Source of the DNA: Nitrosomonas sp. Nm132
GTDB taxonomy: Bacteria > Pseudomonadota > Gammaproteobacteria > Burkholderiales > Nitrosomonadaceae
Length of the DNA stretch: 64,000 nt
Assembly: GCF_900100485.1 (NCBI RefSeq)
Contig: NZ_FNDH01000008.1
Location: 1-64,000, forward strand
Direction of reading: 5' to 3'
Under the pieces are notes generated by a model. That model worked only from the letters and a program-made list of their open reading frames with translations. It was not told the origin of the DNA and did no database searches. Position numbers and translations under genes: made by a program. This document shows positions 1 to 64,000 of this stretch, piece after piece; the stretch's first letter is position 1; each line of letters opens with the position of its first letter.

Positions 1-433
1 GATTGACGAATCCGCGCGGCAACGATCCGCCGATTGATACGAGAAAGACCCGCCAGTCCTTTGCCAGCACCCGTGCGGCGCAACCAGTCGCCCACCGCAT
101 CTGTGCTCGGCAGCACACCCAGTTTCAGTAAATTGGATAATGCAGAGTCGCTCTTGAGGGTGCGCATATCCTTCAGCGACCGGCCACCACCATTGAGCAT
201 TGAGCATTGAGCATGAGCACCAGTGGGGTTACATAGGCCGTCGCCTCATAGCTGTGTCCGCTTCCAGGCTTTGGCATCTCTTGCAGTAACCACCGCTTAA
301 ATCCTAGACCATGGACAAATTCGCCAAATAGCACTAATCCAGCGTTCGCTGTTAATATCTCGTCCGTTGCCTCTATCTTGAACGGAAGCACCATTTGTGC
401 CAAAGCCCTCATTGCCCTACCTCCTTTTATCAC
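1..433 (-). pseudogene. IS1380-family transposase, 5' part, frameshifted
   Basis: The minus strand encodes the N-terminal region of an IS1380-type DDE transposase, recognised from the typical opening (residues 8-20, MRALAQMVLPFKI) and the following family-typical text up to MLN at residues 74-76. The frame is then lost and the first reading frame stops at 173. In another frame the match resumes (GGRSLKDMRTLKSD...) and runs off the window edge at base 1. The break is caused by three tandem copies of a 7-bp unit at 192-212; removing two copies restores MLNGGGRSLKDM exactly. The catalytic part lies outside the window. The insertion probably truncated the helicase gene that begins abruptly near 500. 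Family assignment is from recognition of the sequence, not a search. Confidence 0.8.
192..212. repeat. Triple 7-bp tandem repeat inside the transposase
   Basis: Three exact consecutive copies of ATTGAGC lie at 192-198, 199-205 and 206-212, followed by a partial fourth copy. The two extra copies add 14 bp, which shifts the transposase frame. This is the expected product of replication slippage. Confidence 0.9.
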
Positions 434-529
434 CCCATAGGTGAAAGCTTCGACAGCCTTAATTCTACCGGATCGCTTGTGTGGTAGGACATTCCGTTAC
501 TTTTCAATCCTTGAATCGCGGATCTTGGG

Positions 530-1315
530 ATGGAACAGGTACTTGCTCCTAAGTTCAATTTCACGCCCAAGAACAGCCAAAGCGTTCCAGTAGATGGCTT
601 CGACTACGGTGAAGGCGGTTACGATCCTAAAAAAGAGAATGTTGGCTTTAACCAACAGACCGGACAGTTTCAGATAGAGATTAAAGGGTTGGTGAAGCCA
701 AAGAGTAAAGAAGCTACGCGCATTTGCCAAGAAGATTTGAACGAGGTCATTGCAGCATTTGTGCAGGATAAAATATCGTTGGAACGGGGCTTATTTGATT
801 CCGAGATGGTGCCAGAGGAATTCACGCAAGTGCGTATAGGTAAAATTATTAAAGATAAATACCCGGAACTGGATGAAAATGATCAAGAAGCTGTGCGTCA
901 GCACGCGATTGCTGCCTTGAACCTTACTCAGCAGGCAAAGAAAATCCTCAATTCCGCTGGCGATGCATTGAAAGCTGGCAATGCCGCTCTGATTGACGGG
1001 GTTCGCAAGTTTGCGATGGATGTGCATGATCTTGATATTGATTTGATTGATCGTATCAACCCTTTTGGTGAAGCCTATGCAATCCTGGCCAAGGCCATGA
1101 ATGAAGATAGTCTGAAGCAGGTGGCATTGGTGATTGCCGGTAAGAAAGTGAATCTCACCATTGAGGAAGCACGCGAACTGGCCCAGCGTGCACTGAAATT
1201 CAAGCAAGAGCGCGGAAGGCTTCCATCGCTGACATCACAAGACCCATGGAAAAAACGAATGGCCGAGAGTATTGCCTTTCTGGCACGAATGAAAGCGGAG
1301 GCAGCAAATGGCTAA
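530..1315 (+). pseudogene. C-terminal fragment of a helicase-like (DEAD/DEAH-type) protein
   Basis: An open frame of 261 codons with no recognisable helicase motif of its own. It reads like the helical C-terminal tail found downstream of the ATPase core in large DEAD/DEAH-family proteins of restriction or defence loci (acidic, alpha-helical, ending in a basic stretch KKRMAESIAFLARMKAE). The in-frame sequence upstream of ATG 530 has a stop at 512-514, and a transposase lies immediately upstream, so the N-terminal core was probably lost when the IS inserted. It overlaps the next gene by 8 bp, which indicates an original operon. Assignment to a helicase is by family resemblance and context and is uncertain; that it is a 5'-truncated relic is more likely than a complete gene. 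Confidence 0.5.
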
Positions 1316-2502
1316 AGTAAGTTTTACAGATGAAGATGATGCGCTTCTCGCTGAGCTTGGTGTTGAGGTGGAGGTTAAAAATACGGGAAGCCGCACGCCA
1401 CGCGAAGAACGCATCATTGCCGGTTTTGAAGATATTGAATGGTTCTATGAACAGCTTGGTCGAGCACCCGCACACGGCGAGGATCGCGATATATTCGAAC
1501 GGCTGTATGCGGTAAGACTCGATAAAATCCGTGCTTCCGAAGAATGCCGGGCCGTTCTAGCGGATAAAGATAAACATGGCCTCCTTACCGGTGAACCGAC
1601 CGCTGTTGTGAGTGATTTGGATAATCTGGACGATGATGTGTTGCTGTCTGAGTTAGGTGTTTTGGATACAGGTGAAAATGACATCACTAAGTTAACGTAT
1701 ATAACAATCCCGCGCAGAAATCAAAGCTGCTGAAGAGATCGCCAAACGTAATTCATGCCTGGATTTTGATAAATTCAAGCCATTATTTGTCAAGGTGCAA
1801 GAAGAATTGGCGTCCGGTATTCGCCTAACCCGTAAATTCAAAGACGATGCGCAGATCAGACAAGGGGATTTCTTCATCCTCGGCGGCCAGAAAGTCTATG
1901 TTGCAGAAATGAGTGTTGAATTCATTGCAGAGTATGGACGATCAGACCGTAGGCTGCGTGTGATATACGACAATGGTACCGAAAGCGATATTTTAATGAG
2001 ATCACTGCAACGGGCACTAAACAAAGATGAAGCCAGCCGCAGGATTACCGATCCTTCTCCCGGCCCGCTATTTTCCGATGAAATTGAAGAGGGAGATATG
2101 GAAGTTGGCACAATTTATGTGCTCCGCAGCAAATCTGATCATCCTTTAATTAAGGAACACCGCGATGTTATTCATAAAATCGGTGTGACCAGCGGTAGTA
2201 TTGAAAAACGCATTATCAATGCCAAGCTAGATCCCACTTTCCTCATGGCTGATGTTGAGATTGTGGCTACCTATGGACTTTCGAACATCAATCGCACGAA
2301 GCTGGAGAACCTGATTCACAGGTTTTTTGAACCAGCAAAACTTGATATTGAAATTATGGATAGATTTGGGAATCCTATAGTGCCGCGCGAATGGTTCTTA
2401 GTTCCTCTGTTTATTATTGATGAATCAATTGAGAAAATCAGAGGTGGGCCAATTGTGAATTATAGATACGTGGATTCAAATACTGGAAAAATAATAGGAT
2501 GA
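1308..2502 (+). pseudogene. GIY-YIG nuclease family protein (T5orf172/MUG113 type), frameshifted
   Basis: The first frame starts at ATG 1308 and encodes an acidic region (residues 1-125) before running into a stop at 1733. The continuation is in a different frame from about 1717 (RAEIKAAEEIAKRN...) to the stop at 2502. The second part contains a GIY-YIG-like domain: the segment around VGTIYVLRSKSD supplies the first strand, and HKIGVTSGSIEKRI supplies the IGVT/R-containing core, followed by the helical region with N-L-I-H-R-F and a conserved EWF near the end. This is the arrangement of the T5orf172/MUG113 branch of GIY-YIG nucleases. A single-base indel near 1700-1717 would explain the break. 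It forms an operon with the helicase fragment upstream, a pairing suggestive of a nucleic-acid defence module. Expression of a shorter nuclease from GTG 1795 cannot be excluded. Confidence 0.65.
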
Positions 2503-2591
2503 ACAGAATTGAAATCAGTCTCTTGCGGCAGCTTTATTAACTGAATTCCTAAATTGTCACTGGTACATCAATAGGATTTGAAATCGCCAGA

Positions 2592-2747
2592 TTATTGGCA
2601 GGTCTCAGCTAACGATCCCAAAGTTTTTCGCTCCTGGTTACTGTACCACAACCGATATTTATTCTTGATGTGCTCCCAGCGTTTGCCATACTCGCACCAG
2701 TAGCCTTTTCGTGGCGGCAACCATTGACACTTGTCTGGGCTATCTAT
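2592..2747 (-). pseudogene. HNH endonuclease C-terminal remnant
   Basis: The minus strand between an in-frame stop at 2748-2750 and a stop at 2592-2594 encodes about 51 residues, including QWLPPRKGYWCEYGKRW and IKNKYRLWYSNQERKT. This resembles the tail that follows the HNH motif in a group of bacterial HNH endonucleases. No start codon or HNH core is present, so this is a scrap of a gene. The remaining sequence up to 2784 shows nothing further. Confidence 0.4.
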
Positions 2748-2784
2748 CTAGGACAGAAGAATTTTCACACAATATCGGGTAATT

Positions 2785-4008
2785 TTATTCATAGCGTAAG
2801 GCTTCTACTGGTTTTAATGAGGCTGCTTTTTTGGCAGGATAGAAGCCGAAAGATATGCCGATGACAGATACAAAAGTAAAAGCTAAGCCAATCATACCGA
2901 GTGTAATGACGACTGGCATGTCTGCAATCTGACTTATCGTCCATGCTCCGCTGATTCCCAGCACTACACCCGTTAATCCACCTAAAATACAAATCATTAA
3001 AGCTTCTAGTAAAAATTGTGTAAGAATTGCACGCCGACTGGCGCCTATGGCCATGCGAATCCCAATTTCTCGAGTACGTTCTGTAACTGATACCAGCATG
3101 ATATTCATGATCCCGATGCCACCAACCAGCAATGAGATCGAGGCAATGGCTCCTAGCATCCATGCCATTATTTTGGCAGTAGTGCTTGCAACGGCTGCTA
3201 GTGCTGTCAGGTTACGGACGGTAAAATCATTTTCCATCCTGTCAGAAAGACGGTGGCGTTGGCGGAGCAGGCGAGTAATTTCCATTTCTGCTTCTTCCAT
3301 CATATCCGCTGATTTTCCTTGGACCATCATATAGTTGATCGATCCAGGAAATTGATTGCCAAGAATTTGACGTTGGGCAGTGGTGAGGGGGATAAATACA
3401 TTGTCATCCTGATCGCGTCCGCTAAGACTTTGACCCTTGACTGCAAGAACACCGACTACCAGAAATGGTCTATTGGCGATACGAAGCGTTTTTCCAGTGG
3501 GATCTTCTTTCCCAAATAGATTCTCAGCAGTTATCTTTCCCAGGACAGCAAGGCGTGTAGCAGAGCGTAAGTCTGCTTCAGAAAATATCGAACCATCCTC
3601 TATTTCCCAATTACCGACAGAGAAATAATCAGGAGTGACACCTGTTATCGTTGTGCTCCAGTTATTAGCGCCATAACTAAACTGGGCAATTCCGGAGACA
3701 ACAGGTGCAGTCGCTTCAACTGAGGGTAATTCTGCAACGGCTTGCGCATCACCTGCAGTCAATGTTTTTACGCTGCCACTCCCAAACCGTAGTCCCCCTG
3801 AGGAGGTTGCACCCGGCACCACGAGCAATAGGTGACTTCCCATAGAAGTTATTGTGCTACTAATATGGGCTTGAGCGCCTTGACCGATTGATAGCATTAA
3901 TACCACAGCTGCAACACCAATGATCATACCGAGCATAGTCAGTCCAGTGCGTAGGCGATTGAGTCGCAGGGCGCGAAAGGCTTCATCGATAATGATCAGC
4001 AGATTCAT
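2785..4008 (-). CDS. MacB-type ABC transporter permease
   Basis: A 407-residue inner-membrane protein with the MacB/FtsX layout. One transmembrane helix lies near residues 22-43 (TMLGMIIGVAAVVLMLSIG), followed by a large periplasmic MacB_PCD domain and three C-terminal helices beginning near residue 283 (motif GGIGIMNIMLVSVTERTREI, which is the family hallmark). The MacB family couples cytoplasmic ATP hydrolysis to periplasmic movements that drive export of peptides, antibiotics or lipids through a MacA-type adaptor and an outer-membrane channel. The ATPase is a separate gene 38 bp upstream, so this is the split form of MacB. It is the last gene of a three-gene operon with the adaptor and ATPase. 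The substrate cannot be predicted from sequence. Confidence 0.9.
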   Translation of the reverse strand: MNLLIIIDEAFRALRLNRLRTGLTMLGMIIGVAAVVLMLSIGQGAQAHISSTITSMGSHLLLVVPGATSSGGLRFGSGSVKTLTAGDAQAVAELPSVEATAPVVSGIAQFSYGANNWSTTITGVTPDYFSVGNWEIEDGSIFSEADLRSATRLAVLGKITAENLFGKEDPTGKTLRIANRPFLVVGVLAVKGQSLSGRDQDDNVFIPLTTAQRQILGNQFPGSINYMMVQGKSADMMEEAEMEITRLLRQRHRLSDRMENDFTVRNLTALAAVASTTAKIMAWMLGAIASISLLVGGIGIMNIMLVSVTERTREIGIRMAIGASRRAILTQFLLEALMICILGGLTGVVLGISGAWTISQIADMPVVITLGMIGLAFTFVSVIGISFGFYPAKKAASLKPVEALRYE

Positions 4009-4046
4009 GATTAAGTTGTAATTTTATTATTATGAGATGACATAAA

Positions 4047-4781
4047 TTAAAGAGGGCCTTTGTTTTTATCTTGGATGATGCGGCCATCTTTTAATCGAAT
4101 CGTGCGGTTGGCATAGGAGGCGATATCATCTTCATGAGTTACCAGGATAATCGTTATGCCCTGACCGCCATTAAGTTGTTTGAATAATGTCATGATTTCA
4201 TGGCTGGTTTGTGTATCAAGATTGCCAGTTGGTTCATCAGCCAGAATAAGCTGGGGTTGATTAACCAATGCCCGGCTGATTGCGACTCGCTGTTGCTGTC
4301 CTCCAGAAAGTTGATTAGGATAATGTAGCGTAAATTGCCCCAGGCCTGTTTGTTGTAATAATGTCAGCGCATGTTCACGGCTTTCGTTGCGGCTCATACC
4401 GGCATACAGTAATGGTATCGCCACATTATCCAAGGCTGTCATGCGCTTAAGCAAATTAAAACCCTGAAATACGAAGCCTATGCCGTGATTTCGTACGCGT
4501 GCCAGTTCATCATTAGATAGATATGCTACATTGCGGCCAGCTAACCAATAATTGCCACTCGTAGGTGTATCAAGACAACCCAGAATATTCATTAAAGTAG
4601 ATTTACCTGAGCCAGATTGCCCCATAATGGCAATGAATTCTCCAGAATAAATTTCAAGGTTGATATCAAATAGCACCTGATGGAAAACCGGCTGATTTGC
4701 ATGGCGATCTAGGCGATAAGCCTTGCACAAATCTTCCACTCGAATCAATGGTTGATTTGGAATGTTGTCTATGCCCGGCAT
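4047..4781 (-). CDS. MacB/LolD-type ABC transporter ATP-binding protein
   Basis: A 244-residue nucleotide-binding subunit with every expected motif: Walker A GQSGSGKS (about residues 54-61), Q-loop in FVFQGFNLL, signature LSGGQQQR (158-165), Walker B LILADEP (178-184) and the switch histidine in VTHEDD. It belongs to the MacB/LolD group that energises FtsX-like permeases. Its ATG overlaps the stop of the adaptor gene as TAATG, indicating translational coupling, and the permease follows after 38 bp. Together the three genes encode a tripartite efflux pump lacking its own outer-membrane channel gene, which would be supplied from elsewhere (TolC-like). Confidence 0.93.
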   Translation of the reverse strand: MPGIDNIPNQPLIRVEDLCKAYRLDRHANQPVFHQVLFDINLEIYSGEFIAIMGQSGSGKSTLMNILGCLDTPTSGNYWLAGRNVAYLSNDELARVRNHGIGFVFQGFNLLKRMTALDNVAIPLLYAGMSRNESREHALTLLQQTGLGQFTLHYPNQLSGGQQQRVAISRALVNQPQLILADEPTGNLDTQTSHEIMTLFKQLNGGQGITIILVTHEDDIASYANRTIRLKDGRIIQDKNKGPL

Positions 4782-5938
4782 TAGAACATCCTGAATCTAA
4801 AATTGCTCGTAGATGATTCATTTTGTTTTTTACTTGCAGTATCACTGATAATCAACTCATCCCCTTCTTTTAGATCACCTGAAATCATTTCAGTGAAATT
4901 TCCATCTGTGATCCCGGTGACAACATTTATCGGTATGGCTGCCTTGTTTCCAAGGCGGTAGAGGAGGGACTGGTGGGATTGTCTGGCAGAGGATCTGATG
5001 GATACAGATATTTCGTTACTTGGCTTATAACGAAGCGCTGCATTAGGTATCCGAAGGACAGCGCTTTTTTGGCTGACGATGAAACGAACATTCGCTGTCA
5101 TGCCCGGTAATAGAGTTCCGTCGTCATTGATGACAGTTGCAACCACGTTGTAGGTAACTACATTTTCCTGGATAGTAGGATTCATGCGTATTTGTTTAAC
5201 AAAAGCAGTGAATTCTCGTTCCTTAAATGCATCTACCGTAAAAGAGAGTTCCTGATCAGCGTGTATCTGACCAATATCGGCCTCGGCAACGCTGATATTA
5301 ATTTGCATTTGCCGTAAATCACGGGCGATCTGGAACAAGGTGGGTGTCTGGAAACTAGCCGCAACAGTTTGACCAACATTCACATCGCGTGCGACGACTA
5401 TCCCGGAAATCGGTGACCGGATAACACTGTAATTCAGATTAGCGCGATCACGTTCAACATTAGCTTTGCTGATAGCTACCTGAGCATGTGCAATATCCAG
5501 TTGTTGTTCGATTTCATCCAGAGCTTCATTGGAAATGAATCCTTTTTGTAAAAGGATACGACTACGAGTAACCTTACTGGTCACATTTTTTAAAGTTGCC
5601 TGGGCGCTCTTAAAATTAGCCTCAGATTGTTGTAATTGCGCTTTGAGAAGCGCTGGATCAAGTTCAGCTAATATTTGACTTGTTTTTACCTGATCATTGA
5701 AGTCCACATATATTTTGGAGACGGTACCTGACACTTGCGTCCCTACATTGACAAGCTCAAGTGGGGTCAGCGTTCCATTTGCCGAAATAATTTGAGCAAT
5801 GTCTCCACGATCAACTATTCTGGTTCGATACTCTTCTTTTTCAGATGCTAGTTTTTGATTGGTATATCCATAAATTGCCCCAAATACCAGAATGATTAGC
5901 AAAATAATCGATTTATTTTTGAGATTAAGGCGTGACAT
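4781..5938 (-). CDS. MacA-type efflux periplasmic adaptor (membrane fusion protein)
   Basis: A protein of about 385 residues with an N-terminal signal-anchor helix (KSIILLIILVFGAIYGY), a barrel-sandwich half (GTQVSGTVSKIYVDFNDQVK, typical biotinyl-lipoyl-like strand), a long alpha-helical hairpin (roughly residues 100-165), then the second lipoyl half (SPISGIVVARDVNVGQTVA) and beta-barrel domains. This is the layout of RND/MacA-family adaptors that link an inner-membrane pump to an outer-membrane channel. The reading frame can be extended to a TTG at 5953, but ATG 5938 is the more natural start and places the membrane anchor close to the N terminus. First gene of the adaptor-ATPase-permease operon. 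Confidence 0.88.
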   Translation of the reverse strand: MSRLNLKNKSIILLIILVFGAIYGYTNQKLASEKEEYRTRIVDRGDIAQIISANGTLTPLELVNVGTQVSGTVSKIYVDFNDQVKTSQILAELDPALLKAQLQQSEANFKSAQATLKNVTSKVTRSRILLQKGFISNEALDEIEQQLDIAHAQVAISKANVERDRANLNYSVIRSPISGIVVARDVNVGQTVAASFQTPTLFQIARDLRQMQINISVAEADIGQIHADQELSFTVDAFKEREFTAFVKQIRMNPTIQENVVTYNVVATVINDDGTLLPGMTANVRFIVSQKSAVLRIPNAALRYKPSNEISVSIRSSARQSHQSLLYRLGNKAAIPINVVTGITDGNFTEMISGDLKEGDELIISDTASKKQNESSTSNFRFRMF

Positions 5939-6033
5939 CTGGAGGTGGACCAAGTCTTATTTAAACATGAAGTTATTAAGGTGCCATCATTTAGATGACT
6001 GATTTTAAGTATTACAGCAGGGTTTAACTGAAA

Positions 6034-7569
6034 TCACTGCTTTTTCTCACTAGCAGCAACAAATTCCTTGAGCTGTCTCAGGCGTGCTTCTATACTGGAC
6101 AATTGATAAAAATTACCATTATCTTTACGTAAAGCAATCTCTAGCTGCTCTATTGCAGCGCGATATTTTCCTTCTTGGACATAGACCTCTGCCTGAGCAC
6201 GATGTTGGAGCATGTGGTTCCCAAGCGCAGAGTGACATTGTGCTTCCAGCCGATAAAGATTGATGTCATCGTGAATAATTTGTGACTGTTTATTGATGAA
6301 TTCAAGAGCAGCCTTCGCATTTTGGTGGTTTAGTAAGGCTGTTATATAATCGTAAATCAGTGCACGGTGTTGGGGGTATGTATTTAATGCAGTTTGGTAA
6401 ATTTTAAATGCATCTTGAATTTGTTTGTTGGCCAGTTTAACTCGTGCGGCAAGTGCTTCGATCATAGCACCTGATTGTAAATATTCGCTCTCAACCAAGA
6501 CGGGGTTGCCCAAACTGTGATTCTTGAGTAGGCTGATAGAATGATCAGATTGCATTACTCGGTATAGTTCGTTTAATTCCTTATCTGCACGTTTGTACTG
6601 CTTATCGCGCAATAGCGCATAAGTTAGGCCATAGCGCTCCGCAATTTCATTGGCGTAACGTTTATCTTGTAGGCGTGAATCAAATTCCATTACTCTATCT
6701 GTAGAGTTTCCCTGGAGGGCTTTTAGCTTAGCTCGAACTAGGTGGAAATCGATGCTGTCAGGAACTTGGCGATAAGATAATTCTCGTGTGCGATTCTCAA
6801 TATCTGCTATGCGCTCATAAGTAAGCGGGTGCGTTCTCAGATAAGAGGGGGCTCCATTTTCATAATATCGCCCAGCATTTTGTAAACGCTCAAAGAAGGC
6901 TGACATTCCATGAGGATCGAATCCTGCTTTATTCAAAATATTAAAACCGATTCGATCCGCTTCCTTTTCATGTTTACGTGTAAAGTTCAGCTGGGATTGA
7001 ATGGCGCCGGCTTGTGCAGTCGCAAGCACTGCTTGTCCTGCTTGAGGATTCGAACGAGACGCGAGAATAGCTAAAGCAAGTGCAGCGATGGAAGCGAAAA
7101 GGCCAATATATTGCGGTCCAGAAAGCATTCTTGCCAGATGTTTCTGAGTGACGTGAGCAATTTCATGCGCCATAACCCCCGCTAATTCAGATTCACTTTG
7201 TGCGGCAATGATCAGACCGCTGTTGAATCCCATAAATCCGCCCGGTAAAGCAAATGCATTGATGGAAGGATCCTGCAGGGCAAAGAACTCAAATGATTGA
7301 TCGGGTTTTGCTTCATTTGATGATGAAATGAGCCTATTACCTAAATTATTGAGGTAACCTGCTATTTCAGCATCATTCAGATAACTGGGATCTGCGCGAA
7401 TTTGGCGCATAATCTGCAAACCGATCTGTCGTTCTTGGTGGGTTGTAATTGTGGCTTGTGATATATCGCCAAGATCTGGAAGTTCGTTTGCGAAAATATT
7501 TGCAGGAAATAGTAATGATAATACGATAATCGAGTAGTAAAGTTTCATGCCAATTTGATGATTGTTCAC
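6034..7569 (-). CDS. bepA: BepA-like M48 metalloprotease with TPR domain
   Basis: A 511-residue periplasmic protein with a signal peptide ending near ANIFA-NE. The peptidase M48 domain carries the zinc motif HEIAH (about residues 135-139) and a downstream third ligand in KHEKEAD (about 200-206). The C-terminal half is made of TPR-like helical repeats up to the end. This matches BepA (YfgC), a protease and chaperone that assists LptD and outer-membrane protein assembly at the BAM complex. The frame opens at GTG 7569, preceded by an AGGGG stretch; ATG 7548 is an alternative start and would give an equally good signal peptide. It stands alone, separated from neighbours on both sides. Confidence 0.88.
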   Translation of the reverse strand: MNNHQIGMKLYYSIIVLSLLFPANIFANELPDLGDISQATITTHQERQIGLQIMRQIRADPSYLNDAEIAGYLNNLGNRLISSSNEAKPDQSFEFFALQDPSINAFALPGGFMGFNSGLIIAAQSESELAGVMAHEIAHVTQKHLARMLSGPQYIGLFASIAALALAILASRSNPQAGQAVLATAQAGAIQSQLNFTRKHEKEADRIGFNILNKAGFDPHGMSAFFERLQNAGRYYENGAPSYLRTHPLTYERIADIENRTRELSYRQVPDSIDFHLVRAKLKALQGNSTDRVMEFDSRLQDKRYANEIAERYGLTYALLRDKQYKRADKELNELYRVMQSDHSISLLKNHSLGNPVLVESEYLQSGAMIEALAARVKLANKQIQDAFKIYQTALNTYPQHRALIYDYITALLNHQNAKAALEFINKQSQIIHDDINLYRLEAQCHSALGNHMLQHRAQAEVYVQEGKYRAAIEQLEIALRKDNGNFYQLSSIEARLRQLKEFVAASEKKQ

Positions 7570-7899
7570 AAATCAAGTTCCCCTATTATGTAGTAACGTA
7601 TGATTGTTCAGGGGAAAATGATTTCCTTTAGTTGCACCTGGGTTATAGCATGATTTACCAGTCTGATCGGTTGGGTTGGAGGACAATCTAAAGAATTATC
7701 CTTGCTGTATGATTGAAATAGGAACAGCTTCTCTGGTGAGTGAATGTAATGACAAATGGTTTTACTGGTAGCTTGTAAAAAAATTCTACTCAGGCATCAG
7801 CTTAAGAGCTGCTACATTTTTATTTGAAATTACCAGCAGCCACTACCTTTTGTGGTAGTAATTTGCAGTAGGTATATCACAATACGCCTAATCAGATTC
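7570..7899. other. Intergenic stretch, promoter region of bepA
   Basis: No gene is visible. A short inverted repeat (ACTACC...GGTAGT, about 7844-7861) lies just beyond the end of the phosphomannomutase gene but lacks a clear T-run in the direction of that gene, so a terminator is not claimed. Confidence 0.4.
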
Positions 7900-9276
7900 T
7901 TAGAAAGGTAATATAGCGTCTGGTTTGAACTGCAGGATGATATTACGAAAGTCTTGTTGTATGCGTTGCAGTGCTATCGTATCATCTGCTTCAAAGCGTA
8001 AAACTACGACAGGGGTTGTATTCGATGCGCGTATCAGACCGAATCCATCCTTGTATTCGACCCTTAATCCATCAGTGGTGATCACTCGTTCTGGGTTATC
8101 GAAGTGTGCATTTTTCTGAAGCTGTTTTATCAATGCGTGATTTTCGCCTTCTTTTAGTTTGATTTGTAATTCTGATGTATTAAGAGCATCTGGGAGAGCA
8201 TGCAATGTAGCATTAATGTCATCTTGATTGCTTAATAACTCTAATAATCGTGCTGCGGCATAAAGGGCATCGTCAAAGCCATACCAGCGTTCCTTGAAGA
8301 AGATGTGGCCGCTCATTTCTCCTGCTAATAGCGCACCTGTTTCTTTCAGTTTGCCTTTAATGAATGAATGCCCGGTTTTCCACATGACCGGCTTACCGCC
8401 ATGTTGCTCGATCCATGTAGCTAAATTGCGCGTGCATTTAACATCGAAGATAATTTGCCCTCCTGGGTTTCTGGTCAATATATCGGCAGCAAATAACATC
8501 AGCTGGCGATCGGGATAAATAATACTCCCATCTTTGGTTACCAGGCCAAGTCGATCGCCATCACCATCGAAGGCAAAACCAATTTCTGCATCAGTAGTTT
8601 TTAGAGCATAAATGACGTCCTGCAGATTCTTGGGTACTGATGGATCAGGGTGGTGATTGGGAAATGTTCCATCGACTTCACAAAATAGTTCGATCACTTC
8701 ACAGCCCATATTCCGATAGAGTGTTGGCGCAAAAGCTCCAGTTACCCCATTACCGCAATCGACAACGATCTTTATTGGGCGAGTCAATTTGACATCGCTG
8801 ATAATACGCTGGAAATAGGTTGGAGTAATAACGTGTGTTTTGTAATTACCCTCGCCATACATCAGGTTGTTGTTTTCTATGCGAATACGTAATGCCTGAA
8901 TTGTCTCAGCTGCTAACGTTTCGCCACCCAAAACTATTTTCAGGCCATTGTAATCCGGTGGGTTATGACTACCTGTGATCATTACGCCAGTATAGTTGCA
9001 TAGCTGATGTGCTGCGAAATAAAGCATCGGTGTGGGTACCGCGCCTACATCTATGACTTGAAGACCACTTTTTTGCAATCCTTTTGTCAATGCTTGTGTC
9101 AGGGAAGGACTAGATAGTCTGCCATCCCGGCCTATCGCAATAGAATCGAGTTTGCGCTCACGCGCTTCAGAACCAATGGCGTGACCAATCTTTTCAGCTA
9201 CGTCATTGGTTAGCACGGTGTCTACGATACCTCGGATATCGTACGCTTTAAAAATTTCGCGTGGAACTTTATTCAT
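7900..9276 (-). CDS. algC: Phosphomannomutase/phosphoglucomutase
   Basis: A 458-residue alpha-D-phosphohexomutase. The phosphoserine loop TGSHNP is at about residues 101-106 with the catalytic serine at 103. The metal-binding loop DGDGDRLG is at 237-244, the sugar-specificity loop GEMSGH near residue 325, and the phosphate-binding RASNTTP near 416. The family interconverts mannose-6-P with mannose-1-P and glucose-6-P with glucose-1-P, feeding nucleotide-sugar synthesis for LPS and exopolysaccharide. Length and motifs match the bifunctional AlgC/ManB type. The gene is monocistronic here. The choice between mannose and glucose as the main substrate cannot be made from the sequence. Confidence 0.93.
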   Translation of the reverse strand: MNKVPREIFKAYDIRGIVDTVLTNDVAEKIGHAIGSEARERKLDSIAIGRDGRLSSPSLTQALTKGLQKSGLQVIDVGAVPTPMLYFAAHQLCNYTGVMITGSHNPPDYNGLKIVLGGETLAAETIQALRIRIENNNLMYGEGNYKTHVITPTYFQRIISDVKLTRPIKIVVDCGNGVTGAFAPTLYRNMGCEVIELFCEVDGTFPNHHPDPSVPKNLQDVIYALKTTDAEIGFAFDGDGDRLGLVTKDGSIIYPDRQLMLFAADILTRNPGGQIIFDVKCTRNLATWIEQHGGKPVMWKTGHSFIKGKLKETGALLAGEMSGHIFFKERWYGFDDALYAAARLLELLSNQDDINATLHALPDALNTSELQIKLKEGENHALIKQLQKNAHFDNPERVITTDGLRVEYKDGFGLIRASNTTPVVVLRFEADDTIALQRIQQDFRNIILQFKPDAILPF

Positions 9277-9396
9277 GACGTAATAACTTGATGGCTCGGG
9301 ATATTTAAAAGCAGATCAGAATGAAATTATCTATTCGAATTGACCGCGCTCAGTATTTTAATTGTTAATTGATCAGAAATAGGCTTGTTGATTGAT

Positions 9397-9600
9397 TCAA
9401 TGATGTTCTGCTTTTGCGCCACCTTTCAAGATGTAACGCGTGCCACAATAAGGGCATAGTGCTTCACCGGTGGCTTCGATGGGTAAAAAAACACGTGGAT
9501 GACTATTCCATAGGCGCATAGACGATATGGGGCAATGCAAAGGTAAATCGTCATCGGTGATTTCAATTTGTCGCTGATTGAGGGTGGTTGGGTTATTCAT
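9397..9600 (-). CDS. CHCC-type zinc-finger domain protein
   Basis: A 67-residue protein with the short CHCC zinc-binding pattern: one Cys in LHCP, a His in NSHPRV, and the pair CPYCG near the C terminus. The family is related to the small zinc-carrying subunit of mitochondrial complex I (NDUFS6 type); its bacterial role is poorly known. The frame can be extended four codons upstream to 9612, but GGAG lies six bases before ATG 9600, which decides this start. It follows ilvE by about 20 bp and is very likely co-transcribed with it, an arrangement common in betaproteobacteria. Confidence 0.85.
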   Translation of the reverse strand: MNNPTTLNQRQIEITDDDLPLHCPISSMRLWNSHPRVFLPIEATGEALCPYCGTRYILKGGAKAEHH

Positions 9601-9621
9601 GAAATGCTCCATTAAACTAGG

Positions 9622-10542
9622 TCAAACATGGTGTAGCCAATCGGCATGATTGGTTGCTTTACCGTTGACACAATCGAAAAACAAAGCTTGTAGTCGCTGA
9701 GTAATTGGACCACGTTTACCATTGCCAATGATACGATTATCGAGTTCTCGAATAGGAGTGACCTCTGCCGCTGTTCCTGTAAAGAATGCTTCGTCCGCAC
9801 AATAAACTTCATCTCTGGTAATGCGTTTTTCAATTACAGGAATATTTATTTCTTGTGCTAGCTCGATTACTGAACTGCGTGTGATGCCTTCAAGGCAAGA
9901 GGTCAAATCAGGTGTGTAAAGCTTACCTTGTTTGATGATAAAAATATTTTCTCCAGAGCCCTCAGCAACATACCCATCTACATCCAGGAGTAATGCTTCA
10001 TGATAGCCATCCTGTGCAACTTCCTGGTGCGCTAAGATGGAATTGGTGTAGGTAGACACTGATTTCGCACGACACATATTAATGTTCACGTGATGGCGGC
10101 AAAATGAGGATGTTTTAACACGAATACCATTTTCTAAACTATCTGCTCCTAAATAGGTGCCCCATGGCCAGGCGGCAATTGCGACATGAACAGATAGATT
10201 TTTAGCAGATAATCCCATTGCTTCTGGGCCATAAAAAACGATAGGGCGAATATAACCCGATTCAAGATGATTCTGTTTAACTACTTCTTTTTGCGCTTGC
10301 ATCAGTGTGGCTTTGTCAAAAGGTATAGCCATTCTGAAAATATGCGCTGAATTAAACAAGCGGTCAGTATGTTCAGTTAAACGGAAAATGGCCGGTCCCT
10401 TACTTGTTAGATAAGCACGTAAGCCTTCGAATATGCCCATTCCATAATGTAGCGTATGAGTAAGTACATGCGTGGTAGCATCTCGCCAAGGAACCATTTT
10501 TCCATCGTACCAGATTACACCATCGCGGTTTGCCATTGACAT
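9622..10542 (-). CDS. ilvE: Branched-chain amino acid aminotransferase
   Basis: A 306-residue fold-type IV PLP aminotransferase. It shows the opening MANRDGVIWYDGKMVPW typical of IlvE, the lysine expected to form the Schiff base in the CRAKSVSTY segment (about residue 160), the EGSGENIF motif that binds the cofactor phosphate region, and FFTGTAAEVTP near the C terminus. It performs the last step in synthesis of leucine, isoleucine and valine using glutamate as amino donor. The small zinc-finger gene follows in the same orientation. Confidence 0.95.
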   Translation of the reverse strand: MSMANRDGVIWYDGKMVPWRDATTHVLTHTLHYGMGIFEGLRAYLTSKGPAIFRLTEHTDRLFNSAHIFRMAIPFDKATLMQAQKEVVKQNHLESGYIRPIVFYGPEAMGLSAKNLSVHVAIAAWPWGTYLGADSLENGIRVKTSSFCRHHVNINMCRAKSVSTYTNSILAHQEVAQDGYHEALLLDVDGYVAEGSGENIFIIKQGKLYTPDLTSCLEGITRSSVIELAQEINIPVIEKRITRDEVYCADEAFFTGTAAEVTPIRELDNRIIGNGKRGPITQRLQALFFDCVNGKATNHADWLHHV

Positions 10543-10903
10543 TAAAGGGCTCCCGATAAAAGTTCAAAAACTACATTCTAGCGTATTTTTTAGCAAGCTA
10601 TGAAAGCTTGGGCTGATTAACTGGCATTTCTTACTTCATATAAGTCATTAAAACTCTATTTGATAAGTATTACAGATTTCATTATTAATTATGAATAAAT
10701 CATCTAACTCAATTTTCATTATAGAAATCAAGGAGAATTCTGAAGAGACGAATACCTAAGTAAAAAAGAAAGTAATAGATTTTGATTTAAAATGTAATGT
10801 ATCTGATGAGTGAGTACACAGGAAATTAATTAGGAATAGGGATCTGCTTATTTTTTATGGTTTTTTTGTTTAGCCGGACTATTTTCAGGAAGTACATGAT
10901 TTA
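10543..10903. other. AT-rich divergent intergenic region
   Basis: About 360 bp separate the divergent ilvE and protease genes. The stretch is AT-rich with several T/A runs and must hold promoters for both sides. I see no gene, hairpin or recognisable operator in it. Confidence 0.4.
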
Positions 10904-11422
10904 ATGATGCGCAATTATATTCCTTGGGGCTATGTTACTGCGTTGGTGATCTGGGTAATCCTTTTTAGCATAGCCTATTTATTTTTTGAGAACTGGCTAG
11001 AACCCAAAATTGCTGTGATTCAAGATAATCGAGCGGGCAGTGAAGTTGTGATCTCTAGATCATGGGATGGACATTATTATGTTCGAGGAGAAATCAATGG
11101 TTATCCTGTCGATTTTATGGTAGATACAGGGGCAAGTATGGTTTCTATTAGCTATGATTTGGCGCGCGCTGCAAATTTACCAACTGGCAGGCCCGCAAGT
11201 TTCTCGACCGCTGGGGGTAAATTTATGGGTGAGATTGTATCGGGACAAGATATCAAGATAGGCGGTATTTTGGCAAAGGGGCTAAGTATAAGTGTAGGTA
11301 TGCAAGGAGAAATGGGTTTGCTTGGGCAGAATTTCTTGCGCAGAGTGGAAGTTGTTCAGTCTGGGGACAGAATGGTACTGCGAGTTAGGATTAATCAGGC
11401 AAGGATTGGATTGAATGAATAG
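10904..11422 (+). CDS. Retropepsin-like clan AA aspartic protease
   Basis: A 172-residue protein with one N-terminal transmembrane helix (about residues 9-28) followed by a single retropepsin-like domain. The catalytic triad VDTGAS lies at 73-78 and the conserved GLLGQNFL segment, which forms the flap-hydrophobic glycine equivalent, lies near residue 146. This matches the TIGR02281-type proteobacterial aspartic proteases, which act as membrane-anchored homodimers with the catalytic domain in the periplasm. The natural substrate is not established. The gene stands alone upstream of icd. Confidence 0.85.
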   Translation: MMRNYIPWGYVTALVIWVILFSIAYLFFENWLEPKIAVIQDNRAGSEVVISRSWDGHYYVRGEINGYPVDFMVDTGASMVSISYDLARAANLPTGRPASFSTAGGKFMGEIVSGQDIKIGGILAKGLSISVGMQGEMGLLGQNFLRRVEVVQSGDRMVLRVRINQARIGLNE

Positions 11423-11512
11423 CAATTAAATGAGTATCTGTCATGAATTTACTCGACCATTCAAGGTTAAATTACAATATATTTTATAACTCACTAGTTT
11501 ATTGGAGATTCT

Positions 11513-12763
11513 ATGTTTCAACATATAAAAGTGCCCCCTAACGGCAAGAAGATTCTTGTCAATAGTGATCTCTCGTTAGTTATACCTGATCACCCAATTA
11601 TTCCATTTATTGAGGGAGATGGGATAGGAATCGATATTACACCTGTGATGATAAAAGTTGTCGATGCGGCAATAAATAAAGCGTATGGCGATAAGCGCAA
11701 GATTTTCTGGATGGAGATCTATGCTGGAGAAAAATCAACCAAACTGTATGGTGAGAATGTTTGGTTGCCAGATGAGACATTACAGGCCGCAAGAGAATAT
11801 GTGGTTTCTATCAAGGGCCCTTTGACAACACCGGTAAGCGGCGGAATCCGCTCTATTAATGTAGCACTACGCCAATTGCTTGATTTATATGTCTGCTTGC
11901 GTCCTGTTCGTTATTTCGAGGGTGTGCCTAGTCCGGTAAAAAATCCGGAGAAAGTCGATATGGTTATTTTTCGTGAGAATTCAGAAGATATTTACGCTGG
12001 GATAGAATGGGAAGCTGAATCTGCATCTGCGAAGAAAGTGATCGACTTCCTGGTAAAAGATATGCAAGTAAAAAGCATTCGCTTTCCTCAATCCTCTGGT
12101 ATTGGTGTCAAGCCTGTATCAAAGGAAGGAACTGAGCGATTGGTGCGAAAAGCGATACAGTATGCGATCGACAATAAACGTACATCGGTAACCTTAGTGC
12201 ATAAGGGTAACATTATGAAATTTACCGAAGGAGCTTTTAAAAATTGGGGTTATAACGTGGCTATGAAAGAATTCGGTGCTGAATTGCTAAATGAAGGGCC
12301 ATGGATGAAATTACCCGAAGATAAGGGTGGGATTGTAATAAAAGACGTTATTGCCGATGCTTTTCTGCAGCAAATTTTATTGCGCCCTGCTGAGTATGAT
12401 GTGATTGCTACGCTAAATTTAAACGGTGATTACATTTCCGATGCTCTAGCCGCGCAGGTTGGAGGCATTGGCATCGCGCCTGGAGCGAATTTAAGTGATT
12501 CAGTTGCGATATTTGAAGCGACGCATGGTACAGCTCCTAAATATGCTGGTAAAGATCAAGTTAATCCAGGGTCAATTATTCTTTCAGCCGAAATGATGTT
12601 AAGGCATATTGGCTGGAATGAGGCTGCTGATATGATTATTAAATCAATGGAGAGAACTATCAAAGATAAGATAGTAACTTATGATTTTGCGCGGCAAATG
12701 AAAGAAGCAACTGAGGTTACGTGCTCAAAATTTGGAGATGCAATTATAGAAAGAATGAGCTAG
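11513..12763 (+). CDS. icd: NADP-dependent isocitrate dehydrogenase
   Basis: A 416-residue enzyme of the homodimeric bacterial type that oxidises isocitrate to 2-oxoglutarate in the TCA cycle. Visible hallmarks are the isocitrate-binding loop with the regulatory serine in [12 protein letters not shown], the metal/substrate region around [20 protein letters not shown], and [17 protein letters not shown]. The Lys-Tyr pair after HGTAP is the NADP-specificity signature. A clear SD (TTGGAGA) precedes ATG 11513. A strong hairpin terminator follows. Confidence 0.96.
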
Positions 12764-12800
12764 AAGAACGAAACAGTGAGTTGTATTCAAATATCTTTCT

Positions 12801-12835
12801 CCCATCGTCAACTTGAGGCTGGCGATGGGTATTTT
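12801..12835 (+). terminator. Rho-independent terminator of icd
   Basis: A 10-bp stem CCCATCGTCA / TGGCGATGGG (12801-12810 and 12820-12829, one G-U pair) encloses a 9-nt loop and is followed by TATTTT. It lies about 40 bp after the icd stop and between convergent genes. Confidence 0.8.
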
Positions 12836-12913
12836 CAACGATTAAAGTAAACAGCTAACTTCTATATTGCCAACTGCCTCTTTAAAAGGATAGTCCTTGT
12901 GTATTGCAATGTC

Positions 12914-13117
12914 TTAGGCAGACTGAATGTTTGATGCTTGCTTTCCTTTGGGCCCTTGAGTAACTTCAAAGCTCACTTTCTGGCCTTCCTTGAGAGTTTT
13001 AAAACCGGTCATATTGATTGCTGAGAAATGTGCAAATAAATCTTCGCTACCATCATCAGGTGTTATAAAACCAAACCCTTTGGAATCATTGAACCATTTT
13101 ACTGTACCTGTTGCCAT
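12914..13117 (-). CDS. Cold-shock domain protein (CspA family)
   Basis: A 67-residue single cold-shock domain. RNP1 is KGFGFI (about residues 14-19) and RNP2 is DLFAHFS (about 27-33); GTVKWFND opens the protein. It binds single-stranded RNA and DNA and melts RNA structure. An SD (AGGAAG) precedes the ATG. The gene has an upstream stretch of roughly 150-300 bp before the divergent clpS, long enough for the extended 5' leader usual in this family, but I cannot show a thermosensor structure by eye. Which paralogue (CspA, CspD, CspE) it is cannot be told. Confidence 0.93.
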
Positions 13118-13414
13118 TTTTACTTCCTATAAAAAACTGGGCCGGAAACCCTAAAACTATTTGAATTTCAAGACCGCAAACGGCTCTAACCAGTACTGCA
13201 GAGAACTTGAAGCCAAACGCCAGTTGGTGTTTTACGCAAATTTTTGGCTTAAGTCAAGCCATCGTGTAAATTTTAAGATAGTTTTTTTGCTGTGAAGTAA
13301 AATGATTCGTTTAAGGCGCTTGAAAATTTTGTCGTAATCGTCAAATATGATAAAGAAGAAATAATTTGTTTTGTTGCTCGTGCTTTTCTTTTTTTAAATT
13401 ATATTAGGTGAGTC

Positions 13415-13723
13415 ATGGTAACAAAGAATCGTGAAAATGGAGTGCTAGAGGAAAGTAAAAGTAAGATTAAGTTACCCCCCTTATATAAAGTTATGTTATT
13501 AAATGATGATTTTACTCCTATGGATTTTGTAGTGATGGTGCTACAAACTTTTTTCTTTATGGATCAAGAAAAAGCAACTCAAATTATGCTTAAGATTCAT
13601 ACTGAAGGGATGGGTGTTTGTGGTATTTATCCCAGTGATATAGCAATGACCAAAGTTCAGCAGGTAAATGAATTTTCTAGACAAAACCAGCACCCATTAA
13701 TGTGTGTTATGGAGAAAAGCTAA
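13415..13723 (+). CDS. clpS: ATP-dependent Clp protease adaptor ClpS
   Basis: A 102-residue N-end-rule adaptor. It has a disordered N-terminal extension, the core start [20 protein letters not shown], which carries the N-degron pocket residues (N-D-D-F-T, M), the helix with [20 protein letters not shown], and the conserved CGIYPSDIA. ClpS hands proteins with destabilising N-terminal residues to ClpA. The gene ends one base before the clpA start codon, so the two are translationally coupled. Confidence 0.95.
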
Positions 13724-13724
13724 C

Positions 13725-15989
13725 ATGATCGCACAAGAATTAGAAGTAAGTTTACATATGGCATTTGTGGAATCACGACAGAAGCGTCATGAATTCATCA
13801 CAATAGAACATTTACTGCTCGCCTTGCTTGATAATCCTAGTGCAGCAGAAGTGTTGATTGCTTGCGCGATTGATATTGAGGATTTGCGAGTTTTACTTCA
13901 GGATCATATTAACCGCCATACTCCTATTGTAAGTGGTAATGGAGAAGTAGACACTCAACCTACGCTCGGTTTTCAACGTGTGATTCAGCGCGCAATACTA
14001 CATGTTCAATCATCCGGAAAAAAAGAAGTTACCGGTGCCAATGTTTTAGTAGCAATTTTTGGTGAAAAAGACTCTCACGCAGTGTATTTCCTACAGCAGA
14101 AGGGTGTAACACGATTAGATGTAGTGAACTATATTTCGCATAAGATCTGTAAAGCGTCACAGAATAATGACTCTAATAAGATTGAAGATGAAAATGATAG
14201 CGAGCAACAACAAAATTCTGGTAATTCGCTAGAGAGTTATACTATTAATCTTAACAATTTAGCAATTGCAAATCGAATTGATCCTCTGATTGGACGTGAG
14301 AGAGAGGTGGAGCGAGTCATACAAACGTTATGTCGTCGCAGAAAGAACAATCCATTGCTGGTGGGTGAGGCTGGTGTTGGTAAAACAGCTATTGCAGAGG
14401 GGTTGGCAAGGCGGATTACTGAAGGTGACGTGCCAGAAGTTCTGACACATCATCAGGTTTATGCTCTAGATATGGGTGCATTGTTAGCTGGCACGAAGTA
14501 TCGGGGGGATTTTGAGCAGCGTTTCAAGGCAGTACTAAAACAGTTGGTTGATAATCCAAAAGCTATCCTATTTATAGATGAAATTCATACTTTGATCGGT
14601 GCAGGTGCCGCATCAGGTGGCACATTGGATGCTTCCAATTTACTAAAACCCATGCTAAGTGCCGGTCGCTTAAAGTGTATTGGAGCTACTACTTATAACG
14701 AATATAGAGGAATTTTCGAGAAAGACCATGCATTATCGCGGCGCTTCCAGAAGATTGAAGTTTCTGAGCCGAGTATTGATGAGACAGTGGCTATTCTGCG
14801 TGGCCTGAAATCTCGTTATGAAAAGCATCATAATGTCAAATATACTGCGGTAGCGTTAACAGCTGCTGCAGAATTGTCAGCTCGCTTCATTGGTGATCGG
14901 CATTTGCCGGACAAAGCAATTGATGTAATTGACGAAGCGGGTGCGGCACAACGTATTTTGCCAAAATCGAAACAGCGTAGAGTTATCGGTAAACATGAGA
15001 TCGAAGATATTATTGCTAAGATCGCTCGGGTGCCTTCACAAAGTATTTCAAGTGATGATCGTAATAAACTGAAAACGCTCGACCGCGATTTGAAATCTAT
15101 TGTTTTCGGGCAAGATGCAGCAGTTGATGCGCTTGCAGCGGCTATTAAGATGTCCAGAAGTGGCTTGGGAAATTCGCAAAAACCTATTGGCTCTTTCCTC
15201 TTTTCTGGTCCAACAGGGGTAGGGAAAACTGAGGTGGCGCGTCAACTTGCCTATACTCTGGGCGTGCCTTTGCATCGTTTTGATATGTCTGAGTATATGG
15301 AACGCCATGCGGTATCAAGGTTGATTGGAGCCCCTCCTGGGTATGTTGGTTTTGAGCAAGGAGGGCTACTGACTGAGACGATTATAAAGCAACCTCACTC
15401 AGTCTTGCTGCTTGATGAAATAGAGAAAGCGCATACAGATATATTCAATGTTCTATTGCAAGTAATGGATCATGGTACATTGACAGATAATAACGGGCGT
15501 AAGGCAGATTTCCGCAATGTGATTATCATTATGACGACAAACGCAGGGGCTGAGTCATTGACTAAATCCACTATTGGATTTGCCAAGTCTGTCAGAACAG
15601 GTGATGAAATGATTGAAATTAAACGCATGTTCACTCCTGAGTTTCGTAACCGATTAGATGCAATGATTTCTTTTGCACCATTGAGCAAAGAAATCATTCT
15701 GCGTGTTACTGATAAGTTCTTAATGCAATTGGAGGCACAATTACAGGAGAAAAAAGTAGAAGCTGCCTTTACTGATAATTTACGTAACTACCTAGCTGAA
15801 CATGGATTTGATCCACTTATGGGTGCACGACCAATGGCACGTCTTATACAGGATACGATTCGTAGTGCTTTAGCAGATGAATTACTTTTTGGACGACTCT
15901 GCAATGGAGGGAAGGTGACAGTAGATATCAATAGTGATGGAAAGGTCATGCTTCAATTCAATGATAATGAGAGCAAAGTTCTTTGCTGA
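13725..15989 (+). CDS. clpA: ATP-dependent Clp protease ATP-binding subunit ClpA
   Basis: A 754-residue AAA+ unfoldase with the Clp N-domain, two ATPase modules and the ClpP-contact region. Walker A motifs are GEAGVGKT in D1 and GPTGVGKT in D2; Walker B motifs are LFIDEIH and LLLDEIEKA. The start [14 protein letters not shown] is the canonical ClpA N terminus, so ATG 13725 is chosen over a GTG seven codons upstream inside clpS. ClpA unfolds substrates into the ClpP chamber and receives N-degrons from ClpS, which directly precedes it. Confidence 0.96.
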
Positions 15990-16192
15990 AGGATTTTCCT
16001 GGAAGATGTGTTAAATATTTCTGGAGAATAAATGTGACGCGGAACTGTTTCAGCTAAATTACTTGTTGTTAGAGAAATTACTGAGAGTCAACAGGAATCT
16101 CTTGTTGTAACAAAAGTCTGATGCAATATTACCGATAAAGATTATTTGGAGCTACACTGATTTTTATATAAGGTCTTAATTACATTTTTAAT

Positions 16193-16225
16193 GTATTTGT
16201 TTGATGGTATTACAAATACTTTTTT
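16193..16225 (+). terminator. Probable terminator downstream of clpA
   Basis: The inverted repeat GTATTTGT (16193-16200) / ACAAATAC (16212-16219) is followed by six T residues. The stem is AT-rich and lies about 200 bp after clpA, so the assignment is moderate. The rest of the 416-bp gap between clpA and glyA shows no gene and no riboswitch that I recognise. Confidence 0.5.
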
Positions 16226-16405
16226 GGTGTACTTAAGATCTTATGGTCTTCTTTCCTAGTAATTTTGCCTGATGACTAGAGTATTGCAGGTACCCTCAGT
16301 TTATGCTCATTACCTTTATGTAGTTTCACTTTGTATGCTGCTACCATTCTAAATGGTAGAATGCATAATTTAAATATCTAAATTTTCCAAAGAGTAAATG
16401 CTGTC

Positions 16406-17656
16406 ATGTTTTCCTATAAAAAAACGATAGAAAGTGTCGATCCAGATTTGTGGCAAGCAATTAAAGGTGAGATGCAACGACAGGAAGATCATATTGAATT
16501 GATTGCTTCTGAGAACTATGCGAGTCCCGCAGTCCTCCAAGCACAAGGATCAGTTCTTACTAATAAATATGCAGAGGGCTATCCCGGCAAACGTTATTAT
16601 GGTGGTTGTAAGTATGTCGATAAAGTGGAGCAACTTGCTATTGATCGTTTAAAAGCGTTATTTAATGCTGAATATGTCAATGTGCAGCCACATTCTGGTT
16701 CCCAGGCTAATGCGGCAGTATATTTATCTGCACTAAAACCTGGTGATACCCTTTTAGGGATGTCTCTTGCACATGGCGGGCATTTAACTCACGGCGCTTC
16801 AGTTAATCTGAGTGGTAAGATTTTCAATTCTGTGGCTTATGGACTTGACCCTGAAACTGAAGAAATTAATTACCATGAAGTGGAACGATTGGCGCATGAA
16901 CATCGACCGAGAATGATTGTTGCTGGCGCTTCCTCTTATGCGCGAGTCATAAATTGGAAACATTTCCGTAAAATAGCAGACGAGGTCGGCGCCTATTTAT
17001 TTGTAGATATGGCGCATTATGCAGGACTAATTGCTGCTGGCTTTTATCCCAATCCAGTAGGTGTTGCTGATTTTGTCACCAGTACTACCCATAAAACACT
17101 GCGCGGTCCACGAGGCGGCGTTATTATGGCCAAGCAGGAGTTTGAGAAAGCGCTTAATTCAGCAGTTTTTCCACAAACCCAGGGTGGCCCGCTCATGCAC
17201 GTCATAGCAGCCAAGGCAGTGGCTTTTAAAGAGGCAGCTAGTAAGGAGTTCAGAGACTATCAGCAGCGAGTTATCGAGAATGCGCGAGTCATGGCAAAGG
17301 TGCTGCAAAATCGTGGCTTGCGCATCGTTTCTGGACACACTGATTGTCATATGTTCTTGGTGGATGTTCGCGCCAAAAATTTGACAGGCAGGGAGGCTGA
17401 AGAAGCCTTGGAAGCCGCTCATATAACTGTTAACAAGAATGCTATTCCAAACGATCCTCAGAAACCCTTTGTAACGAGTGGCATACGAATTGGCACGCCA
17501 GCAGTAACAACACGTGGTTTCAAAGAAATTGAATCTGAGCAATTGGCAAATTTAGTTGCGGATGTGTTGGACTCTCCGAATGATTCGGCGGTTCTGGCCC
17601 GCGTCGCTCAAGATGCGAAGATATTGTGTGCAAAATATCCAGTATATGTAAACTGA
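16406..17656 (+). CDS. glyA: Serine hydroxymethyltransferase
   Basis: A 416-residue PLP enzyme converting serine and tetrahydrofolate to glycine and methylene-tetrahydrofolate. The PLP-binding lysine sits in [14 protein letters not shown] (about residue 229), the opening contains [15 protein letters not shown], and the substrate loop has [16 protein letters not shown]. Length is the family norm. It heads a same-strand series glyA-nrdR-ribD, an order that is widely conserved in proteobacteria. Confidence 0.97.
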
Positions 17657-17770
17657 TATGTTCGAGTAGTTATAGATCTATTGGACTGCTGCTTGATAAT
17701 ATCTATATAGATTTGTTTTGGGATAGTAAAAGAAGCTAATTTAGTTAACCAGGTTAGCTGGTGTTAAATA

Positions 17771-18226
17771 ATGAGATGTCCTTTCTGTAACGCTGAAGAT
17801 ACCAGTGTAATTAATTCTCGCGTCAGTGAAGAGGGGGGGCGTGTTCGTCGACGGCGGCATTGTACAGCTTGTGGCAAGCGCTTCACTACCTATGAAACAG
17901 TAGAGCTACGTTTGCCGCAAGTAGTCAAGAAAAATGGTAATCGTGTAGAGTTCAATCGAAATAAGCTTCTCACAAGTTTCTTGCGTGCGCTGCATAAACG
18001 CCCCGTTCCAACTGAATATGTGGATGCAGCCATTGATCGTATTGTTCAGAAGCTGCTGAGTTTGGGAGTGCGGGAAATATCTTCGCGTAGTATTGGTGAG
18101 CTAGTCATGCAGGAGCTTTATAAGCTTGATAAGGTAGCTTATATACGTTTTGCATCTGTATACAAGAGTTTCAAGGATGTTGGCGACTTTCAGGAAGTAA
18201 TCAGGGAAGTTCAGAATTTACCTTAA
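17771..18226 (+). CDS. nrdR: Transcriptional repressor NrdR
   Basis: A 151-residue regulator with an N-terminal zinc ribbon ([11 protein letters not shown] ... [12 protein letters not shown], four cysteines) followed by an ATP-cone domain ([15 protein letters not shown] onwards). It senses ATP/dATP and represses ribonucleotide reductase genes. Its position between glyA and ribD is the usual one. Confidence 0.96.
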
Positions 18227-18313
18227 AACTAATCTTGAGAAATGCAAATTTAATTCTTCAAAGATCAAGCACGCTAGTGCTATTAAAGCAGCATACATAT
18301 TCAGGGCCTGTTT

Positions 18314-19441
18314 GTGCTCGAAGATTCCCCAATTTTTTCATCAACTGATTACACCTTTATGTCTCAAGCATTAAAGCTTGCGGAAAAGGGTTTATATACA
18401 ACGAGTCCAAATCCCCGTGTAGGTTGTGTCATTGTTAAAAATAATCGAGTAATAGGCAGTGGGTGGCATGAACGCGCCGGTCAGCCTCATGCTGAAATCA
18501 ATGCGCTGAATTCTGCGGGCGTTGAAACAAAAAATGCTACTGTTTATGTGACATTGGAGCCGTGCAGTCATTATGGGCGTACTCCTCCTTGTGCCCAGGC
18601 TCTAATCAATGCGGGTGTGGCTAAGGTCATTATAGCAATGCTGGATCCTAATCCTTTGGTAGCGGGAAGTGGTGCAACAATGTTAAGGCAGGCGGGAATT
18701 ATAGTGCAGGCCGGTTTGTTAGAGGAGCAAGCAAGGATGCTCAACATTGGCTTTATTTCTCGCATGATTCGCCATCGACCTTGGGTGAGATTGAAAATTG
18801 CTGCAAGTCTGGATGGAAAGACAGCGTTGGAGAATGGTGAGAGCCAATGGATTACCAGCGAAGCAGCCCGTTTGGACGGACATCGATTACGCGCTACTTC
18901 TTGTGCAATTTTAACAGGCATTGGTACAGTAAAGAAGGATGATCCGCAATTGACGGTTCGCTATATCGAGACATCTCGGCAACCATTGCGTGTCGTAATT
19001 GATAGCCGGCTCGAAATATCAGTCAATGCAAGGCTATTGCAGGATGAAAAGATATTGATTTTTTCAGCCCAGCGAGATGAAAGCAGAATAAAGTCTCTGG
19101 AAGAAAAGGGGGCGGATATAATCATTATGCCGGGTGCTGGCGGCAAAGTAGATCTGACTCAAATGATGGTTAAATTAACCGATTTTGAGATCAACGAAGT
19201 GCTTGTAGAGTCAGGGAGCACTTTAGGCGGTGCCATGGTGCAAGAAGGACTAGTCGATGAGCTAGTTATCTATCTTGCGCCTTATGTACTTGGTGATAAA
19301 GCACAGGGAATGCTGAGTTTACCAATGCTAACCACGCTATCCCATAAGCGTAAACTCGAAGTAACCGACCTTCGTGTGATTGGAGAAGACATTCGGGTAA
19401 CCGCCAGATTTTCAAGTATGAATAGCATGACCAACCCCTAA
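18314..19441 (+). CDS. ribD: Bifunctional riboflavin biosynthesis protein RibD
   Basis: A protein of up to 375 residues with an N-terminal cytidine-deaminase-like pyrimidine deaminase (zinc motif HAEINAL and PCSHYGRTPPC) and a C-terminal 5-amino-6-(ribosylamino)uracil reductase (LKIAASLDGKTAL, LVESGSTLGGAMVQEGLVDE). It performs the second and third steps of riboflavin synthesis. The frame opens with GTG 18314; ATG 18359 (MSQALKLAEKG) is an alternative start that would trim the first 15 residues but corresponds to a position slightly inside known N termini. The stop overlaps by a few bases the 3' end of the convergent regulator gene. Confidence 0.93.
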   Translation: MLEDSPIFSSTDYTFMSQALKLAEKGLYTTSPNPRVGCVIVKNNRVIGSGWHERAGQPHAEINALNSAGVETKNATVYVTLEPCSHYGRTPPCAQALINAGVAKVIIAMLDPNPLVAGSGATMLRQAGIIVQAGLLEEQARMLNIGFISRMIRHRPWVRLKIAASLDGKTALENGESQWITSEAARLDGHRLRATSCAILTGIGTVKKDDPQLTVRYIETSRQPLRVVIDSRLEISVNARLLQDEKILIFSAQRDESRIKSLEEKGADIIIMPGAGGKVDLTQMMVKLTDFEINEVLVESGSTLGGAMVQEGLVDELVIYLAPYVLGDKAQGMLSLPMLTTLSHKRKLEVTDLRVIGEDIRVTARFSSMNSMTNP

Positions 19442-19977
19442 ACAGGCTTCTTGGCGAGCTTACGTTGCAGTGTTCTGCGGTGCATGTTTAAAATTCTTGC
19501 AGTAACTGAAATATTATTATTATTTTCAGCCAGGATACGATGAATATATTCCCATTCCAATCGTCCAACTGATAGTGGATGTGCGCTTATCGGGACGTCA
19601 ATATCACCTGTGATACGTTCAAAAGCCGCCATGATGTCATTAACGTCGACTGGTTTGGCTAGATAATGCGTTGCACCAAGCTTGATTGCTTCGACTGCTG
19701 TAGCGATACTGGCATAACCAGTCAGCATGACGATACGAGTTCCAGGATCTAATTTTTTTATTTTATTAACGAGTATTAACCCCGACTCATCTGATAGTTT
19801 GAGATCAATAATCGCATATTCAGGCATTAGAGATTCAGATTTTTCCAAGGCGGATGCGATGGTGTGGGTGCAAGCGACATCAAATCCTCGTTTTGTCATT
19901 GCCTTGGCGAGTACATCGCAGAAAATGGGATCATCATCGACAATGAGTAAACTTGGATGTTCTATACATTCATTCAT
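19438..19977 (-). CDS. regA: RegA/PrrA/RoxR-family redox response regulator
   Basis: A 179-residue two-component regulator. The receiver has the acidic pocket DDD near residue 15, the phosphorylation aspartate at about 58 (AIIDLKL) and the lysine in LAKPVD. A linker leads to a short Fis-type helix-turn-helix, NISVTARILNMHRRTLQRKL, nearly invariant in the RegA family. The frame is open to 20064, but ATG 19977 gives the family-length protein; the longer form would overlap the kinase gene. The partner kinase lies upstream in the same orientation. RegA-type regulators control respiration, carbon and energy genes in response to quinone/redox state. Confidence 0.9.
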   Translation of the reverse strand: MNECIEHPSLLIVDDDPIFCDVLAKAMTKRGFDVACTHTIASALEKSESLMPEYAIIDLKLSDESGLILVNKIKKLDPGTRIVMLTGYASIATAVEAIKLGATHYLAKPVDVNDIMAAFERITGDIDVPISAHPLSVGRLEWEYIHRILAENNNNISVTARILNMHRRTLQRKLAKKPV

Positions 19978-20021
19978 GAGAGATTCATCTTTTTTTCTGA
20001 GCAAGCGTAAGTTATATATAA

Positions 20022-21302
20022 CTAGATAGCTTTTGATATCAAAGGGAGTGTAACATTTATGCAAGCGCCGCCATCTGGATGATTAAACAAACGTACATTC
20101 CCCCCAAAACGTTCAATATTTGCGTTTGCGAGGAATAAGCCGATTCCAAATCCTTGACCAGGTGCTTTATTAGTAAAAAATGCTTCTCCTGCCCGTTGGG
20201 CAGCTTCTCCAGTCAGGCCTTCACCATCATCGTGGATTTCTAGATTCAGAGTGTATTGATCCCAATTACTTTTGATTTTGACTTGATCGGTAGAAGCATC
20301 CGCAGCATTATTCAGTAAATTCAGAATAGATTGGCTCAGTAATTGTGTATTCATGATAAGAGGTGCAGGTTGCGCGCCATGCCACTGATAGCTGAACTTG
20401 GTTGAAGGGCGAATGAGCTGCCATTTGTCCAGCACCTGCTTTAGAAAATAATCAACGGACTGACTATTTCCATCTTCTGTTCGTGCCTGTCCTGCGTTAA
20501 CAAGCAGTTGCGTCAAGATCTGCTTGCAGTGAGTGATTTGATTACGCAAGATACGGATATTATTCTGGAACTCTTCGTTCTGAGGATATTCTTGTTGCAG
20601 CTCTCCAGCGATGACCGCCATCGTCGACAGGGGGGTACCTAATTCATGGGCTGCACCTGCAGCTAGGGTGCCTAGCGCGATGATTTGTTCATTGCGTAAT
20701 GCTTGTTCTCGTGCTTGCGCAAGATCCTTATCACGATCACGAATGGAAATACTCATTTTGACGACAAACCAGGCAATCAAGATAGTACTCAACACGAAGG
20801 TTAACCACATGCCGGAAATATGGAGATTAAACTCCATGAGATGAGCGCTATGATCATCCGAATGGTTATGTGGCAACGGTATGTATTCAAAAAGAAGAAT
20901 GGTGTAGCAAGTAATTGTGATTCCTGCGATTGCCCAGGTGTAACGCCAAGGAAGGATGGCTGCAACAATGGTAAGAGGCAGCAGGTAAAGCGAAATAAAT
21001 GGATTAGTTGAGCCGCCGCTGAAATAAAGTAATGCAGTTAAGGCAAAAATATCAATGAGCAATTGTGCAAAAAACTCAAGATTCGTAACGGGAAACGTAT
21101 GATGAAGACGAATCCAGGTAAAAAAATTGAGTAGGGTAAGTATTGCCACGACGATTATCATCTTAGCCCAAGGGACGTCCAGTTCAATGACTGAATATGC
21201 AAAAGCAAATAGAGTACATTGCATGACAATCGTAATACTTCTTAAAAGAACTAGTCGCTGCAGGTTTTTGCTAAGTGGTGACTGATGGAGAATGTTAAAC
21301 AT
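20022..21302 (-). CDS. regB: RegB/PrrB/RoxS-family redox sensor histidine kinase
   Basis: A 426-residue membrane kinase with about six transmembrane helices in residues 20-185. The motif GGSTNPF (about 96-102) matches the ubiquinone-binding GGxxNPF of RegB. The H-box HELGTPLS places the phosphorylated His at about 219. A cysteine at about 259 in ITHCKQIL aligns with the redox-active Cys of Rhodobacter RegB. The ATPase domain ends with GFGIGLFLAN. Both sensing elements are therefore intact. It is co-oriented with the regulator, whose start lies about 45 bp downstream of the kinase stop. Confidence 0.92.
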   Translation of the reverse strand: MFNILHQSPLSKNLQRLVLLRSITIVMQCTLFAFAYSVIELDVPWAKMIIVVAILTLLNFFTWIRLHHTFPVTNLEFFAQLLIDIFALTALLYFSGGSTNPFISLYLLPLTIVAAILPWRYTWAIAGITITCYTILLFEYIPLPHNHSDDHSAHLMEFNLHISGMWLTFVLSTILIAWFVVKMSISIRDRDKDLAQAREQALRNEQIIALGTLAAGAAHELGTPLSTMAVIAGELQQEYPQNEEFQNNIRILRNQITHCKQILTQLLVNAGQARTEDGNSQSVDYFLKQVLDKWQLIRPSTKFSYQWHGAQPAPLIMNTQLLSQSILNLLNNAADASTDQVKIKSNWDQYTLNLEIHDDGEGLTGEAAQRAGEAFFTNKAPGQGFGIGLFLANANIERFGGNVRLFNHPDGGACINVTLPLISKAI

Positions 21303-21470
21303 GAAGATGGCTCATCTTGTATTTCACGTATTCCTATATAACACTAGCGCAAATTAAAAATTTAGGCTAGGTGACAAATTGTCACACCTTTGACTATTTA
21401 TGCTGCAGATTGCTCAAAAATTGAGACAGGAGAACACGCTGTGATTAATGCTTATTTCGAAAAGCATCTG

Positions 21471-22853
21471 TCAATGATGATTAGCCAAAGATTTCATTAA
21501 TTTCTCGTGTATTCCTCCAAAGCCCCCGTTGCTCATAATGAGGATATGATCGCCGGGGCGAGAAGTGATCACAATGGCGTTGATCAACTGCGCCAACTCA
21601 TAATGTACACTGACCCTTTTTCCTAAGGGGCTGAGCGCCGTTTGTAAATCCCATTCCGCGTGATTGGCATAACCAAAAGTTTGATCTGCGATTTCAAGAC
21701 TCGCTGCCAGGCTATCTTTCCAAATGCCCATTTTCATCGTGTTGGAACGTGGTTCCAAGACAGCGATGATCCGTGCATTACCTACTTTATGGCGTAAGCC
21801 GCTCAATGTTGTTTTAATCGCAGTGGGGTGATGGGCAAAGTCATCATACACTGTGATGCCATTGACTATGCCGCGTATTTCCATTCTTCTCTTGACATTT
21901 CTAAACTGTGACAATGCGGTAATTGCGATATCAGGAGGGATGCCGGCATGGCGCGCTGCTGCAATTGCTGCAAGAGCATTCATGAGATTATGTTCTCCCA
22001 ATAAATCCCATTGCAGTATTCCATGAGATTTTTCTTGGAAAAAAATTTCGATGTTTTGCTCAGTTAACATTCTAGCCTGCCAACCCTCACTTACGCCAAA
22101 TTTCTCAACGGGTGTCCAGCAGCCCTGAGAAAGTACCTGCCGCAAGTTTTTCTCAAGATCATTGGAAACAATCAATCCATTCTCAGGAATGGTTCTCACC
22201 AAATGATGAAATTGCCGTTGAATTGCGGCCAGATCGGGAAAGATATCAGCATGATCAAATTCAAGATTATTCAATACCGCAGTTCTGGGGTGATAATGGA
22301 TGAATTTAGAGCGCTTGTCGAAAAATGCCGTATCGTACTCATCAGCTTCTATCACAAAAAATGAAGAAGGTTCATGATAATCTGTTTTATGTTTATATTT
22401 CCCGCCTAATCGTGCGGAGATCCCAAAATTTTCTGGTATCCCTCCAATGAGGAAGCCAGGGGTCAATCCTCCGTACTCCAATATCCATGCCAACATCGAA
22501 CTTGTCGTTGTTTTGCCATGAGTGCCTGCGACGGCTAGCACCCACTTGTTTCTCAAAATATATTCTGAAAGCCATTGTGGACCGGAAGTATAGGGCAGAT
22601 TCCTATTTAGAATTTCCTCCATTAAAGGGTTGCCACGGGAAATGGCATTGCCGATCACAAATATGTCTGGATTGAGTTGTATCTGCTGTGGAGAATACCC
22701 CTCAATCAATTCGATTCCCTGAGAAACAAGCTGCGTACTCATGGGCGGATAAACATTGGCATCGCAACCTGTGACTCTATGGCCAGATGCGCGCGCCAGC
22801 ACAGCGAGGCCGCCCATGAATGTACCGCAAATACCGAGGATATGAATATGCAC
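21471..22853 (-). CDS. mpl: UDP-N-acetylmuramate:L-Ala-gamma-D-Glu-meso-DAP ligase
   Basis: A 460-residue Mur-ligase family enzyme that re-attaches recycled murein tripeptide to UDP-MurNAc. The N-terminal GICGTFMGGLAVLA motif is the Mpl variant of the UDP-binding loop. The ATP loop is AGTHGKTTTSSML (about residue 112), followed by EADEYDTAFFDKRSKF and the C-terminal DDFAHHPTAI. Length matches Mpl rather than MurC. It stands alone, divergent from the gluQ relic. Confidence 0.95.
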   Translation of the reverse strand: MHIHILGICGTFMGGLAVLARASGHRVTGCDANVYPPMSTQLVSQGIELIEGYSPQQIQLNPDIFVIGNAISRGNPLMEEILNRNLPYTSGPQWLSEYILRNKWVLAVAGTHGKTTTSSMLAWILEYGGLTPGFLIGGIPENFGISARLGGKYKHKTDYHEPSSFFVIEADEYDTAFFDKRSKFIHYHPRTAVLNNLEFDHADIFPDLAAIQRQFHHLVRTIPENGLIVSNDLEKNLRQVLSQGCWTPVEKFGVSEGWQARMLTEQNIEIFFQEKSHGILQWDLLGEHNLMNALAAIAAARHAGIPPDIAITALSQFRNVKRRMEIRGIVNGITVYDDFAHHPTAIKTTLSGLRHKVGNARIIAVLEPRSNTMKMGIWKDSLAASLEIADQTFGYANHAEWDLQTALSPLGKRVSVHYELAQLINAIVITSRPGDHILIMSNGGFGGIHEKLMKSLANHH

Positions 22854-23017
22854 CGTGTACCTTCTTGAAGAAATATTGATGGATTGATTGGTTTGAATGA
22901 CTAGTTCATTGTCTTGATGCTTAAATTATACTTGCTAACCTAAGTAGAAAAGATTTTAGCGGATTGCTTTCTAATAGCTAAGAAAGTTTTTATAAAACAT
23001 ATTTTTGAAAGCAATGA

Positions 23018-23257
23018 AATATTCGTCAATGTGTGGAAAGCGAAATCGGTGATTTTGTCTTACGTCGAGCCGAGGGTGTTTATAGCTATCAATTAGCTGT
23101 AGTGGTGGATGATGCCTGGAAAAGGATTACTTATATCGTGCGGGATGCTGATTTACTCTATTCGGCTCCACATCAGATTTATCTCCAGAAGTTGCTGGAA
23201 TATGCAGCCCTCGCTATCTACCCTTGCCTGTGGTTATGAATAAGCAAGGAGAAAAGC
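23018..23257 (+). pseudogene. gluQ: Internal fragment of glutamyl-Q tRNA(Asp) synthetase (gluQ)
   Basis: About 80 codons match the central catalytic region of GluQRS: GDFVLRRAEGVYSYQLAVVVDDAW, IVRDADLLYSAPHQIYLQKLL. After LLEYA the frame shifts by one, and the homologous text continues as PRYLPLPVVMNKQGEK, the region that leads to the class I KMSKS-like loop. The N-terminal HIGH-containing part and the C-terminal end are missing. The full enzyme (about 290-300 residues) glutamylates the queuosine of tRNA-Asp; this copy cannot be functional. Confidence 0.8.
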
Positions 23258-23406
23258 GCATTCAGAATACATCATGGTCATGATTATTTCATGCTACGCT
23301 ACCTAAGTGTGATATAAACCACAAAATATCGGTAGGTGATTTAAGCCTTTTTCATTGTGTTCCAATGTCGGTAATAACATCATTTCAGGGAAAATAAGGA
23401 GAATGC

Positions 23407-24567
23407 GTGGCTTTTCTGCCATTTTATGTGCCCGGTCGTAAACAGTTAAAGATTATTATCATAGGCGGAGGTTATGCTGGACTCGCAGCACTGACAACGC
23501 TTGTACGATACATGCCAGATGCCGAAGTGACGATTGTCGATCCCAGAACGCATCACCTCAAGATTACCCATCTTCACGAAACGTTCCGGTATCCTTTATC
23601 TGATTTGATCGTACCCTTTACGGAACTTGAGCAACGATTTGGCTGCCGCCATATTTGTGCCGAACTCTTGCTTGAGGAAGCGACTCTGCAGCAATGGCAG
23701 AACGATAAATGTATAGCATTTGATGATCTTTCACTGCCATTTGATTATCTTCTGGTTGCTTCTGGCGCACCCGCAAGGGATATGGATCGTAATACGGATT
23801 GTATCTTTGGGTTGAATGATTTTATGGTAACTGCTGGCTCAGAGCTGCTAGGCAAATATTTGGCTGGGGAAGGTAGCAGGAAAGATCCTATTTCTATTAT
23901 TGGAGGGGGGGCTACTGGGATACAATTTCTGTTTGAGATCGTACATTTTCTACGACGTCACAAATTTGAAAACAGAGTGCGCTTGATTGAGAGCGGGAAT
24001 CGAGTGCTCAAACAGTTTCCTGACAGGTTTGCTGACTATGCACAATCCCGTATGGTTGATCTTGAAATCGATTTTTGTCCAGATACGTATTTTCGGGGGC
24101 AGCAGGATAACGTAATTTTGCTGGAAGAAAAGAACACCGGGAGACAGTATGAACTTCCTTCCAGCCTGTCTATACTATTTGCTGGCAAGCAGCAGCAAAA
24201 TCAGTTTGCTGCCAATGCTTTCGGGCAAATGATTGTTAACCATAGATCATTACCGCATATATTCGTTGCAGGTGATTGTTCAATTTACCAGTCTTTTGGC
24301 TCTAATGCGATGACAGCGCAATCAGCGGTGCGTAAAGGAAAGCTCGCGGCCCGGAATATTTTACGGCATTCAGGTCTGCTTAGAATACTTGAGCCTTATA
24401 TGCATCATGATATAGGTTATGTAGTCAGCCTTGGTTCCGCGGATGCAGTCGGCTGGTTGGCGCTTGAACATAATGTGGTAACGGGTATTGCGGCTTATGT
24501 CATTAAAGAAATTGTAGAGGCGCAATATGATTTACTGTTGACAGGAATAGATACCTATCTGATTTGA
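23407..24567 (+). CDS. NDH-2-like FAD-dependent pyridine nucleotide oxidoreductase
   Basis: A 386-residue two-dinucleotide-binding-domain flavoprotein. The FAD motif IIIGGGYAGLAAL lies near residues 16-28, the NAD(P) motif SIIGGGATGIQFLFE near 160, and the second FAD contact IFVAGDCS near 288. The opening resembles type II NADH dehydrogenases. The C-terminal segment has no obvious membrane helix. It starts with GTG 23407. It is followed after about 25 bp by an SRPBCC gene, then by a LOV photoreceptor gene, all on the same strand. The electron acceptor and physiological role are unknown; a link to light or redox sensing is inferred only from context. Confidence 0.8.
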   Translation: MAFLPFYVPGRKQLKIIIIGGGYAGLAALTTLVRYMPDAEVTIVDPRTHHLKITHLHETFRYPLSDLIVPFTELEQRFGCRHICAELLLEEATLQQWQNDKCIAFDDLSLPFDYLLVASGAPARDMDRNTDCIFGLNDFMVTAGSELLGKYLAGEGSRKDPISIIGGGATGIQFLFEIVHFLRRHKFENRVRLIESGNRVLKQFPDRFADYAQSRMVDLEIDFCPDTYFRGQQDNVILLEEKNTGRQYELPSSLSILFAGKQQQNQFAANAFGQMIVNHRSLPHIFVAGDCSIYQSFGSNAMTAQSAVRKGKLAARNILRHSGLLRILEPYMHHDIGYVVSLGSADAVGWLALEHNVVTGIAAYVIKEIVEAQYDLLLTGIDTYLI

Positions 24568-24593
24568 GGCATCGATACGCAGGAGGCTGCTGT

Positions 24594-25064
24594 ATGTTTA
24601 ATTTATTTAACGATAAGCCGGTCGTAGGAAAGGCAAGTACAGTGATTCGTGAGTCTGAGGAGAGCGTATTCAACTTTATTGGCACTGACTTGCTTGCTAA
24701 CTATCCAAGGTGGTCACCGGAAGTCCGAGAGCTGGAGAAATTGACTGATGGCCCTCTGGGATTGGGAACTTTATGCCGTCAGATACGTATTGATCAAGGG
24801 AACCGATCAGAATCCACCTTTAAGGTGGTCATCTTTGAACCTTGTATGCGCATCCGTTTTGATGGGGTATCGAATCCCTTTCGCTGTGATTATGTATTGG
24901 AATCAGCCGATCCGGCGGTTACTCAAATCACGTTCACTTTCGAGCTGCTCAGCCTCGAGTTGCACATGAGACCCTTTGAGAAGCTTATTCGCATAGCTGT
25001 TCAGGATGGTGCAGAGAGAACAGTCAGAAACATCAAGAGATTAATAGAGGCCGAATTGATTTGA
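24594..25064 (+). CDS. SRPBCC family (START-like) protein
   Basis: A 156-residue protein with the polyketide-cyclase/dehydrase-like SRPBCC pattern: an opening strand ASTVIRESEESVFNFIGT, then WSPEV, TLCRQI, FEPCMRIRFDG, the strand TQITFTFELL and a long C-terminal helix. Such folds bind hydrophobic ligands or act as small aromatase/cyclase-type enzymes; the ligand here is unknown. An AGGAGG ribosome-binding site eight bases before ATG 24594 decides the start. It sits between the flavoprotein and the LOV gene. Confidence 0.75.
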   Translation: MFNLFNDKPVVGKASTVIRESEESVFNFIGTDLLANYPRWSPEVRELEKLTDGPLGLGTLCRQIRIDQGNRSESTFKVVIFEPCMRIRFDGVSNPFRCDYVLESADPAVTQITFTFELLSLELHMRPFEKLIRIAVQDGAERTVRNIKRLIEAELI

Positions 25065-25157
25065 TTAACCCTGTGTGGGCTACCCAGTCGCAATTTCTGA
25101 TAACCTTCGTCTGGATAAATTTTTAATTCATTACTGGAAAAATTTTGGAGAAAAAAA

Positions 25158-25610
25158 ATGGATTTTATCGTTGAGAAAGACCCTGGATTGATTCCACAAG
25201 TATTGTCCAAAATTCTTGATTCATGTGTTAATGGGGTCACATTGGCCGATCCTGATCTGGAAGATTTGCCGCTCGTTTATGTCAATAAAGCGTTTGAGAA
25301 AATAACAGGTTACACGCAACAAGAAACGATAGGGAAAAATTGCCGTTTCCTGCAGGGTACTGATCGTGACCAGAAAGAGCGCTATCAGTTGAGAGAAGCC
25401 ATTATGAATAAACAGCCAATTGAAATCACACTCAGAAATTACAGAAAAAATGGTGAAATGTTTTATAACCACTTAGTTATTACCCCTCTGTTTGATCCCC
25501 ACGGCAATATACTTTACTACCTGGGTGTGCAATATGACGTAACACAACTGCGAAACGCTGAAGAAGAAATCAAACGGCTGACTGAGAAACTTGCTGCTTT
25601 GACAAAATAG
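25158..25610 (+). CDS. Short LOV-domain blue-light photoreceptor
   Basis: A 150-residue single LOV (PAS) domain protein. The flavin-binding signature GKNCRFLQG places the photo-active cysteine at residue 62. Other flavin contacts are visible: NYRKNGEMFYN (Asn and adjacent residues) and the glutamine in YLGVQYDVT. The C-terminal tail NAEEEIKRLTEKLAAL forms a short amphipathic helix as in stand-alone short LOV proteins, where it mediates dimerisation. There is no effector domain. By family knowledge, blue light forms a cysteinyl-FMN adduct. An SD (TTGGAG) precedes the ATG. The upstream flavoprotein and SRPBCC genes are its likely functional neighbours. Confidence 0.92.
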   Translation: MDFIVEKDPGLIPQVLSKILDSCVNGVTLADPDLEDLPLVYVNKAFEKITGYTQQETIGKNCRFLQGTDRDQKERYQLREAIMNKQPIEITLRNYRKNGEMFYNHLVITPLFDPHGNILYYLGVQYDVTQLRNAEEEIKRLTEKLAALTK

Positions 25611-25768
25611 TTAGCATATGTTGCGGGTTATGCTAGTAAAACCGACCTTAAAAAGGTATCATTCCAAGCGGTCTGATTTGTAGTATTACTGCATCATCAA
25701 ATGATGCAGAAGAGAAATGATTTTTTAGCTGCGATCATTTGTCCCTGAGTCTGTCGTAACTAATTGCT

Positions 25769-25856
25769 GGAAGCGTGGCCGAGCGGTTTAAGGCACCGGT
25801 CTTGAAAACCGGCGACGGGCAACCGTCCGTGAGTTCGAATCTCACCGCTTCCGCCA
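25769..25856 (+). tRNA. tRNA-Ser (anticodon UGA)
   Basis: Acceptor stem GGAAGCG / CGCTTCC, D-arm with GCCGAGCGGTTTAAGGC, anticodon stem CCGGT / ACCGG with loop CTTGAAA giving anticodon TGA, a long variable arm (CGACGGGCAACCGTCCG) typical of serine tRNA, T-loop GTTCGAATC, and an encoded 3' CCA. Confidence 0.97.
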
Positions 25857-26019
25857 TTATGCAAGCGTTGCCAAGTTGCTACTTTAGCGCTTATGGCGTT
25901 TAGAGTAGTGGATATCCATGTTTATTAACATGAGAAATCAGTATGCATTTTCTACCTTTCCTATTCCATTCTAAGCTGAAAGAGGAAAGTCTGTGAGGTT
26001 GGCTGGAAGTTGAGCGCTC

Positions 26020-26503
26020 TTACTCTACACTTTTCCCATTGCACTCAATTGAAAGCCGATAGCTAGTTCCTCGCACTGTTTGTATTAGATTTTCTTTATC
26101 TACAGCCTCAAGAATTTTTCTCAGCCTGCGAATGTGCACATCGACCGTACGATCCTCGATAAAAATATGGTTACCCCAGACTCGATCGAGCAATTGCGTG
26201 CGCACGCTCTTTATACGCTATCAGAAAATGTAGGAGGCGAGATTCAGTGGGTCCCAGTGTAATTTCTGTCGGTTTTGGTGGTTCATCACTGGCATACGCA
26301 TGTACTCTGTGTGTAGTCGGATCAAATTTCAATTCCTCATCTCAATAATTTCATCCGACATTTCTGGTAAGTGTCGACTTAGCACAGCTTTGATTCGGGC
26401 AATCGACTCACGGGATGAAAAGGGTTTTGTAAGATAATCATCCGCTCCAGCTTCCAGCCCAGCAGTTTTGTCACTTTCCTGAACTTGAGCAGTTAACATG
26501 ATG
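26020..26503 (-). pseudogene. phoB: phoB-like response regulator pseudogene
   Basis: The minus strand carries recognisable PhoB pieces in several frames. From 26503 downwards come [19 protein letters not shown] and [20 protein letters not shown] (second half of the receiver, with the conserved KPF lysine), then a frame break. PTEITLGPTESRLLHFL continues in another frame, and after a further break the winged-helix end reads [26 protein letters not shown] and [12 protein letters not shown]. The first half of the receiver, including the phosphorylation Asp, is missing. At least two frameshifts plus the 5' truncation make it non-functional. Confidence 0.85.
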
Positions 26504-26585
26504 AAAGAGAATTATCTCAATGCAGTTCTGAGCCTACTGGATCTGTGTAGATGATTTAATTGCTATGTCTGAATTCCAGATAGAG

Positions 26586-27032
26586 TTAATCAATAGCATC
26601 GGGCGAAAAACGTATAGAAACAATACGTAGTAATGTAAGCACTGTAATTACGGTAATGTTTAATCCAACTTCCATCAATGTGTACTCTTTATACCACAGG
26701 CCGATTAATTCTCCGATCAGCACTACCAATGCCACATCCAGAATGAAAGTTACCTTTACACGCCCTACTGCCAGATAGGATTGTAATATACGAATGAGTT
26801 CAAGCACTGCCAGGATCAATACGATATCAATAATGATATGCTCGGCAACGTTTGCCCATCCATTCTTGAGAACCTGGGACAGATTTAATATTAAGCTGAG
26901 AATACCTGCGCCTATCCATACGTAGAGCGCTAACATCAAGATGCCGACAATAAATTGAATGGTACGGGTGTGCCAATCGGTATCAGTTAACAGAAATACT
27001 TCCTTTCTTTTAGATATAACTTCATTAATCAT
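26586..27032 (-). CDS. psiE: PsiE-family phosphate-starvation-inducible membrane protein
   Basis: A 148-residue protein with four hydrophobic segments, approximately residues 27-50, 63-82, 93-113 and 120-138, matching the PsiE family. E. coli psiE is induced by phosphate limitation through PhoB; its biochemical role is unknown. Here the gene has a Pho-box-like pair 52-70 bp upstream and sits next to the phoB relic, both supporting assignment to a phosphate regulon. It is divergent from the TonB cluster. Confidence 0.8.
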   Translation of the reverse strand: MINEVISKRKEVFLLTDTDWHTRTIQFIVGILMLALYVWIGAGILSLILNLSQVLKNGWANVAEHIIIDIVLILAVLELIRILQSYLAVGRVKVTFILDVALVVLIGELIGLWYKEYTLMEVGLNITVITVLTLLRIVSIRFSPDAID

Positions 27033-27083
27033 TGTTTTACTCCAATTATTGAATTGACAGGATTTTTATCTTAGCGACTCAAT

Positions 27084-27101
27084 ATAAAGGTTTCATGACA
27101 A
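27084..27101 (-). promoter_or_regulatory. Pho-box-like repeat upstream of psiE
   Basis: On the minus strand TTGTCAT, a 4-bp spacer GAAA, then CCTTTAT form two 7-bp units 11 bp apart, the PhoB-binding layout (consensus unit CTGTCAT). Ten bases downstream is TAAGAT, a good -10 element at the distance expected of a PhoB-dependent promoter. The first unit is strong, the second weak. Confidence 0.5.
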
Positions 27102-27301
27102 CCAAGTAGCTCCCCATCTTCGAAATACATACAGGTTCTTTTAGATACTTCTAGCAGTTATTGTTTGAAGCGCGATGTAACCTGATTGTCAAGAAAATGA
27201 AATATTCAACTTGTAATATGCAGACCTCGCTGATGAGGAATCGATTCCAGATTGAATGCTGTCAATTTCGCTTACTCAATTTATTTAACTCATTGGAATT
27301 T

Positions 27302-28069
27302 ATGCATAAACATTTTTTTAGAAAAATAATTTCATCTATTGGATTGATGATGATATTGCTTTCTGCTCCTGCGATAGGAAGTAGTTTGGAGAATTTGGCA
27401 AAGGCACTGGCCAAGATTAGGGGTGAAGTCGAGACACTCCAGACGCAACTTGATACTGAAAAGGAGAAGCATGGGAGCAAAATATCTGCACTGAATTCAC
27501 AATTGGTTGATTTGAGTGTTGAGGAGAGAAGGCAAAAGGTGAGTATCGAGAAACTGCAGCATTCAATAGAGAAAATGAACAAGGACGCTAAACAGGCGGA
27601 GCAATCAGGTAAAAAACTGGAGCCTGTATTAATGGAGATACTGAATGATTATAAACGCCATCTTGAAACGGGTTTCCCATTCAAGATGGAGGATCGCATT
27701 AAGGTTATCAACGATCTGGAGAATAATATTGTTAATCAGCTAATTGATCCTAATAAAGCGGTCAATCAGGCATGGTCCTTAATAGAAGATGAAATCCGCC
27801 TGAGTAAGGAAAATGGAATCTACCAGCAGACCATTTTGTTGGATGGAGAAAAAGTATTGGTCGATATTGCAAAACTGGGTACGGTTTTCCTTTTCTTTCA
27901 AACCAGAGATAGCCGGGTTGGGATGGCCAAGAAATTGACCAATAGTGGCTGGAAATTTGAGACAGCAGGTGACACTGGTGACATTGAGCGCATCACAAAG
28001 TTATTTGATTCATTAAAGAAGCAAATACGTCAAGGTTATTTTGAATTACCTAATCCTCTGAAAATATGA
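27302..28069 (+). CDS. DUF3450-type periplasmic coiled-coil protein of a TonB system
   Basis: A protein of about 255 residues with a signal peptide (MHKHFFRKIISSIGLMMILL ... APAIGSS), a long coiled coil over residues 25-110, and a C-terminal alpha/beta region with VNQAWSLIEDEIRLSKENG and FFQTRDSRVGMAKKL, characteristic of DUF3450 proteins. These are encoded first in TonB2/TtpC-type clusters and probably work in the periplasm with the ExbB-like protein. The frame extends upstream to 27161, but the signal peptide begins at ATG 27302. Its stop overlaps the next start as ATGA. Confidence 0.85.
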   Translation: MHKHFFRKIISSIGLMMILLSAPAIGSSLENLAKALAKIRGEVETLQTQLDTEKEKHGSKISALNSQLVDLSVEERRQKVSIEKLQHSIEKMNKDAKQAEQSGKKLEPVLMEILNDYKRHLETGFPFKMEDRIKVINDLENNIVNQLIDPNKAVNQAWSLIEDEIRLSKENGIYQQTILLDGEKVLVDIAKLGTVFLFFQTRDSRVGMAKKLTNSGWKFETAGDTGDIERITKLFDSLKKQIRQGYFELPNPLKI

Positions 28070-29583
28070 AAAGAAAGCTATTTTTGTTGTTGCTGCTAAA
28101 TGCACTGGGAAGTTCTGTTTATGCTGCTGAAGATAAAAACACAACTGCTTCCCAGGCTACCGTTGTTTCTGAGCCTGCCGTTAAGCAGAGCAGCTCTTCA
28201 GATACAGGCAAATCGCAGAAAAAGGCGGCAAATCAGGAAATCGTTAATTTAGAAACCGCGTATAAGCGCGAATATGCTTTCCTGGAAACCCAGAAACGGG
28301 AGCTGTCTGAGCGTCTAAAAAACTATCAAGCCAGTGCAAGCCGCGAAGAGCAGACGCTCAGTCACAAGATCAGCGCGCTTGAGCGAGGCTCGGTTGAACG
28401 CTCAGCCAGAATTGATCAGCTCAACGCGCAATTATCAGAAGCTGAACGTAAAGAAGCTGCTGTCACTGAGCGTAGTGATACCCTGGAAATAACCTACGCG
28501 CAAGCAGAAGTGACCCTTAAAAATCATGGCGTTGAAATCCCTGCATCCATTCAAGATACGCAAGGTAACGATCTGATCAGAATAGGCTATGTGTTTAAAC
28601 AAGCACTATCTTTAATTCAGGGGCTGGGTGCAGTCCAGACAAAATCAGGCAATTTCTTCTTGGAGAATGGTAAACAGGCCCAGGGAACCCTTATTCATTT
28701 AGGCAATATCGCGGCCTATGGTGTCAGTGAAGGAGGTAGTGGCAGCTTGGTGCCTGCTGGTGGCGGTGATTTCAAGGTATGGAAGGGCGCGGGTGCAGAA
28801 AGCGCAGTTACTTTTAGCAAAAATCAGCAACCTGATCTATTGCAGTTGTTTTTGTTTGAATCACGCACTAATACGGTTGAAGAACCCCCCGAAAAAACAG
28901 TCATGAGCATTATTGATTCAGGTGGCCCCATTGGCTGGGTCATCGTGATGCTCGGAATCATTGCTGGATTTCTTATCCTGATTCGTGTTTATTTGCTGCA
29001 ATCCAACAGCGCCAATACGAAACAGCTTTCTGATCAGATCATCCATCAGCTTGTAGAAGGCGATTTGGATATTGCCAGAAAGAGCTGTGAAGATAATTCG
29101 TCTGCAATCAGCCGGGTTTTATCGTACACATTGCGCCATTTGAAAGATGATAGAAATCATATGGAAAGCATTGTTTACGAAGCGATTCTGCAAGAATCTG
29201 GGCCGCTGGACCGCTTCGGGCCGGCCATTCTCGTGATTGCTTCGGTGGCGCCGCTGCTTGGTTTGCTGGGAACCGTAACCGGAATGATTGAAACTTTTGA
29301 CATGATTACCGAGTTTGGCACTGGTGATCCGAAATTGTTATCAGAAGGTATCGCGATAGCGCTGGTGACGACAGAGCTGGGCTTGATTGTTGCCATTCCA
29401 GCGTTGTTACTGGGTTCGGTATTGTCTTCCTGGGCGAGGAATATTAAACGTGACATGGAGCATGTCGCGCTCAGAGTTACCAACGTTTTTCTCGGTAGCG
29501 GATCAAGTCTGGACGATTTGAGTGTTTCGAGTACGCAGAGCATTCGCAACAATTCTTTGGTGCTGAGTAGTCAGCCAGCTTAA
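28066..29583 (+). CDS. TtpC-like MotA/TolQ/ExbB proton channel protein with periplasmic extension
   Basis: A 505-residue protein. A signal peptide (MKRKLFLLLLLNALGSSVYA) precedes a large periplasmic region with coiled coil (about residues 60-150). A transmembrane helix follows at about 288-310 (IGWVIVMLGIIAGFLILI), and then a MotA/TolQ/ExbB domain with the proton-channel helices (APLLGLLGTVTGMIETFDMI and IAIALVTTELGLIVAIPALL). ExbB normally lacks the periplasmic part; this extended form is TtpC, required by TonB2 systems of Vibrio and relatives. Translationally coupled to the DUF3450 gene and followed by a second, ordinary ExbB. Confidence 0.9.
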   Translation: MKRKLFLLLLLNALGSSVYAAEDKNTTASQATVVSEPAVKQSSSSDTGKSQKKAANQEIVNLETAYKREYAFLETQKRELSERLKNYQASASREEQTLSHKISALERGSVERSARIDQLNAQLSEAERKEAAVTERSDTLEITYAQAEVTLKNHGVEIPASIQDTQGNDLIRIGYVFKQALSLIQGLGAVQTKSGNFFLENGKQAQGTLIHLGNIAAYGVSEGGSGSLVPAGGGDFKVWKGAGAESAVTFSKNQQPDLLQLFLFESRTNTVEEPPEKTVMSIIDSGGPIGWVIVMLGIIAGFLILIRVYLLQSNSANTKQLSDQIIHQLVEGDLDIARKSCEDNSSAISRVLSYTLRHLKDDRNHMESIVYEAILQESGPLDRFGPAILVIASVAPLLGLLGTVTGMIETFDMITEFGTGDPKLLSEGIAIALVTTELGLIVAIPALLLGSVLSSWARNIKRDMEHVALRVTNVFLGSGSSLDDLSVSSTQSIRNNSLVLSSQPA

Positions 29584-29600
29584 AGAGAATTGCTGAAAGT

Positions 29601-30227
29601 ATGATACCGATGAATATTTCTGAATACATACTGTTAATTAAGGAATTATTTGTTGCTGGCGGAATTGTTATGCCTCCATTGGTGCTTTGCACTTTATTAC
29701 TTTGGTATGGGGTGGGCTATCGATTCTGGGTCATGAAAGAACCTAAATGGATGAGTGTGCGCGATATGTTCAAGTACTATCAGGAACACACTGATAAGCC
29801 TGCCAAAAATATTGTTGCCCGAGCGATGCAGCAAGGCATTGAATTAAGGAAACGCGGAGTCAGGAATCTTCGTCGTCACTTGGATGCCGCTTTCTATGAG
29901 TATGAGAGAGAAATTGGGAAATTTTCTGTTCTCATTCGTGTGGTTGTTCTCATCTCCCCTCTGCTGGGTTTACTGGGAACCGTGATTGGCATGATCGAAA
30001 CCTTCGATTCTTTGGCGACGATGACGCTGTTCTCTCAATCTGGCGGTATTGCAGGCGGCATTGCGCAAGCCTTGTTTACTACTCAAATGGGTTTAACTGT
30101 AGCGATTCCGGGTTTATTAGCACATAGCATCCTCAATAGGAAACAACAACAGATTGAGCAGGATCTTTCTCAAATCAAAGATCTGTTGTGTCATCAAATC
30201 CCCGCCAAAAAACTTAATGGGAAGTAA
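29601..30227 (+). CDS. exbB: ExbB-like biopolymer transport protein
   Basis: A 208-residue MotA/TolQ/ExbB-family protein with three membrane segments: the first near residues 14-36 (VAGGIVMPPLVLCTLLLWYG), then LISPLLGLLGTVIGMIETFD, and FTTQMGLTVAIPGLLAHSIL. This is the TonB2-type ExbB, forming the stator-like proton channel with ExbD that energises TonB. It lies 17 bp after the TtpC-like gene and 6 bp before exbD. An in-frame ATG three codons downstream could be the actual start. Confidence 0.92.
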   Translation: MIPMNISEYILLIKELFVAGGIVMPPLVLCTLLLWYGVGYRFWVMKEPKWMSVRDMFKYYQEHTDKPAKNIVARAMQQGIELRKRGVRNLRRHLDAAFYEYEREIGKFSVLIRVVVLISPLLGLLGTVIGMIETFDSLATMTLFSQSGGIAGGIAQALFTTQMGLTVAIPGLLAHSILNRKQQQIEQDLSQIKDLLCHQIPAKKLNGK

Positions 30228-30233
30228 TCAACT

Positions 30234-30638
30234 ATGAGATGCAAAGAATCCAATGAAGCTGAAGCCACGATTGATATGGCTCCCTTGATCGATATCGTTT
30301 TTATTTTATTGATTTTCTTCATGGTAACGACGACTTTCGTCAAAGATATGAAACTGGAGCTGGAGCGGCCTAAGGCAAGTAGCTCTGTCACCGCTTCGAG
30401 TAAGGCAATCCGCTTGTTTATTGACCGTAATGGCGATACTTACATGGATGGTGAATTGGTACGCTTGTGGTCGATACAAAGTAAGTTGCGCGATTTATTG
30501 AGCACCTCTTCCAGCAAAGTGATTCTGGTCGTTACCGATGAAGGTGTTCCTGCAGGAAAACTGGTCGAGGTAGTAGATCAGGCACGCCTGGCGGGAGCAG
30601 AAAGTGTGGGCGTGGCAACTAAAAAAGAAGCGGGGTGA
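30234..30638 (+). CDS. exbD: ExbD-like biopolymer transport protein
   Basis: A 134-residue protein with a short cytoplasmic N terminus, one membrane helix (about residues 17-38) that contains the proton-carrying aspartate in APLIDIVFILLIFFM, and a periplasmic ExbD domain ending in VVDQARLAGAESVGVATKK. With ExbB it converts proton-motive force into TonB movement. It is packed tightly between exbB and tonB. Confidence 0.94.
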   Translation: MRCKESNEAEATIDMAPLIDIVFILLIFFMVTTTFVKDMKLELERPKASSSVTASSKAIRLFIDRNGDTYMDGELVRLWSIQSKLRDLLSTSSSKVILVVTDEGVPAGKLVEVVDQARLAGAESVGVATKKEAG

Positions 30639-30645
30639 TGCCAAT

Positions 30646-31284
30646 ATGGAAACGAATAAGTTTAATCAGCACCTGGCAGGATTTGTATCGATGTTATTTG
30701 GACTGATTTTGGTTTTCGGTCTGATATTGGTGATGAATCATTATATGGGGCAGATGGAGAAAGCACCGCCGCAAGAAGTAACAGAGATTAGTATGACCAA
30801 ACAGATCAAGCAAGAACCTAAAAAGGAGATCAAGAAAGTAGAGCCGAAGAAACAAGTGACTCGACATCAAGCGCCAGCGCCTTTTAAAGGGTTTGATACC
30901 GCGCTTTCTGGCATTGATCTGGGAATGCTTGGGTTGGATGATGGGCAGGGGAGGGAGTTGGATAATAGCTTATTAGGTAAAACAGGTAATTCGGTGATGA
31001 CTGCAGAGTTAGTGGATGTTCCGCCGAAACCCATTACAAGAGGGACTTTCAAGTATCCGCCAGCAGCAAAAAAGAAGGGTATTAAAGGCTATGTTCTCTT
31101 GTCGGTGCTTGTCGATGTGGATGGTTCGGTCAACCAGGTACAAGTGCTGGAGTCAAATCCATCGGGAATTTTTGATTCGGCTGCTTTGCAAGGTATCCGC
31201 GACTGGCAATTCGAGCCAGCAAAATATAAGGGGGAAACTGTCAAGGTATGGGCAAAACAAAAGATTCGCTTCGATTTATCCTGA
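30646..31284 (+). CDS. tonB: TonB-family energy transducer
   Basis: A protein of about 212 residues. One membrane helix (LFGLILVFGLILVMNHYM) is followed by a Lys/Pro/Glu-rich linker (KQIKQEPKKEIKKVEPKK) and a C-terminal TonB domain with KYPPAAKKKGIKGYVLLSV and DSAALQGIRDWQFEPAK. It spans the periplasm to contact the TonB box of outer-membrane receptors. The frame can be read from 30604, overlapping exbD, but ATG 30646 directly precedes the membrane segment. The linker is short, like that of TonB2 rather than TonB1. Confidence 0.92.
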   Translation: METNKFNQHLAGFVSMLFGLILVFGLILVMNHYMGQMEKAPPQEVTEISMTKQIKQEPKKEIKKVEPKKQVTRHQAPAPFKGFDTALSGIDLGMLGLDDGQGRELDNSLLGKTGNSVMTAELVDVPPKPITRGTFKYPPAAKKKGIKGYVLLSVLVDVDGSVNQVQVLESNPSGIFDSAALQGIRDWQFEPAKYKGETVKVWAKQKIRFDLS

Positions 31285-31311
31285 TTCTCCAGTCTGAACT
31301 CAATAAATAAA

Positions 31312-32481
31312 ATGAAATACCAGATAGCCAGGCTAGCTCATTATTTCGTGATTATTTTTATCTTGGGCTATTACGCCAGCGTTGTGTGCGCAACCGAGAA
31401 TAAAGCACAGCCAACAGATTTTATGGAGCTTGCGGCGGTCATGCTAAAAGACGGCCATAGTGATCGTGCTTTATTGGCGTTGCAAAACGTTGATCTGGAG
31501 GACAAGAAAACAGATCTGGCAAGATTTTACACGCTGCAGGGTCTGGCTTACATGAATCTGAATGATCTCGTAGCCGCCAAGGACAGCTTGCAGCAGGCTG
31601 TTAAGAATGGGCAGAAGGATCAGGTAATCTTTATCTATTTGGCCCAAGTCTATTTCGGGCTCAAAGATTATCAGCAAACGATTCAGGCCATTGTTAAAGC
31701 GGGTGATCAGGTCAATAAGGATGCTTCTTTAATCAGCTTAAAAGCGGAATCCTATTGGCTCCTGAAAGAAACTGATGCGTCCATTAATGCCTTAAATGAA
31801 GGGCAGAAAATCTTTTCAGGCGATTTCCGTTTCCTTAAGCGTAAAGTTTTTTATTTTGCCGAACTTGGGTTATATCAGGAAGCAGCCAAGCTTGGCAAAG
31901 AATACCTTAAGCGATCAAAAGCTGCCGCCACCGATTATATTGCGATCGGGAATGCATTAAGGCTCAGCAAGGAATATCAAGAAGCATTGAATATTCTGGA
32001 AATTGCGCGCTTGCAGTTTCCTCATGATGACAGGGTTGCAAAACTGCTTGCGCATACTTATCTGGATCAAGGAAAACTGAATTCGGCGGCATTTATTCTT
32101 GAGCAAGCCGCTTTACTGAATCCAGCCTTGCAAGCTGAAGCAGCCGAAATCTACCGGCGTGCGGGGCGTTTTCATAAGGCATTGACGCTCAATGAAAGTA
32201 TCAGAGATCAAAAAGTAAAATTTAAACAAAGATTATCCATTCTTCTTGCATTAAAGCAGTTTGAGCGTGCCGCCAATATGGAATCCAGTTTATACCGGTC
32301 TGGATTATTGGAGGATCAAGAGGTCCGCTATGCGCTGGCGTATGCCTTGTTTTCAAGCCGCCGCTTTCCAGAGGCTAATAAACATCTGGATCATCTAAAG
32401 AATGCTGAGCTTTTCAGAAAAGGGACCGAACTTCGCCGCTTAATGGAAGTTTGCAAAACCGAGCCATGGCAATGTACGTAG
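31312..32481 (+). CDS. TPR-repeat protein of the TonB cluster
   Basis: A 389-residue secreted or periplasmic protein with a signal peptide ending near VVCA-TE and an almost continuous series of tetratricopeptide-like helix pairs (for example FYTLQGLAYMNLNDLVAAKD, YLAQVYFGLKDYQQTI, and AIGNALRLSKEYQEAL). It follows tonB by 27 bp. TPR proteins are regular members of TtpC-type TonB clusters, where they presumably scaffold the complex; the partner is not known. Confidence 0.85.
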   Translation: MKYQIARLAHYFVIIFILGYYASVVCATENKAQPTDFMELAAVMLKDGHSDRALLALQNVDLEDKKTDLARFYTLQGLAYMNLNDLVAAKDSLQQAVKNGQKDQVIFIYLAQVYFGLKDYQQTIQAIVKAGDQVNKDASLISLKAESYWLLKETDASINALNEGQKIFSGDFRFLKRKVFYFAELGLYQEAAKLGKEYLKRSKAAATDYIAIGNALRLSKEYQEALNILEIARLQFPHDDRVAKLLAHTYLDQGKLNSAAFILEQAALLNPALQAEAAEIYRRAGRFHKALTLNESIRDQKVKFKQRLSILLALKQFERAANMESSLYRSGLLEDQEVRYALAYALFSSRRFPEANKHLDHLKNAELFRKGTELRRLMEVCKTEPWQCT

Positions 32482-32744
32482 TTCTATTTCGTGCAATTCA
32501 GGAATCCTGCGATGGCTGCCTGGAATCACGATCTGCTATCAGTAAGCTGACAGTCAATCCGGACCAGGAAACGTCATCCTTCGTATTTATGCCCCCTTAG
32601 TGCCTACCTAAGACTATTTCCTTAACTTACCAACTGAAACTTTATCTTCACGAGCAATTGAATTGCAGGTGGAGAGGGGTCTTTATACGCCAAATGAACA
32701 GTGAATCTAACAAATTTTTCTGGTCTTGTGTTTTGTCGACAATC

Positions 32745-35700
32745 ATGAGTGATCGATATTTTTATGATCTTTTTTGCAAAATACTGCATAAAAATAGATT
32801 GAAACCATGTGTTCTTTCTTTACTGGCGCTGATGGCTGTTGTTCTGCTAAGCCCTTCCGCCTGGGGAGACACTGAAAAGGCTGATTTCTCAATTCACCTG
32901 TTCCAGAATGGATTGCCGGTTGCTGACGCTGAGTTGTTTATTAGTAGCGATTCTTTTGAGAAAACGAGTCCGAAAATGATTTTCGATTCCATGCCATCCA
33001 CTTTTAGCTGGCGAGTGGATGAGGATTCCTCAATTAAGACCAATTCAAATGGCAGTGTAGCCGGGAAATTACCGCCCGGGACTTATCACATGACAATCAA
33101 GACAAAAGATCAGAAATTTGCCTTTGATTTGCCGCTACGACCGGCAGAAAATGCACAGATTCTTATCACTTTTTATGCGAATAAAAAGAAACCGTTATTG
33201 AATATTGAGAGTTCAGTCGCAGGTACAATTGCAGGATCAGATATGCCTGTTGAAGAGATTCGTGATGAGGGTGAAGGAACGATCACTGTACAAGTTTTAT
33301 CTGCAGAAACAGAAAAGCCGATTAAAGATGTGCAAGTCTTTCTGAGTGGATCAAGGCAGAAACTGAGAACCGATGAGAAAGGGCAGGTAACAGCAGCTAT
33401 TCCTGTAGGCGGTTACAGCGTTTCATTATTGCATAGCGCTTATAGCAGTCAAACACAGGATGATGTGAAGATTGATAAGGGTAAGGATACCCATTTAACC
33501 TTCAAATTAACGCCCGCAGGGATTGAACTGGCAGAGTACGTGGTTCTGGAGCCTTTTTTGGCAGGAACCATCGCTTCTGTTATTGAAGAACAAAAAACTT
33601 CCTCAGCAGTAACAACCATTCTGGGTGCCGAGCAGTTTAGTCGTAGTGGCGACAGTGATGTTGCCAGTGCGTTAAAAAGAGCTTCCGGGCTAACGCTGGT
33701 AGGAGGACAATTTGTTTTTATCCGTGGACTGGGTGAGCGTTTTTCTACAACACTTGTCAATGGCGCTGCGATACCCAGCCCGGATGCGACGCGACGCGTT
33801 GTACCCTTGGATCTTTTTCCCACCAGTATTCTTGAGAGCGTTATGGTGCAAAAAACATATTCGGCAGATCGCCAGGGAGAATTTGCTGGTGGTACGCTGG
33901 AAATGCGCACGCACGGTATTCCGGATGCATTCTTCTTCAATTTTAATGCGCAAATAGGTTTTAATGATAATGCAACTTTCCTTAATGGCTTGACTTACAA
34001 GGGAGGGGGAACTGATTTTTTAAGTTATGACGACGGCGCGCGTGCATTACCTGATTCCATTGGAGATGCCACAGAGAACGGTAAAACCATCCAGCCTGCA
34101 ACTGTTTTTAATCCGGATGGATTTTCACCTGCCGAGATTGAAACGTTTGGTGAAGATTTATCAGGTGTATGGGATGTAACTAAAAATAAACGAGGACCTG
34201 ATGCCGGCTTTCAGACTTCAGTGGGTGACAGTTTTGCATTGGGCAATTTTAGGCTGGGTTATATGGCTGCAGGAGGATGGAAACAGGAATTCAGGACTCA
34301 AAATGAGATCAATCGAGAGTTTGCCGCTAGCGGTAATAGTGATAACAGCTTAAGGTTGACTCGAGATTTTGATGTGCGCCGATCCCTGCAGGAGGTGCAG
34401 TTAAATGGTTATTTAGCAACGGAAGCTCAGTACAAAGATAATCATCGATTGTTTACCAAGACCATGTTTCTGCGTCAATCATTTGATGAAGCTAGAATTG
34501 ATCAAGGTTTTACCGATGCCGAAACAGCTGATATTCGAAGAACGAAACTTAAATTTTTTTCAAACCAATTGTTAATGCAACAAGTGGGGGGTGACCATCG
34601 TTTTGATTGGTTGAAAGATTTATCCATTAATTGGTTATATACGCATGCAACTGCAAACAGAGACGAGCCTAAAACGAGGGACTATCGTTATGATGCGGAT
34701 GCGCAAGGTAACTTTTCCTTCTCTCGCAGGGCGGACAGTAACCAGGTTTTATATGCCGATCTGGAAGATAAAGACCAAAGTTGGCGTATGGATGCAAAAC
34801 TGCCCTTTCAATTTTTTACAGATTACAAACTCTCACTCGGTAGTGGTTTTATTACCCAGAAAAAAAACAGAGAATCGAGCATACAGCGCTTTAATTATTT
34901 TCCGGCTGGGCCGGATGCCAGAAGGCCGGCAGTACTGTCACAACCTTCTCTGGAAGACATTCTTCAGCCAGCCTTCATTGGTACGAATGGATTTCAATTA
35001 CGCGATGTAACGCGACCTACGGATAGTTATAACGCTTCCCAGGATCTTCTGTCCTATTATGGGAAAATGGATCTGTCGTTATATGACAAAGTTAATTTAA
35101 CGGGAGGGTTACGCTGGGAAGACAATGACCAGTTTGTTGAAACTTTCCAGAATGTAGCTAACGCAAATCAACCCATTATTACCAAAATCAAAAGAATTGA
35201 TACGTTACCTTCTGCAACGGCAACCTGGTTCATTTCTGATAGACAGCAGTTACGTGCGGGTTTTAGTCAAACGCTATCAAGACCTGATTTTAGGGAATTA
35301 TCTCCCGCACCCTTTACAGATATCAGTACGAATCAAGAAACCATTGGAAATCCAGACTTAAAGCAAACGGATATTACAAATTATGATGTACGGTGGGAAT
35401 ATTACCTATCACCCAATGAAAACATACTGGCCAGTTTCTTCTGGAAAGATCTGACCAATCCAATCGAATTAGTCGCTTTGCCGGGAACAGCTGGGCTTAA
35501 TACATTTCAGAATACCGATAAAGCGACTATTTATGGGTTTGAGTTTGAATGGTTAAAGGGGCTGGGTGTTATACATCGTCATCTGCAGAATTTTTATGTC
35601 GGTGGCAATTACACCTGGTCAGATTCAAATGTTGAGCTCAACGCCAAGAATCTTGAAGCGCAAACCACGTCCGAAAGACGCTTGCAAGGGCATTCTTCAC

Positions 35701-36002
35701 AAATTTTTAATTTTCAGATAGGGTATGACAATCCAGCTTGGAAGACGCAAGCTACCCTGCTATACAATATTGCCAGTAAACGGATCGTGGCAGCTGGCGT
35801 GCTTGGTGCGCCGGATAAATATGAACAGCCTTTTCATCAACTGGACTTTGTTATTAGCCAGAATTTATATAAAGGGTTGTCAATGCAAGCCACAATGCAG
35901 AATTTACTGGATGATGACGTGCTCATTAAGCAAGGCGATGAAGTGACACGCCAGTTCCGCCGCGGGCGTACGTTTAAACTAAACTTCCGTTTTGCTTACT
36001 GA
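32745..36002 (+). CDS. TonB-dependent outer-membrane receptor with N-terminal regulatory-like domains
   Basis: A receptor of about 1085 residues. A signal peptide (LSLLALMAVVLLSPSAWG) leads to two N-terminal beta-rich domains, the second resembling a carboxypeptidase-regulatory domain (ETEKPIKDVQVFLSGSRQ). The plug follows with FVFIRGLGERFSTTLVNGA and GEFAGGTLEMRTHGIPD, and then a beta-barrel ending in the expected aromatic C terminus (KLNFRFAY). The frame is open from a TTG at 32658, with ATGs at 32694 and 32745; the last is chosen because the signal peptide follows it, but none has a good SD. The substrate is unknown. It lies immediately after a complete TonB complex and before a secreted beta-helix protein, so the three are probably one uptake or surface system. 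Confidence 0.88.
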   Translation: MSDRYFYDLFCKILHKNRLKPCVLSLLALMAVVLLSPSAWGDTEKADFSIHLFQNGLPVADAELFISSDSFEKTSPKMIFDSMPSTFSWRVDEDSSIKTNSNGSVAGKLPPGTYHMTIKTKDQKFAFDLPLRPAENAQILITFYANKKKPLLNIESSVAGTIAGSDMPVEEIRDEGEGTITVQVLSAETEKPIKDVQVFLSGSRQKLRTDEKGQVTAAIPVGGYSVSLLHSAYSSQTQDDVKIDKGKDTHLTFKLTPAGIELAEYVVLEPFLAGTIASVIEEQKTSSAVTTILGAEQFSRSGDSDVASALKRASGLTLVGGQFVFIRGLGERFSTTLVNGAAIPSPDATRRVVPLDLFPTSILESVMVQKTYSADRQGEFAGGTLEMRTHGIPDAFFFNFNAQIGFNDNATFLNGLTYKGGGTDFLSYDDGARALPDSIGDATENGKTIQPATVFNPDGFSPAEIETFGEDLSGVWDVTKNKRGPDAGFQTSVGDSFALGNFRLGYMAAGGWKQEFRTQNEINREFAASGNSDNSLRLTRDFDVRRSLQEVQLNGYLATEAQYKDNHRLFTKTMFLRQSFDEARIDQGFTDAETADIRRTKLKFFSNQLLMQQVGGDHRFDWLKDLSINWLYTHATANRDEPKTRDYRYDADAQGNFSFSRRADSNQVLYADLEDKDQSWRMDAKLPFQFFTDYKLSLGSGFITQKKNRESSIQRFNYFPAGPDARRPAVLSQPSLEDILQPAFIGTNGFQLRDVTRPTDSYNASQDLLSYYGKMDLSLYDKVNLTGGLRWEDNDQFVETFQNVANANQPIITKIKRIDTLPSATATWFISDRQQLRAGFSQTLSRPDFRELSPAPFTDISTNQETIGNPDLKQTDITNYDVRWEYYLSPNENILASFFWKDLTNPIELVALPGTAGLNTFQNTDKATIYGFEFEWLKGLGVIHRHLQNFYVGGNYTWSDSNVELNAKNLEAQTTSERRLQGHSSQIFNFQIGYDNPAWKTQATLLYNIASKRIVAAGVLGAPDKYEQPFHQLDFVISQNLYKGLSMQATMQNLLDDDVLIKQGDEVTRQFRRGRTFKLNFRFAY

Positions 36003-36092
36003 TGAAGGATGGGAAGTAGTTGTTCATCTGATCCTCGTTTATGCCTTCATAGTGCGCCATCATAAGACATAAACTTCTAACTTTCTGATATC

Positions 36093-36224
36093 TAGTGGAT
36101 CGTTCCAGTAAAACCATTACCGTTCGTGGTGAGCTTGTCAAACCGCTAAGCAACTGACATCGGCCCTCGACAGGCTCAGGCCGAACGGCGTTTTCTGTAA
36201 CCGTTATGCTGGAACGGTCTACTA
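36093..36224. repeat. 132-bp palindromic REP/MITE-like element
   Basis: The ends TAGTGGATCGTTCCAG and CTGGAACGGTCTACTA are inverted repeats matching at 14 of 16 positions. Inside are two further complementary arms, CCGTTCGTGGTGAGCTTGTC and GGCCCTCGACAGGCTCAGGC, which resemble the dispersed GTTCGTGGTGAGCTTGTC type repeat seen in many betaproteobacterial genomes. It codes for nothing and sits in the 371-bp gap between the receptor and the beta-helix gene. Confidence 0.75.
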
Positions 36225-36373
36225 GGCCCTGCTGTCCAAGTATCCGCGGTCGTGATGAGAAGCGGTTTGATAAGTAGTGGTATTTTTATATTTTAATGTA
36301 ATAGTAATACGCTTGTAATGTTGGCTTGTTAGATTTGCGCTACCTTAAATAAAAACTTGGAGGTGGGTGAATC

Positions 36374-37975
36374 ATGCTTAAATTAGACCATATAAAAAGA
36401 AAACTAATAACGACATCAGCAGTTCTGTTGAGCGCTGTCGCAATGAATGGATATGCAGCAACAGCGACCTTTGATCCAGCATCACGTATTGTAGATCTTC
36501 CGGTTGTAGAAGTTTTGAATGGCGCATCGTCTTCATTCTATAGTGCTAAATTACAATTAGTTAATGGAAATCAGTTGAAATTAATCGCAGCTGATCCTGT
36601 CTCAGCAATACAAGGACAGCGTAACGTTTTTGATTCTAGCACTGCTGCAGTACATGTCCCTTCGATCGCTGTGGGATCAGATAATTTTTACGCTAAATTG
36701 AGATTAGTGCCGGGTTCAGGCCCGCTGAGCTTTACACTTGAACAACTCGTCAGTAATGAATTCCAAGGTTGCCCAAGTTTTGCAGTCCCAGGATCTACGC
36801 CAGGATCCTGTCTCTTAAGCGGTGAAATTAAAACTGATATTACGCTGACAAAGAATATCAACTGGATTTTATCGGGCGGTGTTTATATCGGTGGCGATAA
36901 TACTGAAAGTGCAACAATTACTATTAATCCAGGAACCAAAATTTTTGGGCAGCAAGGTGCTGACTATCTGTGGATAAGACGTGGTTCAAAAATTATGGCG
37001 GAGGGCACACCCGATAATCCGATTGTAATGTCTGGCTCAGGACAATTGGCGGCTGGCGAATGGGGTGGTCTGGTCATTTCTGGGAATGCACCGGTGAATG
37101 GTTGTAATGAAGGTGTGGCTATTTGTGAAATTCCTAACGAGGCCATTCCTTCTGAGTTTTTTGGTGGTAACAATCCAGCTGACAACAGTGGGATAATAAA
37201 ATATGTTCAGATTCTTTTTGCTGGCTTCGCCGTGCGTCCAGATGAGGAGCTCAATGGACTGACATTGAATGGGGTCGGCTCAGGAACGGTCATTGATTTC
37301 GTGCATGTTCATGCGGGTCTGGATGATGGTATAGAGATGTTTGGCGGTACTGCTCAGATGAAACATCTGGTATTGACTCATATAGGCGATGATAGTTTGG
37401 ATTGGGGAAGTGGTTGGACTGGACGTGCACAGTTTGTTGTGGTTTTTCAGTCTCCTAACGATGGTGACCGGGGTATTGAGGCCGACAACAACGAAAAAAA
37501 TAATAATCTTCTTCCTCGCGCCAAACCGATTCTGTCTAATATGACCTTTATAGGCTCTCCGGTTGCCACTGAAGGTATTCTGCTGCGTCGTGGTACCGGT
37601 GCGAATATCTGGAACTCAGTAATCACTGGTTTTCCTACTTGTATAACCATAGATGGGGCAGCTACTTATGAGAATGCTGGTTTTCCAGGGAGCTTGAGTG
37701 GTGAATTAACCATGGTCAATTCCTTTGTTCAGTGTGCCAATAACTTTATAGATGGCACGGGTGCCACGTTTACTGTAGCTGATTGGTTCTTGTCCCAGTC
37801 TGGAAACAGGGCAGAGAATCCTCTCCTGAATAGTGTTTTTCCTGCAGCCGGATCACCGCTGATAGGAGGAGGAGCTGCGGTAAACGATCCTTTCTTTGAT
37901 TCTGTAGACTATGTCGGTGCATTCAAGGATGCGAATGATGACTGGGTTTCAGAATGGATACACAAGTTTTTCTAA
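36374..37975 (+). CDS. Secreted right-handed beta-helix protein of unknown function
   Basis: A 533-residue exported protein with a signal peptide ending in MNGYA-AT. Residues 28-125 contain two copies of a module of about 50 residues (FDPASRIVDLPVVEV ... FYSAKLQLV and FDSSTAAVHVPSIAV ... FYAKLRLV). The rest is built of glycine/asparagine-rich strand turns (WIRRGSKIMAEGTPDNPI, GEWGGLVISGNAPVNGC, IKYVQILFAGFAV, MFGGTAQMKHLVLTHIGDDS) typical of a parallel beta-helix. It is preceded by GGAGGTGGG as SD and followed by a strong terminator. Similar proteins are often encoded beside TonB-dependent receptors; the molecular role is not known to me. Confidence 0.75.
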   Translation: MLKLDHIKRKLITTSAVLLSAVAMNGYAATATFDPASRIVDLPVVEVLNGASSSFYSAKLQLVNGNQLKLIAADPVSAIQGQRNVFDSSTAAVHVPSIAVGSDNFYAKLRLVPGSGPLSFTLEQLVSNEFQGCPSFAVPGSTPGSCLLSGEIKTDITLTKNINWILSGGVYIGGDNTESATITINPGTKIFGQQGADYLWIRRGSKIMAEGTPDNPIVMSGSGQLAAGEWGGLVISGNAPVNGCNEGVAICEIPNEAIPSEFFGGNNPADNSGIIKYVQILFAGFAVRPDEELNGLTLNGVGSGTVIDFVHVHAGLDDGIEMFGGTAQMKHLVLTHIGDDSLDWGSGWTGRAQFVVVFQSPNDGDRGIEADNNEKNNNLLPRAKPILSNMTFIGSPVATEGILLRRGTGANIWNSVITGFPTCITIDGAATYENAGFPGSLSGELTMVNSFVQCANNFIDGTGATFTVADWFLSQSGNRAENPLLNSVFPAAGSPLIGGGAAVNDPFFDSVDYVGAFKDANDDWVSEWIHKFF

Positions 37976-38048
37976 GTGGTTGTGATTTAAAAGGCTTCTT
38001 TTTATTTGGGTCTGAGTAAAGAAGTCTCTGATAAAAGTATAAGATAAT

Positions 38049-38075
38049 CCCCGGCTATGCCGGGGTTATTATTTT
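38049..38075 (+). terminator. Rho-independent terminator after the beta-helix gene
   Basis: A perfect 7-bp stem CCCCGGC / GCCGGGG (38049-38055 and 38059-38065) with loop TAT is followed by TTATTATTTT. It ends the TonB-receptor/beta-helix region. Confidence 0.85.
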
Positions 38076-38322
38076 GGGGTTTCAAAAGAGGCTTGTTTCC
38101 GGTGGAGTATGCCAGGTGTGTTAAAGCGCCATAATCCGAATTACCTGATGAATGTCTGCGAAAAAGATCGATTCCGGGATTCCGTTATGAGAGGCAAGTG
38201 ATGGTCTGGTGAGAGATGCCACTTAAAAACTGCGATACCATTACATCTATCTGGCTGTAATCATAAAGCTACAATTAGGTCTCAGTAAGCTTGCATACCT
38301 TGATATGTGCTGAATTTCCTAA

Positions 38323-38680
38323 GAGCCTGTTCACGATCATGTGAATGTCGTAGACTCTGGGGAGGAAGAAGAGATACCCAAGCGACATTAGCCGAGAGGC
38401 ATTTGAAGATGTCCGGCCTCTGTTGGAGAGCGTGCGCAAGCAGACGAAGCCAAGGACAGTTGATTTATATGAAGTAAAGTGGAGTGAGCTTAGTCCAGAC
38501 GGCGCAAGTGCTCTGGAACGGGCTTTAAAAAAATGTAGTTGGCGTGACCCGTACAAAACAGGGGCGCAAATCCTCGACGAGCTTTTGATCGTCGACGCAC
38601 ACAGTGTAAAAAACACGGATAGTGCTCATGCGAAGGACTACGATGCAGGAAAGAAAGTCTCGGGGATCAAGCGCCACATC
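38323..38680 (+). mobile_element. Remnant of an IS5-type (IS427-like) insertion sequence, copy 1
   Basis: The left terminal repeat GAGCCTGTTCACGATC begins at 38323. The transposase text SREAFEDVRPLLESVRKQ, KPRTVDLYEV follows, then a large internal deletion, then SPDGASALERALKK, LLIVDAHSVKNTDSAHAK and AGKKVSGIKRHI. Homology stops at about 38680 without a right terminal repeat. Compared with the second copy, about 40 codons between DLYEV and WSEL are missing; a short AAGT repeat borders the deletion. Confidence 0.85.
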
Positions 38681-38747
38681 AGCCAATGCTGGCTCAGTTC
38701 TGTTGGCGATTGACACAGCTTCTAAAAATTCTTACATCTAGTTATAG

Positions 38748-39764
38748 TTATTGCCGGATAGGTACTAAATAATCAGTAAAACTCTTTGCAGCAGTACCCC
38801 AGCTAAAGGCCTCAGCTCTTGCGCGCGCTTCCTGCCGGGAAATTTGCAGGGCTTTTAAAACGGCATCATTCAGATCATGTGACATAACCCCTCCTCCACT
38901 CCTACCGATGACCTCCAAGGGACCGTCAACAGGATAACAAGCTACGGGCGTGCCTGTTGCCATGGCCTCAAGTAAAACCAATCCAAAGGTATCTGATTTG
39001 CTTGGAAATACAAAAACATCAGCGCTGGCATATAACGTAACTAACTCGCTGCGAGGCAATATTCCGAGCCAATATGCCGCAGGAAAGCGTTGCCTGAGTT
39101 GTTTTTCCATTGGCCCTACACCGCAAACTACCTTACTACCGGGGAAATCCATTTCCAAAAATGCTTCAATATTCTTTTCATATGAAATACGACCCACAAA
39201 TAATGCCACGGGCCTTGGTAAAGCACCTAAAGTTGGAAATAAAATGGGTTGATCATGGTATCTAAAAAGATCAATATCAACTCCATGCGTCCAAGGTTTG
39301 AGATTCTGGAAACCTCGTCTTTGCAAGCCGGATAAAACAGATTGTGTAGGAACCATCACACTTGCTGAAGGTTGATGAAAACGTCTAAGCAGTGCATACC
39401 CCCACGAAACAGGAACTTTAGCTGATGCATTAAAGATCTCTGGGAATTTTGTGTGAAATGCAGAGGTAAAAGACCAGCCTGATTGCAAGCACAAAGAACG
39501 CGCTGCCCAGCCTAGCGGACCTTCAGTAGCAATATGTATCGCATCGGGCTTAAGCTTCTTCAGAAATTGTGACAAATTCTTTTTAGGCCGAATTGCCAGA
39601 TCAATTCCTGGATAACCCGGACAAGGGCGAGTACTGAAAAGACCCGGGTGAATGATTTCTACATAATGATCGAGCTTTCTGAGTTCTTTAACCAGTTCTA
39701 TCAACGTCGTTACCACGCCATTAACTTGCGGGTGCCATGCATCACTAATCAGTGCAATTTTCAC
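38748..39764 (-). CDS. GT4-type glycosyltransferase (Agt/MgtA-like, probable glycolipid synthase)
   Basis: A 338-residue GT-B fold glycosyltransferase with the opening MKIALISDAWHPQVNGVV, the donor-binding region VALFVGRISYEKNIEAFL near residue 190 and the EX7E-type motif region SKSDTFGLVLLEAMATGTPV near residue 255. It resembles GDP-mannose-dependent and sulfoquinovosyl/diacylglycerol glycosyltransferases. It overlaps the phosphoesterase gene by 4 bp. In several bacteria a PlcP-type phosphoesterase next to such an enzyme (Agt) replaces phospholipids by glycolipids under phosphate starvation; the Pho boxes upstream of this operon support the same role here. The actual sugar donor is not predictable. 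Confidence 0.85.
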   Translation of the reverse strand: MKIALISDAWHPQVNGVVTTLIELVKELRKLDHYVEIIHPGLFSTRPCPGYPGIDLAIRPKKNLSQFLKKLKPDAIHIATEGPLGWAARSLCLQSGWSFTSAFHTKFPEIFNASAKVPVSWGYALLRRFHQPSASVMVPTQSVLSGLQRRGFQNLKPWTHGVDIDLFRYHDQPILFPTLGALPRPVALFVGRISYEKNIEAFLEMDFPGSKVVCGVGPMEKQLRQRFPAAYWLGILPRSELVTLYASADVFVFPSKSDTFGLVLLEAMATGTPVACYPVDGPLEVIGRSGGGVMSHDLNDAVLKALQISRQEARARAEAFSWGTAAKSFTDYLVPIRQ

Positions 39765-40684
39765 GCTGGAACCTCATCTTTTTTTTCGATCTTTGCCGTA
39801 GCTGGAACGCCATCAGCCGAAGTATCTACAGTTACAATTTGATAATAGCTGTCTGTTTCTCTTTGAAATTGAGGCCAATGGATCAATTCCATTCGCCCGT
39901 CAATGTGTTCTACTAATGCAGTAAGGCTCTCGACCCAGTCTCCATCATTACAGTACACAATACCATCGATATCACGCATCTCAGCATGGTGTATATGCCC
40001 GCAGATGACACCATCGAGTCCACGACGACGTGCTTCCATAGCAACGGCCTGCTCAAATGAAGTGACATAGCTGACTGCTGTTTTAACTTTGTATTTCAGA
40101 TACTGTGAAAGCGACCAATAAGGCATACCTAATCGGGCACGGAGGGAACTCAAATAACGATTTAGCTTTAGAGTTAATTCGTAAAGGTTATCTCCGACGT
40201 AAGCAAGCCATTTAGCACACTGCACGACTCCATCAAAATAATCACCGTGTATTATCCAGAATCTACGACCATCAACAGTCTCATAGATAACTTCATCCGC
40301 TACTTCTATACCACCAAAGGAGTGGCCTAAAAACTCACGGGCAAACTCATCGTGATTACCCGGAACATACACCACCTTGCAGCCTTTCCGGACGCGGCGC
40401 AGTAACTTCTGTATCACATCATTATGAGCTTGCGGCCAATACCAGCGCCGGCGTAACTGCCAGCCATCGATAATATCCCCAATCAGATAAAGCTGTTCGC
40501 TGGGGTAAGCTTTTAGAAATTCCACTAAGGCTTGTGCCTGGCAACCCGGGGTACCGAGATGGATATCAGAAATAAAAACAGTCCGGACTCTTGGGTTAGT
40601 CACTTTTTCTGAGGAATCTTCGTCTTCTGAAATAGAAGCGCTAAGATCAGGATTAGCATAAAAATAACCTTTGAACTTATTCAT
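39761..40684 (-). CDS. Calcineurin-like metallophosphoesterase (PlcP-like; UDP-2,3-diacylglucosamine hydrolase-related)
   Basis: A 307-residue enzyme with the full set of metallophosphoesterase motifs: FISDIHLG (D-x-H), GDIIDGW, GNHDEF, WIIHGDYFDG and CGHIHHAE. It belongs to the LpxH-related group but is longer, with an N-terminal extension of about 30 residues. In phosphate-lipid remodelling systems the same group (PlcP) releases diacylglycerol from phospholipids. Its tight placement between an OlsB-like acyltransferase (2-bp gap) and a glycosyltransferase (4-bp overlap) supports PlcP rather than LpxH, the housekeeping lipid A enzyme. Assignment is by context and motif, not by search. Confidence 0.8.
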   Translation of the reverse strand: MNKFKGYFYANPDLSASISEDEDSSEKVTNPRVRTVFISDIHLGTPGCQAQALVEFLKAYPSEQLYLIGDIIDGWQLRRRWYWPQAHNDVIQKLLRRVRKGCKVVYVPGNHDEFAREFLGHSFGGIEVADEVIYETVDGRRFWIIHGDYFDGVVQCAKWLAYVGDNLYELTLKLNRYLSSLRARLGMPYWSLSQYLKYKVKTAVSYVTSFEQAVAMEARRRGLDGVICGHIHHAEMRDIDGIVYCNDGDWVESLTALVEHIDGRMELIHWPQFQRETDSYYQIVTVDTSADGVPATAKIEKKDEVPA

Positions 40685-40686
40685 GA

Positions 40687-41523
40687 CTACCCCAGAAAAT
40701 GTTTGCGGTAGCGGCTAGATAGATCATCCATTCGCATCAACATGGGCAAATCAGCAGTATTAAAGTTAGGATCCCATGCAGGCGCCCCTAATACCTTAGC
40801 ACCCAAGCGTAAATAACCTTTAAGTAGTGGAGGGGGAGCAATTTTTAATGATTGATCCAGATGGTCGACTGGCAGAGGTAAGTGTGGTCTAACTTGATAA
40901 TGAATATCCACCCCATACTGATCCCGAATTTGACGCCAAATACTTGCGGCAGCATGTCCTGCACCGATTCGATTGCTGTCACTTGAACCCATATTCATCG
41001 GTATGCTAACACAGCCCATCATATGACTTAACTGCTTACGCGCCATAAAGCTAATCAATTCTTTCCACAATGCTTTGATGACAACTCCATCACGATAATC
41101 CTTATGCACACAACTTCGACCTAATTCAGCCATATTCTCTCGTAACGACTGCAAGGAAGTTAGATCGAATTCACCTTCGCTGTAAGTTCTCCCAGCAAGC
41201 CTGGCTTGTGCCGGGGTCAGCACACGATAAGTTCCAATGACCTGCCAGGTTTTACGATCGCGCACTAACAAGTGCTCACAAAAATCATCAAAAACATCGA
41301 TATCATACCCAGGAATATGGGTTGGGAGAGTCGCGCCCATTTCATCAGCAAAAACTTCATATCTCAGCTTCTGAGCTTCACGAGCCTCACTTTTATTTTT
41401 TGCCCAGGTGGTCACGATATTTGATTTCTTCACCCAATCAGCAGAAAAGTACGAAGCAGGCTCTAGTATTTGAATTATTTTTTGCGGGAAAATATTTAAT
41501 TGCATATTAAGTGACGTATTCAT
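40687..41523 (-). CDS. OlsB-like N-acyltransferase (aminolipid/ornithine lipid synthesis)
   Basis: A 278-residue GNAT-fold protein of the OlsB type. Visible are EAQKLRYEVFADEMGA near residue 50, DFCEHLLVRD, IGTYRVLTPAQA, the acyl-acceptor region ELGRSCVHKDYRDG near residue 135, and GCVSIPMNM. OlsB makes lyso-ornithine lipid, the first step to phosphorus-free ornithine lipids. Starts at ATG 41523 with AAGGAG seven bases upstream. First gene of the operon; the next gene follows after 2 bp. The presence of an OlsA partner is not seen here. Confidence 0.85.
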   Translation of the reverse strand: MNTSLNMQLNIFPQKIIQILEPASYFSADWVKKSNIVTTWAKNKSEAREAQKLRYEVFADEMGATLPTHIPGYDIDVFDDFCEHLLVRDRKTWQVIGTYRVLTPAQARLAGRTYSEGEFDLTSLQSLRENMAELGRSCVHKDYRDGVVIKALWKELISFMARKQLSHMMGCVSIPMNMGSSDSNRIGAGHAAASIWRQIRDQYGVDIHYQVRPHLPLPVDHLDQSLKIAPPPLLKGYLRLGAKVLGAPAWDPNFNTADLPMLMRMDDLSSRYRKHFLG

Positions 41524-41596
41524 GTCTAACTCCTTATTATTGTTAGGTTATTGAGCTGCTTGACGCATTAGCTACCTATTATTCTCGGGAAATCTC

Positions 41597-41636
41597 ATGA
41601 ACTTACTGTGTCGCTTTTATGAAATTACTATGAAAG
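41597..41636 (-). promoter_or_regulatory. Four-unit Pho-box array upstream of the lipid operon
   Basis: Reading the minus strand from 41636, units CTTTCAT, ATTTCAT, GCGACAC and AGTTCAT begin at exact 11-bp intervals, each followed by a 4-bp AT-rich spacer. Three of four are close to the PhoB unit CTGTCAT (5 of 7 matches); the third is poor. The array ends about 75 bp before the acyltransferase start. This is the arrangement of PhoB-activated promoters. Confidence 0.6.
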
Positions 41637-41639
41637 TTC

Positions 41640-42085
41640 CATTCATTCTGAGTCTGCTCAATTGCTAACGCAGATCTTCTATTAATTTTTAATTTGACAG
41701 GAAGTGCGAATTCTTGATCAAGCCTGGGTGGAAGCGACTCAAGGCGGAGTTAGAGTCGTTTCCACAGTTGATGAGAGTTCCTTCAAATTAAGGAACAGTT
41801 TCCGATCTTTGCCATTCTAATAAAACGTTATTTTTTGTGCCGGTGATGGCTAACCAATGGTTGCAGTTAGCACTGTCGTCGTTCTCGGATTGATTGGCAA
41901 GATGCAAAGAGAAGGGTTCAAGTACCTTTCTTCATTAGCAATAAGGGTTTATAACGTATTTATTTAGTCTTATTGAAAAGCTAGTATCAATCTTTGGATC
42001 TTGGCCCCTATTGCAAAGATTTGTTACTTCAGATAAGGAGAGCTGCCATGACAAGTACCAAGCAAGCCTTTTCATCTCATTCTAA
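41640..42085. other. Intergenic stretch, no recognised gene
   Basis: A gap of about 450 bp between the Pho-box array and IS copy 2. A 37-codon open stretch (about 41701-41819, plus strand) with no start and no recognisable similarity is visible; nothing else is supported. Confidence 0.3.
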
Positions 42086-42854
42086 GAGCCTGTTCATGTT
42101 CACGATCTTTTAAGCAGGAGAGCCAAGAAGGCTAGATGTATGAACTGCAAACTGGTGTTGGTTTTCGCTCGTAGTTTTTCCATAGTCGCCGGCATTTTTC
42201 TAACTAGGCAAAAGAGCGTTCGACAACCCAGCGTTGCGGTATGACGGTGAAAGTGTGAAGTTTGCTCCGCTTGGCAATCTGCACCTTGGTTCCGAGTAGC
42301 GCCTCTACCGCCTTGGCGAAAGGAAAGCGCTCTTACGATCCGTTACCTCAGCAGTTGTGACGGCAATCGCATGGGGAAGTCCTTGTGTATCGACCGCGAT
42401 GTGGCGCTTGATCCCCGAGACTTTCTTTCCTGCATCGTAGCCCTTCGCATGAGTGCTATCCGTGTTTTTTTTTACACTGTGTGCGTCGACGATCAAAAAG
42501 CTCGTCGAGGATTTACGCCCCTGTTTTGTATGGATCACGCCAACTACATTTTTTTTAAGGCCGTTCCAGAGCGCTTGCGCCGTCTGGACCCAGCTCACTC
42601 TACTTGGAAAAGTACGCATGTACCGTTCGCCACTTGGGAAACTCACTCGGTAGCATCCGCCATTGGCACCCGCTTTTCAGCAAATACAGCACGCCGCAAA
42701 ATACTTCTTATAAATCAACCGTCCTTGGCTTCGTCTGCTTGCGCACGCTCTTCAACAGAGGCCGGATATCTTCAAATGCCTCTCGGCTAATATGCTTGGG
42801 TATCTCTTCCTCATCCCCAGAGCCTACGACATTCACATGATCGTGAACAGGCTT
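42086..42854 (-). mobile_element. Decayed IS5-type (IS427-like) insertion sequence, copy 2
   Basis: Both ends carry the terminal sequence GAGCCTGTTCA (left, 42086) and its inverted partner (right, to 42854). The minus strand encodes an almost full-length transposase, from EAFEDIRPLL, VRKQ to FCGVLYLLKSGCQWRMLP, SFLIVDAHSVK, AGKKVSGIKRHIAVDTQGLP and, near the end, PQRWVVERSFA. It carries in-frame stops (after VDL and after YFSK) and frame breaks (an A-run expansion in the SVKKN region, a deletion after TDRK). It cannot make an active transposase. Orientation is opposite to copy 1. Confidence 0.9.
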
Positions 42855-42973
42855 TTAAGAAAACAATATGCAACAAAATTTATGGTATATATAATATGAG
42901 AGCTTTAGAGATCTATGCTCTGAATTAACAATGGCTTAAGTATTATTTCGGAGTGATTGAATCGAGTTTCTCT

Positions 42974-43825
42974 TCACCGATCCAGTATAATCTCCAGAAC
43001 AAATTTACTGCCAATATAGGCAAGTAGGAGAATTATAAAACCGGTCAAAGTCCAACGAATAGCAGTACGTCCTCGCCAACCATAAAATTGCCTTCCTATA
43101 AGCAGTGCTGCGAATACACCCCAAGATATAAAACTGAAAAGCGTTTTATGTGAAAATGTAACAGATTGACCAAAAACTTCTTGTGAGAATATTATTCCGC
43201 TCAGAAGAGTCATAGTGAGGAGTATGAAACCTGCCCATATAATGCGGAAAAGCATTTTTTCCATGACTAGAAGCGGAGGCAGATTTATCAGCAGCGGTGA
43301 CATGACTGGGTGATGTAAGCGATACTCTAATATCGCCATGAGGATCGCGTGGAGTGCAGCGATGGTAAATAGGCTATATGCAAGCAGGGCAACCAGCAGG
43401 TGCGCCTTGAATGCAGGTAATTCAGTATTGCTAAGGGGATGGAGTGAGGGAAGTATTAAGGGCAGTAACACTGCAATTGCTGCCACAATTGCAATGGGTG
43501 CAATCAAATTCTGTAATTCTTTCAGCCGTGAAAAAAAGCCTGAGAACCAGTAAATCAAGACGGTCAGCCATACAATAGATGAGATTGCATTACCCACACC
43601 AAAGCTGAGCCCAGTATCTATAAATATAGATTCATAAAGTATGAAACCATGGAGTGTGAGTGGGGCAAGCATGACAAAACGCTCCCACTTGGTAATTGAT
43701 GAAGTGTTTCTGTCAGCACTGGGAGGAATGGGTTGATTGTTCCATCTGGTACGCCAGAAATGCCATCCAACTAATGCATAAAACAGAAAAGCTGAGATAT
43801 AAACTAGAATGCTGAGCATTAACAT
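42974..43825 (-). CDS. ypjD: Cytochrome c assembly-family inner-membrane protein (YpjD-like)
   Basis: A 283-residue protein with about eight hydrophobic segments and the CcsA/HemX-type pattern. A histidine in KAHLLVALLAYSLFTIAALHA lies near residue 140, and another in SFSHKTLFSFISWGVFAALL lies near residue 230. The tryptophan-rich WWD motif of true CcmF/CcsA proteins is not seen. This corresponds to YpjD, found divergent to ffh in many proteobacteria, exactly as here. Its role in cytochrome or heme handling is inferred from the family. Confidence 0.88.
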   Translation of the reverse strand: MLMLSILVYISAFLFYALVGWHFWRTRWNNQPIPPSADRNTSSITKWERFVMLAPLTLHGFILYESIFIDTGLSFGVGNAISSIVWLTVLIYWFSGFFSRLKELQNLIAPIAIVAAIAVLLPLILPSLHPLSNTELPAFKAHLLVALLAYSLFTIAALHAILMAILEYRLHHPVMSPLLINLPPLLVMEKMLFRIIWAGFILLTMTLLSGIIFSQEVFGQSVTFSHKTLFSFISWGVFAALLIGRQFYGWRGRTAIRWTLTGFIILLLAYIGSKFVLEIILDR

Positions 43826-43941
43826 AGCAGATCTAAAAAACGGATTTGTTCAGTCTACCTTGCACTTGTATAAATTCAAAGCGCTATTATTATAATTTTA
43901 GGGTGCTATGTCATTAGCACTGAATTTTTTGAGGAATAAAT

Positions 43942-45291
43942 ATGTTTGACAATCTAACTCATCGCCTTTCCAACGTCATTAAAACGCTGCGTGGAGAAGC
44001 AAGATTAACTGAGAGTAACATACAAGCTGCCATGCGTGAAGTGCGCATGGCATTACTTGAAGCCGATGTTGCTTTACCTGTCATTAAGGATTTTATTGAG
44101 CGGGTAAAACAAAAGGCGATCGGGCGGGAGGTAATGGAAAGTCTTTCCCCTGGGCAGGCATTAGTAGGGGTTGTTCATCAAGAGCTAATGGCCATCATGG
44201 GAGGGGAGAAAGCAGATCTTAACCTTAGCACTGTACCGCCTGCTGTTATTCTCATGGCTGGTTTGCAAGGTGCGGGAAAAACCACGAGTAGTGGAAAATT
44301 AGCCAAATGGTTGATAGATAATAGAAAGAAGAAAGTAATGCTGGTCTCTTGTGATATCTACCGGCCTGCCGCTATTGATCAATTAAAGCTGTTGTCCAAT
44401 CAAGTGGGCGCTGATTTTTTTCCGGTACAAGCAGGTCAACGACCAGCAGAAATCTGTACCGCTGCGTTGGATTATACCCGAAAACATCATCATGACGTAA
44501 TGATCGTCGACACCGCGGGTCGCTTGGGTATTGATAAAGCGATGATGGACGAGATTACTGAACTTGAAGCGCTACTTAAGCCTATCGAGACACTTTTTGT
44601 CGTTGACGCAATGCAAGGGCAAGACGCGGTAAATACTGCAAAAGCATTTGCTGATGCGCTTCCTTTGACAGGCGTTATCCTGACCAAGCTTGATGGAGAT
44701 GCGCGTGGTGGGGCAGCCTTATCAGTGCGGCATGTAACGGGTAAACCGATTAAGTTTACAGGCGTTGCTGAAAAATTGACTGGCCTGGAGCCATTTTATC
44801 CTGATCGTATGGCTTCTCGTATCCTGGGTATGGGTGACGTACTGGGACTGATTGAAGAAGCGCAGCGTAGCGCAGATCAGAAAGAAGCTGAAAAGCTAAT
44901 GAAAAAAATGAAATCAGGCAAGGGATTCGACCTTGATGATTTCAAGATGCAATTCCAGCAGATGAAAAAGATGGGGGGGATGAGTGCAATGCTGGAAAAA
45001 CTGCCTCATCAATTGACTCAGGCTGCTCAGAATATGAAGGTGGACGATAAAATAATTAATCGCACTGAAGGGATTATTAATGCCATGACGCGACAAGAAC
45101 GCGTTAAACCAGAAATTATTAAGGCGTCACGTAAGCGACGCATTGCTGCAGGATCAGGTGTTTCTGTTCAGGAAGTGAATCGTTTACTTGCGCAATTTGA
45201 GCAGGCTCGCAAGATGATGAAAATGGTCAATAAAGGTGGAATGGCCAAGATGATGCGAGCAGTAAAAGGAATGCTGCCACAGATGCGCTAG
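43942..45291 (+). CDS. ffh: Signal recognition particle protein Ffh
   Basis: A 449-residue SRP54-type GTPase with an N-domain (LTESNIQAAMREVRMALLEADV), a G-domain (G1 GLQGAGKTTSSGKLA, DTAGRL, TKLDGDARGG) and a methionine-rich M-domain at the C terminus (KMMKMVNKGGMAKMMRAVKG), which binds signal sequences and 4.5S RNA. It targets nascent inner-membrane proteins to FtsY and SecYEG. All motifs are intact and the length is normal. Confidence 0.97.
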   Translation: MFDNLTHRLSNVIKTLRGEARLTESNIQAAMREVRMALLEADVALPVIKDFIERVKQKAIGREVMESLSPGQALVGVVHQELMAIMGGEKADLNLSTVPPAVILMAGLQGAGKTTSSGKLAKWLIDNRKKKVMLVSCDIYRPAAIDQLKLLSNQVGADFFPVQAGQRPAEICTAALDYTRKHHHDVMIVDTAGRLGIDKAMMDEITELEALLKPIETLFVVDAMQGQDAVNTAKAFADALPLTGVILTKLDGDARGGAALSVRHVTGKPIKFTGVAEKLTGLEPFYPDRMASRILGMGDVLGLIEEAQRSADQKEAEKLMKKMKSGKGFDLDDFKMQFQQMKKMGGMSAMLEKLPHQLTQAAQNMKVDDKIINRTEGIINAMTRQERVKPEIIKASRKRRIAAGSGVSVQEVNRLLAQFEQARKMMKMVNKGGMAKMMRAVKGMLPQMR

Positions 45292-45332
45292 AATCAAGGA
45301 TGATGTTAAAGAAAAATCTCTTTGTGGTTTGA

Positions 45333-45782
45333 TTATTCTGCTTCGGGTGCTTGTTCGAGTCCCCGTACCTGAACTCCTGTTTTGATATCTTTTTTAGCAA
45401 ACCAGCCAAGATTCATTTCAAGCGCATATTTTGCTGGTTTGGCTGAATAATGTGGGGTGACTGAGTGCGGGGTCATGTCGGCAATATTGAGAATCACTCC
45501 TTTCTCGTCAAGAAACGCCACGCTGAGGGGGATAGAGGTATTGAGCATCCACATACCGTAAATGTTTGTTTTGGGAAACACAAACAGCATGCCGCTGTTT
45601 CCATCTAATTGCGAGCGATACATTAGTCCTTGCGCGCGCGCGGTCGGGGTATGAGCTATTTCTGTGTATAGTGTATGCTCTAAAATTTTAAGAGGAATCA
45701 CTGTGGGTGCAGTCGATGTATCTGAGCTTACCGTTGCTGGCAGCAGAAAAATAATGATCGCTAAGAATAAGTATCTTAACAT
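45333..45782 (-). CDS. DUF192 family exported protein
   Basis: A 149-residue protein with a signal peptide ([19 protein letters not shown]) and a single DUF192 domain with [38 protein letters not shown] and the C-terminal [15 protein letters not shown]. The domain is a small beta-barrel of unknown biochemical function. Its start overlaps dut by 7 bp, so the two are co-transcribed. Confidence 0.9.
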
Positions 45783-46225
45783 TTACCTGTACTTCCAAAA
45801 CCGCCTTCACCGCGGTCAGTCGGTTGGAAGCTTTCGACTACATTGAAATGAGCTTGCAGGACAGGAACGATAACCAGTTGTGCAATCCGCTCTAGTGGGC
45901 TTAGCAGGAAGCCTGTCTGTCCACGATTCCAACAAGAAACAAAAATCTGCCCCTGATAATCCGAATCGATCAATCCAACCAGGTTTCCCAGTACGATTCC
46001 GTGTTTGTGACCAAGACCAGAACGAGGCAATACCATTGCAGCCAAGCCCGGATCATTCAAATGAATTGCAATACCAGTTGGGATTAACTGTGTTTCTCCA
46101 GGTTGTACTTGAATGGGGTGCTCAGTACAGGCGCGCAGATCTAATCCTGCTGATCCTCGTGTGGCGTAAGCTGGAAGCTGATCCTTTAGACGTAAATCAA
46201 GAATTTTGATGTCAATTTTTTTCAT
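45776..46225 (-). CDS. dut: Deoxyuridine 5'-triphosphate nucleotidohydrolase
   Basis: A 149-residue trimeric dUTPase. Motifs are visible in order: [29 protein letters not shown] (motifs 2/3), [26 protein letters not shown] and the C-terminal [11 protein letters not shown] that closes over the active site. It hydrolyses dUTP to dUMP, preventing uracil in DNA. ATG 46225 (MKKIDIKIL) matches known starts; the frame extends to 46267 but would overlap coaBC. Located 10 bp after coaBC, as in many proteobacteria. Confidence 0.96.
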
Positions 46226-46235
46226 ACGAAAAGAG

Positions 46236-47441
46236 TTAGGAATGATGTTTTTTATATAATGTAGCAATATGCTCGATTAAGCGGCGTGCCTGATCAATTT
46301 TAGGTGCTTTAGCTAGCGTATGTTTGCCATTATCATCAAACAGCATCAATGTACTGTCATCTGAACCCATTGCTTCCTGAGCAAAATTTGCGATGAGCAA
46401 GGGGAGGTTTTTTTTGTGGCGTTTGATTTCTGCATTTTTATCAATATCCTCTGTTTCAGCGGCAAAACCAACACAGAAGGGTGGATTTGGCAAATTGACT
46501 ACGTATTGCAAAATATCCGGATTAGGAACGAGATCAAGCACCATATTGTTATCGGTTTTTTTTATTTTTTGTGTGTGACTAATGGCAGGGCGATAGTCTG
46601 CAACGGCGGCGACGCTTATAAAAATGTCGTTAAGGGTCACTTCATTTTTGACTGCAGCCAGCATATCGTTTGCACTTGTTATGGGAATAAGCTTTTTAAC
46701 GGCAGGATAAGTCAAGCAGACCGGGCCCGAGATTAGCGTGACTTCTGCACCCGCCTCAAGCGCAGCATTCGCGATTGCAAAACCCATTTTTCCAGAACTT
46801 AAATTGATGATTCCGCGTACTGCGTCAATCGCCTCAAAAGTAGGGCCGGCCGTAATGAGGACCCGTTTTCCTTGCAACAATCTGGGCTGAAAGAAATTCT
46901 GTACAACCTCAAAAAGTTCGTGTGGCTCTAACATACGCCCCATTCCTGTTTCACCACAGGCCTGAATGCCATAAGCAGGGCCAAGAATAGTTATATTATC
47001 TTTTTTTAGCGTAGTCAGGTTACGCTGTGTTGCGGGATTTCCCAGCATTTGCTGATTCATGGCGGGTGCAATCATTAATGGACAATTACGAGCAAGGCAT
47101 AGTGTTGAAAGCAGATCATCCGCTAAACCATGCGCAATTTTTGCGATGAAATCAGCGCTTGCGGGCGCGACTAAAATGGCATCGACAGCACGCGATAGAT
47201 CGATATGCGCCATGCTGTTATTAACACTATCATCCCAAAGTTGTGTGTATACCGGTTTGCTGGTTAATGCTTGTAAAGTGGTTGGTCCTAAAAAATGACG
47301 AGCTGACTCAGTCATAACAGTTTGTACTTCAATGCCGCCTTGTACGAGTAGGCGTGCGAGTTCAGCAACCTTATATGCTGCGATACCGCCAGTTATTCCA
47401 AGTAACAAACGTCTACTATTCCGAAAATTTATGGCTGCCAT
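46236..47441 (-). CDS. coaBC: Bifunctional phosphopantothenoylcysteine decarboxylase/synthase
   Basis: A 401-residue fusion enzyme of coenzyme A synthesis. The N-terminal CoaC flavoprotein domain has [10 protein letters not shown], the [13 protein letters not shown] segment, the PAMN motif and the catalytic cysteine in [10 protein letters not shown]. The C-terminal CoaB domain has [14 protein letters not shown], the ISNxSSGKMG-like segment, and VAAVADYRP. Convergent arrangement is not seen; dut and the DUF192 gene follow in the same direction. Divergent from radC. Confidence 0.96.
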
Positions 47442-47591
47442 AGATGCGCGCTTATTAGCTAAAAACGTGAAATAAAAGATTTAGGTTATGCCAAAACAGA
47501 TAATATTGATGAACATAATCAATTTACTGGATTGTTACAAAAAATAGCCGTTAATTTGAATATGATGATTTTTTACATGATTCATTAAATA

Positions 47592-48266
47592 ATGGCAATT
47601 ACAGATTGGCCTGAGTCGGAGCGTCCGCGTGAGAAACTTCTAAGAAAAGGGGCAAGAAGCCTTTCAGATGCTGAGCTATTAGCTATTTTCTTGCGTACCG
47701 GTATTGCAGGTAAAAGTGCTGTGGATCTCGCCAGAGAGTTATTAAAGCATTTTGGAGGTCTGACAGAATTATTTCTCGCCGACCAAGACACATTTTGTCA
47801 ATTACCCGGCATAGGAGTAGCCAAGTATACACAGTTACAGGCTGTTCTGGAAATGGCGCAGCGCGCACTCGGAGAAGAACTGAAAAGTGGTGATGTCATG
47901 GATTCACCTCAATCAGTACGCGATTACTTACGCCTTAAACTGGTTGGCAAGGAGCACGAGATTTTTGTCGGTATTTTCCTAGATGCTAGAAACCGCACCA
48001 TTGCTACTGAGGAATTATTTACGGGTACACTGACTCAGGCTAGTGTTTATCCACGTGAAATAGTCAAGCGCGCATTATATCATAATGCGGCAGCCATGAT
48101 TTTTGCTCATAATCATCCATCTGGCGTCGCAGAGCCAAGCAAGGCCGATGAAATTCTGACTCAATCCCTGAAACAAGCACTCGCACTTGTAGATATAAAG
48201 GTGCTGGATCACTTCATTATTGGTGATAGAGACACGCTTTCGTTTGCTGAACATGGTCTGATTTGA
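47592..48266 (+). CDS. radC: RadC family JAB-domain protein
   Basis: A 224-residue protein with an N-terminal helix-hairpin-helix-like region ([27 protein letters not shown]) and a C-terminal MPN/JAB domain with the metalloprotease-like motif [16 protein letters not shown]. The biochemical role is uncertain despite the historical name. It precedes rpmB, the usual order in proteobacteria. Confidence 0.95.
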
Positions 48267-48329
48267 ATTGAAGAATCCATTCAAATCAGGATATAATCGC
48301 TAGTTTTATAAACCTAGGAGTGCGTAAAC

Positions 48330-48566
48330 ATGGCGCGAGTATGTGAAGTGACTGGTAAGAAACCTATGACTGGTCATCATGTTTCCCATGCAAACAACAA
48401 AACAAAACGTCGTTTCCTACCAAATTTACAGCATCGTCGATTCTGGGTGGAAAGTGAGAAACGATGGATTAGCTTACGCTTAACCAATGCAGCATTGCGT
48501 ACTATCGATAAAAATGGGATTGATGCTGTACTTGCCAAAATGCGTTCGCGTGGGGTGAGCGTTTAG
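48330..48566 (+). CDS. rpmB: 50S ribosomal protein L28
   Basis: A 78-residue basic protein beginning [24 protein letters not shown], the canonical L28 N terminus, with the usual QHRRFWV and [13 protein letters not shown]. It has an AGGAG site. It forms the rpmB-rpmG operon. Confidence 0.97.
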
Positions 48567-48611
48567 CATATAAGGCAAAGATTTTACTTTAAATAGGATG
48601 GGAATGTAGTT

Positions 48612-48767
48612 ATGCGTGAAAAAATCAAACTTGAATCTTCAGCAGGGACTGGCCATTTTTATACAACAACTAAAAACAAGCGCGCTAAGCCGGAGAAAAT
48701 TGAGATCATGAAATATGATCCAGTAGTAAGAAAGCATGTCAAATATAAAGAAACGAAATTAAAATAG
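48612..48767 (+). CDS. rpmG: 50S ribosomal protein L33
   Basis: A 51-residue protein, [20 protein letters not shown], then [20 protein letters not shown] and a C-terminal [11 protein letters not shown]. It is the cysteine-free type of L33 (no zinc ribbon). It lies 45 bp after rpmB in the same operon. The 316 bp between this gene and the amidase gene show no gene or strong hairpin. Confidence 0.96.
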
Positions 48768-49083
48768 CGAAAAAATATTAAGTAACACTCTACTATTTTG
48801 GCCTAATTCATAAACGAAAGCTATTTTTCTACTCTGCCAAGAGTGTAATCAAAGACCATAAACCAGCATCGTTGAATGGATTCCTTTTGTCTCTTGGCGA
48901 GGGGAATCTGCGAGGCATAAATAACCTAAAATAGACTATGTCGTCTTTAAAATAATACTAGCCTCGCGAGCTATCTTCCATCGCTCATCTTGAAGATCTA
49001 TTGGGGTTTTCCGTTACCTTTTTTGCATCTATATTTCTATATAGAAGCAGCGATTAATAAAAAAATCTCGTGTGGGGAAGAAT

Positions 49084-50421
49084 TTACTCAGACTGAGCTA
49101 ACTCAGTATGAGTTGGTATTGGACTGACAGCAAAGTAGCGTTTAATCCCAATGGTAATAGCATTAGCCATCTTATCCTGATACGCTTGACTTCTTAGCTT
49201 TTCTTCTTCAGTTGGATTACTAATGAATGCGGTTTCTACCAAGATAGATGGAATGTCGGGTGATTTGAGAACAGCAAATCCTGCTTGTTCTATATTCCTC
49301 TTATGTAAATGATTTATGTTGCCAATTGCTGATAGTACGTTACCGGCGAGCTTAATGCTGTCGTTAATAGTCGCATTTAATGATAAATCTATTAAAGTCT
49401 TTTTAAGATAATGATCTTTGTTATCAAGCCTAACCCCCCCGATTAAATCGGATTCATTTTCTTTTTTTGCTAGCCAACTTGCTGTCGTGGAAGTTGCGCC
49501 ATTTTCCGACAATGCATATACAGAAGAGCCACGTGCCTGAAGTCTGGGAACAGCATCTGCATGAATAGATATAAACAAATCGGCATTTGCCTTGCGTGCT
49601 TTTGTGCGCCTTACTTCAAGAGGTAAGAAATAATCATCATCACGAATTAGTACAGCACGTATATTGGGTTCTTTGTCTATTCTAGCTTTGAGCCTTTTTG
49701 CGATGGCCAGGGTTACATCTTTTTCGTGGGTCCCGCTGGGCCCAATTGCGCCAGGATCTTTTCCTCCATGTCCTGCATCAATTGCAACGATGTGAGTTTT
49801 TGATGACTTATTGGTGGGCTTACGATCAAAAGTTGTTAGCAATTCTCCTGACTGCTTGTGACTGCCGCTTTTCGTGGGTGCCCTGCTTTCAAATTCTTGC
49901 ACAAGCGCCATTAATGGATCTTCCTTTTTATGGGATATAGTAGTCTGTTCAGGAGGGTAGATATCCAATACGAGGCGGTGGCCAAATCCATCCATTGGCT
50001 CGAGGGTAAACATCCGAGGCACAGCATTGCTTTTTAGTCCTAAAACAAGGCGTACCCCATGTGGTGTAAGGCGTTCTATATGCGCCGCACGAATGAAGGG
50101 ATCTTTGGTATTAACTTTCCCTGGCAGGTTTTTAAGTGCTGGGGTTAGTGCAACTCCCTCGAAATTCATAATGATTTTTCGAGGATTATCTGGGGTGTCG
50201 AGAGTATAGTTGATTGGTATATTAGATTCGAGTGTTAGCCGAGTATATTCTGGGCCTGCCCAGAGACGCGTAGATGTAATCTGTGTACTTGCGATGACAC
50301 TATTGCTGAATAAGGAAATGAGTATGGAGATTAATGAGAAAAAAGCCAGAAATAGAGTCTGATAGTTCTTAGCTGCAATGATGTTTAAAGTAACCTCATG
50401 TTTTACCAGTATTTTAAGCAT
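49084..50421 (-). CDS. amiC: AmiC-type N-acetylmuramoyl-L-alanine amidase
   Basis: A 445-residue periplasmic amidase. The signal segment (TLFLAFFSLISILISLFSNSVIAS) is followed by an AMIN domain (TRLWAGPEYTRLTLES) for septal peptidoglycan targeting and a C-terminal Amidase_3 domain. The zinc ligands sit in DAGHGGKDPGAIG, ISIHAD and VETAFISN. It cleaves septal peptidoglycan during cell separation, normally with EnvC/NlpD activators. The gene overlaps tsaE by 19 bp. The N terminus is long; a later start is possible. Confidence 0.93.
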   Translation of the reverse strand: MLKILVKHEVTLNIIAAKNYQTLFLAFFSLISILISLFSNSVIASTQITSTRLWAGPEYTRLTLESNIPINYTLDTPDNPRKIIMNFEGVALTPALKNLPGKVNTKDPFIRAAHIERLTPHGVRLVLGLKSNAVPRMFTLEPMDGFGHRLVLDIYPPEQTTISHKKEDPLMALVQEFESRAPTKSGSHKQSGELLTTFDRKPTNKSSKTHIVAIDAGHGGKDPGAIGPSGTHEKDVTLAIAKRLKARIDKEPNIRAVLIRDDDYFLPLEVRRTKARKANADLFISIHADAVPRLQARGSSVYALSENGATSTTASWLAKKENESDLIGGVRLDNKDHYLKKTLIDLSLNATINDSIKLAGNVLSAIGNINHLHKRNIEQAGFAVLKSPDIPSILVETAFISNPTEEEKLRSQAYQDKMANAITIGIKRYFAVSPIPTHTELAQSE

Positions 50422-50891
50422 TTTTTTCCTGTCCTTGTTCCGGCTTGAATCTTGATTTTTCGACCTAACTCATTGAACCGAAAAAGAATCTTTATATCTG
50501 CATCTGGCAATAGTTTGTCAGCTTTTTCTGGCCATTCGATCAGGCAAATTGTTTCTGCATTAAAGTAATCACGAAAACCCGCTTCCTCCCATTCAATGGG
50601 ATCATTGAAACGATAAAAATCAAAGTGATACAAGTATAACCCAGAAAATTTATAGATCTCAACCAGATTATATGTTGGGCTTTTCACTTTTCCTTGATAT
50701 CCCATCGCACGCAAAATGCCGCGAGTTAATGTGGTTTTCCCTGCACCTAGATCACCATTGAGAAAAACAATTAAGCCAGGATGCAAGATGTTCGCAATTT
50801 TCTTACCCAGCGCTAGCGTTGCTGTTTCATCAGCAAGCTGTAAAATGAGAGGTTGCTCTGCGCAAGAGTCAAAAAGAAAAGGATTATGCAA
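50403..50891 (-). CDS. tsaE: tRNA threonylcarbamoyladenosine biosynthesis protein TsaE
   Basis: A 162-residue P-loop ATPase with Walker A GDLGAGKTT near residue 46, followed by VKSPTYNLVEIY and a Walker B-like FDFYR, and a C-terminal CLIEWPE. It works with TsaB and TsaD in t6A37 modification of tRNA. The frame begins at TTG 50891, with GGAG eight bases upstream on the minus strand; no in-frame ATG fits the family N terminus. The start region overlaps that of divergent queG by 6 bp. Confidence 0.9.
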   Translation of the reverse strand: MHNPFLFDSCAEQPLILQLADETATLALGKKIANILHPGLIVFLNGDLGAGKTTLTRGILRAMGYQGKVKSPTYNLVEIYKFSGLYLYHFDFYRFNDPIEWEEAGFRDYFNAETICLIEWPEKADKLLPDADIKILFRFNELGRKIKIQAGTRTGKKCLKYW

Positions 50892-51968
50892 GAAGAGATC
50901 TCCATAAATTCATCACTAGATGTTGTCCTGTTAAAACAATCTATCAAGAATTGGGGTAAACAGCTTGGTTTTCAAGATATCCGTATCGCTGATGCTAATG
51001 CTGACATGTCTTTAGTTGAAGCAGGACTATCCGCCTGGCTGGATAAAGGCTTTCATGGTGACATGGATTATATGGCAAAACATGGTACTAAACGTACTCG
51101 CCCTGCAGAGCTTGTACCTGGGGTATTGCGAGTGATTTCCGTGCGAATGAATTATACACCACCAGCAGCAAAGGAAAGTTGGAGTATTATCCATGATAGT
51201 AATAAGGCATTTATTTCACGCTATGCAGTTGGGCGCGATTACCATAAAGTACTGCGTGCGCGACTGCAGAAACTGGCAGACAATATTTCCGAGAAGATAG
51301 GCCATTTTAATTATCGTGTTTTTACCGATAGCGCGCCTGTCATGGAAGTAGAGTGGGCAAAAGAATCTGGCCTTGGATGGCGTGGCAAGCATACTTTACT
51401 GTTATCCAGAGAAGCAGGCTCATACTTTTTTCTTGGGGAAATGTATACTGATTTGCCGCTACCTGTAGATGATCCCATCGGGAGTTATTGCGGAAGCTGT
51501 ACTCGATGTATTGATATCTGTCCTACTCAGGCAATTATTGGGCCTTACCAATTGGATGCCAGACGATGTATTTCTTATCTTACTATTGAGCTGAAGGGCA
51601 GCATTCCTGAGGTTTTGCGGCCTCTGATCGGTAATCGAGTTTATGGTTGTGATGATTGCCAATTGATCTGCCCTTGGAATAAATTTGCCAAAGTAACACA
51701 AGAAGCCGATTTTGCCGTACGCAATGGATTGGATGACGTATCGCTAGTGGAATTGTTTCGCTGGAGTAAGGAAGAGTTCGAATTAAAGCTTGCAGGTAGC
51801 CCTATACGCCGAATCGGTTATGAGCAATGGTTGCGTAATCTTGCAGTTGGTTTGGGTAATGCTCCTTCATCTCCAGCGATCATTGAGGCGCTGCAAGCAC
51901 GCAGCAATGATCCTTCATTATTGGTACGCGAGCATGTGCAATGGGCGCTGCAGCAACATGATAAATAG
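50886..51968 (+). CDS. queG: Epoxyqueuosine reductase QueG
   Basis: A 360-residue cobalamin- and iron-sulfur-dependent enzyme performing the last step of queuosine synthesis. Two 4Fe-4S clusters are predicted by CGSCTRCIDICP and the paired CDDCQLICPWN. The substrate region has YHKVLRARLQKL and FTDSAPVMEVEWA. A HEAT-like C-terminal end is present. ATG 50886 (MQEEIS) is chosen over an upstream in-frame ATG at 50853 that would lie deep in tsaE. Divergent with tsaE, a common pairing. Confidence 0.95.
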   Translation: MQEEISINSSLDVVLLKQSIKNWGKQLGFQDIRIADANADMSLVEAGLSAWLDKGFHGDMDYMAKHGTKRTRPAELVPGVLRVISVRMNYTPPAAKESWSIIHDSNKAFISRYAVGRDYHKVLRARLQKLADNISEKIGHFNYRVFTDSAPVMEVEWAKESGLGWRGKHTLLLSREAGSYFFLGEMYTDLPLPVDDPIGSYCGSCTRCIDICPTQAIIGPYQLDARRCISYLTIELKGSIPEVLRPLIGNRVYGCDDCQLICPWNKFAKVTQEADFAVRNGLDDVSLVELFRWSKEEFELKLAGSPIRRIGYEQWLRNLAVGLGNAPSSPAIIEALQARSNDPSLLVREHVQWALQQHDK

Positions 51969-52068
51969 TTTGTTGCGCTTCCATTGATATTCGTTATAAA
52001 AATATTGTAACTGGAAGATTCCTCCAGAATCACCAAGCGTGGACGATTCTGGAAAAATTCGATTTATC

Positions 52069-52431
52069 CTAGCGCATGCGCCAAGCAGTATAAGTCGTTT
52101 CCCTGTTGAAATCATCCCAGATATAGGCGGGATTTACTATGGGGGTAGTTGGAACCAGAAAAGTGGCGATATCGAGTGCTCCGGTTAAGGACCGGCCTAG
52201 TGTATGGACAATACCAATAAAGAATCCAGCGGTCATGCCATAGGTAGCCCCTTTATTACGACCGGTAATCATCATGGTTTTTGGAATTTCTACCACTCCA
52301 GTCACTGCGTTGGCCACACCATTCGCTAGTTTTTCTCCAACTTTAATGGGGTAATCAGTTGCCATTGCTATAGTTGGGAAAAAGAAAGCTAGTGCGAATA
52401 GCACTAACAGCGATGAGATCGATTTTTTCAT
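52069..52431 (-). CDS. Exosortase system-associated protein, TIGR04073 family
   Basis: A 120-residue exported protein with a signal peptide (SLLVLFALAFFFPTIAMA) and the conserved TIGR04073 pattern: KLANGVANAVTGVVEIPKTM, then a glycine-rich GMTAGFFIGIVHTLGRSLTG and PAYIWDDF. Members occur in genomes with PEP-CTERM/exosortase sorting, mostly in environmental betaproteobacteria. Its role is unknown. No exosortase gene or PEP-CTERM protein is visible in this window. It stands alone between queG and glnS. Confidence 0.8.
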   Translation of the reverse strand: MKKSISSLLVLFALAFFFPTIAMATDYPIKVGEKLANGVANAVTGVVEIPKTMMITGRNKGATYGMTAGFFIGIVHTLGRSLTGALDIATFLVPTTPIVNPAYIWDDFNRETTYTAWRMR

Positions 52432-52590
52432 TAAGTTCTCCTAAATCAGAATAATACAATAAGTGCATCTACTCAATTCGGGTGTACTGCTCAAGTAACA
52501 CCATCAAACATGACAATATCACAAGTTATCGTCATTTCTTAAATTAGTTGTTATTGCTTGAATCGTAGATTTCAATTATCGCCAATCTGA

Positions 52591-54285
52591 TTAGCTAATC
52601 CGCGCTTCCTTTATTATTTTTTCCCATGTGTCGCGCAAGGTAACAGCCCGATTAAATATCGGTTTTCCTGGTTTTGTGTCGATGCGATCTGCTACGAAGT
52701 AGCCATGACGTTCAAATTGGAATCGTTGTTCAGCTTGTGTATCAAGAAGAGAAGGTTCGAGATAAGCGGCTATGATTTGTTTTGAATGCGGATTCAAGTG
52801 GGATTTAAAGTCTTTGTTACCCGTGTCGGGATAGGGATGGTTAAACAAGCGATCGTATATTCTTATTTCTGCTGGTTGGGCATGTCTGGCAGATAGCCAA
52901 TGAATATTTCCCTTGACCTTGCGTGTGTCGGCGCCAGCGGTGCCACTTTTGGTAGCAGGATCGTAAATACAGTGGATTTCTTCTATTTCACCGTGATCGT
53001 TCTTCACAACAGAGACACATTTTATGATGTAAGCATAGCGTAAACGAACTTCTGCACCGGGCGAGAGGCGGAAATAGCCTTTGCTGGGAATTTCCATAAA
53101 ATCGTCCTGCTCGATATAAACAGTTTTAGTAAGGGGTAACATTCGTTTTCCCCACTCTGGTTTTTGCGGATGATTAGGCGCATAACATTCTTCTTCCTGA
53201 TCTTCAGGAAAATTATCGATCACAAGCTTTAAGGGTTTTAATACTGCAATCCGCCGTAAAGCATGCTCATTGAGATCTTCTCTCAGGCAATCTTCCAAAA
53301 TAGTCATGTCTATCCACGAATCTGCTTTGCTGATACCGATGCGCTCAGTAAATAGGCGAATGGATTCGGGGGTGTATCCACGACGACGTACGCCTGCCAA
53401 GGTATTCATGCGCGGATCATCCCAGCCATCTACAAAATGACCTTCTACTAATTCAATCAATTTGCGTTTGCTCATCACGCAATAAGTGAGATTTAATCGA
53501 GCAAACTCGATTTGCTGTGGATGACAGGGAATTTGGCCATCTAATTGATCTAGCACCCAGTCATACAGTGGCCGGTGGTCTTCAAATTCTAAGGTACACA
53601 GAGAATGGGTAATGTGCTCAAGTGCATCCGATATGCAGTGCGTAAAATCATACATCGGATAGATGCACCACTTATCGCCTGTACGCTGATGATGAATATG
53701 GCGAATACGATAAATGACTGGATCGCGCATATTGATATTGGGAGAGGCCATGTCAATCTTGGCGCGTAATACATGGGTACCATCTGGAAATTCACCAGCG
53801 CGCATGCGCCGGAACCAGTCCAGGTTTTCTGCTGCGGAGCGATCGCGGTAGGGACTGTTTTCACCGGGCTGATTCAAGGTGCCGCGTAATTGACGAATTT
53901 CATCGGCGGACAGGCTATCCACATACGCTTTTCCTTCTTTTATCAGATATTCAGCAAACTCATATAATTTCTCAAAGTAATCAGATGCATAGTAAATATG
54001 CGTCCCCCACTCAAAACCTAACCACTTGACTGAGTCACAGATGGCATCTACGTATTCTTGCGCTTCTTTTTCTGGATTAGTATCGTCAAAACGTAGGTGG
54101 CATATACCGCCATAATCGCGTGCAAGACCAAAATTGAGGCAGATGCTTTTAGCATGACCGATGTGTAAGTGGCCATTGGGTTCGGGTGGAAAACGTGTTT
54201 CTACTCGCCCATGCCATTTACCTGTACGGTTATCCTCATCAATAATGTTGCGAATGAAATTTGAAGAAATAGGTAATGTGCTCAC
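52591..54285 (-). CDS. glnS: Glutaminyl-tRNA synthetase
   Basis: A 564-residue class I aminoacyl-tRNA synthetase. The HIGH motif is HLHIGHAKS (about residues 40-48) and the KMSKS loop is VMSKRK (about residue 270). The opening [16 protein letters not shown] is GlnRS-type, and [11 protein letters not shown]-like text ([15 protein letters not shown]) follows. The C-terminal anticodon-binding beta-barrels are complete. The gene is divergent from lysS across a 175-bp gap. Confidence 0.96.
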
Positions 54286-54460
54286 AAGTTTGTCTTTCTA
54301 ATTGGGTTGGGAATGCGATCATCAAAACAACTATAATACAGCTAGCAATATTATAGAGTGTGTTTTGCCAGCCAAGACCAGAATAAATAAATGAAGTAAA
54401 TGCAGCGCGAAATACATAAAAAGCCCCGAACCTAATATTTATTAAGCAAATTAAATTTTT

Positions 54461-55975
54461 ATGACTCAAGAAACTCAATCTGCTATTTCCCAAGACGAAA
54501 ACCATATCATTGCAGAACGGCGTACTAAGCTGACCGAGCTACGCAAAATCCGTAATGCTTTTCCCAACGACTTTCGTCGCGATAGCCTGGCTTCAGAATT
54601 ACACCATCACTATAACTCGTTTACCAAAGAAGTGTTGGAGACAGAACAGGTTGTCGTAAAGGTTGCGGGACGTATGATGTTCAAGCGCATCATGGGTAAA
54701 GCAAGCTTTGCCACCATTCAGGATATGAGTGGGCGCATCCAGCTTTATGTATCCAATGACCATACCGGTCAAGCTGTTCATGAAGCTTTCAAGCATTATG
54801 ATCTGGGCGATATTTTGGGTGCTGAGGGTATTTTATTCAAAACCAAAACTGGCGAGTTGTCCGTGCGAGTGAGCCATTTGCAGTTACTGACGAAATCCTT
54901 GCGGCCGCTTCCGGAAAAATTTCATGGCTTAGCTGATCAAGAGCAGAAATACCGCCAGCGTTATCTCGATTTAATTACCAATGAAGAGGCCCGCAGGGTT
55001 TTTTCCATACGTTCCAAGGTGATTCAGGCTATTCGCGAGTTTTTTGTGGCGAGGAATTATCTCGAAGTAGAAACGCCCATGATGCATACAATTCCGGGTG
55101 GCGCAACGGCGCGACCTTTCGCTACGCATCATAACGCACTGGATATGGCGCTCTACTTGCGCATCGCACCTGAACTCTACTTGAAACGATTGGTGGTCGG
55201 AGGAATGGAGAAAGTTTTTGAAATTAATAGGAATTTCAGGAATGAGGGGATTTCTACCCGGCACAATCCTGAATTTACCATGCTAGAATTTTATGAAGCC
55301 TATCAGGATTATGCTTACCTGATGGATTTCACTGAAGCCATGCTACGAGAAGTCGCGGTAAAAGTGCTGGGAACGACCCAAATCACCTACCAGGAGCGTC
55401 AGATCGATTTATCACAATCGTTTGCAAGAATGACTATTATGCAGGCTATTCAAAGGCATTACCCAGAATATACGACTGCACAGCTTAATGATCGCAATTT
55501 TCTGATGAGTAAACTGCAGGAACTGAATATTGCGTATAACGCAGGGGATGGGATAGGTGGATTGCAGCTTTCCCTATTTGATGAAACGACTGAGCATCTA
55601 TTATTCCAACCAACTTTCATTATTGATTATCCGGCAGAAGTATCACCTTTAGCGCGTCGGAATGATCATAATCCAGAAATCACAGATCGTTTTGAGCTTT
55701 ATATCGCCGGACGTGAAATTGCAAATGGTTTCTCAGAATTGAATGATCCAGAAGATCAGGCTGCGCGTTTTCTGGAGCAGGCTAAAGCTAAGGAAGCGGG
55801 CGATGCAGAGGCCATGCATTATGATGCTGATTACATTCGTGCACTGGAATATGGCCTACCTCCAACAGCAGGAGAGGGGATTGGTATCGATAGGTTGATC
55901 ATGTTACTTACAGATAGTCCCAGTATTCGTGATGTCATCCTGTTTCCTCAATTACGGCAAGAGCAGGAAGAGTGA
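54461..55975 (+). CDS. lysS: Lysyl-tRNA synthetase (class II)
   Basis: A 504-residue class II synthetase. The N-terminal OB-fold anticodon-binding domain ([20 protein letters not shown]) is followed by the catalytic core with motif 2 ([20 protein letters not shown]) and motif 3 ([17 protein letters not shown]). Length is normal. It is the last core gene before the foreign island that begins near 56040. Confidence 0.97.
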
Positions 55976-56120
55976 GTGTTATGTTCTTCTCAGGGTAACA
56001 GATGCAACAAGGAGACTTTGTCCAAGTTTTGCATATAGGAGGCTAGTACTCAGTCATTCTTGAAATGTCGGCTAAAGCTCCCCATACTCTCGAGCTTCAA
56101 CGTAGAATGGAAGTGGGCCA

Positions 56121-56492
56121 ATGGCAAAGAAATACATGGTGAGGCTAACCGAAGAAGAACAAGCTTATTTAGAAAGTTTGGTGCACAAAGGAAAAGTGGC
56201 GGCGTACAAAAGGCTTCATGCCCAGATCTTGCTTAAGGCGGATGAGAACGCTTTAGGTGAATCGTGGCAAGATAGCCAAATCAGCAAGGCTTTCGGCATT
56301 TCGACCCGGACGGTTGAACGCGTCAGAACGCGGCTAGTTGAAGAAGGCTTAGAGTCGGCCTTAGAGCGAGCGAAACCCAACCGTGTTCGAGGGCGGGTGA
56401 TTGATGGCGAAATCGAAGCCCATTTAGTAGCGTTAGTCTGTAGCGATGCGCCGGAGGGCCATAGCCGATGGACCTTGATGTGTCCAGTTTAG
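56121..56492 (+). pseudogene. IS630-family transposase N-terminal fragment
   Basis: The helix-turn-helix half of an IS630-type transposase: MAKKYMVRLTEEEQAYLES, ISKAFGISTRTVERVRTRLV and ALERAKPNR, ending in the conserved EGHSRWTL. Homology stops at about 56475, and the frame then reads unrelated bases MCPV to a stop. The catalytic DDE part is absent, replaced by GC-rich foreign DNA. A remnant left by an insertion or deletion event. Confidence 0.85.
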
Positions 56493-56502
56493 TGTAGCCA
56501 CA

Positions 56503-56631
56503 TCACGACACAATGGCTGCGGTAGCCTGGATACCCACCGGCAGGCGCTCCGCTTGTCCCGTCATAACCCTGCTGAAGTGGTTGCCTACCGGAGCATCGA
56601 CCGCCAAGCACCAATCGTTGAATTGCGCCAT
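56503..56631 (-). CDS. Small hypothetical ORF (possibly truncated) after the endonuclease
   Basis: A 42-codon frame beginning MAQFNDWCLAVDAPVGNHF, 12 bp after the endonuclease stop, with a GAGG ribosome-binding site 7-8 bases before its ATG. It is GC-rich like the endonuclease and ends close to the junction with the IS630 relic, so it may be the 5' part of a gene truncated there. I do not recognise it. Confidence 0.35.
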   Translation of the reverse strand: MAQFNDWCLAVDAPVGNHFSRVMTGQAERLPVGIQATAAIVS

Positions 56632-56643
56632 GTCTGATCGTCC

Positions 56644-57561
56644 TCAGAATTTTTTCTCGACGCCGGAGATCGGGTGAACATAGATGAGCCCCTTGGTTTG
56701 CGCCGCCTTGACCTTCCGATCGATCATTTTTCGAAGACTCAAATGTCCCTCCCGGACAAGGACCAGATCTTCTCCGTCGATAAAAAGAGTCTGGATTTCC
56801 TTGCCCATCACGAGGCTGCGGATGACCTCGGGGCTGAAGTCATTCACGGAAATGAACAAGCCGCGTCCGTACAGTTTTCCTGCGACCTTGCCGGCAAACT
56901 GGTACACGGGTTCATTACTCGCCGAACGTTCTTGCCACTTCGCTTCGATGAGATAGTGTTCTCCCTCGAACTTGACTGCGCCATCGATCTGTTCCCCGTG
57001 AACCCGAAATGCTTCGGTGGCCTCCAGATTCGAGAGGCGCGAGAGTTCGGTCAGGATGCGCTCCAGTGCGTACCCGCGCTGTTGCCGCGAAGTCTTGTTG
57101 GCGAGCAGATCGAGGTACTCGGCACGTAGTTGATCCAGCGATGCCGTTGGTTGCTGGCGTGCGGTCTCTTGCGCGGCCCTGCGCTCACGATCTGCTTTGA
57201 TCTTCGCGTCTCGAATTTCCTGTAGTTGGCGCAGATGCTCGAGATTTTTGTTGGCAGTGCCCCGGTCGAGCTTGCGCAGCTTGTCGAAATAGTACGGGTC
57301 AAAGTGCGACCAGTTCAGCAGCGACTGCAACATCGCGCGGAAAGGACCGAGGCCGTGGTCGGAGCGCGCTGCGAGTGCTGTGAACAGAGCATCGACAATT
57401 TCGGATCGCTTGAGCGCGTTCTCACCCTCAAGCTGAAGAGGCGCGATCTCTGTTTTGGTGCATCCGTGCTTCTCGAAGAAGCCCACGATGTCCTTGCGAG
57501 GCCAAAAGAGCGAAAGGATGCAGTCCTTCATGCAGCCCTTGATGTCCGCGGGAAAACTCAT
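56644..57561 (-). CDS. Restriction endonuclease-like PD-(D/E)XK protein
   Basis: A 305-residue protein. The N-terminal 120 residues are mainly alpha-helical, followed by a coiled coil (about 105-140) rich in Arg/Glu/Gln. The C-terminal third has a PD-(D/E)XK nuclease core: GYALERILTELSRL (helix with the first Glu), EQIDGAV (catalytic Asp) and YLIEAKWQ (E-x-K), as in Mrr-type and related type IV restriction endonucleases. Base composition is markedly GC-rich compared with neighbours, a sign of transfer. Its ATG overlaps the stop of a 46-codon frame as ATGA, suggesting a two-gene unit. No methyltransferase accompanies it, which fits a methylation-dependent or stand-alone defence nuclease. Function is inferred from motif only. 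Confidence 0.75.
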   Translation of the reverse strand: MSFPADIKGCMKDCILSLFWPRKDIVGFFEKHGCTKTEIAPLQLEGENALKRSEIVDALFTALAARSDHGLGPFRAMLQSLLNWSHFDPYYFDKLRKLDRGTANKNLEHLRQLQEIRDAKIKADRERRAAQETARQQPTASLDQLRAEYLDLLANKTSRQQRGYALERILTELSRLSNLEATEAFRVHGEQIDGAVKFEGEHYLIEAKWQERSASNEPVYQFAGKVAGKLYGRGLFISVNDFSPEVIRSLVMGKEIQTLFIDGEDLVLVREGHLSLRKMIDRKVKAAQTKGLIYVHPISGVEKKF

Positions 57562-57698
57562 GCGGTGCTCCCCCTCGCGAGCCGGGCAAGAAGTTGTTCA
57601 ATCAAGTCACTGACCTGCCGCTGGCGTAACGCTCGCGCTTCGCCCTTCAAGTTTTTAGGTTTCAACTGAGGCGAAAGGTATCCTGACACATCGGGCAT
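57558..57698 (-). CDS. Small ORF coupled to the restriction endonuclease
   Basis: A 46-codon frame, MPDVSGYLSPQLKPKNLKGE ... ending QLLARLARGSTA, overlaps the endonuclease start as ATGA. It is basic and helical. It may be the C-terminal end of a larger lost protein or a small partner. Its start lies 9 bp after the stop of the PhoX-like gene, at the edge of the GC-rich block. I do not recognise it. Confidence 0.35.
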   Translation of the reverse strand: MPDVSGYLSPQLKPKNLKGEARALRQRQVSDLIEQLLARLARGSTA

Positions 57699-57706
57699 CC
57701 GACCGA

Positions 57707-58879
57707 TTACTTCGCTATTATCTCAAAGATAATTCCATTTTCATGACGCCCGGTTTTTCCTCTTGGGGAACTGAAATACAAGCGTGATCCATCTGGACTG
57801 AAAGCCAGTCCTGCTATTTCGGAGCGGTCATGACCGACAAGCTGGAGCAAAGGTTTGATTGTTCCGTCGGATAGAATAACAATCTGCATATCTCCGTTAT
57901 CCTCAGCGACAAGTAACTCGCCCGCAGTATTGGTAATAATATTGTCAACACCGGTCAGTATGGGCGAGGTATAGCGTGCTGCGTCGTAAATAATATCAAG
58001 GTGGTTATGATGGGTATCATACGCCCATACCTTGTCATCCCCTTTGGTTGTGAAGTATATGATTCCCTGGTGATACCAGATTCCTTCACCGCCATTAAAA
58101 TGACTGCTTTGCTTGACTTGTTTGCGTGTGACGATAGTTGCTGCATCCGGGTCAGGCAGGCGATGCCAGCGTATTGTTTTCTGTTGATCACCTAGGATTT
58201 CTGCTACCTCAAGAAAGCCATCTTCCAGATCAGGGTGACCTGCTGCATTAAGTAAATTGGGGGTATAACGATACAGACAACCATCAGGCTCATCTTCGGT
58301 GAGGTAAAGTCGTTTGTTTTTTGTATCGACGGCCACGGCTTCATGTTTGAAACATCCGAGTGCTTTTCTGACTTGAGCTGGTTTTTTTCCAAAGGGATCG
58401 CACTCCCAGACACGACCCCGTTCGGTTTCTTCACACGACAACCATGTTTGCCAAGGAGTGGAGCCACCTGCGCAATTAAGATTAGTATTCTTCAGAATAG
58501 GATAGGTATCGATCAGTTCTCCTTTATGATCGAAGCGAAGCGCCCCCACCCCTCCAGCGTTATTTTTCATTTCGCTATTGGATACATAAATCCAGCCATC
58601 TTCATCAGTAGCAAAGGTAGCACCGCCATCAGGTGCCGCGTGCCAAATATAACCAAACAGGTTTTGTCCTGAATAGGCAACGATTCGAGAGGTATAGCCT
58701 TTGGGCAGACGAACTCCGTTCATATCAGGTGCCTGAAGGGGGCCAATTGAGGTGAGGTTTGACATGGCTGCTTTACTGGCGCTGAGAACTAGCAGATTAT
58801 GCGACAGAGCAGCGCCTAACCCTATGCAGCCATATCGGAGTAGTCTACGACGCTGGAAATCGACAGGGCTATTTTCCAT
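57707..58879 (-). CDS. PhoX-like (DUF839) secreted protein, Tat-type signal
   Basis: A 390-residue protein whose N terminus FQRRRLLRYGCIGLGAALSH has a twin-arginine-like RR followed by a hydrophobic stretch. The rest follows the DUF839 beta-propeller pattern: GYTSRIVAYSGQ, WIYVSNSEM, TWLSCEETERG, KHEAVAV (a conserved Glu), YLTEDEPDGCLYRYTP, and the C-terminal GLAFSPDGSRLYFSS. True PhoX phosphatases are longer (about 600 residues) and bind calcium and iron; this short form belongs to the same superfamily but its activity is unproven. It is the last gene of the downstream sugar operon, 13 bp after the 6-phosphogluconolactonase gene. Confidence 0.8.
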   Translation of the reverse strand: MENSPVDFQRRRLLRYGCIGLGAALSHNLLVLSASKAAMSNLTSIGPLQAPDMNGVRLPKGYTSRIVAYSGQNLFGYIWHAAPDGGATFATDEDGWIYVSNSEMKNNAGGVGALRFDHKGELIDTYPILKNTNLNCAGGSTPWQTWLSCEETERGRVWECDPFGKKPAQVRKALGCFKHEAVAVDTKNKRLYLTEDEPDGCLYRYTPNLLNAAGHPDLEDGFLEVAEILGDQQKTIRWHRLPDPDAATIVTRKQVKQSSHFNGGEGIWYHQGIIYFTTKGDDKVWAYDTHHNHLDIIYDAARYTSPILTGVDNIITNTAGELLVAEDNGDMQIVILSDGTIKPLLQLVGHDRSEIAGLAFSPDGSRLYFSSPRGKTGRHENGIIFEIIAK

Positions 58880-58891
58880 GAGAAATCCTGT

Positions 58892-59569
58892 TTAATCCAT
58901 TTCAAAAATAGTGATGGGAGACTGACTCTGTTGCACAAGCTGAACAAATGGAATGGATGGATCAGGATTTTTGATTAACTGATCAAGTAGCTGCCTTTTG
59001 GCTATACCGGTAACGACGAGGGCAATATGGCGGCTGCGGGCCAGCGCTTGCAGTGTCAGGCTGATGCGCAGGCTGGGCGCGATCGGTGGCTCGACCGCCT
59101 GGCATAAATACTGCGTAACTTGATTAGGTGCTGCGCCCGGGAACAAGGATGCAATATGCCCATCTTCTCCCAACCCCAGTACCGTTAGACTGAACGGCCA
59201 AGGTAGTTGGGAAAGTCGTTCATGAACCGTAGCCAATGCCTGAGATGGGTGGGAATGCATTGTCTTCAATCCAATAAAGTGCGTTTTCTCCGCCATCTCT
59301 TTTAAAAAGCAGTTACGTACGAGCCGTTCATTGGAGGCATCTGCCTGGATTTCCACCCAACGTTCATCGCTCAATGTAATGTAGATATTTTCCCATGGTA
59401 ATGTTTGGCGGCTTAGTGCTGGCAGGTAGTTACGCGGGGTTTGTCCACCCGGCACGACCAAGCTGGCTGTATTGTTTCGCATCAGCGCATTGCGCAGAAT
59501 CGAAGCAGCAAAGTCAGCGAAAGCAGCAGCTAGAGCATGCATGCTTTCATAGGAGCGACGCTCAATCAT
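58892..59569 (-). CDS. pgl: 6-phosphogluconolactonase (DevB/Pgl type)
   Basis: A 225-residue protein of the SugarP isomerase-like fold. Typical Pgl segments are present: SLVVPGGQTPRNYLPALS, ITLSDERWV, LTVLGLGEDGHIASLFPG and IALVVTGIAKRQLL. It hydrolyses 6-phosphogluconolactone in the pentose phosphate route. The frame extends to 59584, but ATG 59569 overlaps the stop of the HAD gene as ATGA, so I use it. Its place in a surface-sugar operon is unusual, since pgl is normally near zwf. Confidence 0.9.
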   Translation of the reverse strand: MIERRSYESMHALAAAFADFAASILRNALMRNNTASLVVPGGQTPRNYLPALSRQTLPWENIYITLSDERWVEIQADASNERLVRNCFLKEMAEKTHFIGLKTMHSHPSQALATVHERLSQLPWPFSLTVLGLGEDGHIASLFPGAAPNQVTQYLCQAVEPPIAPSLRISLTLQALARSRHIALVVTGIAKRQLLDQLIKNPDPSIPFVQLVQQSQSPITIFEMD

Positions 59570-60207
59570 GTCGTCAGCGAGCATAAATCAGGAACTATCT
59601 TGACATGCTCGGGAAAAGGATTCTCGTCACCTGGCCGGACGCGGCCTAGGAACGCGGTTCTGTTCAGGGTCGCGCCATGATAGTCAGCCATGGCATCGCC
59701 AATCATCAGGACTCGCTCGGGAATGAGCGCATAGCTCGCCAATATATCGGCAATCAATGTCTGTTTGGATAGCGGAGAGCCACGTACCTCAGTAAAGTAG
59801 GGCGACAGGCCACGGCGTTTAACGATTGTTCTCAGTTCATTTTCTGGTGTGCCAGAAGCGACAAACAAAGGAATTCTTGCGGCTGCTTTTTGAAGCAACA
59901 TTTCAGCGCCTGCTACAGCCTGGCTTGCGATGACGGCTTCAATGACAAGCTCAGAAAAACGCTGATCAAGCATGTGCTCTTCTGCTATTGTCAGGGGGGG
60001 CTTGCTCAACAAATGCTGCTGAAAATAACGGAACTTCTGGTAACGGGACATGCCTCCATTTTGTCGATGATAACGCACGACTTCCGCCACGATATGCTCA
60101 CCATAGGAACGGTACAGTTCGGCAAAAGCCTGGGTCTTGATATCGCCGGATTCGACGATGACTCCATCGAAATCAAAAATAATCGCTTGCCAATCTTTAG
60201 TATCCAT
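59566..60207 (-). CDS. HAD-superfamily phosphatase
   Basis: A 213-residue HAD hydrolase. The nucleophile motif is DFDGVIVES (residues 11-19), motif II is in FVASGTPENEL, motif III is the lysine of GSPLSKQTLI, and motif IV is MIGDAMADYHGA. A helical cap lies between motifs I and II, so it is of the beta-phosphoglucomutase/phosphoglycolate phosphatase type. The substrate is probably a phosphorylated sugar of the same operon (inference from neighbours). Confidence 0.88.
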   Translation of the reverse strand: MDTKDWQAIIFDFDGVIVESGDIKTQAFAELYRSYGEHIVAEVVRYHRQNGGMSRYQKFRYFQQHLLSKPPLTIAEEHMLDQRFSELVIEAVIASQAVAGAEMLLQKAAARIPLFVASGTPENELRTIVKRRGLSPYFTEVRGSPLSKQTLIADILASYALIPERVLMIGDAMADYHGATLNRTAFLGRVRPGDENPFPEHVKIVPDLCSLTT

Positions 60208-60209
60208 AG

Positions 60210-61154
60210 TCAGGCTCTATTGTCAGAGGTGGAAGGTGTGGCGTCGTCATCTTCCTCTGCATGATGGATGTACTGGTGAATTTCTCTCAGACAATCAAGT
60301 AACCCCTGACCCAGATCGACGTGCTCATTGAGCACCAGCTTGCGGCCGATGCGTGGCTGAAATGCATAAGGAGTGATCTCATAATGGTGTATGGCGTTAG
60401 CATCCTCAAAATGCAATTCCACCGACCATGGCATAATTTCCGAGATCATGGTCATCACATCCCGAATACGCAGTTTTTCCTGGCCCGTCAGGATCAAATG
60501 CCGGTTGGCAAATTCTGGGGCCAGTACTTGCACGCTCATACGTGCGGCATCTTCGACGTGAATGTATTCGCGGATGGCATTGCCGCTGCCATGGTAAGTA
60601 ATAGTATGTTTTTGAATAGCTTCATGCAGCATTCGATAAATCCCATTACGCAGATCAGCGCGCCGACCATACAGTGAGCCGTAACGCAGAATGGTATATT
60701 CCAATCCATAACGCTCATGATAGGTTTCGGTGAAGCGTTCAGCAGCCTGTTTACTGGCTCGGTAAAATGAGCCAGACTCAGAATAAACATACACGCTGCT
60801 GGCAAAGATGAAGCGGCGTGCGCCAGCTAAACGTGCTGCTTCCAGCACATGCATGTTTCCTAATACGTTAATGGTTGCCGTAGCCAGTGGCTTGTCATGG
60901 GCTTCGTCAATATCGGCGATGGCAGCAAAATTGTAGACAACCGAAGCACCTTGGGCCGCTTCGATGGCTTGGTTGATATCCATCATATCGCCAACGATCA
61001 TTTCCTGATCAGGTCTTTGGTGAGGGGAGGGGGTGCGGTCAAACAGGCGAACCCGATAGCCTGCCTCCGATAGGGCATCGGCTACATGGCTACCCAGAAA
61101 CCCACTGGCGCCAAATACGACCGCAATTTCATCCGATGCTGATTTATTTTTCAT
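60210..61154 (-). CDS. NAD-dependent epimerase/dehydratase (extended SDR)
   Basis: A 314-residue protein with the N-terminal NAD-binding loop FGASGFLGSHV (residues 13-23). The catalytic Ser (FASSVYVYSES) and the Tyr-Lys pair (FYRASKQ) are in the order of extended SDR nucleotide-sugar enzymes such as GalE and UDP-glucose dehydratases. The substrate is not decided by the sequence. The gene overlaps the dehydrogenase gene by 11 bp. Confidence 0.88.
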   Translation of the reverse strand: MKNKSASDEIAVVFGASGFLGSHVADALSEAGYRVRLFDRTPSPHQRPDQEMIVGDMMDINQAIEAAQGASVVYNFAAIADIDEAHDKPLATATINVLGNMHVLEAARLAGARRFIFASSVYVYSESGSFYRASKQAAERFTETYHERYGLEYTILRYGSLYGRRADLRNGIYRMLHEAIQKHTITYHGSGNAIREYIHVEDAARMSVQVLAPEFANRHLILTGQEKLRIRDVMTMISEIMPWSVELHFEDANAIHHYEITPYAFQPRIGRKLVLNEHVDLGQGLLDCLREIHQYIHHAEEDDDATPSTSDNRA

Positions 61155-62082
61155 CCATTAAACCTATGTTGACTAATTCTCGTAATAAATTATCCGCTGC
61201 TTCGATTTCCATGCGGTGGCGGGATTCTTTGGCAAGTGAACCGATATGCGATGTTAACGTGATATTGTCGCATTTGAGCAGCGGACCGTGATATGGTTCC
61301 TGTTCGAATACATCGAGTGCTGCACCGCCTAAATGCCCTGAGGCTAGCGCGTCATAAAGGGCTATTTCATCAACCAAGCCTCCACGCGCAGCATTGATAA
61401 CAATAGCGCCGGTTTTCATACGTGAAAAAGCATTTTCATTCAATAAATGATGTGTATCAGCAGAATAAGGTAAGTGAAGGCTGATAATATCTGCTTCTGT
61501 TAACAGTTGTTCCAGGGGCATGAGAGTGACATCTTGCAGGGTTTGTTGCAAAAAGGGATCATGTGCGATTACGGTTGCCTCAAAAGCCTGACATAGCCGT
61601 GCAACGCGTCGACCGATATGTCCCATGCCGATAATGCCCACTGATTGAGCGGCGAGCAAATGCCCTTGCATACGCGGCCATTCGCCACTGCGCAGCATTC
61701 GATCTGTTTGACTTATCTGCCTGAGGGTAGTCAGCATCAGTCCGAGTGTCAGTTCGGCTACTGCCTGGGCTGGCGCTTCAGGGGTATTAGAAACGGCAAT
61801 GTTGTGTCGTTTGGCGGCGGCCAAATCAACACTATCCAGTCCAGTTCCGCAACGCGAGATGACCTTGAGGCTGTGAGCAGATGCAAAAACACGTTCAGTA
61901 AGGGGTTCAATGCCTGCTAACAGGCCAACCGTATCTTCATTCAATAAGGCGATGATTTCTTCTTCACTGAGTTTTCGTTTGTGAGGATTGGTTATGACAG
62001 CTACCCCCGCTTTGATCATGCGCTGAATAAACGGATTGTTATGAATATCAAATGAAGAAGTGGAGATAACGACTTTACTCAT
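61144..62082 (-). CDS. D-isomer-specific 2-hydroxyacid dehydrogenase
   Basis: A 312-residue protein of the PGDH family: the substrate domain, catalytic Arg in NAARGGLVDE, the NAD motif GIIGMGHIGRRVARL (near residue 145), the acid residue in DVFEQEP and the catalytic His in LTSHIGS. The frame extends to 62118, but ATG 62082 overlaps the aldolase stop as ATGA and is chosen. It reduces a 2-keto acid or oxidises a D-2-hydroxy acid; the operon suggests a sugar acid as substrate. Confidence 0.9.
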   Translation of the reverse strand: MSKVVISTSSFDIHNNPFIQRMIKAGVAVITNPHKRKLSEEEIIALLNEDTVGLLAGIEPLTERVFASAHSLKVISRCGTGLDSVDLAAAKRHNIAVSNTPEAPAQAVAELTLGLMLTTLRQISQTDRMLRSGEWPRMQGHLLAAQSVGIIGMGHIGRRVARLCQAFEATVIAHDPFLQQTLQDVTLMPLEQLLTEADIISLHLPYSADTHHLLNENAFSRMKTGAIVINAARGGLVDEIALYDALASGHLGGAALDVFEQEPYHGPLLKCDNITLTSHIGSLAKESRHRMEIEAADNLLRELVNIGLMDEK

Positions 62083-62840
62083 AGATGGGATTTTATGGTT
62101 TGCATATGATTGCGGCACAGCGTATCGAGAATGCGGATATCGAGGCTGTAACCCAGGAAATTGAAACCTGCGTTAATTCGGTGTTGCAGCGCAGACGGAT
62201 CAGGCTCAATGACATGGATACCCCCGGGTTTGTGTAGGCGACGTCCCGCATCCAATATCTGCTCGATAGCATTTTGTACTTGCGGATGATCGAGTTCACC
62301 TGGCCGCCCCATTGATCCAGACAAGTCATAAGGGCCAATGATATAAGCATCAACCCCTGGAACCGAAAGAATCGAATCGATCTGATGCACCGCATCTACA
62401 TGCTCGATCATGACGATGATAACTGCATTATCTTTCAACCATTGCCGGTATTCGTGAAAGTGGGCGCCATAGCCTTGCGCACGTGCCAGTCCCACGCCAC
62501 GTCTTCCTTCTGGAGGATAATAAACGGATTCTACTGCTGCCTGCGCATCTGCGGCGGATTTAATCATGGGCACCATGATGCCCGTTGCGCCTGCATCCAT
62601 CACGCGCTTAATTTGATCTGGATGATTGGAGGTGAGCCTGACAATTGCGGGACAGTGCAGTCCATCGAGCACCTGCATAATTATCTGTACTTCGCTCAAT
62701 TCCAGAACACTATGCTCCATATCCAGTACCAACCAGTCAAAGCCGGCTGAAGCCATGATTTCGGCAATGGCGGGATGTCCGAGCGTAATCCATGAGCCTA
62801 TAGTCAATTCCGAGCGTGCAAGCTTTGCTTTCAGTTGCAT
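62079..62840 (-). CDS. HpcH/HpaI-type class II pyruvate aldolase
   Basis: A 253-residue aldolase with the barrel pattern: IGSWITLGHPAIAEIMA at the start, DWLVLDMEHS, IVRLTSN, GATGIMVPMIKS, the conserved GVGLARAQGYG, IVMIEHVDAV (metal Glu) and IGPYDLSGSMG (metal Asp). The family condenses or splits 2-keto-3-deoxy acids with pyruvate. AAGGA six bases before ATG 62840 fixes the start. It lies 20 bp after the cytidylyltransferase gene and overlaps the dehydrogenase gene. Confidence 0.9.
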   Translation of the reverse strand: MQLKAKLARSELTIGSWITLGHPAIAEIMASAGFDWLVLDMEHSVLELSEVQIIMQVLDGLHCPAIVRLTSNHPDQIKRVMDAGATGIMVPMIKSAADAQAAVESVYYPPEGRRGVGLARAQGYGAHFHEYRQWLKDNAVIIVMIEHVDAVHQIDSILSVPGVDAYIIGPYDLSGSMGRPGELDHPQVQNAIEQILDAGRRLHKPGGIHVIEPDPSALQHRINAGFNFLGYSLDIRILDTLCRNHMQTIKSHL

Positions 62841-62859
62841 GAAAAATCCTTGAAAATCG

Positions 62860-63609
62860 TTAATAACTGGCAAGCAATGGATCTGATTCCATTAGTTTGG
62901 CGACACGGGCTAGATCTGCTTCCGTATCGACGGCCTGGCTGTTGAATTCAGTCTCTACCATCTTGACTCGGGAACCATGTTCCAGCAGTCGCAACATGTC
63001 GATTGACTCAAGTTGCTCCAGTGGAGTCGTCGGTAATTGGGCATAATCGAGCAGGGTGGCGCGTCTAAATGGAATGATGCAAACTTGTTTATAGGCAGAG
63101 GTTGAGGCAAAACCCGATTTGGCTAATGTAGGAATCGGCTGGCGCGACATATAGAGTGCATCCCCTCGTTGATTCATAACGACCTTGATGGTATTGACGT
63201 CATAGAAATCAGCTTCGTTTTCAATGCGCCGAACAAGGTTGACACAACCTAATTGTGGATCATCATGAAAAGGAGCAACTGCGGTGTCGATCATACGAGG
63301 GTGTGTCATGGGCTCATCGCCCTGTACCATCACGATGAGCTGTGCATCTGTGCCAGCGGCAGCTTCTGCGACGCGATCACTCGCGCGCTCATGCTTGTCT
63401 GAAGTCATGATGACCGGTGCACCAAAAGCTTCTGCAGCTTGTCGAATTTCTTCATCACAGGTAGCAATATAAGTAGCATTGAGTGCGTTACTCAAAGCCA
63501 CGCGTTTATAAACATGTTCTAACATGGTTCGCCCAAGCAACTGAGCAATAGGTTTTCCCGGGAAGCGTGATGATCCCATACGTGCAGGGATGATTGCGAT
63601 CGTTTTCAT
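62860..63609 (-). CDS. KdsB-like CMP-sugar (3-deoxy-ulosonate) cytidylyltransferase
   Basis: A 249-residue nucleotidyltransferase. The opening AIIPARMGSSRFPGKPIAQL is KdsB-like, followed by MTSDKHERASDRVAEA (in true KdsB a Gly/Thr pair precedes ER), the metal-binding QGDEPMTHP, and C-terminal AVDTEADLARV. The altered HERASDR segment and the aldolase partner suggest a paralogue acting on a keto-deoxy sugar other than Kdo. First gene of a seven-gene unit running to 57707. Confidence 0.82.
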   Translation of the reverse strand: MKTIAIIPARMGSSRFPGKPIAQLLGRTMLEHVYKRVALSNALNATYIATCDEEIRQAAEAFGAPVIMTSDKHERASDRVAEAAAGTDAQLIVMVQGDEPMTHPRMIDTAVAPFHDDPQLGCVNLVRRIENEADFYDVNTIKVVMNQRGDALYMSRQPIPTLAKSGFASTSAYKQVCIIPFRRATLLDYAQLPTTPLEQLESIDMLRLLEHGSRVKMVETEFNSQAVDTEADLARVAKLMESDPLLASY

Positions 63610-63739
63610 AACAAAAGAGTGATGGATAATGATCTATTTATTGTGGTTAATAGGCAGGGCTGGTCGAATCTAGGTTATAAAACTATTTCGTTTGCCCAAA
63701 AGGGTTCATTGATGCCGTGCCGAATGCCCGGAAAAAAAT

Positions 63740-63761
63740 AAAGCAAGTTAACTGCTTTTTT
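63740..63761. terminator. Weak hairpin between divergent genes
   Basis: AAAGCA (63740-63745) and TGCTTT (63753-63758) form a 6-bp stem followed by TTT. It lies in the 295-bp divergent gap upstream of the cytidylyltransferase gene; on the plus strand it could act as a weak terminator. Nothing else is seen in the gap. Confidence 0.35.
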
Positions 63762-63904
63762 GGTAAATAAGGAGCTGCGCGTGTAGAATTATTCACCCAA
63801 ATTTTTCGCATAATTTCCATTGTCTAATTTGCTTTATTTCTAATCTGATTCATAAAACTATAGGCATACTGCTCATTTTAAATGCTGCTAATCATAACAC
63901 AGGT

Positions 63905-64000
63905 ATGAAAGCTCTCTTTTTTCTTCGTCATTATAACGACATTGATCATATTACTCCCGTCATCTCCAAGTGGATCGATTCGGGTCATAGCTGTGATGTG
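63905..64000 (+). CDS. Partial gene at window edge, possible surface-carbohydrate protein
   Basis: An ATG at 63905 opens a frame that stays open to the window end: MKALFFLRHYNDIDHITPVI, then SKWIDSGHSCDV. Thirty-two codons are visible. The opening resembles glycosyl- or glycerophosphotransferase-type proteins of polysaccharide clusters, but this is weak. It is divergent from the keto-deoxy sugar operon. Confidence 0.5.
   Translation, partial: MKALFFLRHYNDIDHITPVISKWIDSGHSCDV

Follow-up and report, generated by a model that had tools for sequence, protein, structure and literature searches.

Several studies indicate that bacteria short of phosphate exchange part of their membrane phospholipids for lipids free of phosphorus. 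PlcP-Agt operons with Pho boxes have been reported from Pseudomonas aeruginosa and from marine bacteria, Pelagibacter among them. Adjacent, phosphate-linked plcP and agt genes are described for Pelagibacter, Pseudomonas aeruginosa (PA3219-PA3218) and Methylosinus trichosporium OB3b, together with a conversion of phospholipid to diacylglycerol and on to glycolipid; in P. aeruginosa and Methylosinus, ornithine lipids appear alongside the glycolipids when phosphate is limiting (PMC4796936, PMC8528852, PMC9239053). The OlsBA pathway combines an OlsB-family N-acyltransferase with an OlsA-like O-acyltransferase, whose genes are usually adjacent (PMC11631085); in M. trichosporium OB3b, the olsA and olsB locus tags are far apart (PMC9239053). 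The literature searched, in the portions available, held no description of olsB as the first gene of a plcP-agt operon, and no study of ornithine lipids, PlcP remodelling or phosphate and lipids in Nitrosomonas was found in it.

The locus described here has this arrangement. It lies in a stretch of 64,000 nucleotides (the window; contig C34) from a Nitrosomonas genome of 3.2 Mb, where olsB-like, plcP-like and agt-like reading frames are tightly packed on the minus strand, with a 2-bp gap between olsB and plcP and a 4-bp overlap between plcP and agt. Gene order, motifs, the control site, PhoB and PhoR, an OlsA candidate and the distribution of the operon were all established by computation. The initial annotation of the window had given the three reading frames and their spacing correctly to the base, and its assignment to the OlsB, PlcP and Agt families agrees with Pfam, NCBIfam and motif analysis. 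Both pathways do meet in one operon, as it had stressed. The combination stands out less than it had suggested, for many Comamonadaceae have their genes in this order too. The operon is a variant of a known remodelling strategy, not unique and common also in that family; it differs from the plcP-agt operons of Pelagibacter, P. aeruginosa and M. trichosporium OB3b in having olsB as its first gene.

The last gene of the operon (agt; 38748..39764, minus strand) encodes, from a GTG start, a GT4-type glycosyltransferase of 338 aa with the domains PF00534 and PF13439 (E 1e-19). GTcp, the diacylglycerol glycosyltransferase of SAR11, is characterised by the motifs GRVAxEKN and FPSxTDTFG, by His104 and by an Asp that replaces the signature Glu (PMC8231724). 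The window protein reads GRISYEKN, FPSKSDTFG and AFHTKFPE, and has His104, Gly16, Gly82, Gly85, an Asp (Asp258) at the site of the signature Glu, and a Trp close to the C-terminus, residues which, by alignment, match those shown to matter in GTcp (PMC8231724). Judged from its sequence, Agt keeps most of the published catalytic residues of diacylglycerol glycosyltransferases. It differs from GTcp at Arg163, which is essential in that enzyme (PMC8231724): residues 158-163 of the window protein are WTHGVD, with His at the apparent Arg163 position, as matched by eye without the GTcp sequence. This His is common to the Agt proteins of the genus and of the Comamonadaceae operons, and the more distant Agt of genome G043 reads RGVD.

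The middle gene (plcP; 39761..40684, minus strand, ATG start) encodes a metallophosphoesterase of 307 aa (PF00149, E 1e-12) with a calcineurin-type core and the motifs GNHDE and GHIH. NCBIfam ranks UDP-2,3-diacylglucosamine diphosphatase (LpxH) models first for this protein, far below their cut-off (35 bits against 190 for TIGR01854). Since it is the only LpxH-like protein detected in the genome, and its closest solved relatives are LpxH, the phosphoesterase could be taken for the LpxH of lipid A synthesis, with envelope genes as its neighbours, a reading that we consider barely conceivable. GNHDE is present in 97 of 98 PlcP relatives and GHIH in 96 of them. The corresponding motifs are GNRDF and GHTH in two LpxH proteins read from loci, and GNRDF again stands at the aligned site of the solved LpxH 5k8k. 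Moreover, a separate LpxH over cut-off is encoded in 23 of 24 genomes sampled from other families, many of which also have a PlcP relative. Within the genus, 14 genomes have neither LpxH nor a PlcP relative, among them G036, which is rated 100% complete and contains only two PF00149 proteins.

The initial annotation had allowed that the phosphoesterase might prove to be the sole LpxH of its genome. This does not apply, as no LpxH over cut-off and no LpxI was detected in any of the 37 genomes of the genus. LpxB over cut-off was likewise missing from the six genus genomes tested for it (G000, G001, G011, G018, G020, G036), and was detected in the controls from E. coli, Caulobacter, Synechococcus and Bacteroides. 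Of nine lipid A genes, lpxK alone was reported from Nitrosomonas europaea by Opiyo and colleagues (PMC3087551). Taken together, these results make a role of the phosphoesterase in lipid A synthesis very unlikely, and the sole-LpxH reading was rejected after the searches for LpxH, LpxI, PF00149 and LpxB in relatives. By its sequence the protein is PlcP-like, not LpxH-like, and the genus seems to lack lipid A.

The first gene (olsB; 40687..41523, minus strand, ATG start) is preceded by a ribosome-binding site, AAGGAG (41530..41535, minus strand), read from the sequence, and encodes an OlsB-like N-acyltransferase of 278 aa with an Acetyltransf_5 domain (PF13444, E 2e-35). A tree also supports its assignment to OlsB, as another does for PlcP. 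The OlsB models of NCBIfam, whose names suggest that they derive from alphaproteobacterial enzymes, are its best matches by far, at 146 and 142 bits, with cut-offs of 320 and 350 that are not reached; the amino acid used could therefore differ. No useful OlsB relative was found among solved structures. The initial annotation had proposed a search for olsA elsewhere in the genome, and this did yield a candidate. Among the proteins of the four PF01553 regions in the genome, one of 267 aa, unlinked to the operon (G000:C64:6806-7606), has the best OlsA score. It reaches 134.6 bits with the Brucella OlsA model, whose cut-off is 300, as against 94.6 with the general AGP_acyltrn model; in at least nine other families its homologues adjoin olsB. 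However, the candidate occurs in all genus genomes but one, the exception being 76% complete, and these include genomes without OlsB or OlsF, so that it may serve phospholipid synthesis or another role. Co-occurrence of the candidate with OlsB or OlsF failed for the same reason as a test of its function.

The low model scores of OlsB and the change from Arg to His in the Agt clade, at a residue essential in GTcp, would both suit another pair of products, in which the N-acyl amino acid formed by OlsB is of another kind, such as a glutamine or glycine lipid, and the donor or acceptor of Agt is an unusual one. We regard this as rather unlikely, because the OlsB models outrank all others by a wide margin and OlsB homologues outside the genus stand beside OlsA-like genes in many families. 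An ornithine lipid and a glycolipid made from diacylglycerol remain the products that we predict.

Upstream of olsB, four 7-bp units, CTTTCAT, ATTTCAT, GCGACAC and AGTTCAT, follow one another at steps of exactly 11 bp (41597..41636, minus strand). Their combined match to CTGTCAT is 18 of 28 positions (p ~0.002 in 300-bp dinucleotide shuffles). Two further sites within the 64 kb score equally, so that the single sequence proves little, and it is conservation across genomes, not the score, that argues for the array. Each of the four genus genomes that have the operon shows the pattern ATTTCATAAAA-[GC][CT]-GACA-[CT]-A...TCA at a distance of about 65-115 bp upstream of olsB. The aligned block AA[TC]TTCATAAAA..GACA.A.....TCA, shared by the window, G018, G011 and G009, is invariant in 23 of 45 columns, where the mean is 8.9, and lies within DNA that has otherwise diverged. 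Units 2-4 (41625-41597) hold the same position in the three related genomes, whereas unit 1 recurs outside the window in G011 alone, and there in a loose form. The four-unit array of the initial annotation, correct as to the 7-bp units and the 11-bp steps, is therefore better described as a conserved core of three units plus one extra. The third unit is a weak match to the consensus (3/7); units of the GACAC type also precede the phosphate-selective porin gene of this genome (ATGACAC) and Acidovorax operons (CGACAC). A candidate -10 element, AATAAT (41578..41583, minus strand), can be proposed from the alignment 13 bp past the last unit, its AAT being retained in all four genomes. As far as sequence comparison goes, the Pho-type array upstream of olsB is real.

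In Comamonadaceae, too, the operon is preceded by arrays of the TGTCAT type with a period of 11 bp. For the regions upstream of olsB from 49 relatives, most of them in this family, the best three-unit score averages 13.2 at a period of 11 bp and 10.6-11.6 at periods of 7-10 and 12-16 bp, none of which is enriched (paired Wilcoxon test of the 49 regions against reversed sequence, p 3e-7). The genome encodes PhoB (354.6 bits, cut-off 296.2) and, beside it, PhoR (432.6 bits, cut-off 334.2), and Pho-like boxes precede both phoB (TTGTCATAAAAATGTAAT) and the phosphate-selective porin (Porin_O_P) gene (TTGTCATAGAAATGACACAAAAATGTCAT). The operon thus carries the sequence marks of a Pho-regulon member, that is, conserved CTGTCAT-like direct repeats at 11-bp steps in a genome with PhoBR, and the phosphate control foreseen in the initial annotation is supported in silico. 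In Burkholderia sensu stricto, ornithine lipids are reported to be made constitutively (PMC7814305), and the present operon might likewise make its aminolipid and glycolipid constitutively, or under stress control, instead of in response to phosphate. The array conserved in all four operons of the genus, and the enrichment of the 11-bp period in the mostly comamonadacean relatives, make this quite improbable. A double Pho-like array was observed upstream of the phosphate-selective porin gene (PF07396) at L098:3457-5085. A genome-wide scan for two TKTCAT units was discarded as a regulon list, being too loose (118 matches, against 49 for the reversed pattern).

We consider it highly probable that the locus is a PhoB-activated lipid-remodelling operon. 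The enzyme activities, their substrates and the induction by low phosphate are what we infer in the following scheme. Low phosphate would act through PhoR and PhoB to switch on the promoter at about 41600. PlcP, as its family suggests, would take the phosphorylated head group off a phospholipid, leaving diacylglycerol and freeing phosphate, and Agt, to judge from its family and motifs, would join the diacylglycerol to a sugar from a UDP-sugar, giving a glycolipid without phosphorus. OlsB would acylate an amino acid, most probably ornithine, with a 3-hydroxy fatty acid, and the unlinked OlsA-like acyltransferase would add the second chain to complete the aminolipid. Unlike in most OlsBA systems, the olsA candidate here stands apart from olsB. 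The operon is thereby predicted to allow phospholipids to be replaced by amino-acid lipids together with sugar lipids.

Ammonia oxidisers control a key step of the nitrogen cycle. The prediction is that members of this group, probably without lipid A, can cut their need for phosphorus by exchanging membrane lipids. In the genus, the full operon with OlsB is present in four of 37 genomes (window, G018, G011, G009). OlsF exceeds its cut-off in 19 of the 37 and is represented by fragments in others; OlsF and OlsB occur together in G018. Most OlsF genomes also encode a PlcP, about 50% identical, and most of the other members of the genus carry OlsF, a divergent PlcP or both, which likewise makes the combination less exceptional than had been implied. 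These genomes resemble the window in a predicted ornithine lipid, a PlcP and Pho-like sites upstream, and differ from it in the bifunctional OlsF, in the divergence of the PlcP sequence and in the separate units. Two versions of the remodelling module, both with Pho-type control sites, are thus suggested within one genus.

Among the OlsF loci (L054:5359-7113, L055, L109-L113, L102), inspection by eye and score, without shuffles, showed olsF preceded by a Pho-like box at a distance of 67-80 bp in seven of the seven examined, and 11-bp arrays upstream of their plcP genes, which form separate units. No agt match was found in the two 12-kb OlsF loci inspected (L054, L055). A broader proposal, to which we give only a small chance, is that, in a genus apparently without lipid A, the aminolipids and glycolipids not only save phosphate but are also building lipids of the outer membrane that partly replace lipopolysaccharide, and that some lineages swapped OlsF-PlcP for an imported olsB-plcP-agt set with its own PhoB switch.

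Of the 80 best PlcP relatives, 36 belong to contiguous olsB-plcP-agt loci, mostly in Comamonadaceae, a proportion that is not an unbiased frequency, as the relatives were picked by similarity. The loci of Acidovorax, Limnohabitans, Ramlibacter, Polaromonas and Hydrogenophaga have the gene order of the window, and many have a Pho-type array; their OlsB and Agt proteins are about 56-66% and 55-67% identical to those of the window. In contrast to these loci, with their somewhat wider gene gaps, the window operon is a compact variant in another host lineage. In trees that were made quickly and contain many weak forks, the Nitrosomonas OlsB falls among those of Comamonadaceae (support 99), apart from the OlsB of most other families, and the PlcP copies likewise group with Comamonadaceae. 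This grouping suggests an old horizontal transfer as the simplest reading of the origin of the operon.

The closest named relative of the window PlcP is that of Nitrosomonas halophila Nm1 (support 99 for the PlcP clade). In N. halophila (L123), plcP-agt occurs without olsB, and a four-unit 11-bp array, CTGTCATctgaATTTAATacgcCCGACATctgtACGTCAT, lies about 580 bp before plcP. The olsB gene may have been lost there; no OlsB remnant was found between the Pho-like array and plcP. In the window, the operon is bracketed by inverted remnants of one insertion sequence, 92-100% complementary, the left copy at 38315..38680 on the plus strand and the right copy at 42398..42862 on the minus strand. In G009 (L038), a homologue of the window gene at 36374-37975 lies directly upstream of olsB and in the same direction. 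Given this arrangement and the inverted remnants, the orientation of the operon in the window may be the result of an inversion by recombination between the two copies.
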